Shown here: positions 1-64,000 of the stretch, piece after piece
Layout of the letters: every line of letters begins with the position of its first letter
Numbering within the stretch: the first letter of the stretch is position 1
NCBI RefSeq assembly: GCF_003815715.1
Contig: NZ_CP033922.1
Location: 1,439,001 to 1,503,000 of the forward strand
Direction: 5' to 3'
DNA: 64,000 nucleotides
Source of the DNA: Chryseobacterium sp. G0162
GTDB lineage: Bacteria; Bacteroidota; Bacteroidia; Flavobacteriales; Weeksellaceae
The notes under the pieces: model-generated
What the model was told of the DNA's origin: nothing
The model's input: only the letters and a program-made list of their open reading frames with translations
Database searches by the model: none
Position numbers and translations under genes: made by a program

Positions 1-28
1 AGGAGTAGAAAAGCCTAAAAAATAAATC

Positions 29-62
29 AAAAAGTCCTGTGATATTTCGCAGGACTTTTTTA
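29..62. terminator. Rho-independent terminator
   Basis: An 11-bp stem (AAAAAGTCCTG and its complement) encloses a roughly 10-nt loop and is followed by a T-run. It probably ends a gene lying left of the window. No coding sequence is visible before it. Confidence 0.8.
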
Positions 63-166
63 ATTTTATATGGATTTCTTGATCTAAGAATCAAACTGCT
101 TAAAGCAAGCACTTTCTTCAAATAAAATAAGCCTGGAAGTTTATTGAATATTCCAGCCTATACGAA

Positions 167-1570
167 ATGACAGAAACAAGCCCTCAACAGGTATCCATAA
201 AGAAAATTCTCCCATTGATTCTGGCCACTGCTATTTTCATGCAAATGCTGGATTCAACCATCCTGAATACTTCTTTACCCTCCATTGCAAAAGATCTTCA
301 CGAATCTCCGCTGAACATGCAAAATGCCATCATCAGTTATGTATTGACCTTAGCGGTTTTCATGCCTGCAAGTGGATTTTTGGCAGACCGCTTCGGAACT
401 AAAAAAGTATTCATTTTCTCGTTGGTATTATTCAGTTTGGGTTCTTTGTTTTGTTCTTTATCCCAAAATCTCACTCATCTTGTTATTTCAAGGGTTATTC
501 AGGGAGTCGGAGGAAGTCTGATGACTCCGGTTGGAAAGCTAGCGCTCATTAAAACCTTTGATAAGAGTGAATTACTTAAGGCAATGAACTTTGCAATTAT
601 CCCTGCACTTATCGGGCCAGTTCTTGGACCATTAGTAGGAGGTTACATGGTTGATTACCTGTCCTGGCACTGGATATTCCTCATCAATATTCCGATTGGT
701 TTTTTAGGAATTATTTTAGGATTAAAATTTATGCCTGATTATAAATCTGATGATGTTGATTTTGACTTTAAAGGATTCTTAATCTTTGCAGCCGCCTCTC
801 TCCTGCTTTCCATTTCATTAGAACTTTTTGGGAATATGCAGAATATTACCCCGGTCCTCATTGTATTTATCCTTGGATTCCTGTTTCTTTATTATTACTA
901 TAAACATGCAAAAAAAGAAGGGCATCCTATTTTTCCTCTCAACCTGTTTCAGGTCAGAACTTTTAGGGTGGGAATTGTAGGAAATCTGGCTACAAGACTA
1001 GGAATCAGTTCAGTTCCATTATTGCTTCCGCTTATGATTCAGATTGCTTATAAACAATCTGCTGTAACTTCAGGATGGATCATTGCTCCGATGGCGCTGA
1101 CGGCTATATTCGGGAAATCATCTGTTATTAAAATTCTGGATAAATATGGTTACCGACAAACATTAATGGTCAATACTTTTATCATTGGAACCCTGATCTG
1201 TATGCTGGCTATTCCAAATATTCACACTTCGTTATATTGGTTTGTTCCTATTATTGCAGTATTGGGATTTTTCAACTCTATTCAGTTCACTTCTATGAAT
1301 ACAATTTCCATTGCTGATCTCCGGAATTTTCAGACCAGTAGTGGCAACTCTTTAATATCTGTTAATCAGCAGCTCGCCATCGGTTTCGGAATTGCCTTTG
1401 GATTGATTGTTTTAAAAATATTTGAAAACTCTGACCTCATCAAAGGGGAAACGCATAATGCTTTCCGGTATACTTTTCTTACTGTAGGAATATTAACAAT
1501 TCTATCAGGTTTTGTGTTTAGAAGGTTACACATTTCGGATGGAAAGAATATGAAATCTAAGGAAGACTAA
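167..1570 (+). CDS. MFS drug exporter, DHA2 (EmrB/QacA-like) family
   Basis: This 467-residue inner-membrane protein is probably a proton-driven multidrug exporter. An early LDSTILNTSLPSIAKDL segment matches the DHA2 motif D1. Motif A follows as GFLADRFGTKK at about residues 68-78, an RVIQGVGGS motif B at about 109-117, and a motif-C-like IGPVLGPLVGGYM at about 148-160. Many hydrophobic segments run to the C-terminus, and the length is typical for 12-14 TM members. It lies between a terminator and a gap before the pirin gene, so it looks monocistronic. The substrate cannot be read from sequence. The family call is firm; DHA2 rather than DHA1 is an inference from motif D1 and length. Confidence 0.9.
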   Translation: MTETSPQQVSIKKILPLILATAIFMQMLDSTILNTSLPSIAKDLHESPLNMQNAIISYVLTLAVFMPASGFLADRFGTKKVFIFSLVLFSLGSLFCSLSQNLTHLVISRVIQGVGGSLMTPVGKLALIKTFDKSELLKAMNFAIIPALIGPVLGPLVGGYMVDYLSWHWIFLINIPIGFLGIILGLKFMPDYKSDDVDFDFKGFLIFAAASLLLSISLELFGNMQNITPVLIVFILGFLFLYYYYKHAKKEGHPIFPLNLFQVRTFRVGIVGNLATRLGISSVPLLLPLMIQIAYKQSAVTSGWIIAPMALTAIFGKSSVIKILDKYGYRQTLMVNTFIIGTLICMLAIPNIHTSLYWFVPIIAVLGFFNSIQFTSMNTISIADLRNFQTSSGNSLISVNQQLAIGFGIAFGLIVLKIFENSDLIKGETHNAFRYTFLTVGILTILSGFVFRRLHISDGKNMKSKED

Positions 1571-1665
1571 TTAAGGTTTTATTAGCTTTATCAACCTTTT
1601 TACAATCTCCCTTTTCCTACTATACGAACTTATCACAGGTCAATGCATTTGCTTTATAAGTATGG

Positions 1666-1673
1666 TATTTTTG
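1666..1673 (+). promoter_or_regulatory. Possible -7 box (TAnnTTTG) before the pirin gene
   Basis: TATTTTTG lies 22 nt before the pirin start and matches the Bacteroidota -7 consensus. A TTTG at 1648-1651 sits closer than the usual -33 spacing, so the assignment is tentative. Confidence 0.4.
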
Positions 1674-1695
1674 TTTACATAAAATCAACAATATT

Positions 1696-2571
1696 ATGAC
1701 AACTAAAAAAGTAGAAATAGTAGTATCTCCAAGACCTGCACACTTTGTAGGTGACGGTTTTAGAGTTCATAATTTTATTCCTGGTGTACAAGGATTAGAT
1801 ATGAAAAGAATGGATCCGTTCATTATGCTTGATTATAATTCAAAATTTCATTTCAATGGTTCTGAAAGACCAAGAGGTGTAGGAGTTCATCCGCACAGAG
1901 GTTTTGAAACCGTAACCATAGCTTATAGCGGCAAAGTAGAACATCATGACAGTGCTGGAGGCGGTGGTATTATCGGAGAAGGTGATGTACAATGGATGAC
2001 AGCTGCCAAAGGAGTTCTTCATAAAGAATATCACGAAACAGAATGGGCAAAAGAAGGTGGAATCTTTCAAATGGTTCAGCTTTGGGTAAACCTTCCGGCA
2101 AAAGATAAGATGAGTACCCCAAAATACCAAGCGATTGAAAACTCTAAGATGGAAAGAGTTGACCTTGCCGAAAATGGTTTTATAGAAGTGATTGCAGGAG
2201 AATATAACGGAAATAAAGGTCCAGCCTTCACCTTCACCCCTATTCACATGATGAATGCAAAGCTTAAGGCTGGTGGTAAAGCAGAATTTAATTTTCCTGC
2301 CCACTTTAATACAGCAGCTTTGGTGATTGAAGGAAGTATAACCATCAATGGAGAAGAACAGGTTAAAGCAGATCATTTTGCACTGTTTAAAAATGAGGGA
2401 GAAAGCTTTACTATAGAGGCACAGGAAGATTCTATTGTTTTAATTATCAGTGGAGAGCCTATTAATGAACCCATCTTTCCTCACGGACCTTTTGTTATGA
2501 ACACGAGAGAGGAAATTATGCAGGCTTTTGAGGATTTCAATACCGGAAAATTCGGTTACCTTGAAGAGTAA
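1696..2571 (+). CDS. Pirin family protein (bicupin), first copy
   Basis: This 291-residue protein is the length of human pirin (290). The N-terminal cupin carries the usual metal ligands H65, H67, H109 and E111, in HPHRG and in the segment reading KGVLHKEYHE. The C-terminal pirin_C domain ends with a conserved stretch around EPIFPHGPFVMN. Family members bind Fe(II); some bacterial ones show quercetin 2,3-dioxygenase activity and others act as redox-linked regulators, so the substrate is left open. It starts a same-strand run of eight small genes ending at 6096, several of which are redox or stress related. A second, divergent pirin lies two genes downstream. Confidence 0.92.
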   Translation: MTTKKVEIVVSPRPAHFVGDGFRVHNFIPGVQGLDMKRMDPFIMLDYNSKFHFNGSERPRGVGVHPHRGFETVTIAYSGKVEHHDSAGGGGIIGEGDVQWMTAAKGVLHKEYHETEWAKEGGIFQMVQLWVNLPAKDKMSTPKYQAIENSKMERVDLAENGFIEVIAGEYNGNKGPAFTFTPIHMMNAKLKAGGKAEFNFPAHFNTAALVIEGSITINGEEQVKADHFALFKNEGESFTIEAQEDSIVLIISGEPINEPIFPHGPFVMNTREEIMQAFEDFNTGKFGYLEE

Positions 2572-2799
2572 AAGGATAGAATTAAATTTTCCTTAATCTT
2601 AAATAAGTTCTTTTTTACTAACTTTATATATCATTATATCAGGTAAAAATTAAAGATTAATGGTATGCAGAGAGATAAACCTTATAGGTTGTATAAACTT
2701 ATAAGGTTTGTTTTCTCAGCAAGATTTCTCATATATAAAAACAAAAGATATTGATCGCTTTAAACACGAAGCCCATTCATCAACCTTAATACAAAAATT

Positions 2800-3111
2800 A
2801 TGAAACCAGAATTTGAAAACATACCCCTTGTAAAAACCGATAAAAGATTTGAAATAGAGCTTAACGGGCACTATGCTTTTATTGATTATCGTGAAACGTC
2901 TCACCAAATTTCATTGATACACACTGAGGCAGAACCTGAACTGGCAGGCACAGGTGCAGCTGCTGCCGTAGTGGAAAAGACGCTGAACTATATTGAAGAA
3001 AGCGGTAAAAAGCTCCTTCCGTTCTGTCCGTATGTTTTTGCCTTTATCAAAAAACATCCTGAATGGAAACGTATCGTAGATGAAAAATTTAACGGATACG
3101 ATAAACTGTAA
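2800..3111 (+). CDS. Small GNAT-like N-acetyltransferase (YjdJ/PF14542 type)
   Basis: This 103-residue protein resembles the minimal GCN5-related acetyltransferases of the YjdJ type. It has a central beta-strand pair (HYAFIDYRE, QISLIHTEAEPEL), a glycine-rich acetyl-CoA loop region GTGAAAAVVEKTL, and the characteristic KLLPFCPYVFAFIKKHPEW tail. The acyl acceptor is unknown. It lies between the two pirin genes. A second member of the same family closes the gene run at 5809-6096, so both pirin and GNAT genes are present twice. Confidence 0.85.
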   Translation: MKPEFENIPLVKTDKRFEIELNGHYAFIDYRETSHQISLIHTEAEPELAGTGAAAAVVEKTLNYIEESGKKLLPFCPYVFAFIKKHPEWKRIVDEKFNGYDKL

Positions 3112-3159
3112 ATCTTCATCAACATTTATTTAAACAAACATTAAAAGCATTACATCATT

Positions 3160-4059
3160 ATGTCAAATATTGGACTTATTATCGAAGAAAAAGCCGCCGA
3201 CATCGGAAACTTTCTGGTAGGAAGGCTGCTCCCATTTCGTGAAAAAAGAGCCGTAGGGCCATTTGTTTTTATTGACCACATGGGACCTTCTGAATTAAAG
3301 GATTATCAAAATCTTGATGTTCCTCCCCATCCACATATCGGACTCTCTACGTTAACTTACTTGCTTGAAGGCTCTATTTTCCACAGAGACAGTATTGGAA
3401 GCGCCTTTGAAATCAAACCTGGCGCTGTTAACTGGATGACTGCCGGTAAAGGAGTAGTACATTCTGAAAGAACTCCGGAATATTTGAGACACAGCGATAA
3501 AAGACTTCACGGTTTCCAGATCTGGGTAGGTTTACCCAAACACCTTGAACAGTCTGAGCCTACTTTCCATCATATTGAAGCGGATGAAATTCCGGTTTGG
3601 GAAGAGGATGGAATTCAATATAAATTAATTGCGGGTGAAGCATTTGGAAAAACCTCTCCTGTTCCGGTACATAGTAAATTATTTTTCATCGAAATAAAAA
3701 CCAAAGAGCCTAAGAAAATAAGTATAGGTAAAGATCTTTATGGGGAAGCGGCGATGTATGTTCTGGACGGAACAGTCACTACTGAAGGGAATACTTATGG
3801 TTCAAAGCAGCTGATGATTGCAAAGGATACTAAACTTTGTGAGTTTGATATGAGTGAAAATGGTACAGTATACCTTTTCGGAGGCGAACCTTTCGATGAG
3901 GAACGTTTTATTTTCTGGAATTTTGTGAACTCTGATAAAGAGATAATCGACCAGGCTAAAGTAAACTGGAACGATCAGAATCATGATGCATTTCCTTTGG
4001 TTCCAGGTGATGAACAGGAATTTGTTCCACTACCCAAGTCAATTTTAAACAGAAAGTAA
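3160..4059 (+). CDS. Pirin family protein (bicupin), second copy
   Basis: This 299-residue bicupin has metal ligands at H57, H59, H101 and E103, the spacing usually quoted for pirins. They lie in PPHPHIGLSTLTYL and in a segment reading GKGVVHSERTPE. It is clearly diverged from the first pirin at 1696-2571: the first has HPHRG where this has HPHIG, and the C-terminal domains differ. It therefore looks like an old paralogue rather than a recent duplicate. The FMN reductase follows after about 20 nt. A cupin fold with bound Fe(II) and a redox or dioxygenase role are family knowledge; the substrate is not determined. Confidence 0.92.
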   Translation: MSNIGLIIEEKAADIGNFLVGRLLPFREKRAVGPFVFIDHMGPSELKDYQNLDVPPHPHIGLSTLTYLLEGSIFHRDSIGSAFEIKPGAVNWMTAGKGVVHSERTPEYLRHSDKRLHGFQIWVGLPKHLEQSEPTFHHIEADEIPVWEEDGIQYKLIAGEAFGKTSPVPVHSKLFFIEIKTKEPKKISIGKDLYGEAAMYVLDGTVTTEGNTYGSKQLMIAKDTKLCEFDMSENGTVYLFGGEPFDEERFIFWNFVNSDKEIIDQAKVNWNDQNHDAFPLVPGDEQEFVPLPKSILNRK

Positions 4060-4079
4060 TTCCATTTCATAGAAAAGCC

Positions 4080-4619
4080 ATGAAAATATTTGCATTTGCA
4101 GGGAGTACTTCATCTACTTCCATCAACAGAGAGCTGGTAAAGTTTGTTTTAAAAGATTTCCAGGAGGAAGAGATCAACCTTATTGACCTCAATGATTTCA
4201 CTATGCCTGTTTTTTCCGTAGACCTCGAAAAGAAAGGTTTTCCGGATGAAGCGCACCAATTTTTAAAGAATATCGGGGAATGTGATATCATTATTTGTTC
4301 CCTGGCAGAGCATAACAGATCGTACAGTGCTGCTTTCAAAAATATTTTCGATTGGGCTTCAAGGATTAATGTAAAGGTATTTCAAAATAAGCCAATGCTT
4401 CTGATGAGTACTTCTCCCGGTGGTTATGGTGGCGGAAATGTGATGAATACGGCAAAAACATTCTTTCCACAGTTCGCTGCAGATATCAAAGATACTTTTT
4501 CACTGCCAAAGTTCTATGAGAATTTTGATCTTGAAAGTGGAATTATCAATCCTGATATGCTGAGCGAGCTAAAAACAAAAATTGAGAACTTTAAAAATAG
4601 CGTTAAGACCAATGACTAA
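4080..4619 (+). CDS. NADPH-dependent FMN reductase family protein
   Basis: This 179-residue flavodoxin-like protein begins with MKIFAFAGSTSSTSINREL, the phosphate-binding loop of the FMN_red family. LAEHNRSYSAAFKNIFDW and STSPGGYGGGNVM supply the other flavin-contacting loops. Members reduce FMN, quinones or azo dyes with NAD(P)H. Its last codons overlap the start of the next gene by 8 nt, which suggests translational coupling. The position between a pirin and an OsmC gene fits a redox-stress role, which is an inference from context. Confidence 0.88.
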   Translation: MKIFAFAGSTSSTSINRELVKFVLKDFQEEEINLIDLNDFTMPVFSVDLEKKGFPDEAHQFLKNIGECDIIICSLAEHNRSYSAAFKNIFDWASRINVKVFQNKPMLLMSTSPGGYGGGNVMNTAKTFFPQFAADIKDTFSLPKFYENFDLESGIINPDMLSELKTKIENFKNSVKTND

Positions 4620-5190
4620 GGGAAGACTGGAAGCATTCAGTGATGGTGTTTTAGCCATCATCATTACCATCATGGTTCTTGAGCTGAAAGTACCGGAAGG
4701 AAGCAGCTGGGTAAGTCTCAAACCTCTTCTCCCTAAATTTTTAGCATATATTTTCAGTTTTATCTATGTTGGAATTTATTGGAATAATCATCATCACTTA
4801 TTTCAGACGGTAAAAAAAGTAAACGGAGGTATTCTTTGGGCCAATCTTCATTTGTTATTCTGGCTTTCCATGATGCCTATTGCTACAGAATGGATCGGAA
4901 CTACCGGTTTTGCAGAAAACCCTGTAGCAACCTATGGTATCATACTTGTTCTATGTGCCATAGCCTATAGCATTCTGGAGAATGTTATTATCCGATGTGA
5001 AGGTGAAAATTCACCATTGAAAGAGGCCATACATTCAAAGTATAAAGAGAATATATCCATTATATTTTATATTCTGGGAATCGCTACTTCATTTTTTTAT
5101 CCTTATATTGCCATAGGTTTTTATTACATTGTGGCTCTTATATGGCTGATTCCGGACAGAAGAATCGAAAAATCATTAAAAGACAATTAA
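4612..5190 (+). CDS. TMEM175-like (DUF1211) membrane protein
   Basis: The start chosen gives a 192-residue protein beginning MTKGRLEAFSDGVLAIIIT. An upstream in-frame start at 4582 is rejected because it would add ten residues buried in the FMN-reductase gene. The hallmark FSDGVLAIIITIMVLEL matches the FSD motif in helix 1 of TMEM175 potassium channels. About six hydrophobic segments follow, with a histidine-rich NNHHHLF after the third. Prokaryotic members form tetrameric potassium-permeable channels; whether this one conducts ions is inferred from the family. It overlaps the gene before it by 8 nt and is 1 nt from the gene after it. Confidence 0.88.
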   Translation: MTKGRLEAFSDGVLAIIITIMVLELKVPEGSSWVSLKPLLPKFLAYIFSFIYVGIYWNNHHHLFQTVKKVNGGILWANLHLLFWLSMMPIATEWIGTTGFAENPVATYGIILVLCAIAYSILENVIIRCEGENSPLKEAIHSKYKENISIIFYILGIATSFFYPYIAIGFYYIVALIWLIPDRRIEKSLKDN

Positions 5191-5191
5191 T

Positions 5192-5410
5192 ATGGAAACA
5201 CACGAATATCCCAACGGCGACATTACTGTCATCTGGCAGCCTCAGAAGTGTATCCACTCGGCTGTATGTGTAAAACTGCTTCCTCAGGTATACAATCCGA
5301 AAGAAAGACCTTGGATAAAAGCAACCAATGCAACCCCTGAAGAACTGAAAAAACAGATAGATCAATGCCCATCAGGAGCATTAAGTTATAAATTCAATAC
5401 TGAAAAATAA
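5192..5410 (+). CDS. YjdI-like (Fer4_19) iron-sulfur mono-cluster protein
   Basis: This 72-residue protein has the divergent single 4Fe-4S domain found in E. coli YjdI. The sequence runs from WQPQKCIHSAVCVKLLP to a C-terminal QCPSGALSY. Cysteines C20, C26 and C59 are conserved; a fourth ligand is not a Cys in this protein. Its stop codon shares one base with the start of the OsmC gene. A YjdJ-type GNAT lies two genes on, echoing the yjdI-yjdJ pair of enterobacteria. Electron transfer or cluster sensing is plausible, but no specific partner is shown. Confidence 0.88.
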   Translation: METHEYPNGDITVIWQPQKCIHSAVCVKLLPQVYNPKERPWIKATNATPEELKKQIDQCPSGALSYKFNTEK

Positions 5411-5805
5411 TGGCAGTAACGGTAAAAGCAAGTTTAGGAAAAACAAAATATTATACGCAGGTAACAGCCGGTGAAAATACAATCATTACTGATGAACCTT
5501 TAGATAAAGGTGGACAAAATAAAGGGTTCAATCCGATGGAAATTCTGGCTACTTCTTTAGCAAGCTGTACGGCAGCTACTTTAAGGATGTACATTGAAAG
5601 AAAAGAATGGGATGTAGAAAACATCAATGTAGAAGTGGAACTTGAAAATTATCCATTGACCAAAAGAGCGATCTTCAAAAGAGATATTACTTTTGAAGGG
5701 GTTTTGGATCCTGAACAAATGAAAAGACTTCACACGATTGCTGATGCATGTCCTGTACACAAAATATTAACCAACGATATAGAAATATTAACTAAATTCT
5801 CATAA
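5410..5805 (+). CDS. OsmC/Ohr family peroxiredoxin-like protein
   Basis: This 131-residue protein has the OsmC fold signature: GFNPMEILATSLASCTAATL with the peroxidatic Cys at C53, and ADACPVHKIL with the second Cys at C114. Members reduce organic hydroperoxides through this Cys pair, usually with lipoyl or thiol reductants. It follows the Fe-S protein without a gap and precedes the second small GNAT by 3 nt, so co-expression is likely. Length and Cys spacing fit the YhfA-like OsmC branch rather than Ohr, though that subfamily call is tentative. Confidence 0.92.
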   Translation: MAVTVKASLGKTKYYTQVTAGENTIITDEPLDKGGQNKGFNPMEILATSLASCTAATLRMYIERKEWDVENINVEVELENYPLTKRAIFKRDITFEGVLDPEQMKRLHTIADACPVHKILTNDIEILTKFS

Positions 5806-5808
5806 AAC

Positions 5809-6096
5809 ATGATCGAAGTAAAACAAAATAACGACGAAAAACACGGAAGTTTTGAAGCTTTCATAGATGGAAGACGCGCAGGAATGATGACGTACACCTG
5901 GGCAGGAGAAGAAAGATTTATTATTGACCACACCGAGGTAGAAGAAGCCTACAACGGAAAAGGGGTAGGTAAGGAAATGCTTTTGGCTGCTGTAGATTTT
6001 GCAAGAAAAAACGGAAAAAAAATTATTCCGCTTTGCCCTTTTGCTAAAGCCAGTTTCCAAAAGAGCGAGGAGCTACAGGATGTTTTGGTGAATTAG
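5809..6096 (+). CDS. Small GNAT-like N-acetyltransferase (YjdJ type), second copy
   Basis: This 95-residue PF14542-type protein contains EEAYNGKGVGKEMLLAAVDF, with the GKGVGK acetyl-CoA loop, and IIPLCPFAKASFQK near the C-terminus, the same layout as the protein at 2800-3111. It is the last gene of the run and a good terminator follows within 25 nt. Its neighbours (Fe-S YjdI-like and OsmC) recall the yjdI-yjdJ arrangement. The acylation target is unknown. Confidence 0.88.
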   Translation: MIEVKQNNDEKHGSFEAFIDGRRAGMMTYTWAGEERFIIDHTEVEEAYNGKGVGKEMLLAAVDFARKNGKKIIPLCPFAKASFQKSEELQDVLVN

Positions 6097-6120
6097 TCAA
6101 AATTTCTACCCTTACAATAC

Positions 6121-6152
6121 AAACCTTTCAGAGCTGATCTGGAAGGTTTTTT
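6121..6152 (+). terminator. Rho-independent terminator
   Basis: AAACCTT pairs with AAGGTTT, with an inner CAGA/TCTG pairing, and is followed by a T-run. It ends the stress/redox gene string. Confidence 0.75.
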
Positions 6153-6327
6153 CATGAAGTGAACAAAGAATGAATCGATTTTCAATCGATCTGATGAAGC
6201 GAACTGTTATCATTAGTTTAGAAAAAACTGTACCAGATTTAAAACAGAATCGTGAAGTTACTTCCTGGAGTAATTATATAAAAATTGTCTCTAAACTAAA
6301 TTCACGATTCACGATGGTTCTTTTTTA

Positions 6328-6335
6328 TATATTTG
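6328..6335 (+). promoter_or_regulatory. Probable -7 promoter box for the symporter gene
   Basis: TATATTTG matches TAnnTTTG and lies 20 nt before the ATG of the symporter gene. A clear -33 TTTG is not seen. Confidence 0.45.
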
Positions 6336-6355
6336 CTAAAATTTAAAATCTAAGC

Positions 6356-7915
6356 ATGAATTCAGGAACTGTCCTTTTGCTGTTTGTCTTTATCTACTTT
6401 ATCGGCCTTTTGGTGATCTCTTATTTCACCAGCCGAAATTCTGACAACCAGTCTTTCTTTATCGGTAATAAAAAAAGTAAATGGTGGCTCGTTGCATTTG
6501 GGATGATAGGGACCAGCTTAAGTGGGGTTACTTTTATCTCAGTTCCGGGAACCGTCGGGAAAATGACCGGTTCCGAATATATTTATGGAGGTTTTGAATA
6601 TTATATGATGGTAATCGGCTTTTTCATCGGGTATTTTATTGTTGCAGCCATCCTCCTGCCTCTGTATTATAAGATGAACCTTACTTCCATTTATACATAT
6701 TTGGGAAAAAGATTCAATGTGGAAGCCCATAAGATCGGATCGATATTCTTTATTATATCAAGAGCCATTGGAGCTACTGCAAGATTATATCTGGTAGTCA
6801 ATGTATTGCAACTTTTCCTCCTTGAAGGATTAGGGGTTCCGTTTTGGGTTACTTCCATGGTTCTTTTACTGATGGTTCTACTCTATACTTTTGAAGGTGG
6901 TGTAAAAACCATTGTCATTACAGATACTTTACAGACCTCTTTCATGATTATCAGTTTGGTAGCTTGTATTGTTTATATTTTATCTAACCTAAACCTGTCT
7001 TTTGGTGAAGCCTATACAATTTTAGAACAGAAAAATTATACTCACTTTATCAATTTTGATCCTAATTCCAAGACATTTTTCCTTAAAACCATCCTAGGTG
7101 GAATTTTCATCACCATTGCCATGACCGGTTTGGATCAGGAGATGATGCAGAAAAATATCTCTGTAGACAATCTTAAAAACTCAAAGAAGAACATGTTAAC
7201 TTTCGCAGGAACTCTTCTGTTTGTTAATCTTGCATTTTTATTTTTGGGTGGTCTTCTCTACCTTTTTGCGTTACAACATGGAGCAGAATATGGAACTACC
7301 GGAACAGATCCTGTGAGCAATATTTTCGGTTTCAAAGATACTGCAGGAAACATCAAAAATATTATGGGAGATGACCTGTTCCCAGCGTTATCTCTTAACG
7401 GATATTTCCCAATGGCTATTTCTGTTATTTTCATTATTGGATTAATTTCAGCTTTATTCCCTTCTGCGGATGGGGCATTAACTGCAGTAACAAGTTCGTA
7501 TTGTGTAGATTTATTAAACCTTAATGAAGATAAAACCAAAACTGAAAAAGAGAAAAAAAGCCTTCGTATGAAAGTGCATTTGACATTCACCGTCCTATTT
7601 TTCATATTAATTATGGTGTTCAAAGCGTTGAATGACAAATCTATCGTATATCTGATTATGGAAATTGCAGGATATACTTACGGACCGTTACTTGGACTTT
7701 TTGCTTTTGGAATTTTTACGAAATTTCAGATTTCAAAAAAGTATTCGATTCTTACCGTAACGATTCTGGCTCCTATTATCACTTATTTAATCAATTTCGC
7801 AGTCACCACTTATACAGACTACAGAATTGGTGTAGAACTTATCGTTCTTAATGGGCTGCTAACATTTATCGGCTTATGGATGGTAAAAAACAAGCAACAT
7901 TTGAGAGTTGTTTAA
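6356..7915 (+). CDS. Sodium:solute symporter (SSS family)
   Basis: This 519-residue membrane protein has about 13 hydrophobic segments. SSS-family features include the early FFIGNKKSKWWLVAFGMIGTS with a following LSGVTFISVPG, a TFEGGVKTIVITDTLQ segment, and DQEMMQKNIS near the middle. A GLISALFPSADGALTAVTSS segment lines up with the conserved Na+-site helix. It imports an unidentified solute with Na+. The gene precedes an SGNH esterase by 26 nt, so import of a deacylated product is conceivable, but the sequence does not prove it. Confidence 0.93.
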   Translation: MNSGTVLLLFVFIYFIGLLVISYFTSRNSDNQSFFIGNKKSKWWLVAFGMIGTSLSGVTFISVPGTVGKMTGSEYIYGGFEYYMMVIGFFIGYFIVAAILLPLYYKMNLTSIYTYLGKRFNVEAHKIGSIFFIISRAIGATARLYLVVNVLQLFLLEGLGVPFWVTSMVLLLMVLLYTFEGGVKTIVITDTLQTSFMIISLVACIVYILSNLNLSFGEAYTILEQKNYTHFINFDPNSKTFFLKTILGGIFITIAMTGLDQEMMQKNISVDNLKNSKKNMLTFAGTLLFVNLAFLFLGGLLYLFALQHGAEYGTTGTDPVSNIFGFKDTAGNIKNIMGDDLFPALSLNGYFPMAISVIFIIGLISALFPSADGALTAVTSSYCVDLLNLNEDKTKTEKEKKSLRMKVHLTFTVLFFILIMVFKALNDKSIVYLIMEIAGYTYGPLLGLFAFGIFTKFQISKKYSILTVTILAPIITYLINFAVTTYTDYRIGVELIVLNGLLTFIGLWMVKNKQHLRVV

Positions 7916-7941
7916 TCAAAAGTAACCACAAATTATAAGTA

Positions 7942-8631
7942 ATGAAATTATTTGTTTTTCTGGCTTTTAGTCTGTTTGCCGGTACATTTGTAAAAGCTCA
8001 GAGTGCTGTTGATTTTGCCAATCTTACAAAGTACAAAGATGAAAATACAAGCATTTTAAGTTCAAAGAAGAAAGTGGACGTTGTTTTTATGGGCAATTCT
8101 ATTACAGAAGGCTGGGTAAAGAGTCATCCTGAATTTTTCTCTGAAAACAATTATACAGGCAGAGGAATCAGCGGACAAACTACTTCACAGATGCTGCTGC
8201 GTTTTCAGAATGATGTTGTTGCTTTAAAACCAAAACTGGTGATCATTAATGCAGGAACCAATGATATTGCACAGAATACAGGCATTTATGATCCCGATTT
8301 CACTTTTAATAATATCAAAGCCATGGCTGATATTGCTCAAAATAACGCAATTAAAGTAATCATTGCCTCCATATTGCCCGCAGCAGAGTTCCCATGGCGT
8401 AAAGAAATAACGGATGTTCCTCAAAAAGTAGACGCCTTGAATCACAGATTAAAGCAGTATACAAGCAGCAAAAAACTCATTTTTGTAGATTATAATTCTG
8501 CAATGCGGGATGCACAGGGCGGGATGCGTGAAGGACTCTCAAAGGATGGCATCCATCCGGTTCCTGCAGGATATACAATCATGGAACCAATGATTAAAAA
8601 TGCAATCCATAAAGCATTAGGAAAAAAATAA
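7942..8631 (+). CDS. Secreted SGNH/GDSL esterase or lipase
   Basis: This 229-residue protein starts with a signal peptide ending near VKAQS. It has all SGNH blocks: block I MGNSITEGW with nucleophile S53, block II GRGISGQT with the oxyanion glycine, block III NAGTNDIA with N107, and block V KDGIHPVPAG with D202 and H205. It is predicted to be a periplasmic or exported ester hydrolase acting on acyl groups, often of carbohydrates or lipids. It is likely co-transcribed with the symporter upstream (26-nt gap) and the small secreted protein downstream (27-nt gap). Confidence 0.92.
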   Translation: MKLFVFLAFSLFAGTFVKAQSAVDFANLTKYKDENTSILSSKKKVDVVFMGNSITEGWVKSHPEFFSENNYTGRGISGQTTSQMLLRFQNDVVALKPKLVIINAGTNDIAQNTGIYDPDFTFNNIKAMADIAQNNAIKVIIASILPAAEFPWRKEITDVPQKVDALNHRLKQYTSSKKLIFVDYNSAMRDAQGGMREGLSKDGIHPVPAGYTIMEPMIKNAIHKALGKK

Positions 8632-8658
8632 AAAATCAAAAAATATATTCTATTAACT

Positions 8659-9177
8659 ATGAAAAAAATTATTTCACTTTTCATCTTTGTATTAACTTTC
8701 GGATCTGTAGCAGCTCAGGAGAATTTTGAAGTGTCTACTTTAAGAATTGGGCCTTACAAAATCTTTATGGAAAAAAGTGAAGCAGAAAAAATATCAGGAG
8801 CTAAAATTAAAATTTCTGATGGACAACAAAAGAATACTGTAAAATACAACGGAGAGGCTATTAATATTGAAGTCTTCCAGGGTTATGGCGGAGAAGCCAA
8901 ACCTGATGCAGTTACCATTGCCGGAATGACAACTACCAGTAAAAAATTCAGAACCAAAAGCGGAATGGGTGTCGGAAGCACCAGAGATGAGCTTATCAAT
9001 ACATATAAAAACTATCCTATATTCAGTGTTCGACCGGAGGTAGATGATCATGGCAAACGTATTAAAGATGCAGGATACTTTAATATTGAAGACTATGATG
9101 CCGGAACCCAGTTAACATTTAAATTTGTTAATAATATTGTTACAGAAATTACAGTTTACATCAACGAAGGCTGTTAA
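8659..9177 (+). CDS. Secreted protein of unknown function
   Basis: This 172-residue protein has a signal peptide (MKKIISLFIFVLTFG...AAQ). The middle contains SGMGVGSTRDELINTY, which resembles the short helix-turn found in SmpA/OmlA-type and related periplasmic beta proteins, followed by beta-rich sequence and a C-terminal NEGC. I do not recognise a specific family. It follows the SGNH esterase closely and ends at a terminator, so it is the last gene of the symporter operon. Confidence 0.75.
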   Translation: MKKIISLFIFVLTFGSVAAQENFEVSTLRIGPYKIFMEKSEAEKISGAKIKISDGQQKNTVKYNGEAINIEVFQGYGGEAKPDAVTIAGMTTTSKKFRTKSGMGVGSTRDELINTYKNYPIFSVRPEVDDHGKRIKDAGYFNIEDYDAGTQLTFKFVNNIVTEITVYINEGC

Positions 9178-9203
9178 AAGCTTAAAAATATTCAAATCAA
9201 TCA

Positions 9204-9231
9204 AAATCCGGGTTTTCATATCCGGATTTTT
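9204..9231 (+). terminator. Rho-independent terminator
   Basis: AAATCCGG and CCGGATTT flank a 10-nt loop and a T-run follows. It ends the symporter-esterase operon. Confidence 0.8.
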
Positions 9232-9258
9232 GCATTTCCATAAGCCGGTAAAAAATTG

Positions 9259-9266
9259 TAAATTCG
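9259..9266 (+). promoter_or_regulatory. Possible -7 promoter box for transketolase
   Basis: TAAATTCG, a variant of TAnnTTTG, lies 21 nt before the start of the transketolase N-terminal gene and just after the preceding terminator. Confidence 0.4.
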
Positions 9267-9287
9267 CGTGCAAATAAATCAGATATA

Positions 9288-10139
9288 ATGAGTAAAAGTA
9301 TCGAAGAGTTAAAATCTCTTACTACACAGATCAGAAGAGACATTTTAAGAATGGTTCACGCTGTAAATTCAGGACACCCTGGAGGAAGCTTAGGCTGTAC
9401 AGAGTTCTTTACAGCACTTTACGGAAAGGTGATGAACTATCATCTTCCTTTTACGATGGAAGGTAAAAATGAAGATCATTTTTATTTATCTAACGGACAC
9501 ATTTCTCCTGTATACTACTCTACTTTGGCAAGATTCAACTTCTTCCCGGTAGAAGAATTAAAGACTTTCAGAAAACTTGATTCAAGATTACAGGGGCACC
9601 CTACTACTCACGAAGGTCTTCCAGGAATCAGAATTGCTTCAGGTTCTTTAGGACAAGGTCTTTCTGTAGCGTTAGGAGCTGCCTTAGGTAAAAAAATGGA
9701 TGGAGACCAATCTCTTGTTTACACTCTTCACGGGGATGGTGAACTTCAGGAAGGTCAGATCTGGGAAGCACTGATGTTTGCTGCTGCTAAAAAAGTAGAT
9801 AACATTATTTCTACTATCGACTACAACGGACGTCAGATTGACGGTGATACAGATGATGTATTAAGCCTTGGAAATCTTCATGCTAAACTTGAAGCTTTCG
9901 GATGGATCGTTTTAGAAGAAAAGAACGGTAATGATCTTGAAGCTGTCATCGGTATTCTTGAAAGAGCAAAAGCTGAAACTGGAAAAGGAAAACCTGTAGC
10001 GATCATGCTTCATACAGAAATGGGTTCTGGAGTAGATTACATGATGGGATCTCACTCTTGGCATGGTAAAGCTCCTAATGATGAGCAATTGGAAACGGCA
10101 TTCAAACAATTGTATTTAGAAGCTCCTGCTGACTACTAA
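9288..10139 (+). CDS. Transketolase, N-terminal (TPP-binding) subunit
   Basis: This 283-residue protein is the pyrophosphate-binding half of a split transketolase of the non-oxidative pentose phosphate pathway. The thiamine-diphosphate/Mg2+ motif is GDGELQEG at 149-156, ending in N180 of the [10 protein letters not shown] segment. GHPGG at 30-34 and [12 protein letters not shown] are also typical. The C-terminal halves (pyrimidine-binding and C domains) are encoded by the next gene 41 nt downstream, so the active enzyme is expected to be a heteromer. The divided form is common in Bacteroidota and archaea. Confidence 0.95.
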
Positions 10140-10180
10140 CATCTAACCATCAGTTAAACTCTCGATTAATAAAAATAAAA

Positions 10181-11128
10181 ATGAAATATACATATACAGA
10201 AAAAAAGGACACACGTTCAGGATTCGGAGCCGGATTAGCTGAGCTTGCTGACAAAAACCCTAATGTAGTAGCACTTTGTGCAGACCTTATCGGATCTTTG
10301 AAAATGGAGAAGTTCATTGAGAAAGCTCCTGAAAGATTTATTCAGGTAGGTATTGCAGAAGCTAACATGATGGGAATTGCTGCGGGTCTTAGCATCACAG
10401 GAAAAATTCCTTTCACAGGAACGTTTGCAAATTTCTCTACTTCAAGAGTATATGACCAAATTCGTCAATCTATTGCTTACTCCGGGAAAAATGTAAAAAT
10501 CTGTGCATCTCACGCAGGTCTTACGTTAGGAGAAGATGGAGCTACTCACCAGGTATTGGAAGATATCGGGATGATGAAAATGCTTCCGGGAATGACTGTA
10601 ATCAACCCATGTGACTACAACCAGACAAAAGCAGCTACTCTTGCTATTGCTGATTTTGAAGGTCCTGTATATTTAAGATTTGGTAGACCTACTGTTCCTG
10701 TATTCATCCCTGAAGATATGCCTTTCGAAATCGGAAAAGGAATCATGCTTCAGGAAGGTACTGATGTAACGATTGTTGCAACAGGACACCTTGTATGGGA
10801 ATCTCTTGTAGCTGCTGACGAACTTGAAAAAGAAGGTATTTCTTGTGAGGTAATCAATATCCACACAATTAAGCCTCTTGACGAAGAAATCATCCTAAAA
10901 TCTGTTGAAAAAACAGGTAAGATTGTAACTGCTGAAGAGCATAACTATCTTGGTGGTTTAGGTGAATCTGTTGCGGGAATGCTTGCAAGAAAAAGACCTA
11001 CAAGACAGGAATTTGTTGCGGTAAACGATACTTTCGGAGAATCTGCAACACCTGCTGAATTAATGAAGAAGTATAAGATTGATGCTGCAGCAGTGAAAGA
11101 AGCTGTAAAAAGAATTTTAGCTAACTAA
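10181..11128 (+). CDS. Transketolase, C-terminal subunit
   Basis: This 315-residue partner of the preceding gene contains the pyrimidine-binding domain and the transketolase C domain. The catalytic Glu that activates thiamine diphosphate is E60 in [30 protein letters not shown] and the C-terminal [12 protein letters not shown] are also characteristic. Together the two subunits transfer two-carbon units between sugar phosphates in the cytoplasm. A strong terminator follows 22 nt after the stop, so the pair forms a two-gene operon. Confidence 0.95.
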
Positions 11129-11149
11129 CCATTAGCATTTACTATAATA

Positions 11150-11187
11150 ACTGCGGGCTGTTTCTTCGAAACAGCCCGCAGTCTTTT
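11150..11187 (+). terminator. Strong Rho-independent terminator
   Basis: A perfect 15-bp stem beginning ACTGCGGGCTG, with a 3-nt loop and T-run, follows the transketolase operon. A further short palindrome, ATTGAATC-gt-GATTCAAT, lies at 11188-11205. Confidence 0.9.
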
Positions 11188-11337
11188 ATTGAATCGTGAT
11201 TCAATGTTGGAGTTTTGTACAATGTTTTAACCACCCCGTCAAAACTCTTTGAATTTTCCCCACTTCTCCACTGGAGGGGAATGATTATACTTATAGTTGT
11301 CATGGTTGTAGCTTTTACCCTACTGTATCGTTTGTTT

Positions 11338-11856
11338 TTATGGTTCAGTTTGGTTCAAAGGAATTCCTACTGCTATAAGGATTGGACATAATATTTCTGT
11401 GATATACTCCTCTTGTCTTCTGTCAGAAGCTTTTGAGCCTGAAAAATAATTGCTGATTCTGTAGTTCTTCACAAACTGATTCCGTTTCTTTCCGATGGAA
11501 TAGTAATATCCTCCTGTTTCATCATTGATAAAATAGGTCATTTCATCAAAAGTCATGATCTTTTTGGAGAGAATCAATTTTCTATAAATGCACTTTTCAG
11601 ATTTGTCAAAAATATATTTTACAGGAACTCTGAAAAACAGATCATACAGGAAATAGATCATATAAACACTCCATATCACCAGAGCAATTTTAAACTGGTC
11701 TGTAAACATCTTTTCCGTAAAGTAATAGATAATTACAAAAAGAGCAATAATTCCCAATGCCAGCCACCAAATTAAAGTACGAAGGAAGCTGTAATTGGGC
11801 ATGATGCTTATTTCACTTCCGTTTTCTTCAAATTTATAACGGTCTATTATGTTCAT
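11338..11856 (-). CDS. Hypothetical membrane protein
   Basis: The protein is 172 residues from the ATG chosen here; an ATG four codons upstream at 11868 is also possible. Two adjacent transmembrane segments lie near the N-terminus (LIWWLALGIIALFVIIYYF and ALVIWSVYMIYFLYDLFF). They are followed by a soluble beta-rich C-terminal part that resembles PH-like bacterial domains only in layout. It overlaps the end of the upstream gene 11834-12313, which has the same two-helix plus soluble-domain design, so the two may be distant paralogues in one operon. I do not recognise a function. Confidence 0.7.
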   Translation of the reverse strand: MNIIDRYKFEENGSEISIMPNYSFLRTLIWWLALGIIALFVIIYYFTEKMFTDQFKIALVIWSVYMIYFLYDLFFRVPVKYIFDKSEKCIYRKLILSKKIMTFDEMTYFINDETGGYYYSIGKKRNQFVKNYRISNYFSGSKASDRRQEEYITEILCPILIAVGIPLNQTEP

Positions 11857-12313
11857 TGCCCGGCTCATTAATTTTCATGATATCTTCTGTTTCATTTACC
11901 ATCTTTTGTATTCCTTTTTGTGTCAAAGCTTGTCCGATAGTCAAATGCTTCTCTTTTCCGTCAACTTCAAAGTAAATAGACAACACTACATTGGTGGTAA
12001 TAAAACCCATATATTTTGTGGCCAAAACATGAAAATTGGTAAAATCTTTTATATCATAAGTTCTGGCAGGAACAAAAATGGTATGCTTACCCGTAATTGT
12101 TTTCCGGTCCATATCAATGACCAACTTTTTGGTAAAAAAGTTAATAGCAATAAGTACTACCAATGCAATAAGAATAAGGCTGAGCGCTCTTACATCTTTA
12201 AAGATCAATCCTGCAATTATTAAAAAGAAAAGACATAAAACAGATACAAAAACCGGTTGATTTTTAAAAATATATTGGTTCCCTTCCTGTTTGTAAAATT
12301 TATACGAATTCAT
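11834..12313 (-). CDS. Hypothetical membrane protein
   Basis: This 159-residue protein has two neighbouring transmembrane segments (PVFVSVLCLFFLIIAGLIF and LSLILIALVVLIAINFF) and a cytoplasmic-type soluble domain, including TIFVPARTYDIKDFTNFHVL and a Lys/Glu-rich tail. The layout resembles the downstream overlapping gene, and the overlap implies translational coupling. No catalytic motif is visible and no family is recognised. Confidence 0.7.
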   Translation of the reverse strand: MNSYKFYKQEGNQYIFKNQPVFVSVLCLFFLIIAGLIFKDVRALSLILIALVVLIAINFFTKKLVIDMDRKTITGKHTIFVPARTYDIKDFTNFHVLATKYMGFITTNVVLSIYFEVDGKEKHLTIGQALTQKGIQKMVNETEDIMKINEPGNEHNRPL

Positions 12314-13266
12314 AATAAGTTATTTATATATATTTGATTTAGGTGTTATTGAGATTAATCTGATTAGGATTAATAGTGTTCTACAGTTTATTTTAGAATA
12401 TTGAAAGTATCATGAATAGAAAAAAGAACAAATCATCAGCTTATTATTATGATAAGACCTGCCTGAGACAATTATTTATTTTTACTTCATTTCCTTTTTT
12501 TAAATGGGCGGTAAAATTACCTTTATCTTGTTAAATCAGAGTATTATATTTAAGAAAGGTCTAGCCAGTTTCATGATTATAGCTAGTCTTTTTGCATAAC
12601 AATCCCGGACAGAAATTAATAATGTTCATCATAACAGATCTGGAGCTATTCGTTTATCTGTCTACCAATTGTTGTAGGGTCCGGCAACAATACTTGCCTT
12701 CATTTCAAGATCATCAGTATCCTTGTTTCATTTCCTTACTTTTTTCATCTATTGGATTGACACAAAAAGGAGGCATTTCATTATCGGTTCCGTTCCATGA
12801 AAGTTTTACTCTTATTTTTCCGAGTTTCCATATCCTATTTGGACTGCTTTATGTAAATTCGATACATATTGTATGAGGATGCGATTTATGTACAATAAAA
12901 AAATAATACTTTTTTTAACTCTCCCTTTTCTGGTTTCTTTTTTTCCTTATCGAACAATACTTTATACTATTTTTTGATTTTCCACAATACCATTAAATCA
13001 TTCTCAAATTTAATGGTATAAATATGTACAATGGCTTTAATTACTGTACATATTACGGAAATCCATCTTAAAATCTACAAGTAAATTACAAGTATTATCA
13101 CCTTAAAGTGATCTAATTATTTTATAGTTTTGAAACATCGACGTTGATACCTCTTCTGTATTTAAGTTGTATGTGTACAGTACAAATTGAATAATAGAAT
13201 AAACTACCCGATGTCAGGGGTTGTATGACAAACCATTTTATTTAACAACCAAAAAAACAATCAAAA
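12314..13266. other. Gene-poor intergenic stretch
   Basis: This roughly 950-nt AT-rich region has no convincing intact gene. A 94-codon plus-strand ORF at 12592-12876 has the composition of noise. On the minus strand, 12646-12848 reads as broken protein-like pieces in different frames (for example LSWNGTDNEMPPFCVNP and LLPDPTTIGRQINE), possibly a decayed gene. A short perfect inverted repeat TCACCTTAAAGTGA lies around 13098-13111, ahead of the peptide gene. Confidence 0.5.
13125..13132 (+). promoter_or_regulatory. Possible -7 promoter box for the RiPP cluster
   Basis: TAGTTTTG matches TAnnTTTG and lies about 135 nt before the precursor gene, just after the TCACCTTAAAGTGA palindrome. No -33 TTTG is evident, so this is tentative. 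Confidence 0.3.
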
Positions 13267-13467
13267 ATGAAAAAATTAATTGGCATGAAGAGAAACTTCT
13301 CTTCTTTAGAAAACAAAAAGATCAACAGAAATGATTTAAAAGCTGTTCAGGGAGCCAATAGCTACGACATTTCAGAAAACGCAACATGCTATGACAAAAA
13401 AACTTATAATGACAAGTGTGTACTTATAAGTACATTATATATAGGTGATAATTGTGGCGGATTGTAA
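13267..13467 (+). CDS. Candidate RiPP precursor of a grasp-with-SPASM system
   Basis: This 66-residue peptide has a Lys/Asn-rich leader ending LKAVQGA, similar to the bacteriocin-type leaders (LK.I.GG) of this group. A C-terminal core of about 36 residues contains C41, C51 and C63 together with many Asp, Thr, Ser and Lys residues. These are the residue types an ATP-grasp ligase could join through ester or amide crosslinks. The role is inferred from leader form and position: a terminator-like hairpin follows at once, and the ATP-grasp and SPASM genes lie downstream on the same strand. The leader cleavage site after the QGA is a guess. Confidence 0.75.
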   Translation: MKKLIGMKRNFSSLENKKINRNDLKAVQGANSYDISENATCYDKKTYNDKCVLISTLYIGDNCGGL

Positions 13468-13471
13468 TATT

Positions 13472-13498
13472 ATAGAGGGTTTATCCCTCTATTTTTTT
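13472..13498 (+). terminator. Terminator or attenuator behind the precursor gene
   Basis: ATAGAGGG and CCCTCTAT enclose a 5-nt loop and are followed by seven T residues, 5 nt after the precursor stop. Placed between precursor and enzymes, it would keep precursor mRNA in excess, as in many RiPP operons. Confidence 0.7.
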
Positions 13499-13559
13499 CA
13501 ATACAAAAATGATAGAATACTACTTTTTTCATTCGCTTAAATTAACACTCAGCACAATC

Positions 13560-14462
13560 ATGAAAAATCATAATTACAGCTTATTTTCATCCCTATTATT
13601 AACTTCCATTTTTCTATTAATTTCTTGTAAAAACAGAGACCTTAATTATATAGATTATTATAATAAAGTGTATACTATTGACAGTATTCATAGAGTAAAT
13701 AAAGATACCCTGGCTACCATTAAACAGTACAAGAAATTATTCAGGCAATATCCACCGGTCCAGAATGAGAGAATTACCGAATATGAAGTTTACATCAAAA
13801 TGGCGGACAAATATCATCAGGATTTTGGCGGCGTAAAAAGTCTGGATAAGCTATTAGCACAAACAGCCCCTTATTGGCAGCCTGACCGCGATTTTTATCA
13901 GCTATATAAAAGACATGGAATAGACAGTCTACAGGTAGAAAAAAAATTTCAACGATGGAGAAAGGGACTTAATCAAGTTTTGGTAGACTCATTCAGTATT
14001 GCTTTTACAAGAGATCAGCATAACAGAAATATCAAAGAGATTGTTGAAATGAATGATAAAAAAAATGCAGAACTTTTACTATGGACTTTTAAAAATTATG
14101 GATATCCGTCTTTGCAAAAAAAGGGACATCTGGGAAGAGATGGCCAGCTAATGGCGATGGGAACTATGCTTAACCACATGGCCTATACGAAGTACTATGA
14201 ATATTTCAAAACTAAATTACTTGAATATGTAAAATCCGGAGAATGTACTCCAAGAGATTATATTGAAATGGTAGACAAATATCAATATGCGAATAAAGGA
14301 GCAACAATGTATGGAATATTTATGCGCTTTGATGAGGCTAATCTGAGTGCTGCCGATTCTGCAAGAATTGATAAAAACCGTGCAGCGGTAGGATTTCCCA
14401 GAATGAAAACCTCGATGAAGATTGCCAAAGATTTTTTTGATAAGCTTAAAAAACAAAAATGA
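13560..14462 (+). CDS. DUF6624-like lipoprotein within the RiPP cluster
   Basis: The start is taken at 13560 because it gives a proper lipoprotein signal (SLLLTSIFLLISC, lipobox LISC) after a short Lys/Asn n-region. An earlier in-frame ATG at 13509 would add 17 residues before it. The protein has 300 residues. Its C-terminal half has RDQHNRN, a GYPSLQKKG segment and conserved His/Tyr positions resembling DUF6624. It is probably anchored in the outer or inner membrane facing the periplasm. Its stop overlaps the ATP-grasp start by 4 nt (ATGA), so it is part of the biosynthetic operon. A role in immunity, export or processing is possible but unproven. Confidence 0.8.
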   Translation: MKNHNYSLFSSLLLTSIFLLISCKNRDLNYIDYYNKVYTIDSIHRVNKDTLATIKQYKKLFRQYPPVQNERITEYEVYIKMADKYHQDFGGVKSLDKLLAQTAPYWQPDRDFYQLYKRHGIDSLQVEKKFQRWRKGLNQVLVDSFSIAFTRDQHNRNIKEIVEMNDKKNAELLLWTFKNYGYPSLQKKGHLGRDGQLMAMGTMLNHMAYTKYYEYFKTKLLEYVKSGECTPRDYIEMVDKYQYANKGATMYGIFMRFDEANLSAADSARIDKNRAAVGFPRMKTSMKIAKDFFDKLKKQK

Positions 14463-15361
14463 TTCTCATTATTTCTGAAAATAAAGAAAATACAACCAAT
14501 GAAGTGATCAAATATCTTCTTGCTATGAATAAGAAGTTCATTCGAGTACACGAAGATGAAATTTTTGAAATTAAAACCGATCAAAAAAGACTTTTTCTGG
14601 TAAGTGAAAGAAATAGATTTTGCATTGATGATATAAACAGTGTATGGTACAGAACCGGAGGGTTGACATTCAGGCGGCTGCGCTATGACAATGAATCTAT
14701 TAATCTTAATATGAATGAATATCAACATTGGCTGGAAGATTATGTGAGAAAAACCTTAGAATCTAAAAGACATATCAATAAAGAAAGCAATAGTGATGTC
14801 AACAAACTCCTGGTATTGGAAAAGGCAAAAAAGGTTGGTTTGGATGTCCCTGATTATTTCCTGGCTGATAATACCGATGAAGTAAAGCTCAACAAAACAA
14901 TCATCAAAACCATTGGTGGAAATCCCAGGGCTGAAAATATTACTGAAAATGTCACCGGGATGATGTATACTTCAATTGTAACGGAACCTCAGAAAAGTAA
15001 TTTCTTTATTACTTTTTTTCAGGAAAAAATTGAAAAAGATTTCGAGATCAGGAGCTTTTATCTGAATGGAAAAGTATGGTCAACGGCCATCTTTTCACAA
15101 AATGATGAGCGGACCAAAATTGATTTCAGAAAATATAACCATACAAAACCCAACAGAAATGTTCCTTATAATCTGCCCAAAAGTATTGAAGACAAAATTC
15201 ATTTACTGATGCTGTCGCTGGACCTCAACAGTGGTTCATTGGATCTTATTAAGAGCAAGGATAAATTTTATTTTTTAGAAGTGAATGCCATAGGCCAGTT
15301 TCTTGGACATTCAGTGCTCTGTAATTATTCATTAGAAAAAGAAATTGCTGACTATTTATGA
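14459..15361 (+). CDS. gwsG: Grasp-with-SPASM system ATP-grasp peptide maturase
   Basis: This 300-residue protein resembles the ATP-grasp ligases of graspetide (microviridin-like) systems. A short N-terminal domain ending VWYRTGG precedes the central DVPDYFLADN and TGMMYTSIV segments. The ATP-grasp core has DFEIRSFYLNGKVWSTAIF at about 194-212 and the metal-binding FLEVNAIGQF at 272-281 (E274, N276). Such enzymes use ATP to activate Asp or Glu side chains and form macrocyclic ester or amide links in a precursor peptide. It is coupled by ATGA overlaps to the lipoprotein before it and the 60-residue ORF after it. Confidence 0.88.
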   Translation: MILIISENKENTTNEVIKYLLAMNKKFIRVHEDEIFEIKTDQKRLFLVSERNRFCIDDINSVWYRTGGLTFRRLRYDNESINLNMNEYQHWLEDYVRKTLESKRHINKESNSDVNKLLVLEKAKKVGLDVPDYFLADNTDEVKLNKTIIKTIGGNPRAENITENVTGMMYTSIVTEPQKSNFFITFFQEKIEKDFEIRSFYLNGKVWSTAIFSQNDERTKIDFRKYNHTKPNRNVPYNLPKSIEDKIHLLMLSLDLNSGSLDLIKSKDKFYFLEVNAIGQFLGHSVLCNYSLEKEIADYL

Positions 15362-15540
15362 AAAAGAATTTTACTCCTAAAGAAAAACACCCGCTTCCCC
15401 TCATTTATAACTATATGGAAATGATACACAACAAAGAAAGCATGAAACTTACTGTCAATACCACTGTGAGCAGTAAAAAATATCAGACTGATTTCTATGC
15501 AAAATCAAAACCTTACAAATTCCTGGTAAGATTCTTATGA
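15358..15540 (+). CDS. Small protein of the RiPP cluster, function unknown
   Basis: This 60-residue basic protein (MKKNFTPKEKHPLPLIYNYM at the start) has no recognised motif, signal peptide or Cys. It is probably a real gene because it overlaps both flanking genes by exactly 4 nt (ATGA at 15358-15361 and at 15537-15540). That leaves no spare sequence and implies translational coupling from gwsG to gwsS. It could be a second substrate, a leader-binding adaptor or a chaperone for the maturases; nothing in the sequence decides between these. Confidence 0.7.
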   Translation: MKKNFTPKEKHPLPLIYNYMEMIHNKESMKLTVNTTVSSKKYQTDFYAKSKPYKFLVRFL

Positions 15541-16616
15541 GATATTTTAATATATTCAGTACCATTTTTATTACGAAAGGTGTCAATAGAATATTGATTT
15601 CTGACCTTCAGAGGAACACCTCTGAGCTCTATCCATTAGAATTTTATGACCTGATGGAAGAATTAAAAAAGAAATCCATTGAAGAAATTCTGGAAATGTA
15701 TGATAAAGAATCTCAGGATATTGTTCAGGAATATTTAGAGATTCTTTTAGAAAATGAATATGGATTTATTACACGGAATAACTGGGATCGGAATTTTCCT
15801 GCCTTATCTTATGAATACAGCGAGCCAAATCGTATCAATGACCTCTTTATCGAAATTGCGGAGATCAGCCTTTTAAATAGGTTAAGAAACGCTGTAGAGA
15901 ATCTTGAGATCAGACACTTGGTAATCTACAGTTCAAGATCGTTAACAGTAGAGGAATTTATAAGTATAGATCACATCTTCACCTCATCCGTACTTATGGG
16001 AATAGAAATCATTTCTCCTTTTCATGCAGCAATAGATCAAGCATACATACAGAAACTGAACCATGAAACAGAAAGAATTTATAGTCTCATTTTCTATCAA
16101 TGTCCTCAGAAACCTTTCAAAATAAAAGATGAATTCAAATTCAGTCTGAACTTTGTAAAAGAACATCTAAAAATATCATCCTGTGGAAAGGTAGATATGA
16201 AGTATTTCAATACCAATCTTCCCAAAGTACTGGAAGCTATCAATCATAATTCCTGCCTGTATAAAAAGATCAGTATAGACATTGAAGGCAACATTAAAAA
16301 TTGCCCTTTAATGCCGGAAAGCTTTGGAAAAATTCAAAACAGAAGTCTTGAAGAAGCTTTAATGCAACCAGGATTCAAGAGATACTGGAATATTACTAAA
16401 GACAGTATAGAAGGCTGTAAAGACTGTGAATTCAGGTATATCTGTACAGATTGCAGGGCTTATACTGAACGATCACATTATACTTCAGAAAACATAGATA
16501 TATCAAAGCCTTTAAAGTGCGGTTATAATCCTTATACCAATGAATGGAAAGAATGGAGTAAAAATCCACTGAAACAGAAAGCCATCCACCATTATGAAAT
16601 CCAAGAAGCAAAATAG
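15537..16616 (+). CDS. gwsS: Grasp-with-SPASM system SPASM-domain peptide maturase
   Basis: The first 200 or so of its 359 residues lack the CxxxCxxC motif of radical SAM enzymes. The C-terminal part has a seven-Cys SPASM pattern: C240, G251, C256, then C294, C297, C303, C306 and finally C328. It matches the SPASM-only partner of grasp-with-SPASM systems. Two auxiliary Fe-S clusters are expected in the SPASM domain. Without the SAM-binding cluster, radical chemistry is unlikely, so it may bind or position the peptide. It is the last gene of the cluster; the terminator overlaps its stop codon. Confidence 0.88.
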   Translation: MRYFNIFSTIFITKGVNRILISDLQRNTSELYPLEFYDLMEELKKKSIEEILEMYDKESQDIVQEYLEILLENEYGFITRNNWDRNFPALSYEYSEPNRINDLFIEIAEISLLNRLRNAVENLEIRHLVIYSSRSLTVEEFISIDHIFTSSVLMGIEIISPFHAAIDQAYIQKLNHETERIYSLIFYQCPQKPFKIKDEFKFSLNFVKEHLKISSCGKVDMKYFNTNLPKVLEAINHNSCLYKKISIDIEGNIKNCPLMPESFGKIQNRSLEEALMQPGFKRYWNITKDSIEGCKDCEFRYICTDCRAYTERSHYTSENIDISKPLKCGYNPYTNEWKEWSKNPLKQKAIHHYEIQEAK

Positions 16617-16648
16617 CTTTTAAACAATGTTTAAAAGCTATTTTTTAT
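16611..16648 (+). terminator. Rho-independent terminator of the RiPP cluster
   Basis: A perfect 15-bp stem AAATAGCTTTTAAAC with a 3-nt loop and T-run includes the stop codon of the SPASM gene. Confidence 0.85.
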
Positions 16649-16674
16649 GTAGAAATAAGAGGTTTACAACACCC

Positions 16675-17052
16675 TTATTTAAAAAACTTCCACTTCGGAA
16701 TAATAGCCAGCATTCCAAAACCTGTAAAAAGGAAAAGATTGGTAACATCTGTATACAGGAAGGTAGACAGATAGTAGTTATGCATAAAGAAATGCAGCAC
16801 CAATAAAGCCGGGAACATAATAATTCCTACTTTTTTGTAAAAGAACATTAGCACCAGACCAATCATCATAAGTGCATCAATTGAAAAGATAACATAAAAA
16901 TACCATCTTGGGATATCAAGGTATTCATGCTGAAGATATTCATCAACATCTATTCCCAATCCCATTACTGTAAACAACATTAAGGCAGCAAATGCCAATA
17001 CAAATCCCCATCCTTTCTTCGGATCTTCGTCAAAATAGCTGTATTCTTCCAT
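16675..17052 (-). CDS. Hypothetical four-helix membrane protein
   Basis: This 125-residue protein has an acidic N-terminus (MEEYSYFDEDPKKGW) and about four transmembrane segments with many aromatic residues, ending in PKWKFFK. No family is recognised with confidence. It is transcribed leftward toward the RiPP terminator and lies downstream of the Lrp-type regulator, separated from it by a terminator. Confidence 0.7.
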   Translation of the reverse strand: MEEYSYFDEDPKKGWGFVLAFAALMLFTVMGLGIDVDEYLQHEYLDIPRWYFYVIFSIDALMMIGLVLMFFYKKVGIIMFPALLVLHFFMHNYYLSTFLYTDVTNLFLFTGFGMLAIIPKWKFFK

Positions 17053-17064
17053 AGGTACAAAAAT

Positions 17065-17096
17065 AAAGAACTTATGAGAGATTTCATAAGTTCTTT
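17065..17096 (-). terminator. Rho-independent terminator after the Lrp-type gene
   Basis: AAAGAACTTATGA pairs with TCATAAGTTCTTT around a short loop. Read on the minus strand it is followed by a T-rich run. Confidence 0.75.
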
Positions 17097-17121
17097 TATA
17101 GTTATTCGTTTAAAATTTGAA

Positions 17122-17592
17122 TTAAATAGAGATCGCGTTGATCAGTCTATTTTTGTCACTCAAGAATTCTTCCATAGAAATCATACTTTCAGTTCTCATT
17201 ACGTCCTGAATGTCGTCAATCTGATAGATAATTCTCTTAGCATCATCCGTATTTTTCGCTCTTACTTTACAGAAAATATTATATTTCCCGGAAATAACGC
17301 TAGCTTCTATTACGTTAGGAATAACTGACAATTCTTTCAATACTTCTTGAGTACGGTTTGATTTTGTCAAAAGGATTCCGATGAAAGCTGTAAAATGATA
17401 ATCCAGCTTACCATAATCGATGCTTAGAGATGATCCCAAAATAATACCTGCATCTTCCATCTTTTTCACTCTTACGTGAATTGTTCCAGCAGAAACATCC
17501 ATCTGCTTAGCAATTTCTGTAAAAGGCATTCTTGTGTTTTCTACTAAGAAATCAAGAATCTTCTTGTCTATTTCGTCCAGTTGATAGTTCAT
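17122..17592 (-). CDS. Lrp/AsnC family transcriptional regulator
   Basis: This 156-residue protein has an N-terminal winged helix-turn-helix (LDEIDKKILDFLVENTRMPF, then MDVSAGTIHVRVKKMEDAG) and a C-terminal RAM ligand-binding domain from about 65 to 150. Members form dimers and octamers and respond to amino acids. Its target genes cannot be read from sequence; TamB lies upstream on the same strand and a small membrane protein downstream, and neither is an obvious target. It has its own promoter box and terminator, so it appears monocistronic. Confidence 0.93.
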   Translation of the reverse strand: MNYQLDEIDKKILDFLVENTRMPFTEIAKQMDVSAGTIHVRVKKMEDAGIILGSSLSIDYGKLDYHFTAFIGILLTKSNRTQEVLKELSVIPNVIEASVISGKYNIFCKVRAKNTDDAKRIIYQIDDIQDVMRTESMISMEEFLSDKNRLINAISI

Positions 17593-17636
17593 ATTAGTTA
17601 AATTACAATTTCTTTAAAAAATCTATGTATTTTTTG

Positions 17637-17644
17637 CAAATTTA
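17637..17644 (-). promoter_or_regulatory. Probable -7 box for the Lrp-type regulator
   Basis: Read on the minus strand this is TAAATTTG, a full match to TAnnTTTG, about 45 nt before the start codon. A -33 TTTG at the usual spacing is not seen. Confidence 0.5.
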
Positions 17645-17726
17645 CGAAAAATAATTTAACTAAAAAAAATATATCAAACATTAACAATAATTAACACGGA
17701 TGATAAAAATCATTAAAATATTCCGA

Positions 17727-20700
17727 TTATTTAGCTTTTGATTTTGTAGAATCTGTTTTTATTTCCGTTTTCTCGGCAGATACTTTTTTGTCTTTTTTCT
17801 TCTTTTTAAACAAAGAATTAAAGCTTTTACTCCACATAACTCCAACTCCATAGGCTTGATTAGCAGTTCCGTTTGTACTAATCATTCCAATGTTGGTAGG
17901 CTTAGAATACCCTCTTACCACTAAAGTACCGTCATTCTTTTTAGATAAATCATATTCTATAGAACCTTCTCCAGAAAGATAATTGTTCTGTGCCCCGGTA
18001 GTACTTGCCTCAGTTCTGGATAACGGAATTCCCAATCCGGTCTTGATATTAACTCTAGGTGAAAGCGCAACGCTAACTCCTGCATTAGCCCTGTCCCCAA
18101 TATTGGAGTTCTGATCACCTTTTACATAGTTCAGGTCAATCTGGAATTCATTACTCATCGTATTAAGAACCGAACCCAGCTGCTTTAGAAGCATGTTATA
18201 TCCTGAAGATTCGGCAACGTTTCCTACATTCACATCCACGCCACCGGTATTAGACACGTTAAAAGTACTCAACAGAAGGACAGAACCAAACTGAAGAACT
18301 TTTTCCCCTTCCTGGCTCATTTTTGCTGCCAGCGTCTCTCTTACCTGACTGGAAACATCCATCGCTGTTACATTCAATTCTACCTTAGGATCTACTAGAG
18401 ATTCCGTAATATTAGCTTGTAATAAAATACTTATCGGCTGCAGTTTTCCCATACTCAGGTATTCTCCTGCATTGGAAACCATTCTTACATAATTGGCTGT
18501 AATATCCAGTGCCGGCTTCATCGCATCACCATCCCATCTGATGCTGCTGTTTTTCTGGATCTGGAAGGTTTTATTAAGAATTGCTTTAGAAACAAATGTT
18601 CCGTTGTCTACCTTATAGGTCCCACTCATCGCAATATTTCCCTGTCTGTTCATGTGGAATCTCAGCGGATCTGCAGCTCCTTTTACGGTAATGCTTCCCA
18701 CATCGTCACCAATAAGCACATTTACTGTGGTTCCTTTATCTACAGCCAAATTGAAATCAATATTCATATTGGCACCGGTCTTTTTCTTTTCTTCCAGTGT
18801 TACCAATCCATCTTTTCCTTCTTTCAGGAATCTCAGCATCTTAAACTCTTCAACATTTGAAGTAGAAGCCGAATTAAAGGTGAAGGTACTTCCGTTAAGC
18901 GCCTTCATATTAGGCGTGTTTATACTCAACCCGGAGACAGGACCGGAGACATATAAATCACCTTGTCCGTAAACTCTTCCCCAAAACAGGTCAGAATCTT
19001 TTTGAGTAGAATTCAATACCAAAAGATTATCTGCTCTCATGATCAGGTCAATCCCCATTGAAGATAGTGTTTCAAATCGAATCGCTCCGGAAATGTTTCC
19101 TTTGGAATTGGATCTGCCATCATGTACTTCAATATTGTTGAGAATGGCAAGTCCTTTACTTAATTGGATCACGTTATCATCAAATGAATAGTCTACTCCT
19201 GTAAACAGAAGTTTTAAACCGAAATCTTTTAAGGCAATATCACCACTATAATCAAGGTTATTAAGCTTTCCGTTAATCTTAAGATCACCCGTTGCTTTTC
19301 CTCTAAGGTTTCCAAAAATACTCTGAACGAACTGCTGGGTAAATGACAGGTCAAAATCACGCATTTCCGCTGTCAGATCAATATCCGGTGAAGCTGTATT
19401 ATTATTAACAGTACCTGTAAGGTTTAAACTGTTGTTTCCTAAAACTCCTGCAGAATGAACCTTTACATCAATATCGTATACGTTCAATGAAAACCCGTTG
19501 GTCGCTGAAATGGAAATTGCTCCCATATCATTCCCATTCATTTTAATATCATCTATATTAAGATCTACCAGAGGCTGTAAAGTACTTTTATCCATCTTGA
19601 TCTTTACACTTCCGTTCGCCAGACCTTTTATATCCATGCTATTCCCTCCGGACTGCATTTCCAGCAGTTTTTCTATCGAGAAATCAGTGATATCAGCATC
19701 TACATAAAAATCCTTGATAGATTTAAATTCAGCTTCTTTTATAAATAAAGCACTCTTATCAGAATAAACCCTCAGATTCCTGATTTCAAAATCTCCGGTT
19801 GCCTTCCTGTAGGTAATGGAATGGTTCAGCTCAGGACTTGTATCAATAGCCCAGGAAACTTCATTAAACTTAACTTCAGTAGGTTCAAATCTGAAAACAT
19901 AATCACCTGCTGCATCCGTAGACTGATCTACATTAATAGCATATTCTTTAAGCTTTTCATTGATTTCATCATCCGGGCTTCCATGTTTGAACACCGTAGC
20001 AAGATGCAGGGTATTTCCGTTTTCATTATTCCCTTTAAGTTCAAAATCTTTAATGATATTTTTATTGTATTCTAATCTATTGATTCTGGCATACACCTGT
20101 TGAGCAAGGTTTGCAGTATTGATTCTTACTTTAACACTGTCTACCATTGCACTATCTTTGCTGAGATTCTTTCTGTTGTTGACCTGATAATCAGGATTAG
20201 AAGAAGCTAATGCTTTGTCAGCATCAGTAATTTCCTCTTCTTTGGTCATAATATATTTCAGAGCAGTTGCATCCAGATTCAGGATCAGATTATTTGAATC
20301 CCCATCATATTCTCCTTCCACCATTGCTCCGTTAGGCAGCTTCAGATCTGGCAAGAAGTAATTAACCAATCCTTGCTGAACATCAAATTTCATGGCAAAA
20401 TTCTGACCTCTATATAATTTTCTTGGAGGTGGTCCTACAAGAATTCTGCCTACTCCATTCTCTACCATTCCTACAAGATCCACCAGATTATATTTACCCG
20501 AAATTTTTCCGTTAGCAGCTCCAGGTGCATCCACATCAATAACACGCCCTCCGGCTTCAACAAATGTCTTTAATTTCGCTGTAGGAATATTGTATTTCTG
20601 TGTAGCAGTAGCAAAGTAAAGATTATTGGCATTAACGTCTAACGTAAGATCATTAATGGATGACATAGACATTTTACCTTCTACCTGCCCACTTACAATC

Positions 20701-22529
20701 TGGCTGCCAGGTTTATTGGTAAAATAATTCATGTTCAACTGGGTAACATCCGCATTCACATCCATTGCAATTTTAGAGGTACTGAAATCTATTAACCCTT
20801 TGATGGTTGCTTTTGCCTGTTCATCATTAACCGTAATCAGTCCATTGTATTTTTTGTGATCCAATAATCCATCCAAATAGAGATTATTAATGACCTTATC
20901 CATAATCTCAATGCTGGTAATCTGAGATTTGGTGATGAGACGCATTGTATTTACATCAAAGCTCTGCCCATTGAGGTCAAAATTACCGGAAATCAATCCA
21001 ACTGACTTATTCTTAGTAATCACAGAAGTATTAAGGTCTTTTACCTCAAGACGACCTGAATACTTAGGCATTGCTGTACTGTACCCTGTTAAAGAGAGTT
21101 TAGAAATTTTCGCCTGCCCTATTCCTGTCATTAAATTTCCACTCTCAACATAGACTTGATCTGGATTTACTTTAGCCGTTCCGTTATACTTCAGTTTTCC
21201 AAAATCATCTGCAAAATTCTTCATCTTGCTGGAGATGAATGTAGGCATCATTGCCTTCAAATCTTTATAAGTAAAATCTGTAGAAAGATCTTTTGTTTCA
21301 ATAGAAAAGTGACCGTTTAATAAATTATCCACCTTCATCGTTTTGGTGGCAATATTCACATCAGGATTTCTGATCAGAAAGTTCTCTAAATGAAATTTAT
21401 TTAAAGGACCCGTCATTTGTCCTGAAAGATTAAACGGTTTGATATTATCCCAATTGGTTACGAAATAGCTGATATCATATCCGCTCACCTGACTTCCCTG
21501 GTTAATATTCATATCCCAGCGAACCTTATCTGCAAAATCAGCCCATGAGCCATCATGAAGATTAAATTTTATATCTCCCTGCAATAAAGTATGGTCTGTA
21601 TTTAAAGTAAGGTCTTTTAACGACAAAAACTGCTTGGTTAAAGACAGTTCTGTTGAAAAGGTATCTACAATATGAGATTTTCCCCATCTGGAGGTTACGA
21701 AAGACATATTATTAATAAGCGCTGTAATATTAGGACCAACGACCTTAACATTGGGTGCTTTTAAATTAAATTTTGTTGCAGTAAGCCATTTCCCATGATC
21801 TCCATCAGAGTTTTCATTAACAATAGATACTTTAGAATCTATGATCTGTACTCTTGAATTAAGTTGAAAAGGAGGTTTTTTAGGATCTCTTTTCTTTCCA
21901 TCATCAAATAATTCTGTGAATCGGACAAAGTTGGAGATACTGTCTCCTTTATAGGTAATGACCTTTATCTCTGCATTCACTAGCGTAAGGGAATTAAAGC
22001 TTAGGGAATTACTTTTTCCTGAAATGGCATTTGCAGCAAGAGAAAGCCAATCTGAATCGGCACGAAATTCACGGGCCTGTATAAAATCCAAGCCTTTATA
22101 ATCTTTTACTTTTAACCCTTTTATGGTAACATCTCCAAAATAGTTTACATCTACACTTTCGGTAGAAAATCCGGATTTAAAGTCATTATTCACAAGCTTC
22201 AAAGCCTGATCTGCTGCCCATTGCTTGGTAACCGGAAGATTGATGGTAATAAGTACTCCTCCAACAAGAACAATACCTAGCCAAAAAAGAATAAGAAGAA
22301 GCTTTGCCCACCAGGTATAGCTGGTGACATCTTTTATAGCCTGTTTACCAAACTCTTCAGCAGTTTCTACAGGGTGATTGATAGCATCTGAAGCGAGTTC
22401 AGAAGCTTCTTTTACTGTTTCCCGTACTTTCTCCTCTACATTTTCAACAGTCTTCTGTACCTGATCCCCTAGGTTTTCAGCTACTGATTTTTTATTCTCA
22501 TTCTCGTTATTATTCTCTAACTTTGCCAT
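17727..22529 (-). CDS. tamB: TamB-like translocation and assembly module protein (DUF490)
   Basis: The start is placed at the ATG beginning MAKLENNNENENKK, giving 1600 residues; an upstream in-frame start at 22598 would lie inside the oppositely transcribed tsaD. A charged coiled-coil-like N-terminus of about 70 residues precedes one transmembrane helix (AKLLLILFWLGIVLVGGVL). A very long beta-rich repeat body follows, with the DUF490 C-terminal part near the end (VELNVTAMDVSSQVRETLAA and the LSPRVNIKTGLGIPL segment). TamB-type proteins bridge inner and outer membranes, acting in phospholipid transport and outer-membrane assembly. The C-terminus is Lys-rich. Confidence 0.9.
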   Translation of the reverse strand: MAKLENNNENENKKSVAENLGDQVQKTVENVEEKVRETVKEASELASDAINHPVETAEEFGKQAIKDVTSYTWWAKLLLILFWLGIVLVGGVLITINLPVTKQWAADQALKLVNNDFKSGFSTESVDVNYFGDVTIKGLKVKDYKGLDFIQAREFRADSDWLSLAANAISGKSNSLSFNSLTLVNAEIKVITYKGDSISNFVRFTELFDDGKKRDPKKPPFQLNSRVQIIDSKVSIVNENSDGDHGKWLTATKFNLKAPNVKVVGPNITALINNMSFVTSRWGKSHIVDTFSTELSLTKQFLSLKDLTLNTDHTLLQGDIKFNLHDGSWADFADKVRWDMNINQGSQVSGYDISYFVTNWDNIKPFNLSGQMTGPLNKFHLENFLIRNPDVNIATKTMKVDNLLNGHFSIETKDLSTDFTYKDLKAMMPTFISSKMKNFADDFGKLKYNGTAKVNPDQVYVESGNLMTGIGQAKISKLSLTGYSTAMPKYSGRLEVKDLNTSVITKNKSVGLISGNFDLNGQSFDVNTMRLITKSQITSIEIMDKVINNLYLDGLLDHKKYNGLITVNDEQAKATIKGLIDFSTSKIAMDVNADVTQLNMNYFTNKPGSQIVSGQVEGKMSMSSINDLTLDVNANNLYFATATQKYNIPTAKLKTFVEAGGRVIDVDAPGAANGKISGKYNLVDLVGMVENGVGRILVGPPPRKLYRGQNFAMKFDVQQGLVNYFLPDLKLPNGAMVEGEYDGDSNNLILNLDATALKYIMTKEEEITDADKALASSNPDYQVNNRKNLSKDSAMVDSVKVRINTANLAQQVYARINRLEYNKNIIKDFELKGNNENGNTLHLATVFKHGSPDDEINEKLKEYAINVDQSTDAAGDYVFRFEPTEVKFNEVSWAIDTSPELNHSITYRKATGDFEIRNLRVYSDKSALFIKEAEFKSIKDFYVDADITDFSIEKLLEMQSGGNSMDIKGLANGSVKIKMDKSTLQPLVDLNIDDIKMNGNDMGAISISATNGFSLNVYDIDVKVHSAGVLGNNSLNLTGTVNNNTASPDIDLTAEMRDFDLSFTQQFVQSIFGNLRGKATGDLKINGKLNNLDYSGDIALKDFGLKLLFTGVDYSFDDNVIQLSKGLAILNNIEVHDGRSNSKGNISGAIRFETLSSMGIDLIMRADNLLVLNSTQKDSDLFWGRVYGQGDLYVSGPVSGLSINTPNMKALNGSTFTFNSASTSNVEEFKMLRFLKEGKDGLVTLEEKKKTGANMNIDFNLAVDKGTTVNVLIGDDVGSITVKGAADPLRFHMNRQGNIAMSGTYKVDNGTFVSKAILNKTFQIQKNSSIRWDGDAMKPALDITANYVRMVSNAGEYLSMGKLQPISILLQANITESLVDPKVELNVTAMDVSSQVRETLAAKMSQEGEKVLQFGSVLLLSTFNVSNTGGVDVNVGNVAESSGYNMLLKQLGSVLNTMSNEFQIDLNYVKGDQNSNIGDRANAGVSVALSPRVNIKTGLGIPLSRTEASTTGAQNNYLSGEGSIEYDLSKKNDGTLVVRGYSKPTNIGMISTNGTANQAYGVGVMWSKSFNSLFKKKKKDKKVSAEKTEIKTDSTKSKAK
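22518..22525 (+). promoter_or_regulatory. Possible -7 promoter box for tsaD
   Basis: TAACTTTG matches TAnnTTTG and ends 8 nt before the tsaD start, inside the first codons of the divergent tamB. If used, tsaD mRNA would have an almost absent leader. Confidence 0.35.
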
Positions 22530-22533
22530 TATT

Positions 22534-23550
22534 ATGAGCGACTCTATAATTTTAGGTATTGAATCGTCTTGCGACGACACCTCAGCAGCTATCATCAAGG
22601 GGAATTCTATTCTTTCAAATATTGCTGCGAACCAGGCTATCCATAAAGAATATGGAGGCGTGGTTCCTGAATTGGCTTCGCGAGCCCATCAACAAAATAT
22701 AATCCCCGTTGTTGAAAAATCTTTTACCAAAGCAAATATACAACAAAATGCAATCTCTGCTATAGGATTTACACGCGGCCCCGGACTTTTGGGATCACTT
22801 CTTGTAGGAACTTCATTTGCTAAATCTCTGGCAATGAGTCTTAATGTTCCGTTAATTGAAGTTAATCACCTTCAAGCTCACATTTTGGCCCATTTCATCG
22901 AGGATGCAAATCCTGTGCCGCCTACTTTCCCTTTTCTATGCCTTACCGTAAGTGGTGGTCATACCATGATTGTATTGGTAAAGGACTATTTTGATATGGA
23001 AATTATCGGAAAAACAACGGATGATGCTGCCGGAGAGGCCTTTGATAAAATTGGAAAAATCTTCGATCTGGATTATCCGGCGGGGCCAATTATCGACAGG
23101 CTTGCCAAAGAAGGAAATCCCGATGCTTTTAAGTTCAATAAACCAAAGTTGGAGAACTACGACTACTCTTTCAGTGGTATTAAAACATCCGTTTTATATT
23201 TCATTCAGAAGGAAGTTAGAAAAAATCCGGATTTCATTAAGGAAAACCTTAACGATCTTTGTGCTTCTGTACAAAAATGTATTATTGAGATCCTAATGAA
23301 TAAGCTTGAAAAAGCAGCTAAAGATCTTGATGTAAAAGATGTGGCCATTGCAGGTGGAGTTTCTGCCAATTCTGCATTAAGGAAGGCTATGGAAGACAAC
23401 AAAGAAAAATTAGGCTGGAATATCTATATTCCAAAGTTTGAATATACCACCGATAATGCAGCGATGATTGCCATGGTAGCACAACTGAAGTTTGAAAGAG
23501 GTGAGTTTACTGATCTGAGAACTTCTGCTACTGCAAAATATGACTTATGA
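22534..23550 (+). CDS. tsaD: tRNA N6-adenosine threonylcarbamoyltransferase TsaD
   Basis: This 338-residue cytoplasmic enzyme makes the t6A37 modification on ANN-decoding tRNAs, using threonylcarbamoyl-AMP with TsaB and TsaE. Hallmarks are GIESSCDDTSAAI at the N-terminus, metal-binding H112 and H116 in EVNHLQAHILAHF, LTVSGGHTMIVLV and the C-terminal ATDNAAM-like motif seen here as TTDNAAMIAMVA. The length matches the family. It starts 4 nt from the divergent tamB start, and its stop overlaps the next gene by 4 nt, so it heads a three-gene operon with a hypothetical protein and rsmE. Confidence 0.96.
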   Translation: MSDSIILGIESSCDDTSAAIIKGNSILSNIAANQAIHKEYGGVVPELASRAHQQNIIPVVEKSFTKANIQQNAISAIGFTRGPGLLGSLLVGTSFAKSLAMSLNVPLIEVNHLQAHILAHFIEDANPVPPTFPFLCLTVSGGHTMIVLVKDYFDMEIIGKTTDDAAGEAFDKIGKIFDLDYPAGPIIDRLAKEGNPDAFKFNKPKLENYDYSFSGIKTSVLYFIQKEVRKNPDFIKENLNDLCASVQKCIIEILMNKLEKAAKDLDVKDVAIAGGVSANSALRKAMEDNKEKLGWNIYIPKFEYTTDNAAMIAMVAQLKFERGEFTDLRTSATAKYDL

Positions 23551-23942
23551 AAATACTCTTAGAAGAAAAAATACTGGGAACACATTCTAAAAAGAACTCA
23601 AAATACTATTGGGTATTAGAAACCGTTACAGGAAAAAATGAAGATTCGGAAGATGCTAATGACTATTTTCCGTCAAGCTCTGAAACAGGATACATCCAGG
23701 ATGTAAAAGAGGAAATTCTTGAGAAAATCAATTCCGAAAACCTTTTTAGTTTTCCTTATACTCCCAAGGAAGGTGATTATTTATCTATAAAAAATAACTT
23801 AAGGAAACAGGAATATTTAAATCTGATTTTCATTAACAATAAATGGATAGAAGAAATATACCTGTGCAGTTACCGTGAATGTGATACGGATATTTACACG
23901 ACCATAAAAACAGGTGTCGCATTCTTAACTCAGGATATATGA
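23547..23942 (+). CDS. Hypothetical protein between tsaD and rsmE
   Basis: This 131-residue acidic protein has no signal peptide or transmembrane segment, and I recognise no domain. It overlaps tsaD by 4 nt and rsmE by 4 nt (ATGA in both cases), which supports it as a real, translationally coupled gene. The tsaD-rsmE context suggests, but does not show, an RNA-related housekeeping role. Confidence 0.8.
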   Translation: MKILLEEKILGTHSKKNSKYYWVLETVTGKNEDSEDANDYFPSSSETGYIQDVKEEILEKINSENLFSFPYTPKEGDYLSIKNNLRKQEYLNLIFINNKWIEEIYLCSYRECDTDIYTTIKTGVAFLTQDI

Positions 23943-24634
23943 AATTATTTTACGGAGAAATAACAGGTAATACAGTCATCATCAACGACGAGGAACAGCA
24001 GCATATTGTAAAAGTTCTTCGAATGAAAGAGAGTGAAGATATTCATGTAACAGATGGAAAAGGAGCACTGGCTTCAGGAAAACTGTTTATAGAAGGAAAA
24101 AAAGCAGGTATTGAGGTTTCAGAAATCAAAAATAACCTTCCGGATTTCACTCCTAAACTTCATATTGCTATTGCTCCTACAAAGAATATTGACCGTATAG
24201 AATTTTTTGTAGAAAAAGCTGTAGAAATGGGAATCTCAGAAATCAGCATTATTGCTACAGAAAAAACAGAGCGTAAAAATATTAATATTGATAAGATCAG
24301 AAAACAGGCTGTTGCTGCCTCAAAACAAAGTTTGAGATTTCATTTTCCCATTATTAATGATACTGTAAAGCTGAGCGATTTTTTAAAAGACATTCATCCT
24401 GAAAACACTTTTGTGGCGCACTGTCATGAAAATCTGGAAAGAATGGAACTTAAAAGTATTCCAAAAATGGAAAAGATTACTTTCCTAATTGGTCCTGAAG
24501 GGGATTTTTCTGAAAAGGAAATTGAATTTTTGGCTGAACATAAGATCAAAGCGGTTTCATTAGGAAATCAAAGGTTGAGAACTGAAACTGCAGGCGTATT
24601 TGTAGCCGCGTGGAATTATTACAATATGATATAG
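23939..24634 (+). CDS. rsmE: 16S rRNA (uracil1498-N3)-methyltransferase RsmE
   Basis: This 231-residue SPOUT methyltransferase methylates N3 of U1498 in helix 44 of 16S rRNA with S-adenosylmethionine. The N-terminal PUA-like part contains EEQQHIVKVLRMK. The SPOUT knot motifs are FLIGPEGDFSEKEIEFL and VSLGNQRLRTETAGVFVAAW near the C-terminus. It is the last gene of the tsaD operon; the intergenic repeat and a shared terminator follow. Confidence 0.95.
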   Translation: MKLFYGEITGNTVIINDEEQQHIVKVLRMKESEDIHVTDGKGALASGKLFIEGKKAGIEVSEIKNNLPDFTPKLHIAIAPTKNIDRIEFFVEKAVEMGISEISIIATEKTERKNINIDKIRKQAVAASKQSLRFHFPIINDTVKLSDFLKDIHPENTFVAHCHENLERMELKSIPKMEKITFLIGPEGDFSEKEIEFLAEHKIKAVSLGNQRLRTETAGVFVAAWNYYNMI

Positions 24635-24672
24635 GTTTATAGTGTCATTGTCTTATATAATTTTATGCTCAC

Positions 24673-24747
24673 TGTCATTCTGACGAAGGAAGAATCTCAT
24701 TAAAAACTTTGATTCTTCATTCCACTTCGTTACATTCAGAATGACAC
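24673..24747. repeat. Imperfect palindromic intergenic repeat
   Basis: TGTCATTCTGACGAAGGAAG on the left is mirrored by a right arm containing CTTCG and TTCAGAATGAC, giving a stem of about 25-30 nt with mismatches. This is the look of a REP/MITE-like intergenic palindrome. Only one copy is seen in this window. Confidence 0.6.
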
Positions 24748-24813
24748 AACAAGTTTGATTTTAAACTAGATATCATTTAAAATATAAATAATAGATTCCT
24801 AATCTATATCTAT

Positions 24814-24844
24814 AAAAAAGGAGGTTTTAAACACCTCCTTTTTT
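24814..24844. terminator. Bidirectional terminator
   Basis: An A-run, AGGAGGT, a 7-nt loop, ACCTCCT and a T-run lie between the convergent rsmE and TrmH-type genes and can serve both. Confidence 0.85.
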
Positions 24845-24858
24845 ATATTCCGAATTGA

Positions 24859-25539
24859 TTATTTCCAATCAATATTATTTTCTTTCAGGTATTTCTCAAA
24901 GATCTGCTGCCCGCTTCTTATAGAGTTTACCGTCCAAAGGATTTTCATTCTTAGCAGCTTTTCTTCATCTAATTTATAATCAATACCAGATTTTATCAGT
25001 TTTTGCTTCAATTCATACATACAAATGGAAGCCGCTACGGAAACATTAAAACTCCTTGTAAAACCATACATTGGTATCGCCAGTGTTTCATCTGCGAAAT
25101 CCAGAATCTCCTGCGAAACGCCTTCCATTTCCGTTCCGAATACCAACGCTATAGGTTCTGTAATCTCATATTCAGGAAGCATTTTAGCATTATTTTCCAG
25201 TGATACTACCACAATTTTGTAGCCTCTGTCTTTAATTTCCTGAAAGGATTGTCTATTTCGGGGAAGTTTTTCCACTTCAACCCAGGTATCTGCCCCTTTG
25301 GTTACCCGAAGATTAGGTTCAAAACTATATTCTTCCTGCAAAGCCACTACTTTATGAAAACCACAAGCTTCTACAGAACGTACAATGGCAGCGGCATTCC
25401 GAAACTGATAGATATCTTCTACCACCGGAAGTACAAAGTCTGAACTTTCCTGAGAAAAGTGTTCAATTTTCGCGAATCTTTCTTCTGTTAAAAACTGTTT
25501 TAAATATTCATAAGTTTGTGCTAAATCGTTCATCTGCAT
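24859..25539 (-). CDS. TrmH family (SpoU) RNA 2'-O-methyltransferase
   Basis: At 226 residues it is close to E. coli TrmH (229). SpoU motif 1 is YQFRNAAAIVRSVEACG with the expected Asn-Arg pair, motif 2 is ALVFGTEMEGVS, and motif 3 is IPMYGFTRSFNVSVAASICM. A basic C-terminal extension (KLLRMKILWTVNSIR) resembles the extra helix of tRNA Gm18 methyltransferase. It therefore most likely methylates the ribose of G18 in tRNA, although rRNA-directed paralogues share the motifs. It converges on rsmE at a shared terminator. Confidence 0.88.
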   Translation of the reverse strand: MQMNDLAQTYEYLKQFLTEERFAKIEHFSQESSDFVLPVVEDIYQFRNAAAIVRSVEACGFHKVVALQEEYSFEPNLRVTKGADTWVEVEKLPRNRQSFQEIKDRGYKIVVVSLENNAKMLPEYEITEPIALVFGTEMEGVSQEILDFADETLAIPMYGFTRSFNVSVAASICMYELKQKLIKSGIDYKLDEEKLLRMKILWTVNSIRSGQQIFEKYLKENNIDWK

Positions 25540-25645
25540 TTAGTTATTTTTTTCAATAGCCTTATATAACGCATGGAATTCATCTTATTCTGATAAAATT
25601 TGATGATAAGCGTTTCATTCATTTTCAAATCTTTGCAAATTAACG

Positions 25646-25653
25646 TAATTTTG
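25646..25653 (+). promoter_or_regulatory. Probable -7 promoter box for the asparaginase gene
   Basis: TAATTTTG matches TAnnTTTG and lies 46 nt before the asparaginase start. A TTTT at about the right -33 spacing is present upstream. Confidence 0.5.
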
Positions 25654-25699
25654 GGCTATGATCCTTAACCGGGGTTAAATTCTTAATTAAAAATAATAC

Positions 25700-26728
25700 A
25701 TGAAGCGAAAAGTCCTACTCATCTATACCGGAGGAACCATCGGTATGGAAAAAGATTATGAAACCGGAAGCCTGCGTGCCTTTGATTTTGGCAATATCTT
25801 CGAAAAGATGCCTGAAATGAAGCTTATGGAATGTGAAGTTTTTGTACATCCTTTTGCCAAACCACTGGACTCTTCGGACATGGGACCTGCAGAATGGAGG
25901 GTCATTGCCAACTACATTCTTGAGAACTACAATGATTATGATGGATTCCTGATTCTTCACGGGACAGACACTATGTCTTATACTGCTTCAGCATTAAGTT
26001 TCATGTTAAAAGGATTAAGAAAGCCTGTGATTATGACCGGTTCACAATTGCCTATTGGTGATCTGAGAACCGATGCGAAAGAAAATCTTTTGACAAGTCT
26101 TTATTATGCAAGTTTGTATGAAAATGACGAAGCAGTCATTCAGGAGGTTGCCATCTATTTTGAATATAAACTCTTACGAGGAAACAGGACATTGAAATAT
26201 TCTGCTGAATATTTTGACGCCTATGCAAGTCCAAACTATCCTATCCTTGGACAATCCGGTGTTCATTTAAATATTCTCAAAGACAATCTTTTCCGTTGTA
26301 ATCCGGAAATAGAGTTTCACGTTGACGAACATATTTCTGAAGATGTTTTGTTCTGGAGAATTTTCCCGGGAATGCATCTGAGTCACTTCAGGGAAATTCC
26401 TAAAATGAAAGTATTGATTCTTCAGGTTTTCGGTTCCGGAACCATTTTCAGCAGTGAAAAAACCCAGGAAACACTTCAGGAAATCAGGAACAATGGTACA
26501 GAGATCGTAGTGGTGAGCCAGTGTATCTCCGGTGGTATCTCGTTCGGTAAATATGAAAACAGTAATATTTTCTCAAGAATCGGAGCTATTAGTGGAAGGG
26601 ATATGACTGCAGAAACTGCTATTACAAAAGCGATGCACTTAATTGATAATCCAAATTACTCAGGAAGTTTCGCGGATAACTTTACCCAAAGCCTTTGCGG
26701 AGAAATTACTGCTGAAAAATTGCAATAA
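25700..26728 (+). CDS. Type I (cytosolic) L-asparaginase
   Basis: This 342-residue protein hydrolyses L-asparagine to aspartate and ammonia. The N-terminal IYTGGTIGM supplies nucleophile T13. LILHGTDTMSYTA supplies the T89-D90 pair, and MTGSQLPIGDLRTDAKENL carries the catalytic Lys. The absence of a signal peptide and the length indicate the cytoplasmic type. The gene stands alone between its promoter box and the tRNA-Ser gene. Confidence 0.94.
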   Translation: MKRKVLLIYTGGTIGMEKDYETGSLRAFDFGNIFEKMPEMKLMECEVFVHPFAKPLDSSDMGPAEWRVIANYILENYNDYDGFLILHGTDTMSYTASALSFMLKGLRKPVIMTGSQLPIGDLRTDAKENLLTSLYYASLYENDEAVIQEVAIYFEYKLLRGNRTLKYSAEYFDAYASPNYPILGQSGVHLNILKDNLFRCNPEIEFHVDEHISEDVLFWRIFPGMHLSHFREIPKMKVLILQVFGSGTIFSSEKTQETLQEIRNNGTEIVVVSQCISGGISFGKYENSNIFSRIGAISGRDMTAETAITKAMHLIDNPNYSGSFADNFTQSLCGEITAEKLQ

Positions 26729-26773
26729 AAATTTGGTAATTAAAGAAAATATCCTATTTTTGCAATCTCAAAA

Positions 26774-26860
26774 AGAAAGGTGTCCGAGTGGTTGAAGGAG
26801 CTACCCTGGAAAGGTAGTATACGGGTAACTGTATCGAGGGTTCGAATCCCTTCCTTTCTG
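26774..26860 (+). tRNA. tRNA-Ser (anticodon GGA)
   Basis: The 87-nt sequence folds as a class II tRNA. The acceptor stem is AGAAAGG/CCTTTCT with discriminator G. The anticodon stem CTACC/GGTAG encloses a loop with GGA at 26808-26810, there is a long variable arm, and the T-loop is TTCGAAT. The CCA end is not fully encoded, since CA follows the discriminator and then an A-run. It reads UCC/UCU codons. Confidence 0.95.
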
Positions 26861-26863
26861 CAA

Positions 26864-26898
26864 AAAAAAGTCTTAAGTAAAAAACTTAAGACTTTTTT
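26864..26898 (+). terminator. Terminator after tRNA-Ser
   Basis: AAAAAGTCTTAAGT and ACTTAAGACTTTTTT form a perfect stem around an A-rich loop immediately after the tRNA. Confidence 0.85.
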
Positions 26899-26928
26899 GT
26901 TTTATATACAGTGGGTTATTGATAATTC

Positions 26929-27304
26929 ACCTATTAATTTCACACAAAATTTTTCATGATAAGACCCCTATACTTTTAAGGAAACAAAAGGTATGACTTC
27001 GGCGCTTATTAAGCGATATGGCTATACATTCGCTTCATAAGAATCAACTTCGTTGATCCATCTTTTCTCCCTAAAATTCACGAAATATGGTAGTAAAACT
27101 TTGCGTTAAAAAAGTACTATCGGTCTGGATAAATGTTCAGATCACCCCATATTTCTTACCAGTTTAAAAAAATCTTCAGAAAATCAATTTTCCACTCAAA
27201 TAAGTATTTATACTCAACTATATAATTGGTTGTTTATACTCTACAGCATCTGTTTTGTTCTTTGTTACTTTGGTCTATACAATAACCACAAAAATCAATT
27301 TAAT
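26929..27304. other. Intergenic stretch without a recognised gene
   Basis: About 375 nt of AT-rich sequence between the tRNA terminator and the next ORF. I see no convincing repeat, RNA fold or gene. An in-frame TTG at 27230 could extend the next gene upstream but is not favoured over the ATG at 27305. Confidence 0.4.
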
Positions 27305-27718
27305 ATGACATCAACAAGTGTAAATGCCAATTCCTCCGGCCAGCTACAACTGGGAGGCGGGGCACAGTTCTGGGTGTATCTTTCACCTCAACACGATACT
27401 GCTAAAATGATTAGCAAATGGAGAGTAACATTTTCACAGGGAACTTGGAGTGATTCTATTTCAAGTGACAATCCAACGAAACAAATTCAGACTCCCAACC
27501 TGTCAGGAATTTTCGAGATTAAGGTGGAGTTATTAAGTGGTTCTACCGGTACATGGAGACAAATCCCCCCTCAGACAGGAAGCCACAATGAAATAGGTTG
27601 TAATTCCAACTGTGCATCTATGGTAGGAATTGTTGCAGACAGTATCAACCCACCTATCGGTGCTATTAATGCCCATTTCTGGACTACCTGGGATGCGATG
27701 TGCAGAACAGGTGCATAA
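27305..27718 (+). CDS. Hypothetical protein
   Basis: From the ATG this is a 137-residue protein rich in Ser, Thr, Gly and Trp, with a predicted beta-sandwich look (for example LGGGAQFWVYLSPQ and ISKWRVTFSQGTW). A Cys pair lies in GCNSNCASM and another Cys near the end. No signal peptide follows from this start. I do not recognise a family. It stands alone after the tRNA-Ser gene. Confidence 0.6.
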   Translation: MTSTSVNANSSGQLQLGGGAQFWVYLSPQHDTAKMISKWRVTFSQGTWSDSISSDNPTKQIQTPNLSGIFEIKVELLSGSTGTWRQIPPQTGSHNEIGCNSNCASMVGIVADSINPPIGAINAHFWTTWDAMCRTGA

Positions 27719-27838
27719 GAATAAAGCAAACTTGCAAAATCAATCATTATAATCAAGTACACTGCGGTATTTTTTAATATCGCAGTTTTTATTTTAAGCT
27801 TTTCCCTAAATTAGCAGCATCAATATAATTTAAGTAAA

Positions 27839-28573
27839 ATGTTTACAATACGGACAGCGTTGTCTTTGCTGTTATTTCTGAGTACTTTCCTTTTTCCACA
27901 ACTTGCAAAAGCCAGTGCTTACTGGATGGAAATTCATGGATCAGGAAAAATAAAAGAAGAGGTTAAAATACAGGTATGTTATGGTTTTATTGACGATCTC
28001 AGTGAACGGCACCGTACTACCGGCTCTGAATTTCAAAGAATCAAAGATTTTAATTTCTTTTTTTTGAATACTAAAGGAGAAAAGTTAAACATTAAGCTGC
28101 ATCCAAAGGAAGATCATTGGGAAGGAACCTTCATCCCGGATCACGAAGGAACCTACAGGATCTTTGGAATGAATGACCAACAACCTGTTTTGGTACGTTC
28201 TCAGGATCCGAAAGAAAATGTACGGCCTATTGACTTTATGTGTGGGGCTTATCATGTAGGGACTCCATCAGAAAATACCACTCCTCTTCAGTTTATGGAC
28301 ATCAGCCTTCAAGAAAAAAACAGTATTTATACTATTTTCCCTTACCGTAATATGAAACCTTCTGAAAAAGGCACAATGCTTCGGATTTTTAATCCTGAAA
28401 ACTGGGAAAAGAATATTCCGGTAGACAAGGAGCATAAAGCCATTTTTAAACCAACGATGCCGGGACTTTATGTCATCAGACAGGATTGGCAGGATACTAC
28501 TCCAGGAATATTTCTGGGAACTTCTTATGCGAAGATAAGATACCGTAATAATTATTGTCTTTGGATTAATTAA
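27839..28573 (+). CDS. Secreted DUF4198-like periplasmic protein
   Basis: This 244-residue protein has a signal peptide ending near AKASA. The mature part begins YWMEIHGSG and contains VCYGFIDDLSERH, a GEKLNIKLHP segment and GLYVIRQDW near the end. This beta-rich architecture recalls DUF4198 proteins, which are often linked to metal uptake. It converges on a TonB-dependent receptor across a shared terminator, so a functional link is possible. The family assignment is tentative. Confidence 0.65.
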   Translation: MFTIRTALSLLLFLSTFLFPQLAKASAYWMEIHGSGKIKEEVKIQVCYGFIDDLSERHRTTGSEFQRIKDFNFFFLNTKGEKLNIKLHPKEDHWEGTFIPDHEGTYRIFGMNDQQPVLVRSQDPKENVRPIDFMCGAYHVGTPSENTTPLQFMDISLQEKNSIYTIFPYRNMKPSEKGTMLRIFNPENWEKNIPVDKEHKAIFKPTMPGLYVIRQDWQDTTPGIFLGTSYAKIRYRNNYCLWIN

Positions 28574-28651
28574 GAAGATGGAAGCTATATCAGATACAAA
28601 ATGTAGTAATGAATAGAATCAAGATAAAAAGTTGAGAAAATCAATATAAAT

Positions 28652-28686
28652 AAAAGTCCCGGATCTATGAATCCGGGACTTTTTTA
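28652..28686. terminator. Bidirectional terminator
   Basis: AAAAGTCCCGGAT and its complement flank a 6-nt loop with an A-run and a T-run, between the convergent DUF4198-like and TonB receptor genes. Confidence 0.9.
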
Positions 28687-28709
28687 TCATCAATTATTAA
28701 AAACTTATT

Positions 28710-31181
28710 TTAGAATTTCAGTGAAACGCTTCCTAAGAAACGAGCTGGTGCCTGCGGCGTTAAACGCACCGACCAAGCTTTTTCATTAGTGATATTATCA
28801 AATTTCAATCCTACTCTATATTTTGGCTGATCATAGAAAATTCCAAGGTCTAGCATTGTATAAGACGGAATAATGACTTTAGCTGTTTGTGTATTGGTTT
28901 GATAGGAAGATGATCCCATATTTCCTCCTCCTCCTATTCCAAGGCCTTTTAATTTACCTTGCGGAATTCTGTAACTTATCCAGAAATTGAACATGTTTGC
29001 CGGACCTGATAATGCTGGTCTTAGCCCATTAACAGAAGGATTGGCATTTGTAAATTTACTATCATTATAAGCATATCCTGCTACGATATTCAGTCCATCA
29101 AAAGGATTGGCTGTTAATTCTGCTTCAAACCCTTTACTCAATTGAGTTCCATCCTGTATAGAATAGTTGATGTCATCCGGATTGGTTCTCAAAATATTAT
29201 CAACACGGATATTGTAATAACTCAATGTTCCCACAAGTCTGTGATTGAAAAGATCTCCTTTTACCCCAAATTCCAACTGGTTGGCATATTCAGGCTTAAA
29301 TGAATTTCCGTTAATATCTACCCCACTTACATTATTGAAACCGTTCATATAGTTTCCAAACAGGGAAACTTTATTTTTCAGTATTTCATATACAAGTCCC
29401 AGCTTAGGAGAAAGTGCTGTCTGCGCATAAGGCCCTGCTTGGGTTCCACTGTTACTTAAACCTCCTTTTATCTGACCTGTAGTAATGTCGTAAACACCCT
29501 TAAACTGGAATCTGTCTACCCTCAAACTGGTCATTACCATCAACTGATCTGTTACATTGAAGACATTTGATACGTAGGCCGCATAGGTATTGTCACTGTT
29601 ATTTTCTTTTCTAACAACAGAAGTTGCAGTAAGGGCATCGATTGTATTACGGTTGACTCTAAAATCTGCCGATGGATGAACAAAGTTAAATACCTTTGTA
29701 TTCGTATGATAACGGTCAAAATGATTAGAATTATTATAGTAATCCAATCCTACAACCATTCTGTTTCTGAAACGTCCAATATGGAAATCTCCGATAAAGT
29801 TCTGCTGAATATTCGTTGCAATAAATGAAGTAGTTCCTACCATTACCTGAGCACTTGCGGTAGAATCTGTTTTCCCGTTAATGGCAGAAATATATCCATT
29901 GATTGTAGACCTTGCACGGGATATAATCGTCTGGGAGGTCCAGTTTTCTGATACTTTATAATTAAGTTGAGCAAAGATATTCATCATCTGCGTTTCATAA
30001 GCAAGATCATCACCCAGGAAATTTTTATAGTAAGGGAACTTCATATCTGCAATAGACTGAGTTTTGTTGCTTCCTGTATAAGGATTAAAGCGCACTACTG
30101 AGGTTCCTTTTGCCTGATTAAACTCTACATCCAAAAGAAGCGACATACGATCGTTGATCTGATAAGAAAAACTTGGGGCAATTGCCAACGAGTTCGTAAA
30201 CCCTAAGTCCTGAAAGCTTTTTTCAAATGTTCCGGCAGCATTAAGACGGAAAAGTGCTGTTCTGTCTTTATTTACAGGAGTATTTACATCTACTGTCAAT
30301 CGGTTATAATCCCAGCTTCCGCCAACATATCCCACTTCACCTCCAAACTTATTGTAAGGCTTTTTTGTTACACGGTTATACACACCACCATAGCTGCTAG
30401 CCACACTCTTTCCGAATAAAGTAGCAGAAGGTCCTTTTATCGCTTCAATACGCTCTAAGTTGACAGGATCTATCACTGAAAAAGCTGCTCCGGCCACTCC
30501 ATTTCTTGCATTAGGCTCCGTTTCAAATCCTCTTGAACGGAATGTCACTCTTCCCTGATTCGCAATCATGGGAACTCCGGCTCCCGGTACATTTTTAGAA
30601 ATACTTCCAAGGTCTACAGCAACCTGTTCCTGAAAAAGTTCCTTAGTGACCGTATTATACACCTGAGGATTTTCCAGGTTCTTTAAAGGCAGTCTTGCAA
30701 CAAACCCACTTTCTTTCTTAGAAAATCTGTTGACATTTTTCATGATAACCACTTCCTGTATGGCCTGAATATTTTCTTTGGTAAGTTGATAATCCAGTAT
30801 GGTACTTTCTCCTGCTTTTACTTCAACAGGAATACGTATTTCTTTAGATCCTAAGATTTGTAGTTTTAGGGTATAGGAGCCTGCGTTTATATTGGTAAAA
30901 CGATAGTATCCCTCATCATCTGTCAGTGTCTGGCGATCCGCTTCCAATAATGAGACGGAGATTGCTCTTAAAGGCTGTCCGTCCACCATATTAACCTTAC
31001 CGGTTATTCCGCCTTGCAGATCCTGCGCATAGAGTTGAGTTAAACTTATTAGGAAAAAGAAGAAAATCAGAAATGGCTTAGACCATTGTACTATCTTATT
31101 TGTTAAAACATCATCCTCTTCTGCTTCATGGGCATGGGTTATTGACTTCATCAGAAGTTTACATTCACTTGATCGTATCAT
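28710..31181 (-). CDS. TonB-dependent siderophore receptor
   Basis: This 823-residue outer-membrane protein has a signal sequence (PFLIFFFFLISLTQLYAQ), then a carboxypeptidase-regulatory-like beta domain at about 55-135 (GGITGKVNMVDGQPL). The plug follows, with VTFRSRGFETEPNARNG and IEAIKGPSATLFGKS at about 215-265, and then a 22-strand barrel ending in Phe (FLGSVSLKF). The plug resembles FhuA/FoxA-type siderophore receptors. It imports a ferric chelate with TonB energy. The gene is divergent from an XRE-type regulator. Ligand identity is unknown; an alternative start ten codons later is possible. Confidence 0.92.
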   Translation of the reverse strand: MIRSSECKLLMKSITHAHEAEEDDVLTNKIVQWSKPFLIFFFFLISLTQLYAQDLQGGITGKVNMVDGQPLRAISVSLLEADRQTLTDDEGYYRFTNINAGSYTLKLQILGSKEIRIPVEVKAGESTILDYQLTKENIQAIQEVVIMKNVNRFSKKESGFVARLPLKNLENPQVYNTVTKELFQEQVAVDLGSISKNVPGAGVPMIANQGRVTFRSRGFETEPNARNGVAGAAFSVIDPVNLERIEAIKGPSATLFGKSVASSYGGVYNRVTKKPYNKFGGEVGYVGGSWDYNRLTVDVNTPVNKDRTALFRLNAAGTFEKSFQDLGFTNSLAIAPSFSYQINDRMSLLLDVEFNQAKGTSVVRFNPYTGSNKTQSIADMKFPYYKNFLGDDLAYETQMMNIFAQLNYKVSENWTSQTIISRARSTINGYISAINGKTDSTASAQVMVGTTSFIATNIQQNFIGDFHIGRFRNRMVVGLDYYNNSNHFDRYHTNTKVFNFVHPSADFRVNRNTIDALTATSVVRKENNSDNTYAAYVSNVFNVTDQLMVMTSLRVDRFQFKGVYDITTGQIKGGLSNSGTQAGPYAQTALSPKLGLVYEILKNKVSLFGNYMNGFNNVSGVDINGNSFKPEYANQLEFGVKGDLFNHRLVGTLSYYNIRVDNILRTNPDDINYSIQDGTQLSKGFEAELTANPFDGLNIVAGYAYNDSKFTNANPSVNGLRPALSGPANMFNFWISYRIPQGKLKGLGIGGGGNMGSSSYQTNTQTAKVIIPSYTMLDLGIFYDQPKYRVGLKFDNITNEKAWSVRLTPQAPARFLGSVSLKF

Positions 31182-31537
31182 TTTTCAGCCTTATTTAAAA
31201 TAATTATAAATAAAAATGCAAAATAAAGGATAAACAATTTTTCTCGCAATATTAATTTGAATTATTCTAAATAAAAGATAAAAATCATCATTCTTCTTTT
31301 AAAAATATCTTAATAAAATAGATATTTATGAATATCACATTTCTATTTATAAATTTCATTATCCCTTTCTAAAAGCAGGTTTACGAGATGTTTTAAAATA
31401 AAAAATGGACTTACTCACATTTTATCAATATTTTATTAACAAGTTATCCACAATTGAAGAATTTAAATTATAAGTTTATTGACATCAAAATTTTTTTCCT
31501 TTTTTTAAATTAGCAGGACAGTTATAGTTGACAAATC
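31182..31537. other. Divergent intergenic region, TonB receptor / XRE regulator
   Basis: This 356-nt AT-rich region must hold both promoters. On the plus strand TTG at 31479-31481 and TAAATTAG at 31506-31513 could form a weak promoter for the XRE gene, though the spacing is long. No clear Fur-like inverted repeat or riboswitch core was found. Confidence 0.4.
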
Positions 31538-32074
31538 ATGGAAAACCAGGTTAAAGTTTTACGAGAGCGCATGAATATGACTCAAAATGAACTTGCTGAG
31601 AGTTCGGGACTTTCTCTTCGGACAGTTCAGAGAATTGAAGCCGGAAATATTCTAAAAGGATTTACCTTAAAAGCACTTGCCCAGGCTTTAAATGTTCAAC
31701 CGGAAGATCTTATTGTAAAAGAACCAGCTGATGTCCAAAGAGCTAAAAAGATCAATTTTTCAGCTTTGGCTGGTCTTATTATACCGTACGGAGGTATTAT
31801 TATTCCAGCTGTTTTAACCTATCAGACGAAGGATTTAAAAAACAGGGAACTTGGAAAAAACATCCTTTGTATCCAGATTATTATATCGGTAATTTTTTCG
31901 GTTTTAATGATTATCAGTCCGTTTATTCAAAAGTTATTTTCGTTTAAATTTCCACTTTTTATCATTCCTTTAATCCTATTTTTAGGGCTGAAATTATTTA
32001 TTATCATTAAGAATGGAATCAGCCTGAACAAAACCCAGGAGCTAAGTATAAAATTGAAAACCAGCTTCTTGTAA
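31538..32074 (+). CDS. XRE family regulator with C-terminal membrane domain
   Basis: In this 178-residue protein the N-terminal HTH spans about residues 6-60 (MNMTQNELAESSGLSLRTVQ with recognition helix, then IEAGNILKGFTLKALAQAL). After a linker come about three hydrophobic segments (FSALAGLIIPYGGIIIPAV and others) resembling DUF4870-type membrane modules. It is therefore probably a membrane-anchored DNA-binding protein. It is divergent from the TonB receptor, which could be a target, but no operator is identified. Confidence 0.85.
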   Translation: MENQVKVLRERMNMTQNELAESSGLSLRTVQRIEAGNILKGFTLKALAQALNVQPEDLIVKEPADVQRAKKINFSALAGLIIPYGGIIIPAVLTYQTKDLKNRELGKNILCIQIIISVIFSVLMIISPFIQKLFSFKFPLFIIPLILFLGLKLFIIIKNGISLNKTQELSIKLKTSFL

Positions 32075-32161
32075 ACAAAGACATAGAAATGTCGTAAAAT
32101 TGTCGCATTGTTTTCATGTAAAAATAATAAGGGATTTCCGAATCTTGCATAAAAAATCAGC

Positions 32162-33076
32162 ATGAAAATACTAAAGAGAATTGCGCTATATATTTTAATT
32201 ATCATTGCCATTACAGGATTAGGCGGGTACCTCTATTTTAACCAAAAATTTACTCCAGAAAAGAATTACTTAAGAGTAGACAACGAAAGTGGACCAATTC
32301 CTATCAAATGGATCGGAGAAGATAAAAACGCATTGCTTGTTCCCATACATTTCCCCAAAGACACTATTACTTATTATCTCCAATTTGATACGGGAGCTGT
32401 TTATACAGAATTTTATAATAAAGCGATACCATTACTGAAAGGGATTACCCCCAAAGATGAGCAGGCTATCACCTCATTTTATATTGGCAAAACAAAAATT
32501 ATGTCACACAAAATCAAAATATCCAATACAGGAAAAAATTTGGAAAAAAATAATCCTGTAAAAATCATTGGAACTCTTGGCGCTGATATTCTTGAAGATC
32601 GAAAAACTTTGATTAATTTCAAGGATAATAATGTTGTTTTCAATCTCTCTAAGGAACCAGATGAGTTTCAAAATACTCTTATTGATTTTAAATTTACAAA
32701 GAGGAAAATTGTTATTCACGGAAATTTAAAAGGAAAAGATGAAAAGTTTCTGTATGATTCAGGAACCAGTGCTTATGAATTGCTGACGAATAAAGAAAAC
32801 TGGGAAAGTTTAAGATTACCACAATCAAAAGTTATAATAGAAAAAGCCCAGTCAAGGCCAAATATTTTAACAACATATACTACAAGAACACATAGCACTA
32901 TCCGGTTTAACAATAAAGATCTTCCATTGAGAGAAGTAACTTACGTGGAGGGATTTTCCCAAAGTCAATATATGTTGATGAAGTTTTCAGGAATGTCAGG
33001 AATGTTGGGTAATAAGATCTTTTTAAACCATAAAATTTACATTGATTGTTCAAAGGAAAAATTCGGAATTGAATAA
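32162..33076 (+). CDS. Putative retropepsin-like aspartic protease family protein
   Basis: This 304-residue protein begins with a signal-anchor helix (YILIIIAITGLGGYLYF). It has two aspartic-protease-like motifs: FDTGAVYTEF at about 78-87 and YDSGTSAYEL at about 198-207. A GTLGADIL segment and a following NFKDNNVVF strand resemble the bilobal retropepsin-like proteins of Bacteroidota. If active it would be a periplasm-facing endopeptidase. The second motif is DSG rather than DTG, which active enzymes tolerate. It follows the XRE gene by about 85 nt and may be co-transcribed with it. Confidence 0.65.
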   Translation: MKILKRIALYILIIIAITGLGGYLYFNQKFTPEKNYLRVDNESGPIPIKWIGEDKNALLVPIHFPKDTITYYLQFDTGAVYTEFYNKAIPLLKGITPKDEQAITSFYIGKTKIMSHKIKISNTGKNLEKNNPVKIIGTLGADILEDRKTLINFKDNNVVFNLSKEPDEFQNTLIDFKFTKRKIVIHGNLKGKDEKFLYDSGTSAYELLTNKENWESLRLPQSKVIIEKAQSRPNILTTYTTRTHSTIRFNNKDLPLREVTYVEGFSQSQYMLMKFSGMSGMLGNKIFLNHKIYIDCSKEKFGIE

Positions 33077-33307
33077 AATTTTAATCCTGCAAATATTTAT
33101 CAAGCATGCTTATTGTTCCTAAATCTTTCCTAAATCAGGTAGTTATTTTGTCATGTTTTTAAACAGTATTTAAGATGTTTGAATAAACATTTTATTCATA
33201 AAGTCTCATAAATTTGTTTTGACCACATATTTTCTCTGCGTATCACTGATATTTTTATCTAACCTTATGATTTCGCAGGTATTAATAGTAATCGTAAAGC
33301 AGTTATC

Positions 33308-34138
33308 ATGATGTTCGGTATAAGAAAAATTTTTATTATTTTAGGTATAACAGGTTGTTTAGGAAGCCTAGTAAAGGCACAGATCAGTCCGCCTGGATTA
33401 GGCGATGCCAAGACCGCCTTTTGGTCAGCTTTTGGTATGAAGCGTAATATCGATTCTTTAGGAAAGAAACAAACGATGAGCTATGTTGCGATAGGACGTA
33501 AAAGTACTTTGGATAACAATAATTTGTTTGCAAAACAGGCTATTTTTGTATTAAATCACGAGTTTTATCACTCTTTTGCACCTCATCAGCAATACAGTTA
33601 TGCTTTAAGCTACCGCCGACAGCCTGAATATGAAAAAGAAGCTCCTTATGATAAAGAAGGTATAGAACAGGAATTCAGAATTTATGGGCGCTATGCCTAT
33701 ACTTTTGATCTTGGGAAAAAACTAAAGCTTAAAAATACGGTTCGACAGGAATTCAGAAAGTTCTTTGATGCTGATTTTCATAAAGTGGATGAAGATTTTC
33801 AATTAAGAACCCGGATCAAAAGCCAGTTAACCTATAACCTATCTCCTAAGAATAATCAGAAACTGGCATTAAGTGCTGAAGCATTGTTTTCCATTAGTCA
33901 TCTCAATGAGCATGACCAACACTGGAACTCTTTTGGATACCGTGAATTGCGGCTGGCTGCTTATTATATGTTCAATATTCCCAATTCTCCTTTTACAGTG
34001 GATATCGGTTATATGGATGATCTGATCAGGGGCAGCAAAAGTATTCAGCACGGGGGAGTTCATTATATTGCGGCAGACCTCATATGGAACATTCCTTATA
34101 AAAAGAAAGAGACAACGGATCAGGATCACCTTGATTAA
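33308..34138 (+). CDS. DUF2490 outer-membrane beta-barrel protein
   Basis: This 276-residue protein has a signal peptide ending near VKAQI. The mature part shows alternating aromatic/polar strands typical of small outer-membrane barrels: FWSAFGMKRNI, YSYALSYRRQPEY and FRIYGRYAYTFDL, then the RQEFRKFF and QLRTRIKSQLTY strands. DUF2490 proteins are abundant in Bacteroidota and have no assigned function. The very next codon is also ATG, so the start is uncertain by one residue. A terminator follows 12 nt after the stop. Confidence 0.85.
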   Translation: MMFGIRKIFIILGITGCLGSLVKAQISPPGLGDAKTAFWSAFGMKRNIDSLGKKQTMSYVAIGRKSTLDNNNLFAKQAIFVLNHEFYHSFAPHQQYSYALSYRRQPEYEKEAPYDKEGIEQEFRIYGRYAYTFDLGKKLKLKNTVRQEFRKFFDADFHKVDEDFQLRTRIKSQLTYNLSPKNNQKLALSAEALFSISHLNEHDQHWNSFGYRELRLAAYYMFNIPNSPFTVDIGYMDDLIRGSKSIQHGGVHYIAADLIWNIPYKKKETTDQDHLD

Positions 34139-34149
34139 GTTTATATATA

Positions 34150-34180
34150 AAAAATCCCAGTCAGTAATGGCTGGGATTTT
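34150..34180 (+). terminator. Rho-independent terminator
   Basis: AAAATCCCAG and CTGGGATTTT enclose a 10-nt loop after the DUF2490 gene. Confidence 0.8.
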
Positions 34181-34237
34181 CGTTGGAAAATATAGATTCT
34201 CCGCAATATAACTAAGTATGAATGTTGGTGTAAAATT

Positions 34238-34933
34238 TTAATTGCATAGGGTCAGAAACTGGCGGCTCATCTGCACCTTGAATTTGGCTTCGGCTCTTGA
34301 CTGGGCATAAATGGTATGTTCAAAAGCCTGAATTGTTTTTAATTTCTGATCAATAAACTCTGCAATTTGTACAATGGAAAATATAAAATCCCTATATAGT
34401 GCCATGTCTACCGTCTGCCCATAATAAGGAAGATAAGCCTTAAGAAAAGGAATGGTCATCTGATGCCTGTTATAGCTGATACAATATCCTGCTCCTTCGC
34501 GGGAAGTCACAATATCATAATCATTGATGTAATCCAGGATATTTTTACTGCCACTCAGGGCTTCTTTATTTTTTGAGCAATAGCGATTGATCTTGTCCAA
34601 AATATGCTGAGCGTATTCCATCATGGAAATGTTTTTCCATTCAAAAACGTGATTCATTCCTTTTTTGGGTGAGGTACCATTTTCACAACCTGTACAGAAA
34701 GAAATCCCGATTTTCTCATGATAAGGGAAGAAACAGTCTTTGATTTCAATGGTTGCATCTGCCTGCAGGCTATCATCAGCAAAATTGTAGTATACATAAG
34801 GACTATACATACTTGCCAACGTTTTCAGGTAATCTGCTTCACTAGCATTATAATATTCTTCAAACCATTTTTCAAGATGATCGTAATAATGGTTTTCAAA
34901 GTCGTTAAAGTTTAAGTAAAGTGGCAATTCCAT
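34238..34933 (-). CDS. Hypothetical cytoplasmic protein
   Basis: From the ATG at 34933 this is a 231-residue protein; an in-frame TTG further upstream is rejected. It is rich in Tyr and acidic residues, for example NDFENHYYDHLEKWFEEYY, has four scattered Cys including FCTGCENG, and lacks a signal peptide or transmembrane helix. No family is recognised. It is flanked by convergent and same-strand unrelated genes and is likely monocistronic. Confidence 0.7.
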   Translation of the reverse strand: MELPLYLNFNDFENHYYDHLEKWFEEYYNASEADYLKTLASMYSPYVYYNFADDSLQADATIEIKDCFFPYHEKIGISFCTGCENGTSPKKGMNHVFEWKNISMMEYAQHILDKINRYCSKNKEALSGSKNILDYINDYDIVTSREGAGYCISYNRHQMTIPFLKAYLPYYGQTVDMALYRDFIFSIVQIAEFIDQKLKTIQAFEHTIYAQSRAEAKFKVQMSRQFLTLCN

Positions 34934-35151
34934 AGCTCTGTAATTTTGATATGACAAAGCTATTACCGTAATGCGACAAAACTTGACGCATAATATTTTT
35001 TTTGAAAAAGAAGAAAATAGAGACAGGCTAAAAGATTGTAATCAACAATCAGCATAAATGTTAATACTGTGTGCTCAAGTCGCTTCGGCTTGTCAATATT
35101 TTGTTAGTAACAGAGTTTACGATTACTTTTTTATTCTCCACGAACTCCGCA

Positions 35152-36684
35152 TTACTTATCATAATTTTTCATCATAAATTCAAAATAATGGATCATCTTC
35201 AGATAGTTTTCTATGCTTAGATATTCATTGGTACTGTGGATGCTTTGCTGTTCCGCACTGTTGATTCTGATTGGCATGAATCTGTAGACGTTTTTGCTTA
35301 CAATTTCATATTTACCGGCGTCTGTTCCGGCCATGGTGAGATAAGGGGAAACAATGGCTTCAGGATAAATTTCTTTTACTCCTGCTTCGATCAGTTTGAA
35401 TGCTTTAGTATTCGATGAAGATATTGCTGATGCTTCTCTTGTATTATCAATTTCCTCTACTTCAACATCAAAACCTTTGGTTGCTTTTGCAATATGATCT
35501 CTAACATCTTTTACAGTATTTCCGGGAAGAAGCCTGAAATTGACCACAAATTCGACTTCGGGAGAAAGTACATTGGTTCCGTCACTTCCTTTCATCATTG
35601 TTAAAGCTGTTGTGGTTCGTACCAATGCATTGGTGGTATTACTTTTGGTAAGCTGCGAGATCAGTACCGGTTTTAAAAGCCATTGGTTAGCCAGTGCCAT
35701 TCTTGTCGTAAAAGGCATAGCACCGCCAATATTATCAAAAAATTCTTTAATTAATGGAGTTATCTCCGGTTTCATCTGATCGTCTTCCAGTCTTTGCATA
35801 ATGACTGCTGCTTTTCCGATAGCACTTTCCATAGGAGGCATTGAGGAATGCCCACCCAATCCTTTTACTTTTATTTTGGCAGAAAGGAATCCTTTTTCAG
35901 CACAACCTACTACAGCAACATCAGCCTCTACCCCTGCTACATTTCCTTTTCGCATAATCAGTCCGCCTTCATCATATACTGCATCGAACTTCAACCCTTT
36001 TTTCTTAAAATAATCTGCAATCTGCATAGCTCCGTTCTTTCCTCCCACTTCTTCATCAAAACCAAAGGCTAAATAAATATCTCTCTGAGGAATTTGTTTG
36101 CTTTTAATAAGGTTATTCATAGACTCCATTAAAGAGAAAAGCATTCCTTTCATATCTATTGCTCCTCTTCCATAAATTCTCCCATTAGCAACAGCTCCTG
36201 AAAAAGGGGAAAAATCCCAGTCTTCCGCAACTTTGGCCACAGGTTCTGATGGTTTATCATCAGGTCTGAAGATATTTTCAGCGGTATTTTTAATATCAGC
36301 ATCCCCCGGAGGAACTACATCCATATGAGATAGAAACAATATAGGTTCTAATGCTGAATTACTTCCTTTAAGCCTGAAAACCAATCCGTATTTATTAATC
36401 TCTACGTTTTCAGTATTTTGATAGACTAATGGATAAGTAGCTTTTAAATATTCCTTAAACCGGTCAAAAGGTTCATAATTAAATTCGCCTAAACTTCCGG
36501 TAGAAACGGTAGGAATTTTTATCCCTCCGGAAAATCGTGACACTGCGGAGTCATTTTTTACAGGCTTCCATCCTTCCCCTGCTCCTGACGGATTTTTCTT
36601 AAAAGGATAGGTGTAAGTTTTAATTAATACGACAGCAGCAAGAATAACGAGAATTCCCAGAATGGCTAAAAGAACTTTTTTCAT
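35152..36684 (-). CDS. M20 family metallopeptidase (PM20D1-like)
   Basis: This 510-residue zinc peptidase has an N-terminal membrane anchor (VLLAILGILVILAAVVLI). Zinc and catalytic residues of the M20 family are visible: H120 and D122 in FLSHMDVVPPGD, D177 in GRGAIDMKGM, the E211-E212 pair in FGFDEEVGGKNG, and a later YDEGG. It resembles PM20D1/carboxypeptidase S-type enzymes that hydrolyse N-acyl amino acids or dipeptides. It is probably anchored in the inner membrane facing the periplasm. The gene appears monocistronic. Confidence 0.92.
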   Translation of the reverse strand: MKKVLLAILGILVILAAVVLIKTYTYPFKKNPSGAGEGWKPVKNDSAVSRFSGGIKIPTVSTGSLGEFNYEPFDRFKEYLKATYPLVYQNTENVEINKYGLVFRLKGSNSALEPILFLSHMDVVPPGDADIKNTAENIFRPDDKPSEPVAKVAEDWDFSPFSGAVANGRIYGRGAIDMKGMLFSLMESMNNLIKSKQIPQRDIYLAFGFDEEVGGKNGAMQIADYFKKKGLKFDAVYDEGGLIMRKGNVAGVEADVAVVGCAEKGFLSAKIKVKGLGGHSSMPPMESAIGKAAVIMQRLEDDQMKPEITPLIKEFFDNIGGAMPFTTRMALANQWLLKPVLISQLTKSNTTNALVRTTTALTMMKGSDGTNVLSPEVEFVVNFRLLPGNTVKDVRDHIAKATKGFDVEVEEIDNTREASAISSSNTKAFKLIEAGVKEIYPEAIVSPYLTMAGTDAGKYEIVSKNVYRFMPIRINSAEQQSIHSTNEYLSIENYLKMIHYFEFMMKNYDK

Positions 36685-36778
36685 AGTGAATAGTTTCTGA
36701 ATGGTTTGGTTCTTTAAATATAGGAAAGTATTTGCTCATTAACAATTTTAAAGCCAAGGGTTTCAATTGTTAACCTAT

Positions 36779-36809
36779 AAAAAAAGGCTGCTTCCTAAGA
36801 AACAACCTT
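36779..36809 (-). terminator. Terminator after the alpha/beta hydrolase gene
   Basis: On the minus strand AAGGTTGTTTC pairs with GAAGCAGCCTT through wobble pairs, and a T-run follows. Confidence 0.7.
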
Positions 36810-36835
36810 AAGTTTTTAAAACAAAAAATATCTTT

Positions 36836-37966
36836 TTACTTATTTCTAGCCTGTAATATCCAATGGATAATGTCACTCAAAACAAGCTCTGTATTTCCAA
36901 GATTACAATGATTTTCAGCCCTATTGTACTTGGTGTACATTTTATAGGTAAGTGACTTTACATTAGGTAAAGCATCAATCACTCTTTTGTATAATTCAAC
37001 GGGGATAAAGTGATCTTCATTGGAACCTAGGAGTAAAAAGTCCTGGGTAATCTTTGGTCCGATACTTTCCATTTCAAAATGTTGAGCTTTTTTGATATAA
37101 TCATAAGGTGTTTCCACATTCATACTGAACATTCCGTGCTGCATTGCCCATTTCACCAGAGGATCAACATCCATTTTCTTTTGAATAAGCACATTGACTT
37201 TTTCTTTTTCTTTTGCATCCATCAACATTCTTAATTCATGAGGAACTTTAGTCAATATGATCTCATAAAAACTAGGCATAATTCCCCAAGCTACTACTCT
37301 TTGAATACGATTTTCAAATGCAGCAGCTCTCGGTGCCAACATTCCTCCTAAAGACAACCCAATTAAAGTTACATTTTCCAATTGATAGGCATCTAAAATA
37401 GTTTTAATGGGCTTTTCCCATTCATGGGTATAATAAATTCCGGATTCTCTTAAAGCCCCTCCCTGCCCCGGACCATCAAAAATGTACACAGCAATTCCTT
37501 CAGATACCAGGCGCTGAACTACTGGTAAAAATTCTTCCATGTAGGAATCATTTCCCCCATGAATAATCACAGTATCTTTTATTTCTTCTTGAGGAAGACA
37601 GATCCAAACAGGTAATTTTCCATTTTCATAGTCCATCTCATCCCTTCTGATTTCCTTTTCAAAAATGATTTTGTGATATTCGTAGAATAAAGATTTTGAT
37701 TTGGAATATAATTTTGATTTTTCAGAGGTTCCATCTGCTTCAAAAAACTCTGTCATCCTGTAATACCCAATAGCTTTAGGAATCTGTTTATTGGCTTCTG
37801 CTTCTTTAGCAAGAGAACTCATTTCCTTTACCCAATCTTCTGTGGTATTGATTCTGGATGCTATTGTTTTGATTTCTTCCAGATCTCCATTTCCCCACAT
37901 TAAGGTTCTGTTCAGTTGAAAATTAAAATTGGCTTCATCATGCAATTGATACGTTCCTTTTTTCAT
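36836..37966 (-). CDS. Alpha/beta hydrolase (FrsA-like esterase)
   Basis: The start is placed at the ATG beginning MKKGTYQLHDEANFN (376 residues), because the longer frame opens with TTG at 38017. The core shows an oxyanion strand TVIIHGGNDSYMEEF, IFDGPGQGGALR, and the nucleophile elbow LIGLSLGGMLAPRAA. A late LLGSNEDHFIP carries the Asp and NHCNLGN the catalytic His. The long N-terminal cap resembles FrsA/DUF1100 hydrolases. It lies 124 nt downstream of a Crp-like regulator on the same strand, the likely controlling gene. Confidence 0.85.
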   Translation of the reverse strand: MKKGTYQLHDEANFNFQLNRTLMWGNGDLEEIKTIASRINTTEDWVKEMSSLAKEAEANKQIPKAIGYYRMTEFFEADGTSEKSKLYSKSKSLFYEYHKIIFEKEIRRDEMDYENGKLPVWICLPQEEIKDTVIIHGGNDSYMEEFLPVVQRLVSEGIAVYIFDGPGQGGALRESGIYYTHEWEKPIKTILDAYQLENVTLIGLSLGGMLAPRAAAFENRIQRVVAWGIMPSFYEIILTKVPHELRMLMDAKEKEKVNVLIQKKMDVDPLVKWAMQHGMFSMNVETPYDYIKKAQHFEMESIGPKITQDFLLLGSNEDHFIPVELYKRVIDALPNVKSLTYKMYTKYNRAENHCNLGNTELVLSDIIHWILQARNK

Positions 37967-38090
37967 TATGTTTCTATTTTGGTGAAAAAATGGTATGCTG
38001 TATTTTTCTTTCAGCAATACCTTGCTAGCTAAACTTTTTCGAAATTAGTTTTTAAGTTTAGCTTTTCTTTTCACCTGGATTAAAAAAGGA

Positions 38091-38636
38091 TTATTTCTGT
38101 TGAGCTCTTACTTTGCTCAGTTGTTGTTGCGTCATCCCAAGGTATCCGGCAATATATCCAAGATTGATTCTCTGGAGCCATTCCGGATGAGCAGCCACAA
38201 AATCATCATAACGCTGATCTGTAGTTTTGATTTGAAGATCCATCAGCCTGCAGCCCATCGTGATTAAACTCTCAGCAAATAAATCTTCCATAAACTGCTG
38301 CATTTCGGGATTGTTTAATTTCAACTCAAGAAGTTGACGGTAAGGCAATCTGAATATTTCGCTATGATCTTCAATGACTTCAATTCCAAATGGAACTGCC
38401 TTTCCGGACAATACGCTTGAAAAAAGAGCTATAAAACTATGATCTGAACTGATCCAATGGGTATGATCCTGTGCTTTATCGTCATAGTAAAAGATTCTGG
38501 CCACTCCTTTTTTAATGTAAAATAAGTCACGGTGCACCTGATCGATATCCATCAATATTTCTTTTTTACGATAGATATTGCTATCAAATAAATGAATGAA
38601 ATTTTCGATAACCTTCAAGTTCTTTTCACTGATCAT
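38091..38636 (-). CDS. Crp/Fnr family transcriptional regulator
   Basis: This 181-residue protein has an N-terminal cyclic-nucleotide-binding-like beta roll (about residues 20-115, with FYIKKGVARIFYYDD) and a compact C-terminal HTH (INLGYIAGYLGMTQQQLSKV). At 181 residues it is shorter than E. coli CRP (210), as is usual for Bacteroidota Crp-like regulators. It precedes the alpha/beta hydrolase gene on the same strand and probably regulates that neighbour. The ligand is unknown. Confidence 0.88.
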   Translation of the reverse strand: MISEKNLKVIENFIHLFDSNIYRKKEILMDIDQVHRDLFYIKKGVARIFYYDDKAQDHTHWISSDHSFIALFSSVLSGKAVPFGIEVIEDHSEIFRLPYRQLLELKLNNPEMQQFMEDLFAESLITMGCRLMDLQIKTTDQRYDDFVAAHPEWLQRINLGYIAGYLGMTQQQLSKVRAQQK

Positions 38637-38769
38637 TTTTATATGTTTTTAATTGAGGAATTTCTACGTTAAAGACAAAATATCTACTCTTCCATTTATT
38701 AGATAAACAGAATTAATAATTAAAATATGTTCAGTAGTTGGGATAAAATATTAATAAACAGATGATATG

Positions 38770-39534
38770 TTAATTCAAGATTCCATTCATTTCAGTTAAA
38801 ATGACAGGCTTTCCATCAGTGATTAAAATGGTATGTTCATGTTGTGCCATATAGCCGCCTTTGTTCCCTACCATCGTCCAGCCATCTTTTAATTCTACAG
38901 CAAGATTTGAGGAAGTAGAGATAAATGTTTCAATCGCCACTACAGAATTTTTCTTAAAACGTCTGGTATCGAAACGGTTTTTATAATTCAATAACTCATC
39001 GGGCTCCTCATGTAAGCTTCTTCCTACACCATGTCCGCCAAGATTTTTAATGACTTTAAAGCCTTTTTTCTTTGCTTCTGTCTCCATTAAAAATCCGATA
39101 TCTGCTATTTTCACACCACCTTTTATATTATCAATTGCTTTTTGAAGAATATCTTTAGAAGCATTTACCAATGTCTGATGCTGATGGATGTCTTCCCCAA
39201 TCACGAAGGATCCTCCATTATCAGCCCAATATCCGCTGAGTTCTGCAGAAACATCTATGTTAATGAGGTCACCTTCCTTCAAAACTCTTTGATCTGTGGG
39301 AATTCCGTGGCAAAATTCGTTATCTACACTGATGCAAGTCCATCCGGGAAATCCGTAGGTAAGATAAGGTGCAGACTTAGCTCCGAAATCAGCAAGTATT
39401 TTGGCACCATATTCATCAAGCTCCTTTGTGGTCATTCCTGGCTGAGCGTATTGCTTCATCTCTTTCAAGGTACAAGCAACCGCTTCACTCACTTTCTGCA
39501 TTCCGATTAACTGATCGTCGTTGGTAATTGACAT
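38770..39534 (-). CDS. map: Methionine aminopeptidase, type I
   Basis: This 254-residue enzyme removes N-terminal Met from nascent proteins. Metal ligands are D94 and D105 (INIDVSAELSGYWADNGG), H168 (NLGGHGVGRSLHEEP), E202 (VAIETF) and E233 (QHEHTILIT); H76 lies in FCHGIP. This copy is isolated and not beside ribosomal protein genes, so the genome may have a second map gene; that is an inference. No close terminator is visible after the stop. Confidence 0.94.
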   Translation of the reverse strand: MSITNDDQLIGMQKVSEAVACTLKEMKQYAQPGMTTKELDEYGAKILADFGAKSAPYLTYGFPGWTCISVDNEFCHGIPTDQRVLKEGDLINIDVSAELSGYWADNGGSFVIGEDIHQHQTLVNASKDILQKAIDNIKGGVKIADIGFLMETEAKKKGFKVIKNLGGHGVGRSLHEEPDELLNYKNRFDTRRFKKNSVVAIETFISTSSNLAVELKDGWTMVGNKGGYMAQHEHTILITDGKPVILTEMNGILN

Positions 39535-39747
39535 GATTTTATTTTTGGGTTGGATTTGAATTTCAATACTAAGAAGTATTAGCTATTGAAAAAGACAAAG
39601 TTAAAGAATATAAATTTCTTTTATTAAGAAAATAGGGCGTAATGAGTTCTTAATGAATATATTGGTTTTCTATTTATGTTGGTATAAGCAAAATGTTTGT
39701 GCCAGCGGAGATATTTTTAATAATATAAAGATTTTCTAAGCCATGTA

Positions 39748-39782
39748 AAAAAACCATTGCTGATCTAGCAATGGCTTTTTTG
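39748..39782. terminator. Terminator-like hairpin
   Basis: An A-run, CCATTGCT, a 5-nt loop, AGCAATGG and a T-run. It has A and T tails on both sides and lies between map and the IS110 region. Confidence 0.65.
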
Positions 39783-39790
39783 TTATTGAG

Positions 39791-39816
39791 GACACGAGCA
39801 TGATGCTCGCGCGAGC
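39791..39816. repeat. 26-bp repeat related to the inverted-repeat element at 42950-43013
   Basis: GACACGAGCATGATGCTCGC followed by GCGAGC agrees with the right arm of that element (42988-43013) at 19 of 26 positions by eye. It also contains its own palindrome GAGCAT-g-ATGCTC. It sits at the left side of the IS110 region. Confidence 0.5.
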
Positions 39817-39860
39817 CTTTAGATTTGCATAATTATAAATTACTTAGTTTTATAAAAAAC

Positions 39861-39940
39861 AACCAGACCAACAAAGTGCACCTTCGCGCCAGCAAAGTTA
39901 ATGACTTATCCCCCGATTAGGACTCTGTTGGTTTTTACTG
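39861..39940 (+). ncRNA. Candidate bridge-RNA region of the IS110 element
   Basis: ACCAACA at 39867-39873 pairs with TGTTGGT at 39926-39932 across about 52 nt, and T-residues follow. IS110-group elements encode a bridge RNA in the non-coding end upstream of the transposase, and this is the only such space here. The fold and guide loops are not established; this is a positional inference. Confidence 0.25.
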
Positions 39941-40029
39941 AAAAGCATCAGATTAGTAATTAAGGTTTTGAGACCTATTATCAAGGTTTTGATATGATTT
40001 CAGTATCGGTTGTTCTAAAATGTATTGCT

Positions 40030-41025
40030 ATGAACAAATTTAAAAATTTTGTGGGAATTGATATTTCCAAAGAGTATTTTGATGCTGTTCTGCTATCCCC
40101 AAATAGAACAAGCATTCACAATCAGTTTCGCAATGATTTGCAAGGAGTAAAAGCTTTTCAGAAATGGCTTAAATCTGAAAAAGTAAATTTTGAAGAAACT
40201 CTAATCTGTATGGAGCATACAGGGATGTATGGAAAAATCTTATCTAAAACCCTCATCGCTTCTGGTTTTAGTATTTGGATAGAAATGTCCTTCAGAATTA
40301 TACGAAGTATGGGTATACAGCGAGGTAAAAATGACAAGATAGATGCCGAAAGAATTGCCAGATATGCACAAAAGAATCAAGAAGATGCCAGGCTTTATAA
40401 AGCTCCAAAAAAAGTATTAGAAAAAATAAGAGCCTTGCTTGCCTTACGGGAAAAGCTCGTTGTTTTTAGGGCTTCGCTTTTAAAAAACGTGAAGGAAATG
40501 AAATCTTTTGATGCAGATATTTCAAAAATGAATGAAAGACATCAAAAAGCAACTATAAAAGGCTTAGATAATGATATTAAAAAAATAGAAAAGCAGCTGG
40601 ATATCCTGGTATCTGAAGATGAAAATGTTGAAAAAATTTATACTCAAGCCAGCTCCGTTCCAGGTGTAGGAAAATTTACCGCTTTGCTGCTGATCTGCTT
40701 TACCAATGAGTTTACTTTGTTTGAAACTCCCAGGCAATTAGCCTGCTATTGTGGCGTTGTTCCCTTTGAATATACTTCCGGAAAAAGTGTAAGAGCAAAG
40801 CCAAAGGTTCATCACATGGCCAATAAACAGCTCAAAAAACAATTTCACATGTGTGCTTTATCCAGCATTGTACATCATTCAGAAATGAAAGAATATTATC
40901 AAAGAAAAGTAGAAGAAGGTAAAAATAAAATGCTGGTTATTAATAATATAAAAAATAAAATCATTCACAGAATCTGTGTCTGTGTGAAGGAGAACAGGTT
41001 ATATATCACAAAGAATATAGCTTAA
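40030..41025 (+). CDS. IS110 family transposase (DEDD recombinase)
   Basis: This 331-residue protein starts MNKFKNFVGIDISKEYFDAV; an in-frame ATG at 39994 is less likely. The RuvC-like DEDD residues are D11 (GIDIS), E62 (MEHTGMYG), and D102 and D105 (KNDKIDAERIARYA). The C-terminal Transposase_20 domain is seen in SSVPGVGKFTALLLICF, CYCGVVPFEYTSGKSVRAK and the following residues. It catalyses RNA-guided recombination in this family. It looks intact and sits between map and the toxin locus. Confidence 0.93.
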   Translation: MNKFKNFVGIDISKEYFDAVLLSPNRTSIHNQFRNDLQGVKAFQKWLKSEKVNFEETLICMEHTGMYGKILSKTLIASGFSIWIEMSFRIIRSMGIQRGKNDKIDAERIARYAQKNQEDARLYKAPKKVLEKIRALLALREKLVVFRASLLKNVKEMKSFDADISKMNERHQKATIKGLDNDIKKIEKQLDILVSEDENVEKIYTQASSVPGVGKFTALLLICFTNEFTLFETPRQLACYCGVVPFEYTSGKSVRAKPKVHHMANKQLKKQFHMCALSSIVHHSEMKEYYQRKVEEGKNKMLVINNIKNKIIHRICVCVKENRLYITKNIA

Positions 41026-41117
41026 TTGTATTAAATTTACATTGTCAAAGCTAAGCGCAACAGGCTCTGATGGGGACAATCTGCGAGGAATAAACTTTGA
41101 TACCAACGAATAATAAC

Positions 41118-41146
41118 AAAAGGAAGGTAAAATATTCCTTCCTTTT
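41118..41146. terminator. Terminator after the transposase region
   Basis: AAAAGGAAGG and CCTTCCTTTT enclose a 9-nt AT-rich loop. Confidence 0.7.
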
Positions 41147-41205
41147 AATTTTATTATTCAGAGGTTTTGTATGCCTAAGAAACCCCTAAAAAAATACAAT
41201 TTTTT

Positions 41206-41394
41206 TCTTGTGTAAGTCATAGTAATCGGGGGGTATCCTTGGATTATCTCGTAGGGTCTACGGATATTCTACTGGATAAAAATATTGTCGCTAAAATTTT
41301 AGATATACAAAAACTAAAAGAGAACGATAGACAACATGTCTTCGCTCTCCTTGATGCATTCCTTAAACAAACTAAACTACAAAGCATTTTATAA
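41206..41394 (+). pseudogene. C-terminal fragment of an XRE-family regulator
   Basis: The open frame ending at TAA 41392-41394 reads NRGVSLDYLVGSTDILLDKN and continues to a KENDRQHVFALLDAFLKQ tail. This matches the end of Bacteroidota XRE regulators after the HTH. No start codon or HTH precedes it. The missing front lies on the IS110 side, so the gene was cut during an insertion or deletion there. Confidence 0.6.
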
Positions 41395-41400
41395 AATAAC

Positions 41401-41425
41401 AAAGCCACTCAAACGAATGGCTTTT
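41401..41425. terminator. Terminator-like hairpin
   Basis: AAAGCCA and TGGCTTT enclose a 10-nt loop with T-run, between the XRE fragment and the end of the toxin-cassette genes. Confidence 0.6.
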
Positions 41426-41429
41426 ACAA

Positions 41430-42017
41430 TTAGACCTGTATTAGTAATAATTTTTTATAAAGCTCATTTTTAGGCTTTGCTTTTGTAAATTCATTATCAT
41501 TTTTAAATTTTAATTGTAAACGGCGAAGTTGTTCAATATTTATTCCAAATAAATTTTCTTTAAATTCAATATATTCATAATCTTCTAAGTATAAGAAGTC
41601 TAATGTGTTAAAAGTAAAACTCAAACAATCTATTTTAAATTTTTCTTCTATATTTTTATTGTAAATTATTTCATCAAATAAATCTATCTCTAAGTATTTA
41701 TAGGTGAACTCTATAAATGAATAAAAAGAAAAAGAATTAGTAAAATTTTCTGTTAATTTAATTAAATCTTCATAGTTAACTTTTTCCCATAATTCAGGTA
41801 AGCATATAAACAACTGAACGGTATATGTTGGATTTACATTTTCAAAATTACAAAGTAAAAATTCTAAATAATTAACAGACCGAATTTTCTCAATGAATCC
41901 GTTTTTTTCAATAAAAAACCTATCTATAGGAAAATATTGTATCACCTCTTTTGTGGAGCTAATTGCCATCTGAGAAGACAATTCTTTAACCTCATTTCCA
42001 ATGTTTATTTTATTCAT
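41430..42017 (-). CDS. Candidate immunity protein of the orphan toxin cassette
   Basis: This 195-residue, AT-rich, Phe/Tyr/Asn-rich acidic protein has no signal peptide. It begins 2 nt after the stop of the toxin-tip ORF at 42020-42949, the usual place for an immunity gene. It contains repeated aromatic-acidic stretches such as LDFLYLEDYEYIEFKEN. No known immunity family is recognised, so the role is inferred from position only. Confidence 0.55.
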   Translation of the reverse strand: MNKINIGNEVKELSSQMAISSTKEVIQYFPIDRFFIEKNGFIEKIRSVNYLEFLLCNFENVNPTYTVQLFICLPELWEKVNYEDLIKLTENFTNSFSFYSFIEFTYKYLEIDLFDEIIYNKNIEEKFKIDCLSFTFNTLDFLYLEDYEYIEFKENLFGINIEQLRRLQLKFKNDNEFTKAKPKNELYKKLLLIQV

Positions 42018-42019
42018 GT

Positions 42020-42949
42020 TTATTCTACTGAAAAAGTTCTCAATTTAGCTCTACTTACATCTAGCCCCATATTTGATAATATTGTTGGAAATTGCTGAGC
42101 TTCTGCTGCAGAAGGTTGATAATGTCCAGAGGCATTATTGATTTCCATTACTTGACCTTTAAATAACCTTAGTTGGCCTGCAGCTTGAACTTCATTAGCT
42201 CCTCCAGATAAATTAAAGTGCCCAGTTCCTACTTTAAGCTCGCCAGACGCAGTTACCACAAAATCAAAACGACCATTTGTTACAGCTCTTCCTGATAATG
42301 AAATATTTCCATCAGCTATGGTTGCCCCTAAATTTTGAAAAGCTTCACCCACCTGTGGAGCTGTATTTTTAACATTTATTAAGTTGCTTGCTTCTTCAAC
42401 TGCATTCACTGCTTTCGCCGCTCTTCCGTAACCGCCAAACATATTCATGCCTCCGCTTGCGAAATCTCTTCTAGCTTCTAAGGTCCCTGCCCCAATTAAT
42501 CTAGCAGTCCTATCTCCAAAACTTTCCCCATTATTATATCCTGGGTTATTTTGCCATTGCCTATAATTCTCTAAAGGACTATTTCCATTGGTATCAACAT
42601 TTGCATTTTGAATTAAACCAAATAATCTAGTTTGCCCCTCAGCAACACGTTCAACTTGCCCAACCTCTAATGTACCTTTTGAATTACCTCCAAACCAGCT
42701 CTTGACTTCTTTCCAAGCCCTACTTAAAAAACCAGGTGGATCTCCTTCTAGTCTTCCATCAGGATCTATAAAACGTAAAGGATTATTGTATGCATATCTA
42801 TAAGGAGACCAAGCTCTTTTTACTTCAGCCAGCGGATCAACAACTCCCCATCGTCCAAGATCAGGCATGTAGAACCTCGCCCCATAATCATACATCCCTG
42901 TTTCCTGCAACTCCTTGCCGTTGTACTTGTAACTATATAATCTCCCCAA
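42020..42949 (-). CDS. Orphan RHS core fragment with second toxin tip
   Basis: This frame opens with a TTG at the edge of the inverted-repeat element. It begins with RHS core sequence ([20 protein letters not shown], then DPDGR near residue 66) and continues into a C-terminal tip unlike the main RHS tip. The tip has a [19 protein letters not shown] segment and a GHYQPS motif, as in uncharacterised polymorphic toxin domains. Without its own ATG and RHS shell it is probably a silent cassette, kept for exchange with the main gene. An immunity-like gene follows at once. Confidence 0.6.
42879..42928 (-). repeat. 50-bp segment identical to 44441-44490
   Basis: These 50 bp, encoding part of [16 protein letters not shown], match the main RHS gene base for base. 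They provide homology for recombination that could swap the toxin tip. Confidence 0.85.
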
Positions 42950-43013
42950 GCTAGTGCAAGCATCTTGCTCGTATCTATATTACTTTTGACACAAACGTGA
43001 CGCTTGCGCCAGC
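42950..43013. repeat. 64-bp inverted-repeat element inserted in the RHS fragment
   Basis: Left arm 42950-42975 and right arm 42988-43013 are imperfect inverted repeats (18 of 26 positions by eye) around a 12-nt centre. It replaces the RHS core between YYP and YSYKYNGKE and carries an in-frame TAA. A related arm lies at 39791-39816. It looks like a tiny MITE-like unit. Confidence 0.65.
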
Positions 43014-43127
43014 AATGGGTAATAATCATTGGCATCTGTGATTTCAAGAACACCTGCGCTGTTTCTTCCAAAACTTATCCTCGCATTTCCAAGGTGATCC
43101 TTGTATTGGTAAATACAGCTAATTGAT
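43014..43127 (-). pseudogene. RHS core remnant upstream of the inserted element
   Basis: Read on the minus strand this gives [20 protein letters not shown] and on to a TDANDYYP end. It is parallel to [20 protein letters not shown] in the main RHS protein. It breaks off in unrelated sequence at about 43127, and the frame runs into the stop inside the 64-bp element. Confidence 0.75.
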
Positions 43128-43130
43128 AAT

Positions 43131-43158
43131 AAAAATATCACACAAATCCTTTTGTGTG
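43131..43158 (-). terminator. Terminator after the main toxin-immunity operon
   Basis: CACACAAA and TTTGTGTG enclose a 4-nt loop. On the minus strand an AT-rich T-run follows. It separates the active operon from the orphan cassette. Confidence 0.6.
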
Positions 43159-43168
43159 GCAGCTTGGG

Positions 43169-43690
43169 TTATTTACAATTTATTTTAGGAGGTTGAGTTA
43201 TAGAAATATTTGATGTAATTTTTTTATATCTAGTTAAATCTTTCATACAAAAAAAATAACTAACTCCTTTCTTCTTATCATCTATATTATATTCAATAAC
43301 ATCTGTATTATATTCAATTAATCCATATTGTCCTAATTTATTAATTACTGAAGAATCTAATTTATCTTGACTATTATCACTCCAATAAAATATTTTACCA
43401 TTATATTCTACATATTTTGTAGGCAACCTATTTAAAGGCTTATCATTTTCTATATAAAATTTATTTGGATTACCAATAATATTTACTTGGATAATATTCT
43501 GATCTATATTTTTGTAAGAAACCGAAAAAATTTTATCATATTTTAGTAACGATGAAGTTTTATAAAAGTCATCTATAGCTTTCTTTACAGTGGTATTATA
43601 ACTATCTGAAACAGGAACTGTATTATTTTGTGCTGTACAAGACAATGATAATTGTAAAATTATTAGACATAAAAATATCTTCATTTTCAT
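43169..43690 (-). CDS. Lipoprotein, candidate immunity protein of the RHS toxin
   Basis: This 173-residue protein has a lipoprotein signal (FLCLIILQLSLSC, lipobox SLSC), so the mature protein starts CTAQNN and is membrane-anchored in the periplasm. The rest is Asn/Ile/Lys-rich with no recognised domain and a single C-terminal Cys. It starts 5 nt after the end of the RHS toxin gene, exactly where immunity genes sit in polymorphic toxin loci. A periplasmic lipoprotein fits an exported toxin. The role is inferred from position. Confidence 0.6.
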   Translation of the reverse strand: MKMKIFLCLIILQLSLSCTAQNNTVPVSDSYNTTVKKAIDDFYKTSSLLKYDKIFSVSYKNIDQNIIQVNIIGNPNKFYIENDKPLNRLPTKYVEYNGKIFYWSDNSQDKLDSSVINKLGQYGLIEYNTDVIEYNIDDKKKGVSYFFCMKDLTRYKKITSNISITQPPKINCK

Positions 43691-43695
43691 AGTAT

Positions 43696-46600
43696 TTAAT
43701 CATTTGTATAATCTACTTTTTCAACACCAGGTCCAGTTTCAGGTCTTGTTAATATTATAAAATTATGAACTAATTTGTATTCCTTCCAGCTATCCCTAAA
43801 ATCTCTATCAGCTTGTGAAGCAGATGTACTAGCACTTCTACTATACCCCAATGTAGGATGCGTATGAAAACTAGTATTTGTATATAATCCACGTCTCTTT
43901 AAGTCATTTCGATTAATAGTTGTAATAGAGTTTGAATAAGAATTACCTCCATAATCATCCATATAAACGCTATTAATTTTGGCATCTTTCGAATCCTCAT
44001 TAGATAAATAGGCTCCAGATAACTCAACTCCTACATAATCAGATAGCTTAACTGCAAAGTCCTCTAACTGCTTTAAGGTAGGTTGTCCTTTCTCTCCAAC
44101 ATTAATAATATTGTCACTAGTTTTAAAGTTTTGGCCATCCTTTAAAATTCCTTTCGCAATATTATCTACTTCTACTTTAGCTTCTCCTTTCTTATTATAT
44201 GCTACATTTCCATTTTTATCTGTTTTAACAATTCTATCAGGAAGATTATTCGTTTCTCCTACTTGTTTTACATCACCTGTTTTTATATTAAAGGTAAAAT
44301 CAGTCTTAGGAGCTCGTCCATCCGGATCAATAAACCTTATTGGGTTATCAAAAACATAATTATAAGGACTATGTCTTGTCATCTTCTCGGCCAATGGATC
44401 AACCACACCCCATCTACCTAAATCAGGCATATACATTCTAGCCCCATAATCATACATCCCTGTTTCCTGCAACTCCTTGCCGTTGTACTTATAACTCTTA
44501 TACCCACCTATTAATCCTTTGTTTCCTCCTATATGATTCAAGCCAAATGGATAATAATTGTTAGTATCTGTTACTTCCAGAACGCCTGCGCTGTCTTTAG
44601 CAAAGCTCACCCTTATATTTCCTAAGTGATCTTTATACTGGTAAATATAACGATTTTCTGTGAAACTGTAAAAACCTTCAGAAGTAGGTACAAAGTCTAA
44701 CTGCCACTTCGGTTTAGAAGGAAACATTCCCTCAATGGTCTTAGTATATGCCTGCTCTTCATAAGCAAAACTTGTTTTATCCAGTAATAAAGGTCCTCCC
44801 ATTAATCCATTATTATAATAACGATATTGAAAGCTATCCAGATAATCCGTGGTCGTGGTATCTCCTATATCTCCATCTTTTGCGCTATGCTTAGTTGTTC
44901 TAAGTTTTACTCCATCTGCACGATACAGGTGATTGATATTGGTATTATAATTCCATCCCAAAATTTTCTGACTTATAAAAAACTGATTAGTTAAATTCAG
45001 ATAATTATAGGAAATAATATTAATATTTTTATCCTTCATGTTAATCATATTTCCATTTACATCATAATCTATTATATTATTTCCGCCTTCATACCCGGTA
45101 TCATTCATCGCAGATTCTATCACCTGATTCAGGCGGTTTCCGGTATATTTATATTCAAGGTTATCTACCAATGCAGGAGTTTGACCTGATATTGGAGTGG
45201 CTTTTCGTTGCAGGGTATTGATGTTTCCATTCAGATCATAGGTAAGATATTCATCAAAATTACCATTGGCAGGATTAGTGGCATTAGGTTCTGAGTAAAA
45301 GCCATTTTTTAAACGGTTTAGAGGATCATATTCATAGTTGTATCTTTTCAGAATATCTTCTGAAGAATTCTTCCAGTCGATCTCTGCAATATTTCCGTTA
45401 AACTTCCCAGGTGATTTTGCTGAAGATACAGGATTATGATATTTTATTTCATACCCAAACAATCTTCCATTTAGATTAGAAGGATCATTGATCTTAGTCA
45501 TCCAACCACGGATATTGTACTTATAATCTATCTGCTGAAGCGCAGATCCTGCAGCAATGCCACCCACTTTTTTAGATTCCAGCTGGGAAAGTTCATTATA
45601 GGTATTCTGGGTAAGGATTTCTGTGGGATTAGCATCTACCTGATGTTTGTGTACCAGGAGCCTGTTCTGGTGGTCATAAGCAAAGGTTTCGGTGATGACT
45701 CTTTCTGTGTCTGTTTCCAGTCTCTTATGTCTGGTGATCACCGTTTGAGCTAGTCCTGCAAAATCCAGCTTGGATTCTGTTTGGGTATAACCTCCCAAAT
45801 GATTAATGGAATGGGTTCCTATCACTCGTCCTTTGGTATCATAGTATGTATAATTCTTGGTCCAGTTGTCATCTTCAATATTTTTTACCAGACTCATCAA
45901 AGGAAGTCCTTTGGTACTTTTCCCTTCCGGGGATACCGTTTCTTTTAACGTTTCTACTCCCTGAATGGTAGAAGGAAATGATGGATTAAAGTTATACCCC
46001 GGATAAGTATCATAATAGTTAACCGAAAAGACTGTTTCAAGATAAGGGAAATTGGTGTTAGTATAAAATATCTGCATTCCGTTTTTTGTAAAGCCGGTGG
46101 CAGATCCATTCTCAGTCATCACTGCATCTCCAATCATTGTCTGCATATAAGCTCTGCTGCTCCCACTCACAATACCTGTTATGATTACTCTTCCTAATGC
46201 ATCGTATTTTGTAAACAACCATTTATTCGTTGGGCTCATATTAGCATCCTGGGTAAATATTAATCGATCAGCCTTATCATAAACCATATATTCCCAACCT
46301 TTACCAGGAAGTTTCTTTTCTACCAGTCTTCCTCTTCCGTCGTAACGGTACTGGTAACAGAGATCATTGAGCAGAGATTCACTAATAGGTTTTTGAACCG
46401 CATTGGGAGGAATCACAAAGGCCAGCTGATCGTATTCGTTATACACATAGTAAGTATCTGCCTGCTCGGTGGAGCCCATCAGTTTTCTTACCAGCAAGGT
46501 TTGGCCTTTTCCGTTTTTGAACTCCACCGTTGGGTTTCCATCTTCATCTGTCACTGTATTCTTATACAAGGTACCAGGTGCATATAAAACAGCCGGAGAT

Positions 46601-47169
46601 AGGCTTATCCCACTTTTAGTGGCCCCGTTTTCCCAGGTGGTGGTGGTAATATGCTGGTACACTTCATTGCCTATATTGGTTTCATACCCAAACTTCACAG
46701 GCTTAGTACTCCAGTCATTCCCCACCTGGATCTGTTGCTGAAGCCTGTTCAAAGGAGAGTTTTCCAATATTTTCTCGGAATAGATCTTTTCTGAGCCATA
46801 AGGAGAATTGCTGGCATTGGATAAAGGATTGGGAATAATCCCCCCATTCAAAGTTCCTGATTGAGGTACGGGAAGATAATCTTTTACCTGTCTTCCGAAC
46901 TGGTCATATTCAATGTGAGTAACCACATCCTTTCCCAAGGGAGAGGCTTTTACATTCACTACCTGTTTAGGTCTTCCCAAACCATCAAAATACTGGACGG
47001 TTTGAGTTTGTTTTGCTCCGGCATCACTTTGGGTTTTCTCTTCCAAATAAGTTCGGGAGTATATATAATTTTCATTGACTACTCCATGCAATCCATCCGG
47101 TAATTGAATTTGTGCTTTTGTAGTTCCCATGATTAACAGAGTAACTACGGGGATTATTATTTTTTTCAT
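43696..47169 (-). CDS. RHS repeat polymorphic toxin with JAMM-like C-terminal tip
   Basis: This 1157-residue protein has a signal peptide ([20 protein letters not shown]). The DUF6443-like N-terminal part has GLGRPKQVV, followed by many RHS/YD repeats and an RHS-associated core ending FIDPDGR at about residue 951. The 206-residue tip is a JAMM/MPN-like metallopeptidase: H1102 and H1104 in SFHTHP, then S1118 and D1121. The gap between the second His and the Ser is longer than in canonical JAMM proteins. It is preceded by a DUF5977 gene and followed by a candidate immunity lipoprotein. Confidence 0.87.
44441..44490 (-). repeat. 50-bp segment identical to 42879-42928
   Basis: This is the main-gene copy of the shared RHS core segment, starting about 124 bp before the tip boundary near 44316. 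Confidence 0.85.
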
Positions 47170-47175
47170 CGTATT

Positions 47176-50100
47176 TTAATTTATTGGAAAAGTAAAATCT
47201 AAGTAATATGAAGTATTGTCAGGTACACCTGTTACGCCTAATCCTTCGACTTTTTTCACCAATAATTCTCCATTGGTTCGAATTAGTATATTCCAAAGAA
47301 ATCCATTGCTATATGCACCTGAAACATTCTTTTCAGTCTGAGGTAAGCAGGAACCATTTATTTTTCCAACAATAACTCCACTAGTTGTCCAGGGTTTTCC
47401 AACCCCAGAAGAAAACCCCATTTGAATTCTATAGTTTGTTGTATTTGCTAATGATATACCTCCACCACCAGAAACTAACATACTTACATTACAATTTAAA
47501 GCTGTACATGTTCCATTTAGATTAGCCATATTTTGTCCGTTTGTATTAATTTCATCCTGAGCTTTCTGATCCGCATCAGCCTGGCTCACATAGGAGTAGT
47601 AAGTATTTGCGGGTACCGTATAAATATAACTGCTTCCCACTGCATTGGTACCACAATTATTTCTTGTAAAAGGCTCACTTTTAATCGAATTATAATGTTT
47701 CTTTGGAGCGTAATTATATTTATATTCTTTTATAATTTTATTTTCAGAATCTAATATTTTTTCAAGTCTATTATTGAATGTATCATATTTATAGTATTCT
47801 TTAAATCCAGAAGCAGATGTAATTGTTTTAACTCCAATTAAGGGATCATAAGTATATGTGGTAATTTTAAAGTCTTTAAATTCTGCTTTAGTTCTAAAAT
47901 CATTTAACTTAGATACCAAATCATTTTCTGTCAGGTCATCAATATCCAGATCGGACTTCTTTACAATGTCCAATTGCAGGTAAGAATTACTACTATTAGG
48001 ATCTAAGCCGAAAGCTTGCATTACCTGCGAGTAACTTGCTCCCTCTATTTTTGCAATAATGTGTGTTTTATTATATCCCCAAATAATTGTAGTTGGAATA
48101 TTTTGTTTAGTTGTATACTGTAGTATATTTCCATTATCATACAAATTATAAGTTATTTCCGTTGTGGCAACATTATTTGATACATCATATGATAAAACTG
48201 AAGTAGGGTTCAAGTGCTCATTATTATCATATTTAGTTTCCATTAGTGAGGTTCTTTTGATGATGCCATTATTTGTATTTCTAATAATTTCTGTTTCAAG
48301 AGGAACGCTTAAGATATTAGCCGTAAATAATTTTGTGTTATTTTTTTCAATAGAGTATTTAATATTTTCTATATTAATTTCTCCACCTGGAAATTCAGTT
48401 AACTTAGATTTAATCTGATTATAGGAATTATAGGAAAAATTGTTTTTTGTAACTATTGAATCTACTCCAAAATAATCTATGGTTTCTTTGTTTTGTAATA
48501 TTGTTTCAGTTGAATATATAGGATAATATCCTACAGCTGATTTATAATGCTGCACAAATGAGGGATCACTGCCTGTCCCAAATGAATTTAAAACATACAC
48601 ATAGAACATTGGGTGTATCATAGTAACACCATAGCTAAATGGGGAGTTTTGTACTATATAATTATATTTCTCCTCTTTTAATTTTAAAGAATTACTATTA
48701 AAATAACTATTTCTTAATATACTCCCATTCTCTATTTTATTACCTTTGACCGATGGTAAAAATATAGGTCTGCTATAAGTGGCTATACCAAAGTGAATAT
48801 CTTCATTGTTGGAATATAATGTCTCTGTTTTACCTTTAGTATTTCCTGCTCCGTCTACTTCCTTTTTTATCACTTTAGAATAACCTACATTATTTCCTGA
48901 TGAAAGGCTAAAGGTACTTGATATTGAGCTTGATTGCATAGAAACAAAAGATCCTTGTCTGGTTTTTATTACAGGTCTTCCTGCACAATCACCTATTTCA
49001 AAAAAAGTTTCTCCATTATCTTCTCTTATCATATTAATAGGATTAGGTGTTAACCCATTTTGATATTCAAATGTAGTAGTTTTCAAAAGTTGATTGTTGT
49101 TATCATAATTTCTTTGTTCCTTTAGTCTTAACCCATTCCCCTTATTGTACTTGTATTTATTATAAAGATAGAATAGATTAGAAGCTTCATTAAGCTCATA
49201 AATAAAAATAGATGAACCTTTGGTAGGATATTCTATTTTTTCTAATATCCCACTTTGGGTGTAGTTGATATCAGGATTTTTTTTGTTATTATTTATTTCT
49301 GTAACAGGTATATTAATATTATAATTAAAGTCAGTGGGATTAAGATGGATCGTTTTATTAGTAAATCCTCCATTGGAGTATCCCCAATAATCTACGGCAT
49401 AAGATATTTTAGGGGGTAGTAATGTTTCATTATAATAAAAAGTATATCTCTCATCATTGTTTTTTTGTATAGAATTAAGTTTTAGCCTTTTATTTCGTTC
49501 TGGGTTAAAAGAATTATTAATCAGGTTGGATGCATCCACTGCTTGAGGCAGAAAATAGTCATACTGGAATTTGTATTCACTTACAATTATATCATTATTA
49601 GTTGATAATGTTATTTTGTCTAATTTTTTAGTATTAAAATCAACTCTGTCAGAATAACTAAAAATTAATTTACCATTATCACTTATTATATTTGATGGGA
49701 ATAAATACTTTTGTTGTGAATCACTTCCTGATGAATTTACTACAAAATCATTTAACCCTCCAAATCGATTTGGATTGGGAAGTGGAGCTGGATCATTGAT
49801 ATTATAAAAATCCAAATAACTTGATGAACCCTGTTTGCAATTATTACTAGTATAATTAGTTGTATAATTTAAAAACCAAGTGGTTCCTCCTAAATTTGAG
49901 ACTAATGAAGTATTTATATATTGAAATAATATTTTTTTATTATTTGTATCTATAATTTCACTTATATGAAAATTTCTTCCGACAGTTTTTGAACTATTAA
50001 TAATATCTTCAACATTATTAAACTTATACGTAAAACCTTTAGGGTCTTTAATTGTAAAACCTAAACTTGTTTTTTCAAATTTATACCCTTTTTTATTTAA

Positions 50101-50766
50101 TGCCGTAAATGTTATAGATCCATTATAATTTGCATTATAATTTTCAAAATTCGAAATTAAAAACTCAACTTTTTCTCCCAATAGATTCATAACAAAAATA
50201 TCTGGCTGCATATCTATTGCATCAAAATTAGAAGAAAGACTAGTGTACATACCATTTCTTGGCACATTATTATTAGTCGCAATATAATAGCCATATGTGT
50301 TAAAAGATGGTGAATCATTAAAATTGGTAGGCCCATTGGCTAAAGGAAATGTACTTGCATATGGAAGCGAAGATTTCGCAAAGTCAAGTCTGTAACGTAT
50401 ATTATCACTAAAGTCATCATATCCATATATACTTTGTACTATTGTAGGAAAACCTATATCCCACCCAAGACCTACCTGACCAGCTTCATCCATTACTTTA
50501 ATACCATTACCAGAAATATAATTTAAGTTTATGGGTAAGTTTACATCTCCTGATCTTAAGTTAAAAAGGTTTATGGTTGGATTATTCTTTCCTAAATATT
50601 CATTATTATTTATGTCTCCATACTTTAAAAACATCTGGCTTGAAGGAGCCTTTGGAGGTTCAGGAAAATAATAGTTAGAGTAATTTGCCTGTCCGTATAA
50701 TATACTACTCAAATAAGAAAAAAGGGTGATAAAAGTTATTTTTGTTAGAATTAAATATTTTTTCAT
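47176..50766 (-). CDS. Large secreted DUF5977 protein of the RHS locus
   Basis: This 1196-residue protein has a signal peptide ending LYGQA. The N-terminal region (NLRSGDVNLPINLNYISGNG, GLGWDIG) resembles the start of SpvB/RHS-type shell proteins. The later part has YD-like repeats, for example FKEYYKYDTFNNRLEKILD. A DUF5977-like segment lies near the C-terminus (FTRNNCGTNAVGSSYIYTVP), with a Cys-containing beta tail. It lies 6 nt before the RHS toxin gene and 6 nt after the T9SS-sorted protein gene. It is probably the partner that completes or carries the RHS shell; this is inferred. Confidence 0.8.
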   Translation of the reverse strand: MKKYLILTKITFITLFSYLSSILYGQANYSNYYFPEPPKAPSSQMFLKYGDINNNEYLGKNNPTINLFNLRSGDVNLPINLNYISGNGIKVMDEAGQVGLGWDIGFPTIVQSIYGYDDFSDNIRYRLDFAKSSLPYASTFPLANGPTNFNDSPSFNTYGYYIATNNNVPRNGMYTSLSSNFDAIDMQPDIFVMNLLGEKVEFLISNFENYNANYNGSITFTALNKKGYKFEKTSLGFTIKDPKGFTYKFNNVEDIINSSKTVGRNFHISEIIDTNNKKILFQYINTSLVSNLGGTTWFLNYTTNYTSNNCKQGSSSYLDFYNINDPAPLPNPNRFGGLNDFVVNSSGSDSQQKYLFPSNIISDNGKLIFSYSDRVDFNTKKLDKITLSTNNDIIVSEYKFQYDYFLPQAVDASNLINNSFNPERNKRLKLNSIQKNNDERYTFYYNETLLPPKISYAVDYWGYSNGGFTNKTIHLNPTDFNYNINIPVTEINNNKKNPDINYTQSGILEKIEYPTKGSSIFIYELNEASNLFYLYNKYKYNKGNGLRLKEQRNYDNNNQLLKTTTFEYQNGLTPNPINMIREDNGETFFEIGDCAGRPVIKTRQGSFVSMQSSSISSTFSLSSGNNVGYSKVIKKEVDGAGNTKGKTETLYSNNEDIHFGIATYSRPIFLPSVKGNKIENGSILRNSYFNSNSLKLKEEKYNYIVQNSPFSYGVTMIHPMFYVYVLNSFGTGSDPSFVQHYKSAVGYYPIYSTETILQNKETIDYFGVDSIVTKNNFSYNSYNQIKSKLTEFPGGEINIENIKYSIEKNNTKLFTANILSVPLETEIIRNTNNGIIKRTSLMETKYDNNEHLNPTSVLSYDVSNNVATTEITYNLYDNGNILQYTTKQNIPTTIIWGYNKTHIIAKIEGASYSQVMQAFGLDPNSSNSYLQLDIVKKSDLDIDDLTENDLVSKLNDFRTKAEFKDFKITTYTYDPLIGVKTITSASGFKEYYKYDTFNNRLEKILDSENKIIKEYKYNYAPKKHYNSIKSEPFTRNNCGTNAVGSSYIYTVPANTYYSYVSQADADQKAQDEINTNGQNMANLNGTCTALNCNVSMLVSGGGGISLANTTNYRIQMGFSSGVGKPWTTSGVIVGKINGSCLPQTEKNVSGAYSNGFLWNILIRTNGELLVKKVEGLGVTGVPDNTSYYLDFTFPIN

Positions 50767-50772
50767 ATCTGT

Positions 50773-52314
50773 TTATTTCTTTATAAGCTTTGCATTCGCT
50801 GTTTTATTATTATCAGTTTTTATGGTCACCAGATATGCTCCTTGTATCAAAGCCTGAGTATCAATCTTAGTCACTCTGTTCTTAGTTTTTAAACTCTGAA
50901 GCTGTCTTCCGCTCATATCATACAACATAATATCTGCTTCTTTAAAATCAAAACCGATTTCTACGTAGGCATAGTCTGATACCGGGTTCGGGTAGATCTT
51001 AATATCATATTTGGCAATCAGATCACTCACCTGCTTGTCTCCAAGCTTTACAATCTTCCAGTTTTCTTTCCCTAATTCTTTAGCACTGGTTCCGGCTAAC
51101 ACAATAGAACCATCTCTGTTCAGTTTCAAATCAGAAAGTCTTTCCTCTTTTTGTCTGGATTCTCCTGTTATATGTTTTCTCCATTGTTCATTTCCGTTGC
51201 CATCTAAATATAACATCCAGAAGGTCTCATCATCTTTTTCTATTCTTCCTTCTGCTTGAGTGTAACCTCCAAGTAAAATTCCTTTTGAAGAGTTGTCATC
51301 TGCGGAATGAATCACACTCATTCCCATCAGAATATCACGGTTTTTGAAATTGTATGACTTTTGCCACTGCTCATCGCCTCTTTCATTCAATGCAATCAGC
51401 CATAGATCTGTACCTTCTTCAATGCCTACTGTTTTGTTTCCTGATTGTTCTGATCGGGATTCACCACCAATAACATAACCGCTTGATGTTAAGGCCAAGG
51501 TTCTGATATGGTCATCTCCCTTACCTCCAAAGTTCTTTTCCCATTCTACTTTTCCGTTTTTATCCAGTTTTACCACCCAAAAATCTCCTTCTCCGTAATT
51601 TTCGGTTTTTTTTGTACCTCCGGTGTTACTTCGCGAGTATATTCCAAGTAATGCTCCACCATCTCTCGTTGGAATCATTTTCTCTACTTCGTCTAAGCCT
51701 TTTCCGCCTAATATCAATTGAGAAAGTTCTTTACCGTCTTTGTCGAGTCTGGTTATCCAGACATCTTTGGAACCATAGCCTTTGGAAGAGTTCTGGACAT
51801 TCCCGGCGACAAAAAAGCCTAAGTCTGTCGTTTGAATAACAGATTTAGCTTCCTCATCAGAAGAAGTACCCAATGTTTTCTGCCATAATTCATCACCGAA
51901 TTCATTGATCCGGATGAGCCAGATATCGGAACCACCTTTGGAATCATCTTTCTTATCGAGTCCTTTTCCTGAATAAGAAGTTCCGGCTAAGAGAAATCCA
52001 CCATCCTGAGTGCTTACTGTTGCGGATAAATAATCATGATTTTGCCCTGAGAAATACTTTTCCCAAGCCTGTTCTCCCAGCTGATTCAGCTTCACCAGAT
52101 GGAAATCATAGCCGTTGTTTTGTTTATTGCCTTGTTGGAGTTTATCGCTCTGTATAGAGCTGCCTGTAATAAGATACTGCTGATCGATGGTCGTAGTCAC
52201 CTGACTTAGGAAATCCTGGGTAGTGGATTGGATATCTTTCTGCCAGAGTACTTCCTGAGCAGACATACCCAAAACCGTGCATATAGTACATGCACCGAGA
52301 TAAATTTTTTTCAT
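50773..52314 (-). CDS. T9SS type A sorting-domain protein with beta-propeller-like repeats
   Basis: The start is at MKKIYLGACTICTVLGMSAQ (513 residues, signal peptide), because the longer frame runs through the promoter. About eight repeats of the form DGG..LAG or GYVIGGES, each preceded by W.K..GG, suggest a beta-propeller. The C-terminal 75 or so residues are a T9SS sorting domain (IYPNPVSDYAYVEIGFDF and on to LIKK). It is therefore expected to be exported across the outer membrane by the type IX system. It is the first gene of the toxin operon. Confidence 0.9.
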   Translation of the reverse strand: MKKIYLGACTICTVLGMSAQEVLWQKDIQSTTQDFLSQVTTTIDQQYLITGSSIQSDKLQQGNKQNNGYDFHLVKLNQLGEQAWEKYFSGQNHDYLSATVSTQDGGFLLAGTSYSGKGLDKKDDSKGGSDIWLIRINEFGDELWQKTLGTSSDEEAKSVIQTTDLGFFVAGNVQNSSKGYGSKDVWITRLDKDGKELSQLILGGKGLDEVEKMIPTRDGGALLGIYSRSNTGGTKKTENYGEGDFWVVKLDKNGKVEWEKNFGGKGDDHIRTLALTSSGYVIGGESRSEQSGNKTVGIEEGTDLWLIALNERGDEQWQKSYNFKNRDILMGMSVIHSADDNSSKGILLGGYTQAEGRIEKDDETFWMLYLDGNGNEQWRKHITGESRQKEERLSDLKLNRDGSIVLAGTSAKELGKENWKIVKLGDKQVSDLIAKYDIKIYPNPVSDYAYVEIGFDFKEADIMLYDMSGRQLQSLKTKNRVTKIDTQALIQGAYLVTIKTDNNKTANAKLIKK

Positions 52315-52359
52315 TCCCGTGTTGTTTTTGAGTTTAATGATTAGGTTTTTAAATTCGCA

Positions 52360-52367
52360 CAAATTTA
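52360..52367 (-). promoter_or_regulatory. Promoter of the RHS toxin operon
   Basis: On the minus strand TAAATTTG matches TAnnTTTG, and a TTTG (plus 52385-52388) lies 17 nt upstream as the -33 element. The start codon is about 45 nt downstream of the box. Confidence 0.6.
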
Positions 52368-52514
52368 ACTTTTTTTCGTTAGTACAAATCATATCCATGT
52401 GATTTAACACAAAATATTTGTAATGAATTATGGAATTTCATTACATCTTTATGATCTTATACTATTTTATCCAAAGCTACCACAGCACAACGACAGAACT
52501 TGTCGTAACAAAAA

Positions 52515-52546
52515 CAAAAAAGGGCCAGCTCCGAAGAGCCAACCCT
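52515..52546 (-). terminator. Terminator of the RND efflux operon
   Basis: On the minus strand GGGTTGGCTC pairs with GAGCTGGCCC through wobble pairs, around a TTCG tetraloop with a T-run behind it. Confidence 0.75.
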
Positions 52547-52586
52547 CAAAACATTAACTGTTTATTGATTGAATTATGATGTTTCT

Positions 52587-54034
52587 TTATTTCCAGCCAC
52601 CACCCAAACTTTTATAGATGTCTACTACTGTACTCAGTTGTTTTTGCTTCGCTTCTATCAATTCCATTTTAGCATCTAGAGCTCTCTTTGGTTTAAAAGA
52701 ACTTCAAGGTAATCTGCTCTGGAGTTTCTGAACAACTGGTTGGCAATATCAATAGATTGATCCAACGCTTTTGTTTCCTGAGATTTCAATTGATAATACT
52801 GGTCTATATTTTTAACTTTTGACATCAGATTGGCTACATCCAGATAAGCATTTAAAATGGTTTTATCATATTCATATAATGCCTGAATCTGTTTAGCATC
52901 CGCAGTCTGAAAGTTCGCTTTGATGGCACTTTTATTAATCAGTGGCCCAGCCAGTTCCCCTACAAGGTTGTAAGCAATAGATTCCGGCATTTTCACCAGA
53001 TAAGATGGCTTAAACGCTTCCAGTCCCAACGTTGCAGAAATTTCCAATGATGGATAAAACTCTTTTCTCGCTGCTTCTACATCCAGTTTTGAAGCCTTTA
53101 ATTCCAATTCAGCCTGCTTGATATCAGGACGGTTAGCCAGCAATTGTGAAGGAATGCCTGTATACACCGTTGGCGGAATCGTTGACATGAAGTTTTCCTT
53201 TGTTCTCACAATTGGTTGTGGATATCTTCCCAACAACGCATTGATCTCATTCTCTTTTTCTGTAATCTGCTGACGGATGGTATATTCTGAAGCCTTGGAT
53301 TTTGCTAATTCTGCTTCAAATTTCTTCACTGCCAATTCTGTAGCAGCAGCAGCTTCTTTCTGAATTTTGGAAATTTCCAATGCTCTTTGCTGAAGTTTGA
53401 TATACTGCTGAATAATATCCAATTGATTATCCAGAGCCAATAATTCATAGTAATTATCAGCCACTTCTTCAATAAGATTAGACAATACAAAGTTCTTCCC
53501 TTCTACCGTAGAAAGATAATGTGCCACTGCGGATTCCTTTTCTGTTCTCAGCTTTTTCCAGATATCGATTTCCCAGCTCGCATTGAGACCTGCTTCAAAA
53601 TTTCCTAGCGGATCTGGTATTGGTTTACCGGGTTCCATTTCTGTACTGGCATCTCCAGCTCCTTCACTCGTATAACGGCCAGCTTTTTTCAATCCCGCTC
53701 CTATTCCCGCAGAAACTGTAGGAGTTAATCTTCCTTTTTTAGCTAAAACGCCACTCTTGGCAATTTCAATTTCCTGAAGAGTGATCATCAGCTCCTGATT
53801 GTTCTTTAAAGCTGTTTCAATAAGGCTTACCAGATTCGGATCAGTAAAAAACTGTCTCCAGGGAGTGGTTCCACTGTTGTTATTCGCATCCTGCTGTTCT
53901 TCCTGATTGAAATTTTGAGGAATATTTGTTTTTACCTCATCATTTATGACGGTTGCCATTGGTGCCTTACAACTTGCTAGCACAAGAGATAAGGCAATGG
54001 CTGTTATTATATTTTTAGTCTTCGAATTTTCCAT
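52587..54034 (-). pseudogene. RND efflux outer-membrane factor (OprM/TolC-like), frameshifted near the 3' end
   Basis: A lipoprotein signal (ALSLVLASC) begins a TolC/OprM-type protein with two OEP repeats; the first-ATG choice at 54043 adds three residues. The frame ends early at ADYLEVLLNQREL, with the stop at about 52676. The next frame continues at once as LDAKMELIEAKQKQLSTVV and on to SLGGGWK, ending at 52587-52589, which is the normal family ending. One base appears missing within the AGAGAGCTC around 52680. This is either a real frameshift costing about 35 residues or a sequencing error. It is the third gene of the RND operon. Confidence 0.8.
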
Positions 54035-57000
54035 CGTGTTCATAAGGTTCAGTTTGTTCTGTTAAAGGATTCTTCTCTTCATATTTAGCCAGTTTCGATT
54101 TTTCAGCTATAGTCCCGAAGATGTAGTACAATCCCGGAATAATCATCAATCCGAAAATAGTTCCTATCAGCATCCCTCCTGCTGCTGCCGTTCCAATGGT
54201 ACGGTTACCAACTGCACCCGGTCCTGTAGCGATCACCAACGGAATCAATCCGGCAATGAATGCAAATGAGGTCATCAAAATAGGACGGAAACGAATGGCA
54301 GCTCCTTCAATAGCAGCCTGCATCACAGGAATTCCTTCTTCAGCCTTTTTCTGTACTGCAAATTCTACAATTAACACGGCATTTTTACCTAAGAGCCCGA
54401 TAAGCATTACCATAGCTACCTGAGCATAGATATTATTTTCCAGTCCTAACAATTTCAGACATAGAAACGCTCCAAAAATCCCCACTGGTAATGATAAAAT
54501 TACAGGTAACGGAAGAATAAAACTTTCATACTGAGCAGAAAGGATCAGATAAACGAATCCTAAACACACCAGGAATACAAATACAGCTTCATTTCCACGG
54601 CTTACTTCATCTTTTGAAATCCCAGCCCAGTCGATACCAAAACCTCTCGGAAGTGTTTTATCTGCTACTTCCTGAATAGCCTGAATAGCCTGTCCACTAC
54701 TGTATCCCGGCGCCGGAGTACCACTCACCTGAGCAGAGTTATACATATTATGTCTTGTCATCTCAGATAGACCATATACTTTCTCCAATCTCATAAAGTC
54801 TGAATAAGGCACCATCTGATCTTTGTCATTTTTAACATATAACTTCAATAAATCTGTTGGTAAAGCTCGATATTGAGGTCCTGCCTGAACAATCACTTTA
54901 TAAGGTCTGTCAAAACGAATAAAACTCGTCTCATAGTTGGATCCAATCAAGGTAGATAAGTTATCCATCGCTTTTTCAATCGTCACTCCTTTTTGCTCAG
55001 CAAGGTCATTATCTATCCTAAGCATATATTGAGGAAAACTCGCAGAATAGAAGGTAAATGCAGACCCCAGCTCCGGACGTTTCTTTAACTCCTTTACAAA
55101 ATCATTGCTTACCTGTTCCATTTTATGATAATCGCCGCTTCCTGCCTTATCAAGCAACCGGAGTTCAAAACCTCCTGCTGCACCATATCCCGGAACGGAA
55201 GGTGGTTGGAAAAACTCAATATTGGCTCCCGGTATATTTTTGGCTTTTTCTTCCAGTTTTTCAATAATTTCAGCGGCTGATTCCTTACGTTCATCCCAGC
55301 TCTTAAGATTAATAAGACAGGTTCCGGAATTTGATCCGGTACCTTCTGTTAAGATCTCATATCCTGCCAATGATGAAACCGACTGTACTCCATCAATATC
55401 TTCTGATTCTTTTAAAAGTTCTCTTGCGATCTGATTGGTTCTTTCCAGCGTAGATCCCGGCGGTGTTTGGATAATCGCATAGATCATCCCCTGATCTTCA
55501 GCAGGGATAAATCCGGATGGAATTGAATTACTCAGAAAATAAGTACCTGCACAAAAAGCTAATAAAAGAGGTAATGTGAACATTTTCTTAGTTACCGTCT
55601 TATTTAGCATTTTCTCATACCTTCCAGCACCTTTCGTAAACAGATTATTAAATTTATCAAGGAAAATCGTAATTGGAGTTTTCTTCTTAGCTTTTCCGTG
55701 ATTATTTTTAAGAATTAAAGCACACAATGCTGGTGTCAAAGTCAAGGCTACTACTCCCGATAAAATAATAGAAGACGCCATTGTAATCGAAAACTGGCGA
55801 TAAAACACCCCAACCGGTCCGGACATAAATGCAATCGGAATAAACACCGATGCCATTACCAGAGTAATGGCGATAATTGCTCCACTGATCTCATGCATTG
55901 CTTCCTCCGTAGCTTTTAAAGGAGAAAGGTTCTTCTCTTCCATCTTGGCATGCACCGCTTCAATCACCACAATGGCATCATCAACAACGACCCCAATGGC
56001 CATTACCAAAGCAAACAGTGAGATCATATTCAGAGTAATCCCAAATGCTGACATCACCGCAAAAGTTCCTACCAACGAAACAGGAACAGCTAGTGCAGGA
56101 ATCAATGTGGAACGCCAGTCCCCAAGGAAAAGGAATACCACAATAGCTACCAGTACAAAAGCTTCAAACAAAGTATGGATTACTTTTTCCATAGAAGCAT
56201 CCAGGAATCTGGAAACGTCATAACTGATCTCATAATGCATCCCTTTAGGGAAATTATTTTTCTCAAGGTCTGCCATTAATGTTTTTACATTCTTAATAAC
56301 ATCACTTGCATTAGATCCATAAGACTGTTTTACGGTAATAGCAGCAGAAGGTTTTCCATTCAATGTAGAATAAATATCATACATGGAACTTCCGAATTCA
56401 ATATCAGCAACATCTTTTAATCTTATAGATTCACCATTAGGCTTAGCCTTTAGAATGATATTACCATAGTCTTTTTCATTATTATAACGGCCCGGATATT
56501 TCAATACATATTCAAATGACTGGGAGCGTTTTCCTGAACTCTCCCCGGTTTTCCCCGGAGATGCTTCCAAACTCTGCTCATTCAATGCTTCCATCACTTC
56601 ATCTGCTGAAATATTATACGCAGTAAGTCTATCAGGTTTAAGCCAGATACGCATGGCATATTCACGGGTTCCCAAAATATCAGCGAAACCTACTCCACTT
56701 ACCCTTCTCAATTCAGACATCACATTGATATCGGCATAGTTGAACAGGAATTTCTGATCAGCTTTTGGATCATCACTGTACAGGTTAATGTACATCAGCA
56801 TATTCGGTTCTTCACGGGTAATTTTTACCCCTTCACGAACAACCAGAGGAGGTAATTTGTTAACCACTGAAGATACACGGTTTTGAACGTTTACTGCTGC
56901 AACGTTGGGATCTGTTCCCAGATCAAATACCACCTGAATGGAAGCTTCTCCGTCATTTCCGGCATCCGAGGTCATATATTTCATACCCGGAACCCCGTTT

Positions 57001-57206
57001 AATCCTCTTTCCAATGGGATGACAACAGATTTAATTAATAATTCGTTGTTGGCACCAGGATATTCTGCGGTAATATTTACTTTAGGTGGAGAAATTGAGG
57101 GAAACTGGGTCACCGGAAGTTTTACCAATGACAATATCCCTAAAAATACAATAATCAATGAGATTACAATAGACAGAACAGGTCTGCGGATGAATTTCTT
57201 AAACAT
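54015..57206 (-). CDS. RND efflux inner-membrane transporter (HAE1/AcrB-like)
   Basis: At 1063 residues it is close to AcrB (1049). It has 12 transmembrane helices and two large periplasmic loops. The proton-relay Asp pair in TM4 is D409-D410 (AIGVVVDDAIVVIEAV). The TM10 Lys lies in MLIGLLGKNAVLIVEF. The N-terminus FKKFIRRPVLSIVISLIIVF is typical. It takes up drugs, detergents or dyes from periplasm and inner membrane and passes them to the outer-membrane factor. The adaptor lies 21 nt upstream and the outer-membrane factor overlaps its end. Confidence 0.95.
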   Translation of the reverse strand: MFKKFIRRPVLSIVISLIIVFLGILSLVKLPVTQFPSISPPKVNITAEYPGANNELLIKSVVIPLERGLNGVPGMKYMTSDAGNDGEASIQVVFDLGTDPNVAAVNVQNRVSSVVNKLPPLVVREGVKITREEPNMLMYINLYSDDPKADQKFLFNYADINVMSELRRVSGVGFADILGTREYAMRIWLKPDRLTAYNISADEVMEALNEQSLEASPGKTGESSGKRSQSFEYVLKYPGRYNNEKDYGNIILKAKPNGESIRLKDVADIEFGSSMYDIYSTLNGKPSAAITVKQSYGSNASDVIKNVKTLMADLEKNNFPKGMHYEISYDVSRFLDASMEKVIHTLFEAFVLVAIVVFLFLGDWRSTLIPALAVPVSLVGTFAVMSAFGITLNMISLFALVMAIGVVVDDAIVVIEAVHAKMEEKNLSPLKATEEAMHEISGAIIAITLVMASVFIPIAFMSGPVGVFYRQFSITMASSIILSGVVALTLTPALCALILKNNHGKAKKKTPITIFLDKFNNLFTKGAGRYEKMLNKTVTKKMFTLPLLLAFCAGTYFLSNSIPSGFIPAEDQGMIYAIIQTPPGSTLERTNQIARELLKESEDIDGVQSVSSLAGYEILTEGTGSNSGTCLINLKSWDERKESAAEIIEKLEEKAKNIPGANIEFFQPPSVPGYGAAGGFELRLLDKAGSGDYHKMEQVSNDFVKELKKRPELGSAFTFYSASFPQYMLRIDNDLAEQKGVTIEKAMDNLSTLIGSNYETSFIRFDRPYKVIVQAGPQYRALPTDLLKLYVKNDKDQMVPYSDFMRLEKVYGLSEMTRHNMYNSAQVSGTPAPGYSSGQAIQAIQEVADKTLPRGFGIDWAGISKDEVSRGNEAVFVFLVCLGFVYLILSAQYESFILPLPVILSLPVGIFGAFLCLKLLGLENNIYAQVAMVMLIGLLGKNAVLIVEFAVQKKAEEGIPVMQAAIEGAAIRFRPILMTSFAFIAGLIPLVIATGPGAVGNRTIGTAAAGGMLIGTIFGLMIIPGLYYIFGTIAEKSKLAKYEEKNPLTEQTEPYEHDGKFED

Positions 57207-57227
57207 ACTACTTCATTTTAGAGACCA

Positions 57228-58313
57228 CTACTCTGCTTTTAATTTCAATGATTGAAGAACTTTTTTAGGATCCTGGAATTTTGTTTTTATTTTCTGGTCA
57301 TCCTTCACCTTCTGAACACCCTCCAAAAGAATCTGATCTCCTTTTGAAATCCCTGAGCTTACCACATAAAGATCCGGAAGTTCATAGGCTACTTTAATAT
57401 TTTTGGATCTGGCAGTACCGTTTTTATCAATAACAAATACATATTTCTGATCCTGAATTTCATAGGTAGCTTTCTGAGGAATAATAAGAGCATTGTGAAC
57501 CGGCATCGTCATTTGTACTTTACCGGTTTCTCCATTTCTCAGAAGCTTGTCTGGGTTTGGAAATTTCGCTCTAAAAGCAATATTCCCGGTTTCATTGTCA
57601 AATTCTCCTTCAATAGTCTGAATTTCTCCCTTTTGGGTATATGTTTCGCCATTTGCTGTAATCAGTGATACCTGATTACTTCCTCTGTCTGCTGCATGGG
57701 TCTGATAGCTTAGATATTCCGGTTCAGAAACGTTGAAATAGGTGTAGATGCTTGTATTATCTGATAATGAGGTCAACAGATCGCCTTCGTCTACCAAACT
57801 TCCCAACTTTAAAGGAATTCTATTGATAATTCCTGAAAACGGAGCTTTAATATCGGTAAAAGACAAATGGATCTGAGCCAGCTTCATTTCTGCATTGGCA
57901 GCATCCAGTTTAGCTTTAGCCATTGCCTTTTCATTTTTGGATACAATATTGTTTCCGGCTAATGTGCTTGCGTTTTTCAGTTCGATAGAAGCCTGCTCAA
58001 CTTCAGCTTTTGCTTTTAATAATTCTGCCTGATACAGTTTAGGCATAATACGGAACAGGGTTTGTCCTGCCTGTACATACTGACCTTCATCGACAAAAAT
58101 TTTCTCAAGGAATCCTTTTTCCTGCGCTCGGACTTCAATGTTCTTTACAGATTGAATCTGAGCTACATATTCCTTGTTAATTACAGTGTCCATCACTACC
58201 GGAGATGTTACCGGATAAGTGGTTACTTCTTCTTTCTCCTCTTTTTTCTTATTGCAGCTTACGGCCAGTAAAAGGACACTAAGTGCAATAGCTGAGGCAA
58301 CTCTTTTTATCAT
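57228..58313 (-). CDS. RND efflux periplasmic adaptor (MexA/AcrA-like lipoprotein)
   Basis: In this 361-residue protein the N-terminal signal ends in LLAVSCNKKKE, a lipobox, so it is anchored in the inner membrane. The lipoyl/barrel-sandwich halves (KGFLEKIFVDEGQYVQAGQT and IKAPFSGIINRIPLKLGSLV) enclose an alpha-hairpin of about 60 residues. Beta-barrel and membrane-proximal domains follow (SNDNTSIYTYFNVSEPEYL-like region, TGKVQMTMPV). It is the first gene of the operon. The upstream region has no clear repressor gene, so regulation is not evident here. Confidence 0.93.
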   Translation of the reverse strand: MIKRVASAIALSVLLLAVSCNKKKEEKEEVTTYPVTSPVVMDTVINKEYVAQIQSVKNIEVRAQEKGFLEKIFVDEGQYVQAGQTLFRIMPKLYQAELLKAKAEVEQASIELKNASTLAGNNIVSKNEKAMAKAKLDAANAEMKLAQIHLSFTDIKAPFSGIINRIPLKLGSLVDEGDLLTSLSDNTSIYTYFNVSEPEYLSYQTHAADRGSNQVSLITANGETYTQKGEIQTIEGEFDNETGNIAFRAKFPNPDKLLRNGETGKVQMTMPVHNALIIPQKATYEIQDQKYVFVIDKNGTARSKNIKVAYELPDLYVVSSGISKGDQILLEGVQKVKDDQKIKTKFQDPKKVLQSLKLKAE

Positions 58314-58460
58314 AATTCTAGAGTTTTATAAATCGTTAATGTTTTGAATAGAAATAAAATGGTAATAGAGAAAATAGTACGATGTGATGATTACCGCATA
58401 CACAACGTAAAGCATTCCCCACCTGAAAACAGGTAGAAACTCACTAGGAAAAATGAAATT

Positions 58461-58847
58461 CTAAATTCTTATAGAACGGATCAGAATAAACTTTTTGGCA
58501 GTAATCCCCCAGATAAAACCATGAATATCCGGTCTAAACTGTTTATTACTCTTTAATCCAAAAATATAGACCAAACCGAAAACTCCGGCAAAAACAACAA
58601 TCGCCTGAAATACATCAGACAGCTGAAAGTCATTTTCCGCAAGTTCTAAAGTTGCATTGTCTATGGTATCTGCCATTTGCTGAATTGAAAGTTTTTCATA
58701 GGTCTGATTCAGCTTATTGGCTCTTTTAGGTAAATGATGAGAAACATGACCGGAATAGTCATTTCGTAGCGTTTTAACGTTAAGCCTGCTTTCTACTACA
58801 AAAAGCAGAAAAAGACCAGTTAAAAAATATACTATAAAGTTTCTCAT
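58461..58847 (-). CDS. Small hypothetical membrane protein
   Basis: Taking the ATG at MRNFIVYFLTG gives 128 residues; another in-frame ATG lies 7 codons upstream at 58868. There is a hydrophobic N-terminus, a polar Asn/Gln/His-rich middle, a second transmembrane segment (VFQAIVVFAGVFGLVYIFGL) and a basic end. No family is recognised. It lies upstream of the RND adaptor on the same strand. Confidence 0.55.
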   Translation of the reverse strand: MRNFIVYFLTGLFLLFVVESRLNVKTLRNDYSGHVSHHLPKRANKLNQTYEKLSIQQMADTIDNATLELAENDFQLSDVFQAIVVFAGVFGLVYIFGLKSNKQFRPDIHGFIWGITAKKFILIRSIRI

Positions 58848-58858
58848 TTTGAAGTCGC

Positions 58859-58866
58859 AAATGTAC
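58859..58866 (-). promoter_or_regulatory. Possible -7 box very close to the start of the small membrane protein
   Basis: On the minus strand TACATTTG matches TAnnTTTG and ends 11 nt before the ATG at 58847. If used, translation would be nearly leaderless. Confidence 0.3.
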
Positions 58867-58868
58867 AT

Positions 58869-59460
58869 CTAGATTATTATATCATCATAATAGATTAACA
58901 AAATTTAACGCTTCTTTAAATAACCTGAATCTGAAATTTCACATAATATGCAATACATTAGAAAACAAGCTTTTATAAACCAATTAAGCTCCTCATCCAT
59001 ATCATAATACTTCTCGGTTCTTACTTTTTCAATTGACTTGTGTCTTGTTTTTCGACATTTTATTTAGAACAAACTCATGAATCAAGAAAAATATCAACTT
59101 GAAAAACTAAAATTTATCATAATTTCAAATTATTAATATAAGCATATTGTTATTCTCTAATTTTAGAATTATTTTTGCAAAAAATTTACACAACAAATGA
59201 ACTACGAAAAAAAATCCATTATTCTATTGAAAATAAAACGGTTAAAAAACCATCATCTGCACCTTCAATCACAAAATTCTTACTATAAATAATCAGTTTT
59301 TGTTTCACGGAAGAATGTTTTAAAAAGAATGGACAAAACCTATCTGATTAAAACACAATGTTAGTTTATGAAAAATTAACATATATTTATTAAAAATATT
59401 CGTATTTTTATATAGTATTAATATCATATTTCATGAAACACTTTAAAATCACTTATCATT
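58869..59460. other. AT-rich intergenic region without a recognised gene
   Basis: This 590-nt, strongly AT-rich region separates divergent genes. Several poly-T/A tracts and TAnnTTTG-like hits occur by chance at this composition. No RNA fold, repeat or ORF is convincing. Confidence 0.45.
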
Positions 59461-59853
59461 ATGAAAAAATTATTAACAACACTCCTTTTGGGATTGGCAA
59501 TTCTTTCCTCAACAGCGTGTAAACACCCCGGAAAAGAAGCTGAAACTGTTACCACTGCTGTTCCCGAAAATACAGATGACATTTCAAAAAATGTATATGT
59601 TGACAGCTATGGAGAAAAAATAGAAGTTACTATAAACCGGACTAAAAATACAGCAACGGTACATTTAAACGGTAAAACTTATGACCTTAAAAAAAGTGAA
59701 GCTTTACCAGACTATACCGCCTCAAATGAAGAGTACCAATACTCTGAAATTAAAGGTAATATCACTTTTTTAAAGAAGAATGTAGATATGGTGCTCTTCC
59801 ATCTTAAACAGGCAAAAAAAGAGTCTGGTCCGGCAAAAATGGCATCGTATTAG
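59461..59853 (+). CDS. MliC-like lipoprotein (putative lysozyme-inhibitor family)
   Basis: This 130-residue protein has a lipoprotein signal (LGLAILSSTAC, lipobox STAC). The beta-rich domain has DSYGEKIEVTINRTKNTATV, then HLNGKTYDL and NEEYQYSEIKGNITFLKKN. This resembles the MliC/PliC fold, which blocks c-type lysozyme, but the short sequence makes the family call moderate. A META-domain lipoprotein follows 35 nt downstream, so the pair may form a small envelope-stress operon. Confidence 0.7.
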   Translation: MKKLLTTLLLGLAILSSTACKHPGKEAETVTTAVPENTDDISKNVYVDSYGEKIEVTINRTKNTATVHLNGKTYDLKKSEALPDYTASNEEYQYSEIKGNITFLKKNVDMVLFHLKQAKKESGPAKMASY

Positions 59854-59888
59854 CTTATGTACAAACAGAAAATTTAAAATTAAAATTT

Positions 59889-60320
59889 ATGAAAAGCTTG
59901 TATTACTATTTATCCGCTCTTTTCCTGACTGTATTTCTTGTTTCTTGCCAGACACAAACTGCACAGAAACCTACAACAGATATTACTGGAAAAAAATGGA
60001 AATTAACTGAGCTTAACGGTCAACCGATTGCATTAAAGAACCCAAAAAATAACCCTTATTTCAAACTTGATATGAATGGGATGAAATATGAAGGTCACGC
60101 AGGATGTAACGGATTAGGAGGAACTTTTGAGATCAAACAGGATGTGATGAGAATCAAATTCAACCAAGGGATGTCTACCATGATGGCTTGTGAGGATCTT
60201 GATATCGAAAATCAGTTTACAAAAGCAATCCTTGCCGCTGATAATTACTCTGTTAATGGAAATACATTAACTTTAAATAAAGCGAGAATGGCACCTTTAG
60301 CTAAATTCATTCTTGAATAA
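59889..60320 (+). CDS. META-domain (HslJ-like) lipoprotein
   Basis: This 143-residue protein has a lipobox FLVSC after the signal peptide. The META domain is clear: GKKWKLTELNGQPI, KYEGHAGCNGLGGTFEI, MSTMMACEDLDIENQF and the closing NTLTLNK. HslJ-type proteins are linked to heat shock and novobiocin tolerance, but their molecular job is unknown. It is followed by a terminator that also serves the convergent SemiSWEET gene. Confidence 0.88.
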   Translation: MKSLYYYLSALFLTVFLVSCQTQTAQKPTTDITGKKWKLTELNGQPIALKNPKNNPYFKLDMNGMKYEGHAGCNGLGGTFEIKQDVMRIKFNQGMSTMMACEDLDIENQFTKAILAADNYSVNGNTLTLNKARMAPLAKFILE

Positions 60321-60344
60321 GAAAAAAATAATTAGATTTAATAT

Positions 60345-60377
60345 AAAAAGACGTCCTTGTATGGGGGCGTCTTTTTT
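60345..60377. terminator. Bidirectional terminator
   Basis: AAAAAGACG and CGTCTTTTTT close a GC-containing loop between the META-domain gene and the convergent SemiSWEET gene; its T-run overlaps the end of the latter. Confidence 0.75.
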
Positions 60378-60633
60378 ACTTTTTATGATATATCATATAG
60401 GAAACCAAAAGGCAAATATTTACCAGAACAGCAAATGAATTTGATAAAATAATGGGAAGTTCATCTTTTACAAAGCCATACCACACCCATAAAGACAATC
60501 CGGAAATAAGAACCAAAAGCATAAGCAGGGAAATATCTTCAACATTTTTCTCCCGAATCACTTTTACAAGCTGTGGAATCATGGATATGGAGGTAAGAAC
60601 TCCTGCAATAATCCCTAATAGATTTTCATTCAT
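60376..60633 (-). CDS. SemiSWEET family PQ-loop transporter
   Basis: This 85-residue three-helix protein carries the PQ motif in SMIPQLVKVIRE. Other features are IAGVLTSI and WVWYGFVKDELPII, as in bacterial SemiSWEETs. These work as dimers that allow sugar flow across the inner membrane. The substrate is unknown. It lies 34 nt after the FAD-oxidoreductase stop on the same strand and may share its transcript. Confidence 0.88.
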   Translation of the reverse strand: MNENLLGIIAGVLTSISMIPQLVKVIREKNVEDISLLMLLVLISGLSLWVWYGFVKDELPIILSNSFAVLVNICLLVSYMIYHKK

Positions 60634-60667
60634 ATAGTATGGCCGTTAAGATTACATTTGATAAAAG

Positions 60668-61705
60668 TTATTTATTAAATCTATTTAATGAAACTTCTTC
60701 ATCTAGGGGAATATCTTCTTCAATAAAACGGAAAAGATCTCTTGAGAAATAACATCCGTTCAGAATTCCTCTTGCTCCCAGTCCATTGAAAACATACAAA
60801 TTTTGATAGCTTTCATGCCTTCCTATAATTGGTCTTCTGTCTTTTACAGTAGGTCTGAAGCCAAAATTAACTTCTTTTACTTCAAAATCATAAGGATAGA
60901 ATTCAGACAATCCGTTGACTAATTGATCAACCGCTGAATCGTCAATATGATGGTGAAGCTGCTCCCGGTCATAAGTCCCACCATAGAAATAAAGTCCATT
61001 TCCGGTAGGAAAAAGGAAGTGTTTCTTTTTAATCGTAATATTTTCAGGAATAGGTTGAGAAAGTTCAACTTTTATATGATGTCCCTTATTTGGGTTCACT
61101 GCAATTTCTGAAAAATAAGGATTGTCCTTCACTCCCATTCCTTCACAGAAAATAATATTTTTAAAATTAAAATCTTTATAAATCCCTTCTGATGGATTCA
61201 ACTTAGCATATTCAAACTTTTCGCTGATAAGAAACCCATTTTTTTCAAAATAATTGAATAAACCTGCGAAAAATCCATTAACATTTAATCTAGCAGACTG
61301 GTTTACCTTTCCGGAGAGAAAGTCGTTTTTTACTACATTTAAAGACTCAAAATTTTCATCCAAAAAGTTCGAAAGTTCTTCGTTTCCCGATTTTTTAAGC
61401 CAAAGCTTCTGCTCATTTTCATCATGAAAAATTCTGTGAATAGGTGCATTGATGAGATAGTTCTCTCCGGTATACGATTCTATCTCCTTAAGACTGCTCT
61501 TCAGAAAATCAATTTGCTCCTGAACTTTCCAGAATGTGGTAAACTTTTTAAGTACAACAGGGTTAATAATCCCTGCAGAAACCTGGGAAGCACTTTTTCT
61601 TCCTTCAGAAAAGATCACAAAGGATTTATTGTTTTTAATCAGTTGATGAGCTAAAAAAAGCCCGGCATATCCATCTCCTACAATAATATAATCTACATTT
61701 TTCAT
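60668..61705 (-). CDS. FAD-dependent oxidoreductase (DAO/GlcD-like family)
   Basis: This 345-residue protein starts with a Rossmann FAD-binding motif (DYIIVGDGYAGLFLAHQL). The C-terminal DAO-like part has FGFRPTVKDRRPIIGRH and NGLGARGILNGCYF. It fits the glycine oxidase/DadA-type amine-oxidising family, but the substrate cannot be told. The gene lies downstream of gldN with a terminator between, so it is probably a separate transcript. It precedes the SemiSWEET gene. Confidence 0.88.
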   Translation of the reverse strand: MKNVDYIIVGDGYAGLFLAHQLIKNNKSFVIFSEGRKSASQVSAGIINPVVLKKFTTFWKVQEQIDFLKSSLKEIESYTGENYLINAPIHRIFHDENEQKLWLKKSGNEELSNFLDENFESLNVVKNDFLSGKVNQSARLNVNGFFAGLFNYFEKNGFLISEKFEYAKLNPSEGIYKDFNFKNIIFCEGMGVKDNPYFSEIAVNPNKGHHIKVELSQPIPENITIKKKHFLFPTGNGLYFYGGTYDREQLHHHIDDSAVDQLVNGLSEFYPYDFEVKEVNFGFRPTVKDRRPIIGRHESYQNLYVFNGLGARGILNGCYFSRDLFRFIEEDIPLDEEVSLNRFNK

Positions 61706-61792
61706 ATGAGCAATTTCATTTATTTAAAGGTCATATGCAATCGCCTATATCATTGATTATTGATTAGCAATAAACAAAGGGCGATTTCATAA

Positions 61793-61828
61793 TAAAAAAA
61801 AACCTGAGTAAAAATACTCAGGTTTTGC
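61793..61828 (-). terminator. Terminator of the gld operon
   Basis: AAAACCTGAGTA and TACTCAGGTTTT enclose a short loop. Read on the minus strand a T-run follows. Confidence 0.85.
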
Positions 61829-61846
61829 ATAAATATCAAGTGAAAT

Positions 61847-62785
61847 TTAGTAATTCCACATATCATTTTCCATTTCTAGAATTTGTGACTTGATTCTGTT
61901 GCTTTCTTCTAGCTGATCATCAGCATCTTTAGGGATATAATCTTTAATGGTACCATCTCCTAAACCGCTTGAAGATTTATAAATTACAGAAGAGAATCTT
62001 CTTGCATTGATAATATCATCAAAAGACAGGTCTGCAGAAGAGTTTTTTCTGTTGTAAACATAATTGTTTGCTAAAACATCTCTTGCATTAGGATAGAAAA
62101 TCCAGAATAGGTCGATAAGATCATCATTGCTTGCAATTGGCTTACCGTCTGGTCCTATAACTCCTTGTACTGCAGGATCTGGTCCCATTGCTGCAATACC
62201 AAGAGGTCTGTATTTCATCTGTCCGTCTCTCTTATCTACGAACCACATTCCCATGATTTTAAGCACTTTTACTTTCTCAGTAGTCGTCTTAAATACGTCT
62301 GTATATTCTTTTTTCTCCTGTTCAGTTAATTGTCTTCCTGAGTTTAGAATATCAATAGCAGCATCGTTGATTCTAACGTTCTCTAATCTTTTTTGGATTC
62401 CCTCCGGTGAAAGCTTTACAGTAAAGTTTTCGTCGTCATACACCTGCTCAATTTTACCACTTAAAGCTGCATCTAACAGTAACTGGTATAGAGATCTAGT
62501 AGGCGTAGAAAGAAGACCGTCCGGATTATCATAGTAAAATGGCTGATTGATCTTATCATTCATATCGATGATTTCCCAAACAAACATACTCTTAAGGATG
62601 TCTTTGTCTTCCACAAATCCATATTCAAGAGGCTTTACTGTTTTATCAATAATAGTATCACCAACTTTTTGTTTGTTCTCCGCTCTCATCTGTCTAAACT
62701 CTTCTGGAGAAGAAGCGTTCAGAATAGTCTGGGAAAATGCAAATCCCGAAACTAATACTAAAAGGGTGCTAATATATTTTTTCAT
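61847..62785 (-). CDS. gldN: GldN, gliding motility and type IX secretion protein
   Basis: This 312-residue secreted protein has a signal peptide (MKKYISTLLVLVSGFAFSQT). Near its N-terminus are KPLEYGFVEDKDILKSMFVW and DLFWIFYPNARDVL-type conserved stretches, with NPDGLLSTPTRSLYQLLLDA between them. GldN joins GldK in a periplasmic ring that links the GldLM motor to the type IX machinery. It sits directly after gldM (20 nt), the conserved gldKLMN order. F. johnsoniae GldN is about 306 residues, so it is complete here. Confidence 0.95.
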   Translation of the reverse strand: MKKYISTLLVLVSGFAFSQTILNASSPEEFRQMRAENKQKVGDTIIDKTVKPLEYGFVEDKDILKSMFVWEIIDMNDKINQPFYYDNPDGLLSTPTRSLYQLLLDAALSGKIEQVYDDENFTVKLSPEGIQKRLENVRINDAAIDILNSGRQLTEQEKKEYTDVFKTTTEKVKVLKIMGMWFVDKRDGQMKYRPLGIAAMGPDPAVQGVIGPDGKPIASNDDLIDLFWIFYPNARDVLANNYVYNRKNSSADLSFDDIINARRFSSVIYKSSSGLGDGTIKDYIPKDADDQLEESNRIKSQILEMENDMWNY

Positions 62786-62805
62786 AATAAATTACAATTT
62801 TAGTC

Positions 62806-64000
62806 CTATTGAACATTAATAATAATAGGAGTAATGTTTTTAATCTGTTGGCCTTCCAATCCTTGAGCTGTTGCTTTAATATCAAAGATAGATACAACAT
62901 CTCCTGCTCTCAGATTCTTTATTAATCCTGCTGCTTCACCTAATGTATTTCCATGAATCAATAGTGCTGCTCTACCAGGTACTCTTACCATGAACTGTGT
63001 TACATTGAACGAAACAGGGAAATCGAAGTCAGGAATAGCAGCCTGTACAGATTGGTTAGGAATAGAAGTTGCCGGCATCGACAATACATTCTGTCCTCTC
63101 ATCTGACCTTGCGGTGGCGGAACATTCTTGATTCTATATTCAAATACCTGAGATACTGATTTTCCATAAGGATCTACTCCAGATAATGTCAATTTCACTG
63201 TAGTACCTGTTGAAGGTTTTACAATCCACTTACCAGGGCCTGTATTTCTTACAGAAGCTCCCGGAGCTGATAATGAAAGTTTAGAATTATCTGCACCTAG
63301 GATAGATCCTGATACAGGGTTTTCTAATCCTCTATACATTACGTTCATTTTATCAGCAGAAAGTAATAATCCTTTTTCAAGTTTTACTTCTCTAGGTCCA
63401 GCAATTACATTATAAGTATGCGTCCAAGGGAAAGATTGTGGCTTACCTGAAGCATCTGTTAATGTAATCGTTCCAGCTAGTTTATGTTCTCCGATACCTG
63501 CTCCTGAAATAGGAATGATACCTTTACCATTTTCTTGCTTACTAACCCCAGAAATGCTTATCTTATTACTATTAGAATAAGTACCTAACATTACTTTTAC
63601 TTCAGCCTGCTTACCAGCCTGGATATCTGTAGGTCCTGAAACAATTGGTTCGTAGCTTGTAAACTTGATACTAGCATCTACTTTCTCCTGAAGCATTAAT
63701 GCTAATGCATCAGATTGTACGTTTCTGGCATCATTTTGGATAATTTCCAAATTAGATATCGCAGCAATAAGTGGCTGATGATAAAATTTATTTTGGAACC
63801 AAGTTTTCTCATTCGGAGATTTTCCTTTAGGATATTCCGCAATAAGAGATTTGTTGGCTCTATCTACTAAATCTTTAAGTTGATCATTATTACCAAAAGT
63901 TTTATTGATGTAATCTCTTACGTCATCTATTTTACGTTTTAGTTCTAATGCATTAGGAGAAGGTGAATTTTCATCTCCTTCTTTAAAGAAATATTCCGTA
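62806..64000 (-). CDS. gldM: GldM (partial), motor protein of gliding and type IX secretion
   Basis: The reading frame is open past an internal TTG at 63750 to the window edge, giving the last 397 residues. GldM is about 510 residues, so the N-terminal transmembrane helix and about 115 residues are outside. Visible are the coiled-coil start (FFKEGDENSPSPNALELKRK), IQNDARNVQSDALALMLQ, the D2-D4 beta domains, for example GPTDIQAGKQAEVKVMLG, and the C-terminal AGDVVSIFDIKATAQGLEGQ. GldL and GldM form the proton-driven inner-membrane motor. Confidence 0.93.
   Translation of the reverse strand, partial: TEYFFKEGDENSPSPNALELKRKIDDVRDYINKTFGNNDQLKDLVDRANKSLIAEYPKGKSPNEKTWFQNKFYHQPLIAAISNLEIIQNDARNVQSDALALMLQEKVDASIKFTSYEPIVSGPTDIQAGKQAEVKVMLGTYSNSNKISISGVSKQENGKGIIPISGAGIGEHKLAGTITLTDASGKPQSFPWTHTYNVIAGPREVKLEKGLLLSADKMNVMYRGLENPVSGSILGADNSKLSLSAPGASVRNTGPGKWIVKPSTGTTVKLTLSGVDPYGKSVSQVFEYRIKNVPPPQGQMRGQNVLSMPATSIPNQSVQAAIPDFDFPVSFNVTQFMVRVPGRAALLIHGNTLGEAAGLIKNLRAGDVVSIFDIKATAQGLEGQQIKNITPIIINVQ

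Follow-up and report, generated by a model that had tools for sequence, protein, structure and literature searches.

Organisation and distribution of the locus

The window, the 64,000-nucleotide stretch of Chryseobacterium sp. G0162 DNA analysed here, carries a single operon on the + strand encoding, in order, a precursor peptide, a lipoprotein, an ATP-grasp ligase (GwsG), a 60 amino acid protein (LPL) and a SPASM protein (GwsS), with 4-nt ATGA overlaps joining the last three gene junctions (Table 1). The five ORFs, their order and their chaining are as the first-pass annotation had described them. Profile searches placed the precursor (TIGR04139, 46.7 bits, cut-off 40), GwsG (TIGR04192, 346.5 bits, cut-off 230) and GwsS (TIGR04193, 423.4 bits, cut-off 175) above the curated cut-offs, with only the LPL gene lying between those of GwsG and GwsS, which bears out the earlier assignment of the locus to the grasp-with-SPASM RiPP clusters.

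Table 1 Features of the grasp-with-spasm locus in the window
Feature	Position	Strand	Remarks
Precursor peptide, 66 aa	13267..13467	+	TIGR04139 match
Terminator-like hairpin	13472..13492	+	8 bp stem, 5-nt loop, T tract
Predicted lipoprotein, 300 aa, lipobox C23	13560..14462	+	C-terminal half DUF6624-related
GwsG, ATP-grasp ligase, 300 aa	14459..15361	+	TIGR04192; homologous to solved ligases
LPL protein, 60 aa	15358..15540	+	Present in near loci; fused to SPASM protein in L240
GwsS, SPASM protein	15537..16616	+	TIGR04193; predicted fold; Cys quartets

The family is widespread in Chryseobacterium, TIGR04193 being matched in 116 of 148 genomes at E ≤ 0.001, with scores above its cut-off in 106. 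Two Elizabethkingia plasmids carry the five-gene cassette; the plasmid search returned three records, one of which is a 26 %-identity Hymenobacter match. The 80 loci fetched for comparison are mostly the higher-scoring TIGR04193 matches of the genus, and distant variants are therefore under-sampled in this 80-locus set.

Precursor peptides and the downstream hairpin

The precursor comprises a leader (residues 1-30, MKKLIGMKRNFSSLENKK...VQGA) and a core (31-66), with cleavage likely after VQGA at 29/30. Cys 41, 51 and 63 all lie downstream of this site, in agreement with the three core Cys noted at first pass. A second TIGR04139 precursor copy adjoins a second locus. A pattern search found the leader at 44/81 loci; the strict pattern missed seven of the 51 loci nearest the window, several of which hold a close, uncounted variant, and one locus (L054) begins too close to the enzyme genes to hold it. 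Removal of a truncated 21 aa precursor (L072) left 43 full-length precursors. In their alignment the D43 column is Asp or Glu in 43/43, Ser, Thr or Lys occupies the following column in 34 and Thr lies near the core end in 27, and no single donor column (Ser/Thr/Lys) is invariant among the 43. Cys is present in 31 of these precursors, exactly two in 27, and absent from 12, so that the earlier emphasis on Cys suits the window precursor but not the cores in common; their common trait is the invariant Asp/Glu. The leader motif Phhx(1,2)h, present in about half of graspetide precursors, occurs in 0/43 leaders; it is not a defining feature here because the available text of PMC8939145 reports the same absence for Branch 5, the graspetide lineage discussed below.

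An exact-stem hairpin with a T-rich tail lies 3′ of the precursor stop at 30/43 loci compared with 0/215 control windows, which were taken 400-1200 nt downstream and are mostly coding. A scan of 4.8 kb of the window is weak evidence by itself, since it gave four terminator-like sites against 2.1 expected. The hairpin is probably an attenuator giving a surplus of precursor transcript.

The ATP-grasp ligase and co-diversification of the cores

GwsG is homologous to the solved ligases 5ig9 (E 4.2e-16), 7mgv (CdnC, 7.2e-15), 7m4s (AMdnB, 1.4e-12) and 5ig8 (5.7e-10), 5ig9 and 5ig8 being listed as ATP grasp ligases. K116, K150, K193, E196, R198, D222, R224, D262, E274 and N276 are invariant in an 80-row alignment, and these residues are presumed to have catalytic roles. 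GwsG is likely to be the macrocyclase making the ring or rings of the product, whose bonds may be of the ester or amide type.

Core variation follows that of the ATP-grasp ligase closely (Mantel r=0.81) across 41 loci, these being the 43 minus two without an adjacent lipoprotein. The later correlations also omit L074; core variation gave r 0.70 with LPL and 0.28 with the SPASM domain. The cores thus co-diversify with the ATP-grasp ligase and the lipoprotein more than with GwsS. An apparent tracking of GwsS by the leader (0.54 vs 0.37) was discarded, as bootstrap intervals include zero. With family-model matches for both enzymes and cores that co-vary with the ligase, the first-pass proposal that the precursor is the substrate of these enzymes is supported.

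The LPL protein

The 60 amino acid ORF reads as a genuine gene. At the 51 loci closest to the window, every SPASM gene (52/52) is separated from the ATP-grasp gene by a homologue of this ORF. In comparisons with three close relatives, third codon positions account for over half of its base changes (19/33, 19/34 and 22/36). The LPL protein has an N-terminal K-LPL and a C-terminal KP-K-L-R-L motif, with L13, P52 and K54 invariant in 52 rows; it has HPLPL at residues 11-15 and overlaps gwsS, directly downstream, by 4 nt. In one genome (L240) LPL and GwsS are naturally fused, and LPL is probably a subunit of the SPASM protein. We rejected LPL as a second precursor because its ends are conserved and a hypervariable core is absent. 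At two loci (L087 and L096) the gap ORF has a GG near its start.

GwsS retains a SPASM domain without the radical-SAM motif

GwsS also matches TIGR04085 (30.8 bits, cut-off 27). Its predicted model contains an RRE-like winged helix (residues ~1-86), a shrunken (beta/alpha) barrel (~98-206) and the SPASM domain; residues 1-86 are predicted to adopt the PqqD-like winged-helix fold of a RiPP recognition element (RRE). Sequence searching for this element returned two designed-protein matches only, and two weak matches of the whole-GwsS profile to PDB sequences were set aside. The closest full-length folds to the model are radical-SAM peptide maturases. The radical-SAM cluster motif CxxxCxxC is absent from the window GwsS and from 161/161 relatives, and is present in 13/13 ordinary SPASM proteins examined as a control (15 loci, two without a qualifying ORF). 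By its sequence, GwsS is not a radical-SAM enzyme.

Cysteines were compared in 157 GwsS proteins, the 161 relatives minus four partial ones (<300 aa); these comprise 147 distinct sequences, and some named loci are from the same genomes as numbered loci. In the window protein the quartets are 216/240/256/306 and 294/297/303/328, and eight Cys are found in 133/157, in line with the seven to eight expected of a SPASM domain with two auxiliary clusters. The AuxII quartet is complete in 157/157, while AuxI is missing whole in 23 and three-quarters missing in one. Upstream of C216, 68/157 have fewer than three Cys, too few there for a SAM cluster. GwsS resembles a one-time radical enzyme whose catalytic centre is gone but whose leader-binding domain and iron-sulfur sites remain, and without that centre it probably assists the ring-forming ATP-grasp enzyme instead of adding cross-links of its own. 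The family match proposed for the SPASM protein at first pass is confirmed, but with the radical-SAM motif absent GwsS should not be taken for a second cross-linking enzyme.

The lipoprotein

The lipoprotein start is best placed at 13560, with the lipobox LLISC ending at C23. Its C-terminal half aligned with DUF6624 (hhalign 97.9 %, E 4e-13, a single comparison in which two controls gave <1 %); since the window protein has no match to Pfam DUF6624 (PF20329) it would be a distant relative. DUF6624 was matched by five of 59 homologues at E ≤ 0.1, the best value being 0.0055, and other families gave comparable E-values. C23, D143, R151, N169 and H206 are invariant in 59/59 rows; in both homologues from the plasmids the first 45 residues are free of Cys. 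The gene is present at 47/51 near loci compared with 1/30 other loci. With its lipobox and conserved His and Arg, the window protein resembles cluster 23 of PMC8939145, to which it may belong.

A proposed pathway and its alternatives

We consider it probable that GwsG forms rings in the core while the SAM-less GwsS, with LPL, acts as a leader-binding Fe-S partner, as in a grasp-with-spasm graspetide operon. An upstream transcript, terminated in part at the hairpin, would serve for translation of the precursor. GwsS, descended from RRE-radical SAM-SPASM peptide maturases but catalytically dead, would bind the leader through its winged helix and, together with its LPL subunit, hold the precursor for GwsG, as the fold, the fusion and the operon suggest. 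By homology, GwsG would activate a core carboxylate with ATP, most likely D43, and join it to a Ser, Thr or Lys side chain. A C39-type transporter encoded elsewhere in the genome, where there are two full-length candidates, would cut the leader after VQGA and export the product; core Cys, where present, would probably form disulfides outside the cell, where the DUF6624-related lipoprotein would meet the exported peptide. Such an encounter, with a lipoprotein matched to the core, would suit a role in self-protection or, as a dedicated protein, in processing or docking. More specifically, and at what we judge to be close to an even chance, GwsS and LPL may constitute a retired radical-SAM maturase that now serves as an AuxII Fe-S subunit for leader recognition and activation of the ATP-grasp ligase, substituting for the leader helix found in other graspetide precursors.

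It is highly improbable that GwsS is a working radical-SAM enzyme forming thioether or other radical cross-links from precursor Cys. In PMC8939145 the protein is described as a radical SAM enzyme that could form thioethers, and one cluster of precursors is noted for conserving three Cys; the full SPASM domain, the nearest folds and the Cys-containing majority of precursors are compatible with this; we nevertheless rejected such chemistry on the motif counts (0/161 vs 13/13), and the scarcity of Cys before C216, the Cys-free precursors, the prevalence of exactly two Cys, which fits a disulfide, and cores that hardly follow the SPASM domain all argue in the same direction. Quite unlikely, too, is redox or Lewis-acid chemistry by the auxiliary clusters alone, as a second modification after GwsG such as oxidising or binding a core residue. 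Retention of AuxII in every GwsS despite loss of the SAM motif points to selection on this site, and some SPASM enzymes bind substrate at an open cluster site (PMC10452713, in the text available). However, with all four AuxII Cys present throughout, an open site is not evident; AuxI can be lost, core variation is untied to the SPASM domain, and neither the window nor the plasmids have a gene for a reductase or ferredoxin in the interval from the precursor to gwsS.

LPL might alternatively act on GwsG as a separate leader or as an activator, providing in trans the helix missing from the leaders of the branch precursors. The lack of Phhx(1,2)h in the leaders is in keeping with this, as is the trans possibility raised for LPL in the accessible text of PMC8939145; leaders of some RiPP systems can work in trans in vitro (PMC13003496, in part), and LPL diversity follows the core. 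We regard it as unlikely, given that the only LPL fusion found is with GwsS and that Phhx(1,2)h in LPL barely exceeds shuffles (37/113 against an average of 27.5, for which no spread was computed), a count on which LPL as a bearer of this motif in trans was rejected. Some copies of the lipoprotein gene are orphans, some stand in tandem and some are partly broken, a pattern often seen with immunity genes, and the protein model is all-helical (AF2 pLDDT 89.3) with no significant solved relative among PDB and viral libraries (Foldseek, best E 0.24). Set against this, comparison of two genome lists found no immunity-only genome among the 148, every copy above 300 bits being accompanied by a TIGR04193 match. 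In PMC8939145, conserved His and Arg are the basis for predicting extracellular enzymes, which matches the invariant R151 and H206, and PMC13097080 puts DUF6624 forward as a class of enzymes still to be discovered. A biosynthetic or processing enzyme, as opposed to an immunity or docking protein, is thus a serious possibility that we place somewhat below even.

Reading GwsS as a SAM-less Fe-S partner shifts attention from thioethers to dehydration by GwsG with GwsS and LPL. Its SPASM auxiliary-cluster ligands are retained without the radical-SAM motif, making a non-radical role directly testable. If correct, the subunit model would imply Fe-S-dependent, RRE-guided graspetide synthesis, of which we found no description, with the two- and one-cluster forms as natural variants.

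Comparison with known systems

In gene content the locus corresponds to the Branch 5 graspetides described from Bacteroidetes (Makarova et al. 2022, PMC8939145), so this kind of cluster is already known; in the literature searched no product of the grasp-with-spasm family is described, and the first-pass view of a system known by name with poorly described chemistry stands. In the available text, Branch 5 shares with the window GG-type precursors starting with MKKL, a TIGR04193 SPASM protein with LPL directly upstream, a lipoprotein like cluster 23, conserved core Thr/Ser and Asp/Glu and, in one precursor cluster, three Cys. The SPASM protein is named there as a radical SAM enzyme, the motif of which is absent here. 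Added to that text by the present analysis are the RRE fold, the Cys quartets, the LPL-GwsS fusion, the DUF6624 link and core co-diversification.

In the portion available of Carter et al. 2026 (PMC13097080), group 14 graspetides show high co-occurrence with an NHLM-type transporter, and the window cluster may belong to this group; DUF6624 is listed there for groups 18, 20, 23 and 42, not group 14. The same text describes rosaritide (MirB and MirC), in which a graspetide synthetase depends on a co-occurring partner, a dependence only proposed for GwsG; MirC is a PpiC-type isomerase relative, whereas the window partner is a SPASM protein. GwsG is homologous over most of its chain to the microviridin-type and chryseoviridin ligases, with conserved positions in common. 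Unlike those systems, precursors of the window family lack Phhx(1,2)h and the pathway includes GwsS and LPL. The GwsS model has the same barrel and SPASM domain as the RRE-radical SAM-SPASM maturases CteB, TigE and SuiB, and a front RRE as in CteB and TigE, but GwsS is shorter and without the SAM-cluster motif. The CX2CX5CX3C spacing occurs in 0/157 GwsS, in contrast to CX2CX5CX2C, found in the full pattern in 133/157.

Identification of the cluster, its relatives and a plasmid cassette

The first-pass annotation had placed a grasp-with-SPASM cluster of five ORFs in the window, and all five were found where it had put them. NCBIfam matches over cut-off identified the precursor (TIGR04139), the ATP-grasp ligase (TIGR04192) and the SPASM protein (TIGR04193), while the lipoprotein and the 60-aa protein between the two maturase genes (LPL) gave none; the maturase names gwsG and gwsS were taken from public plasmid annotation. 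The window spans C1:1439001-1503000 of a single-contig genome of 5,276,141 bases, and its cluster belongs to a family already known but uncharacterised. With a threshold of E ≤ 0.001, TIGR04193 matched 116 of 148 Chryseobacterium genomes and only 30 of 395 phylum-wide; the matches exceeding the cut-off numbered 106 and 12. We fetched 80 wide loci, mostly higher-scoring TIGR04193 matches, and a second set of 80 named loci retrieved via ATP-grasp alignment. An ATP-grasp match, broken in a few cases, was present in 81/81 first-set loci (window counted), and the SPASM protein lay downstream in 79 of the 80 named loci, the exception (L233) stopping at a contig edge. Parts of the genes flanking the window cluster recur in several relatives, L049 among them, and these may have the site in common.

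Two Elizabethkingia anophelis plasmids (35 and 37 kb) bear the precursor, a lipoprotein homologue, gwsG, an LPL ORF and gwsS, the four conserved proteins being upheld by profile scores, and the gene set is a portable cassette. The plasmid lipoprotein homologues match the profile strongly and have no Cys in residues 1-45, hence no lipobox, which indicates that lipidation is not universal in this family.

Table. Features of the window cluster and of related loci
Feature	Location	Remark
Precursor	window:13267-13467	+ strand
Terminator-like hairpin	window:13472-13492	whole scan found 4 sites versus 2.1 expected
Lipoprotein	window:13560-14462	+ strand
gwsG	window:14459-15361	+ strand
LPL	window:15358-15540	+ strand
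gwsS	window:15537-16616	+ strand
Flanking transketolase-like genes and AsnC-type regulator	window:9288-11128, window:17122-17592	named by eye
Second complete cluster, own genome	L032:3995-7287 (about C1:1772494-1775786)	own precursor, lipoprotein and LPL
GG-leader peptide of different type	L032: about 9000-9164	54 aa; between second cluster and C39-type ABC transporter
Orphan lipoprotein, own genome	L124:1504-2358 (C1:768207-769052)	followed by serine-hydrolase-like lipoprotein gene (label by eye)
Natural LPL-GwsS fusion	L240:6998-8302	435 aa; Thermoanaerobaculum MAG
Likely precursor of the fusion locus	L240: about 5673-5870	GG leader, no Cys
Plasmid lipoprotein homologues	L256:5003-5932, L257:5003-5932
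Plasmid LPL genes	L256:6828-7004, L257:6828-7004	in gwsG-gwsS gap; not in annotation table
LPL-position ORFs	L087:4840-4992, L096:3224-3394	GG-type leader-like start with LPL C-terminal FYKPISK motif
Precursor-like ORF	L085:3491-3676	core nearly all Ser/Asp repeats; possible many-ring graspetide substrate
Triple tandem precursor genes	L093:3520-4230 (- strand), L107:3083-3709	near-identical or closely similar

GwsS lacks the radical-SAM motif and carries two cysteine quartets

The CxxxCxxC motif was found neither in the window GwsS nor in any of 161 relatives (82 and 79 pooled), compared with 13/13 ordinary SPASM proteins weakly matching the model, two further control loci having yielded no qualifying ORF. 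Fewer than three Cys precede C216 in 68 of 157 GwsS. Judged from its sequence, GwsS is not a radical-SAM enzyme. An AlphaFold2 model (pLDDT 87.4, pTM 0.81) matched TigE and CteB over most of its length with large rmsd, and its residues 1-92 match the RRE domains of TbiB1, TruD and MccB; sequence search did not recognise this N-terminal RRE-like domain.

Among the 157 GwsS of at least 300 aa, the AuxII quartet (Cys 294/297/303/328) was present in every one. For the AuxI quartet (Cys 216/240/256/306), 133 proteins had the complete set, 23 had none of it and 1 had a single residue, with no other pattern. The eight conserved Cys are thus kept or lost as two units, whose order and spacing match those that PMC10452713 proposes for AuxII and AuxI of AhbD. 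Retention of AuxII throughout, despite the missing SAM motif, argues that its ligands are kept by selection. The subfamily that keeps AuxII and lacks the AuxI quartet comprises 24 loci, including L219, L224, L231, L237, L241, L243 and L252; in a rapidly built tree with 111 sequences, loss of AuxI required three changes, and it may have a single origin.

LPL is associated with GwsS

In the 51 loci closest to the window (near loci), 52/52 gwsS have an LPL ORF on the side facing gwsG, located between the two genes; in some of these loci a lipoprotein gene intervenes between LPL and gwsS. When an LPL profile built from 113 sequences, L240 excluded, was scored against 9,993 ORFs, the best match among those of at least 120 aa was the L240 gwsS ORF (residues 18-63, E 9.9e-5; next 2.6). 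LPL is accordingly placed with GwsS as its putative partner. At L249 an LPL-like ORF (E 0.0037) adjoins a precursor instead of gwsS. A near-clade LPL profile matched 35 places in 30 of 197 family genomes (frames of 54-91 aa), none of them a fusion. A motif test gave no support to LPL as a detached leader.

Precursors, core chemistry and co-diversification

The common leader MKKL-GMK--FSS-EN occurs in 44 of 81 loci, all of them near loci. One core column is acidic in 43/43 full-length precursors (D in 34, E in 9; D43 in the window), and the same 43 have no invariant donor column. Cys number 0 in 12, 1 in 2, 2 in 27 and 3 in 2, so that Cys are optional and mostly paired and the acid obligatory, a pattern that suits a graspetide acceptor and makes it less likely that the shared reaction is one of Cys. 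GwsG would close one or more rings at D43 through ester or amide bonds, with GwsS and LPL binding the leader and presenting the precursor, and precursor Cys may form disulfides.

A terminator-like hairpin follows the precursor stop in 30/43 loci versus 0/215 control windows (further downstream, mostly coding), and is likely an attenuator.

Across 41 loci, core distances correlated with lipoprotein distances at r 0.85 and with GwsG distances at 0.81, and less with those of GwsS (0.49). Partial correlations were 0.59 for core-lipoprotein given GwsG, 0.47 for core-GwsG given lipoprotein and 0.19 for core-GwsS given GwsG. By part (40 loci), values were 0.82 for the GwsG C-half, 0.70 for LPL, and 0.39, 0.49 and 0.28 for the N-terminal, middle and SPASM domains of GwsS. 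Bootstrap intervals excluded zero in all three core comparisons made and did not in three leader comparisons. Such values may partly reflect gene order and unequal conservation.

Lipoprotein and transporter

The lipoprotein is present in 47/51 near loci, 1/30 other first-set loci and 31/80 named loci, with tandem or broken copies in some; the orphan copy in the same genome has neither precursor nor maturases in the 3.8 kb read. By its hhalign match (97.9%, versus below 1% for two controls) it is a distant DUF6624 relative, with an all-helical model; Pfam alone was weak, no better than chance families, and no significant solved or viral relatives were found. It could protect the producer or process the product.

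Of 47 matches to the transporter model in this genome none falls within the window. Two cover the full length and include the beginning of a C39 peptidase, and one of these lies downstream from the second cluster (C1:1774692-1775726), some 2 kb away. A similar transporter is present in 29/80 named loci. The leader may be removed after VQGA by such a C39 transporter encoded elsewhere.

Comparison with known systems

Computation shows the gene set and its homology, the lack of the motif, the Cys quartets, a single fusion and the co-diversification. A literature search covering few subscription papers returned no report of a product from this branch, of a TIGR04193 protein that is SAM-less or bears an RRE, or of an LPL fusion. 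In PMC13097080 a SPASM protein is listed for group 14, and partner-dependent synthesis is demonstrated for another graspetide; general background is found in parts of PMC13003496, PMC10352776 and PMC10452713. Our re-reading of the SPASM component is testable, and new if true. Branch 5, as defined in PMC8939145, has the same gene set; there, however, the SPASM protein is called a radical SAM enzyme and credited with possible thioether formation, whereas here the motif is absent.
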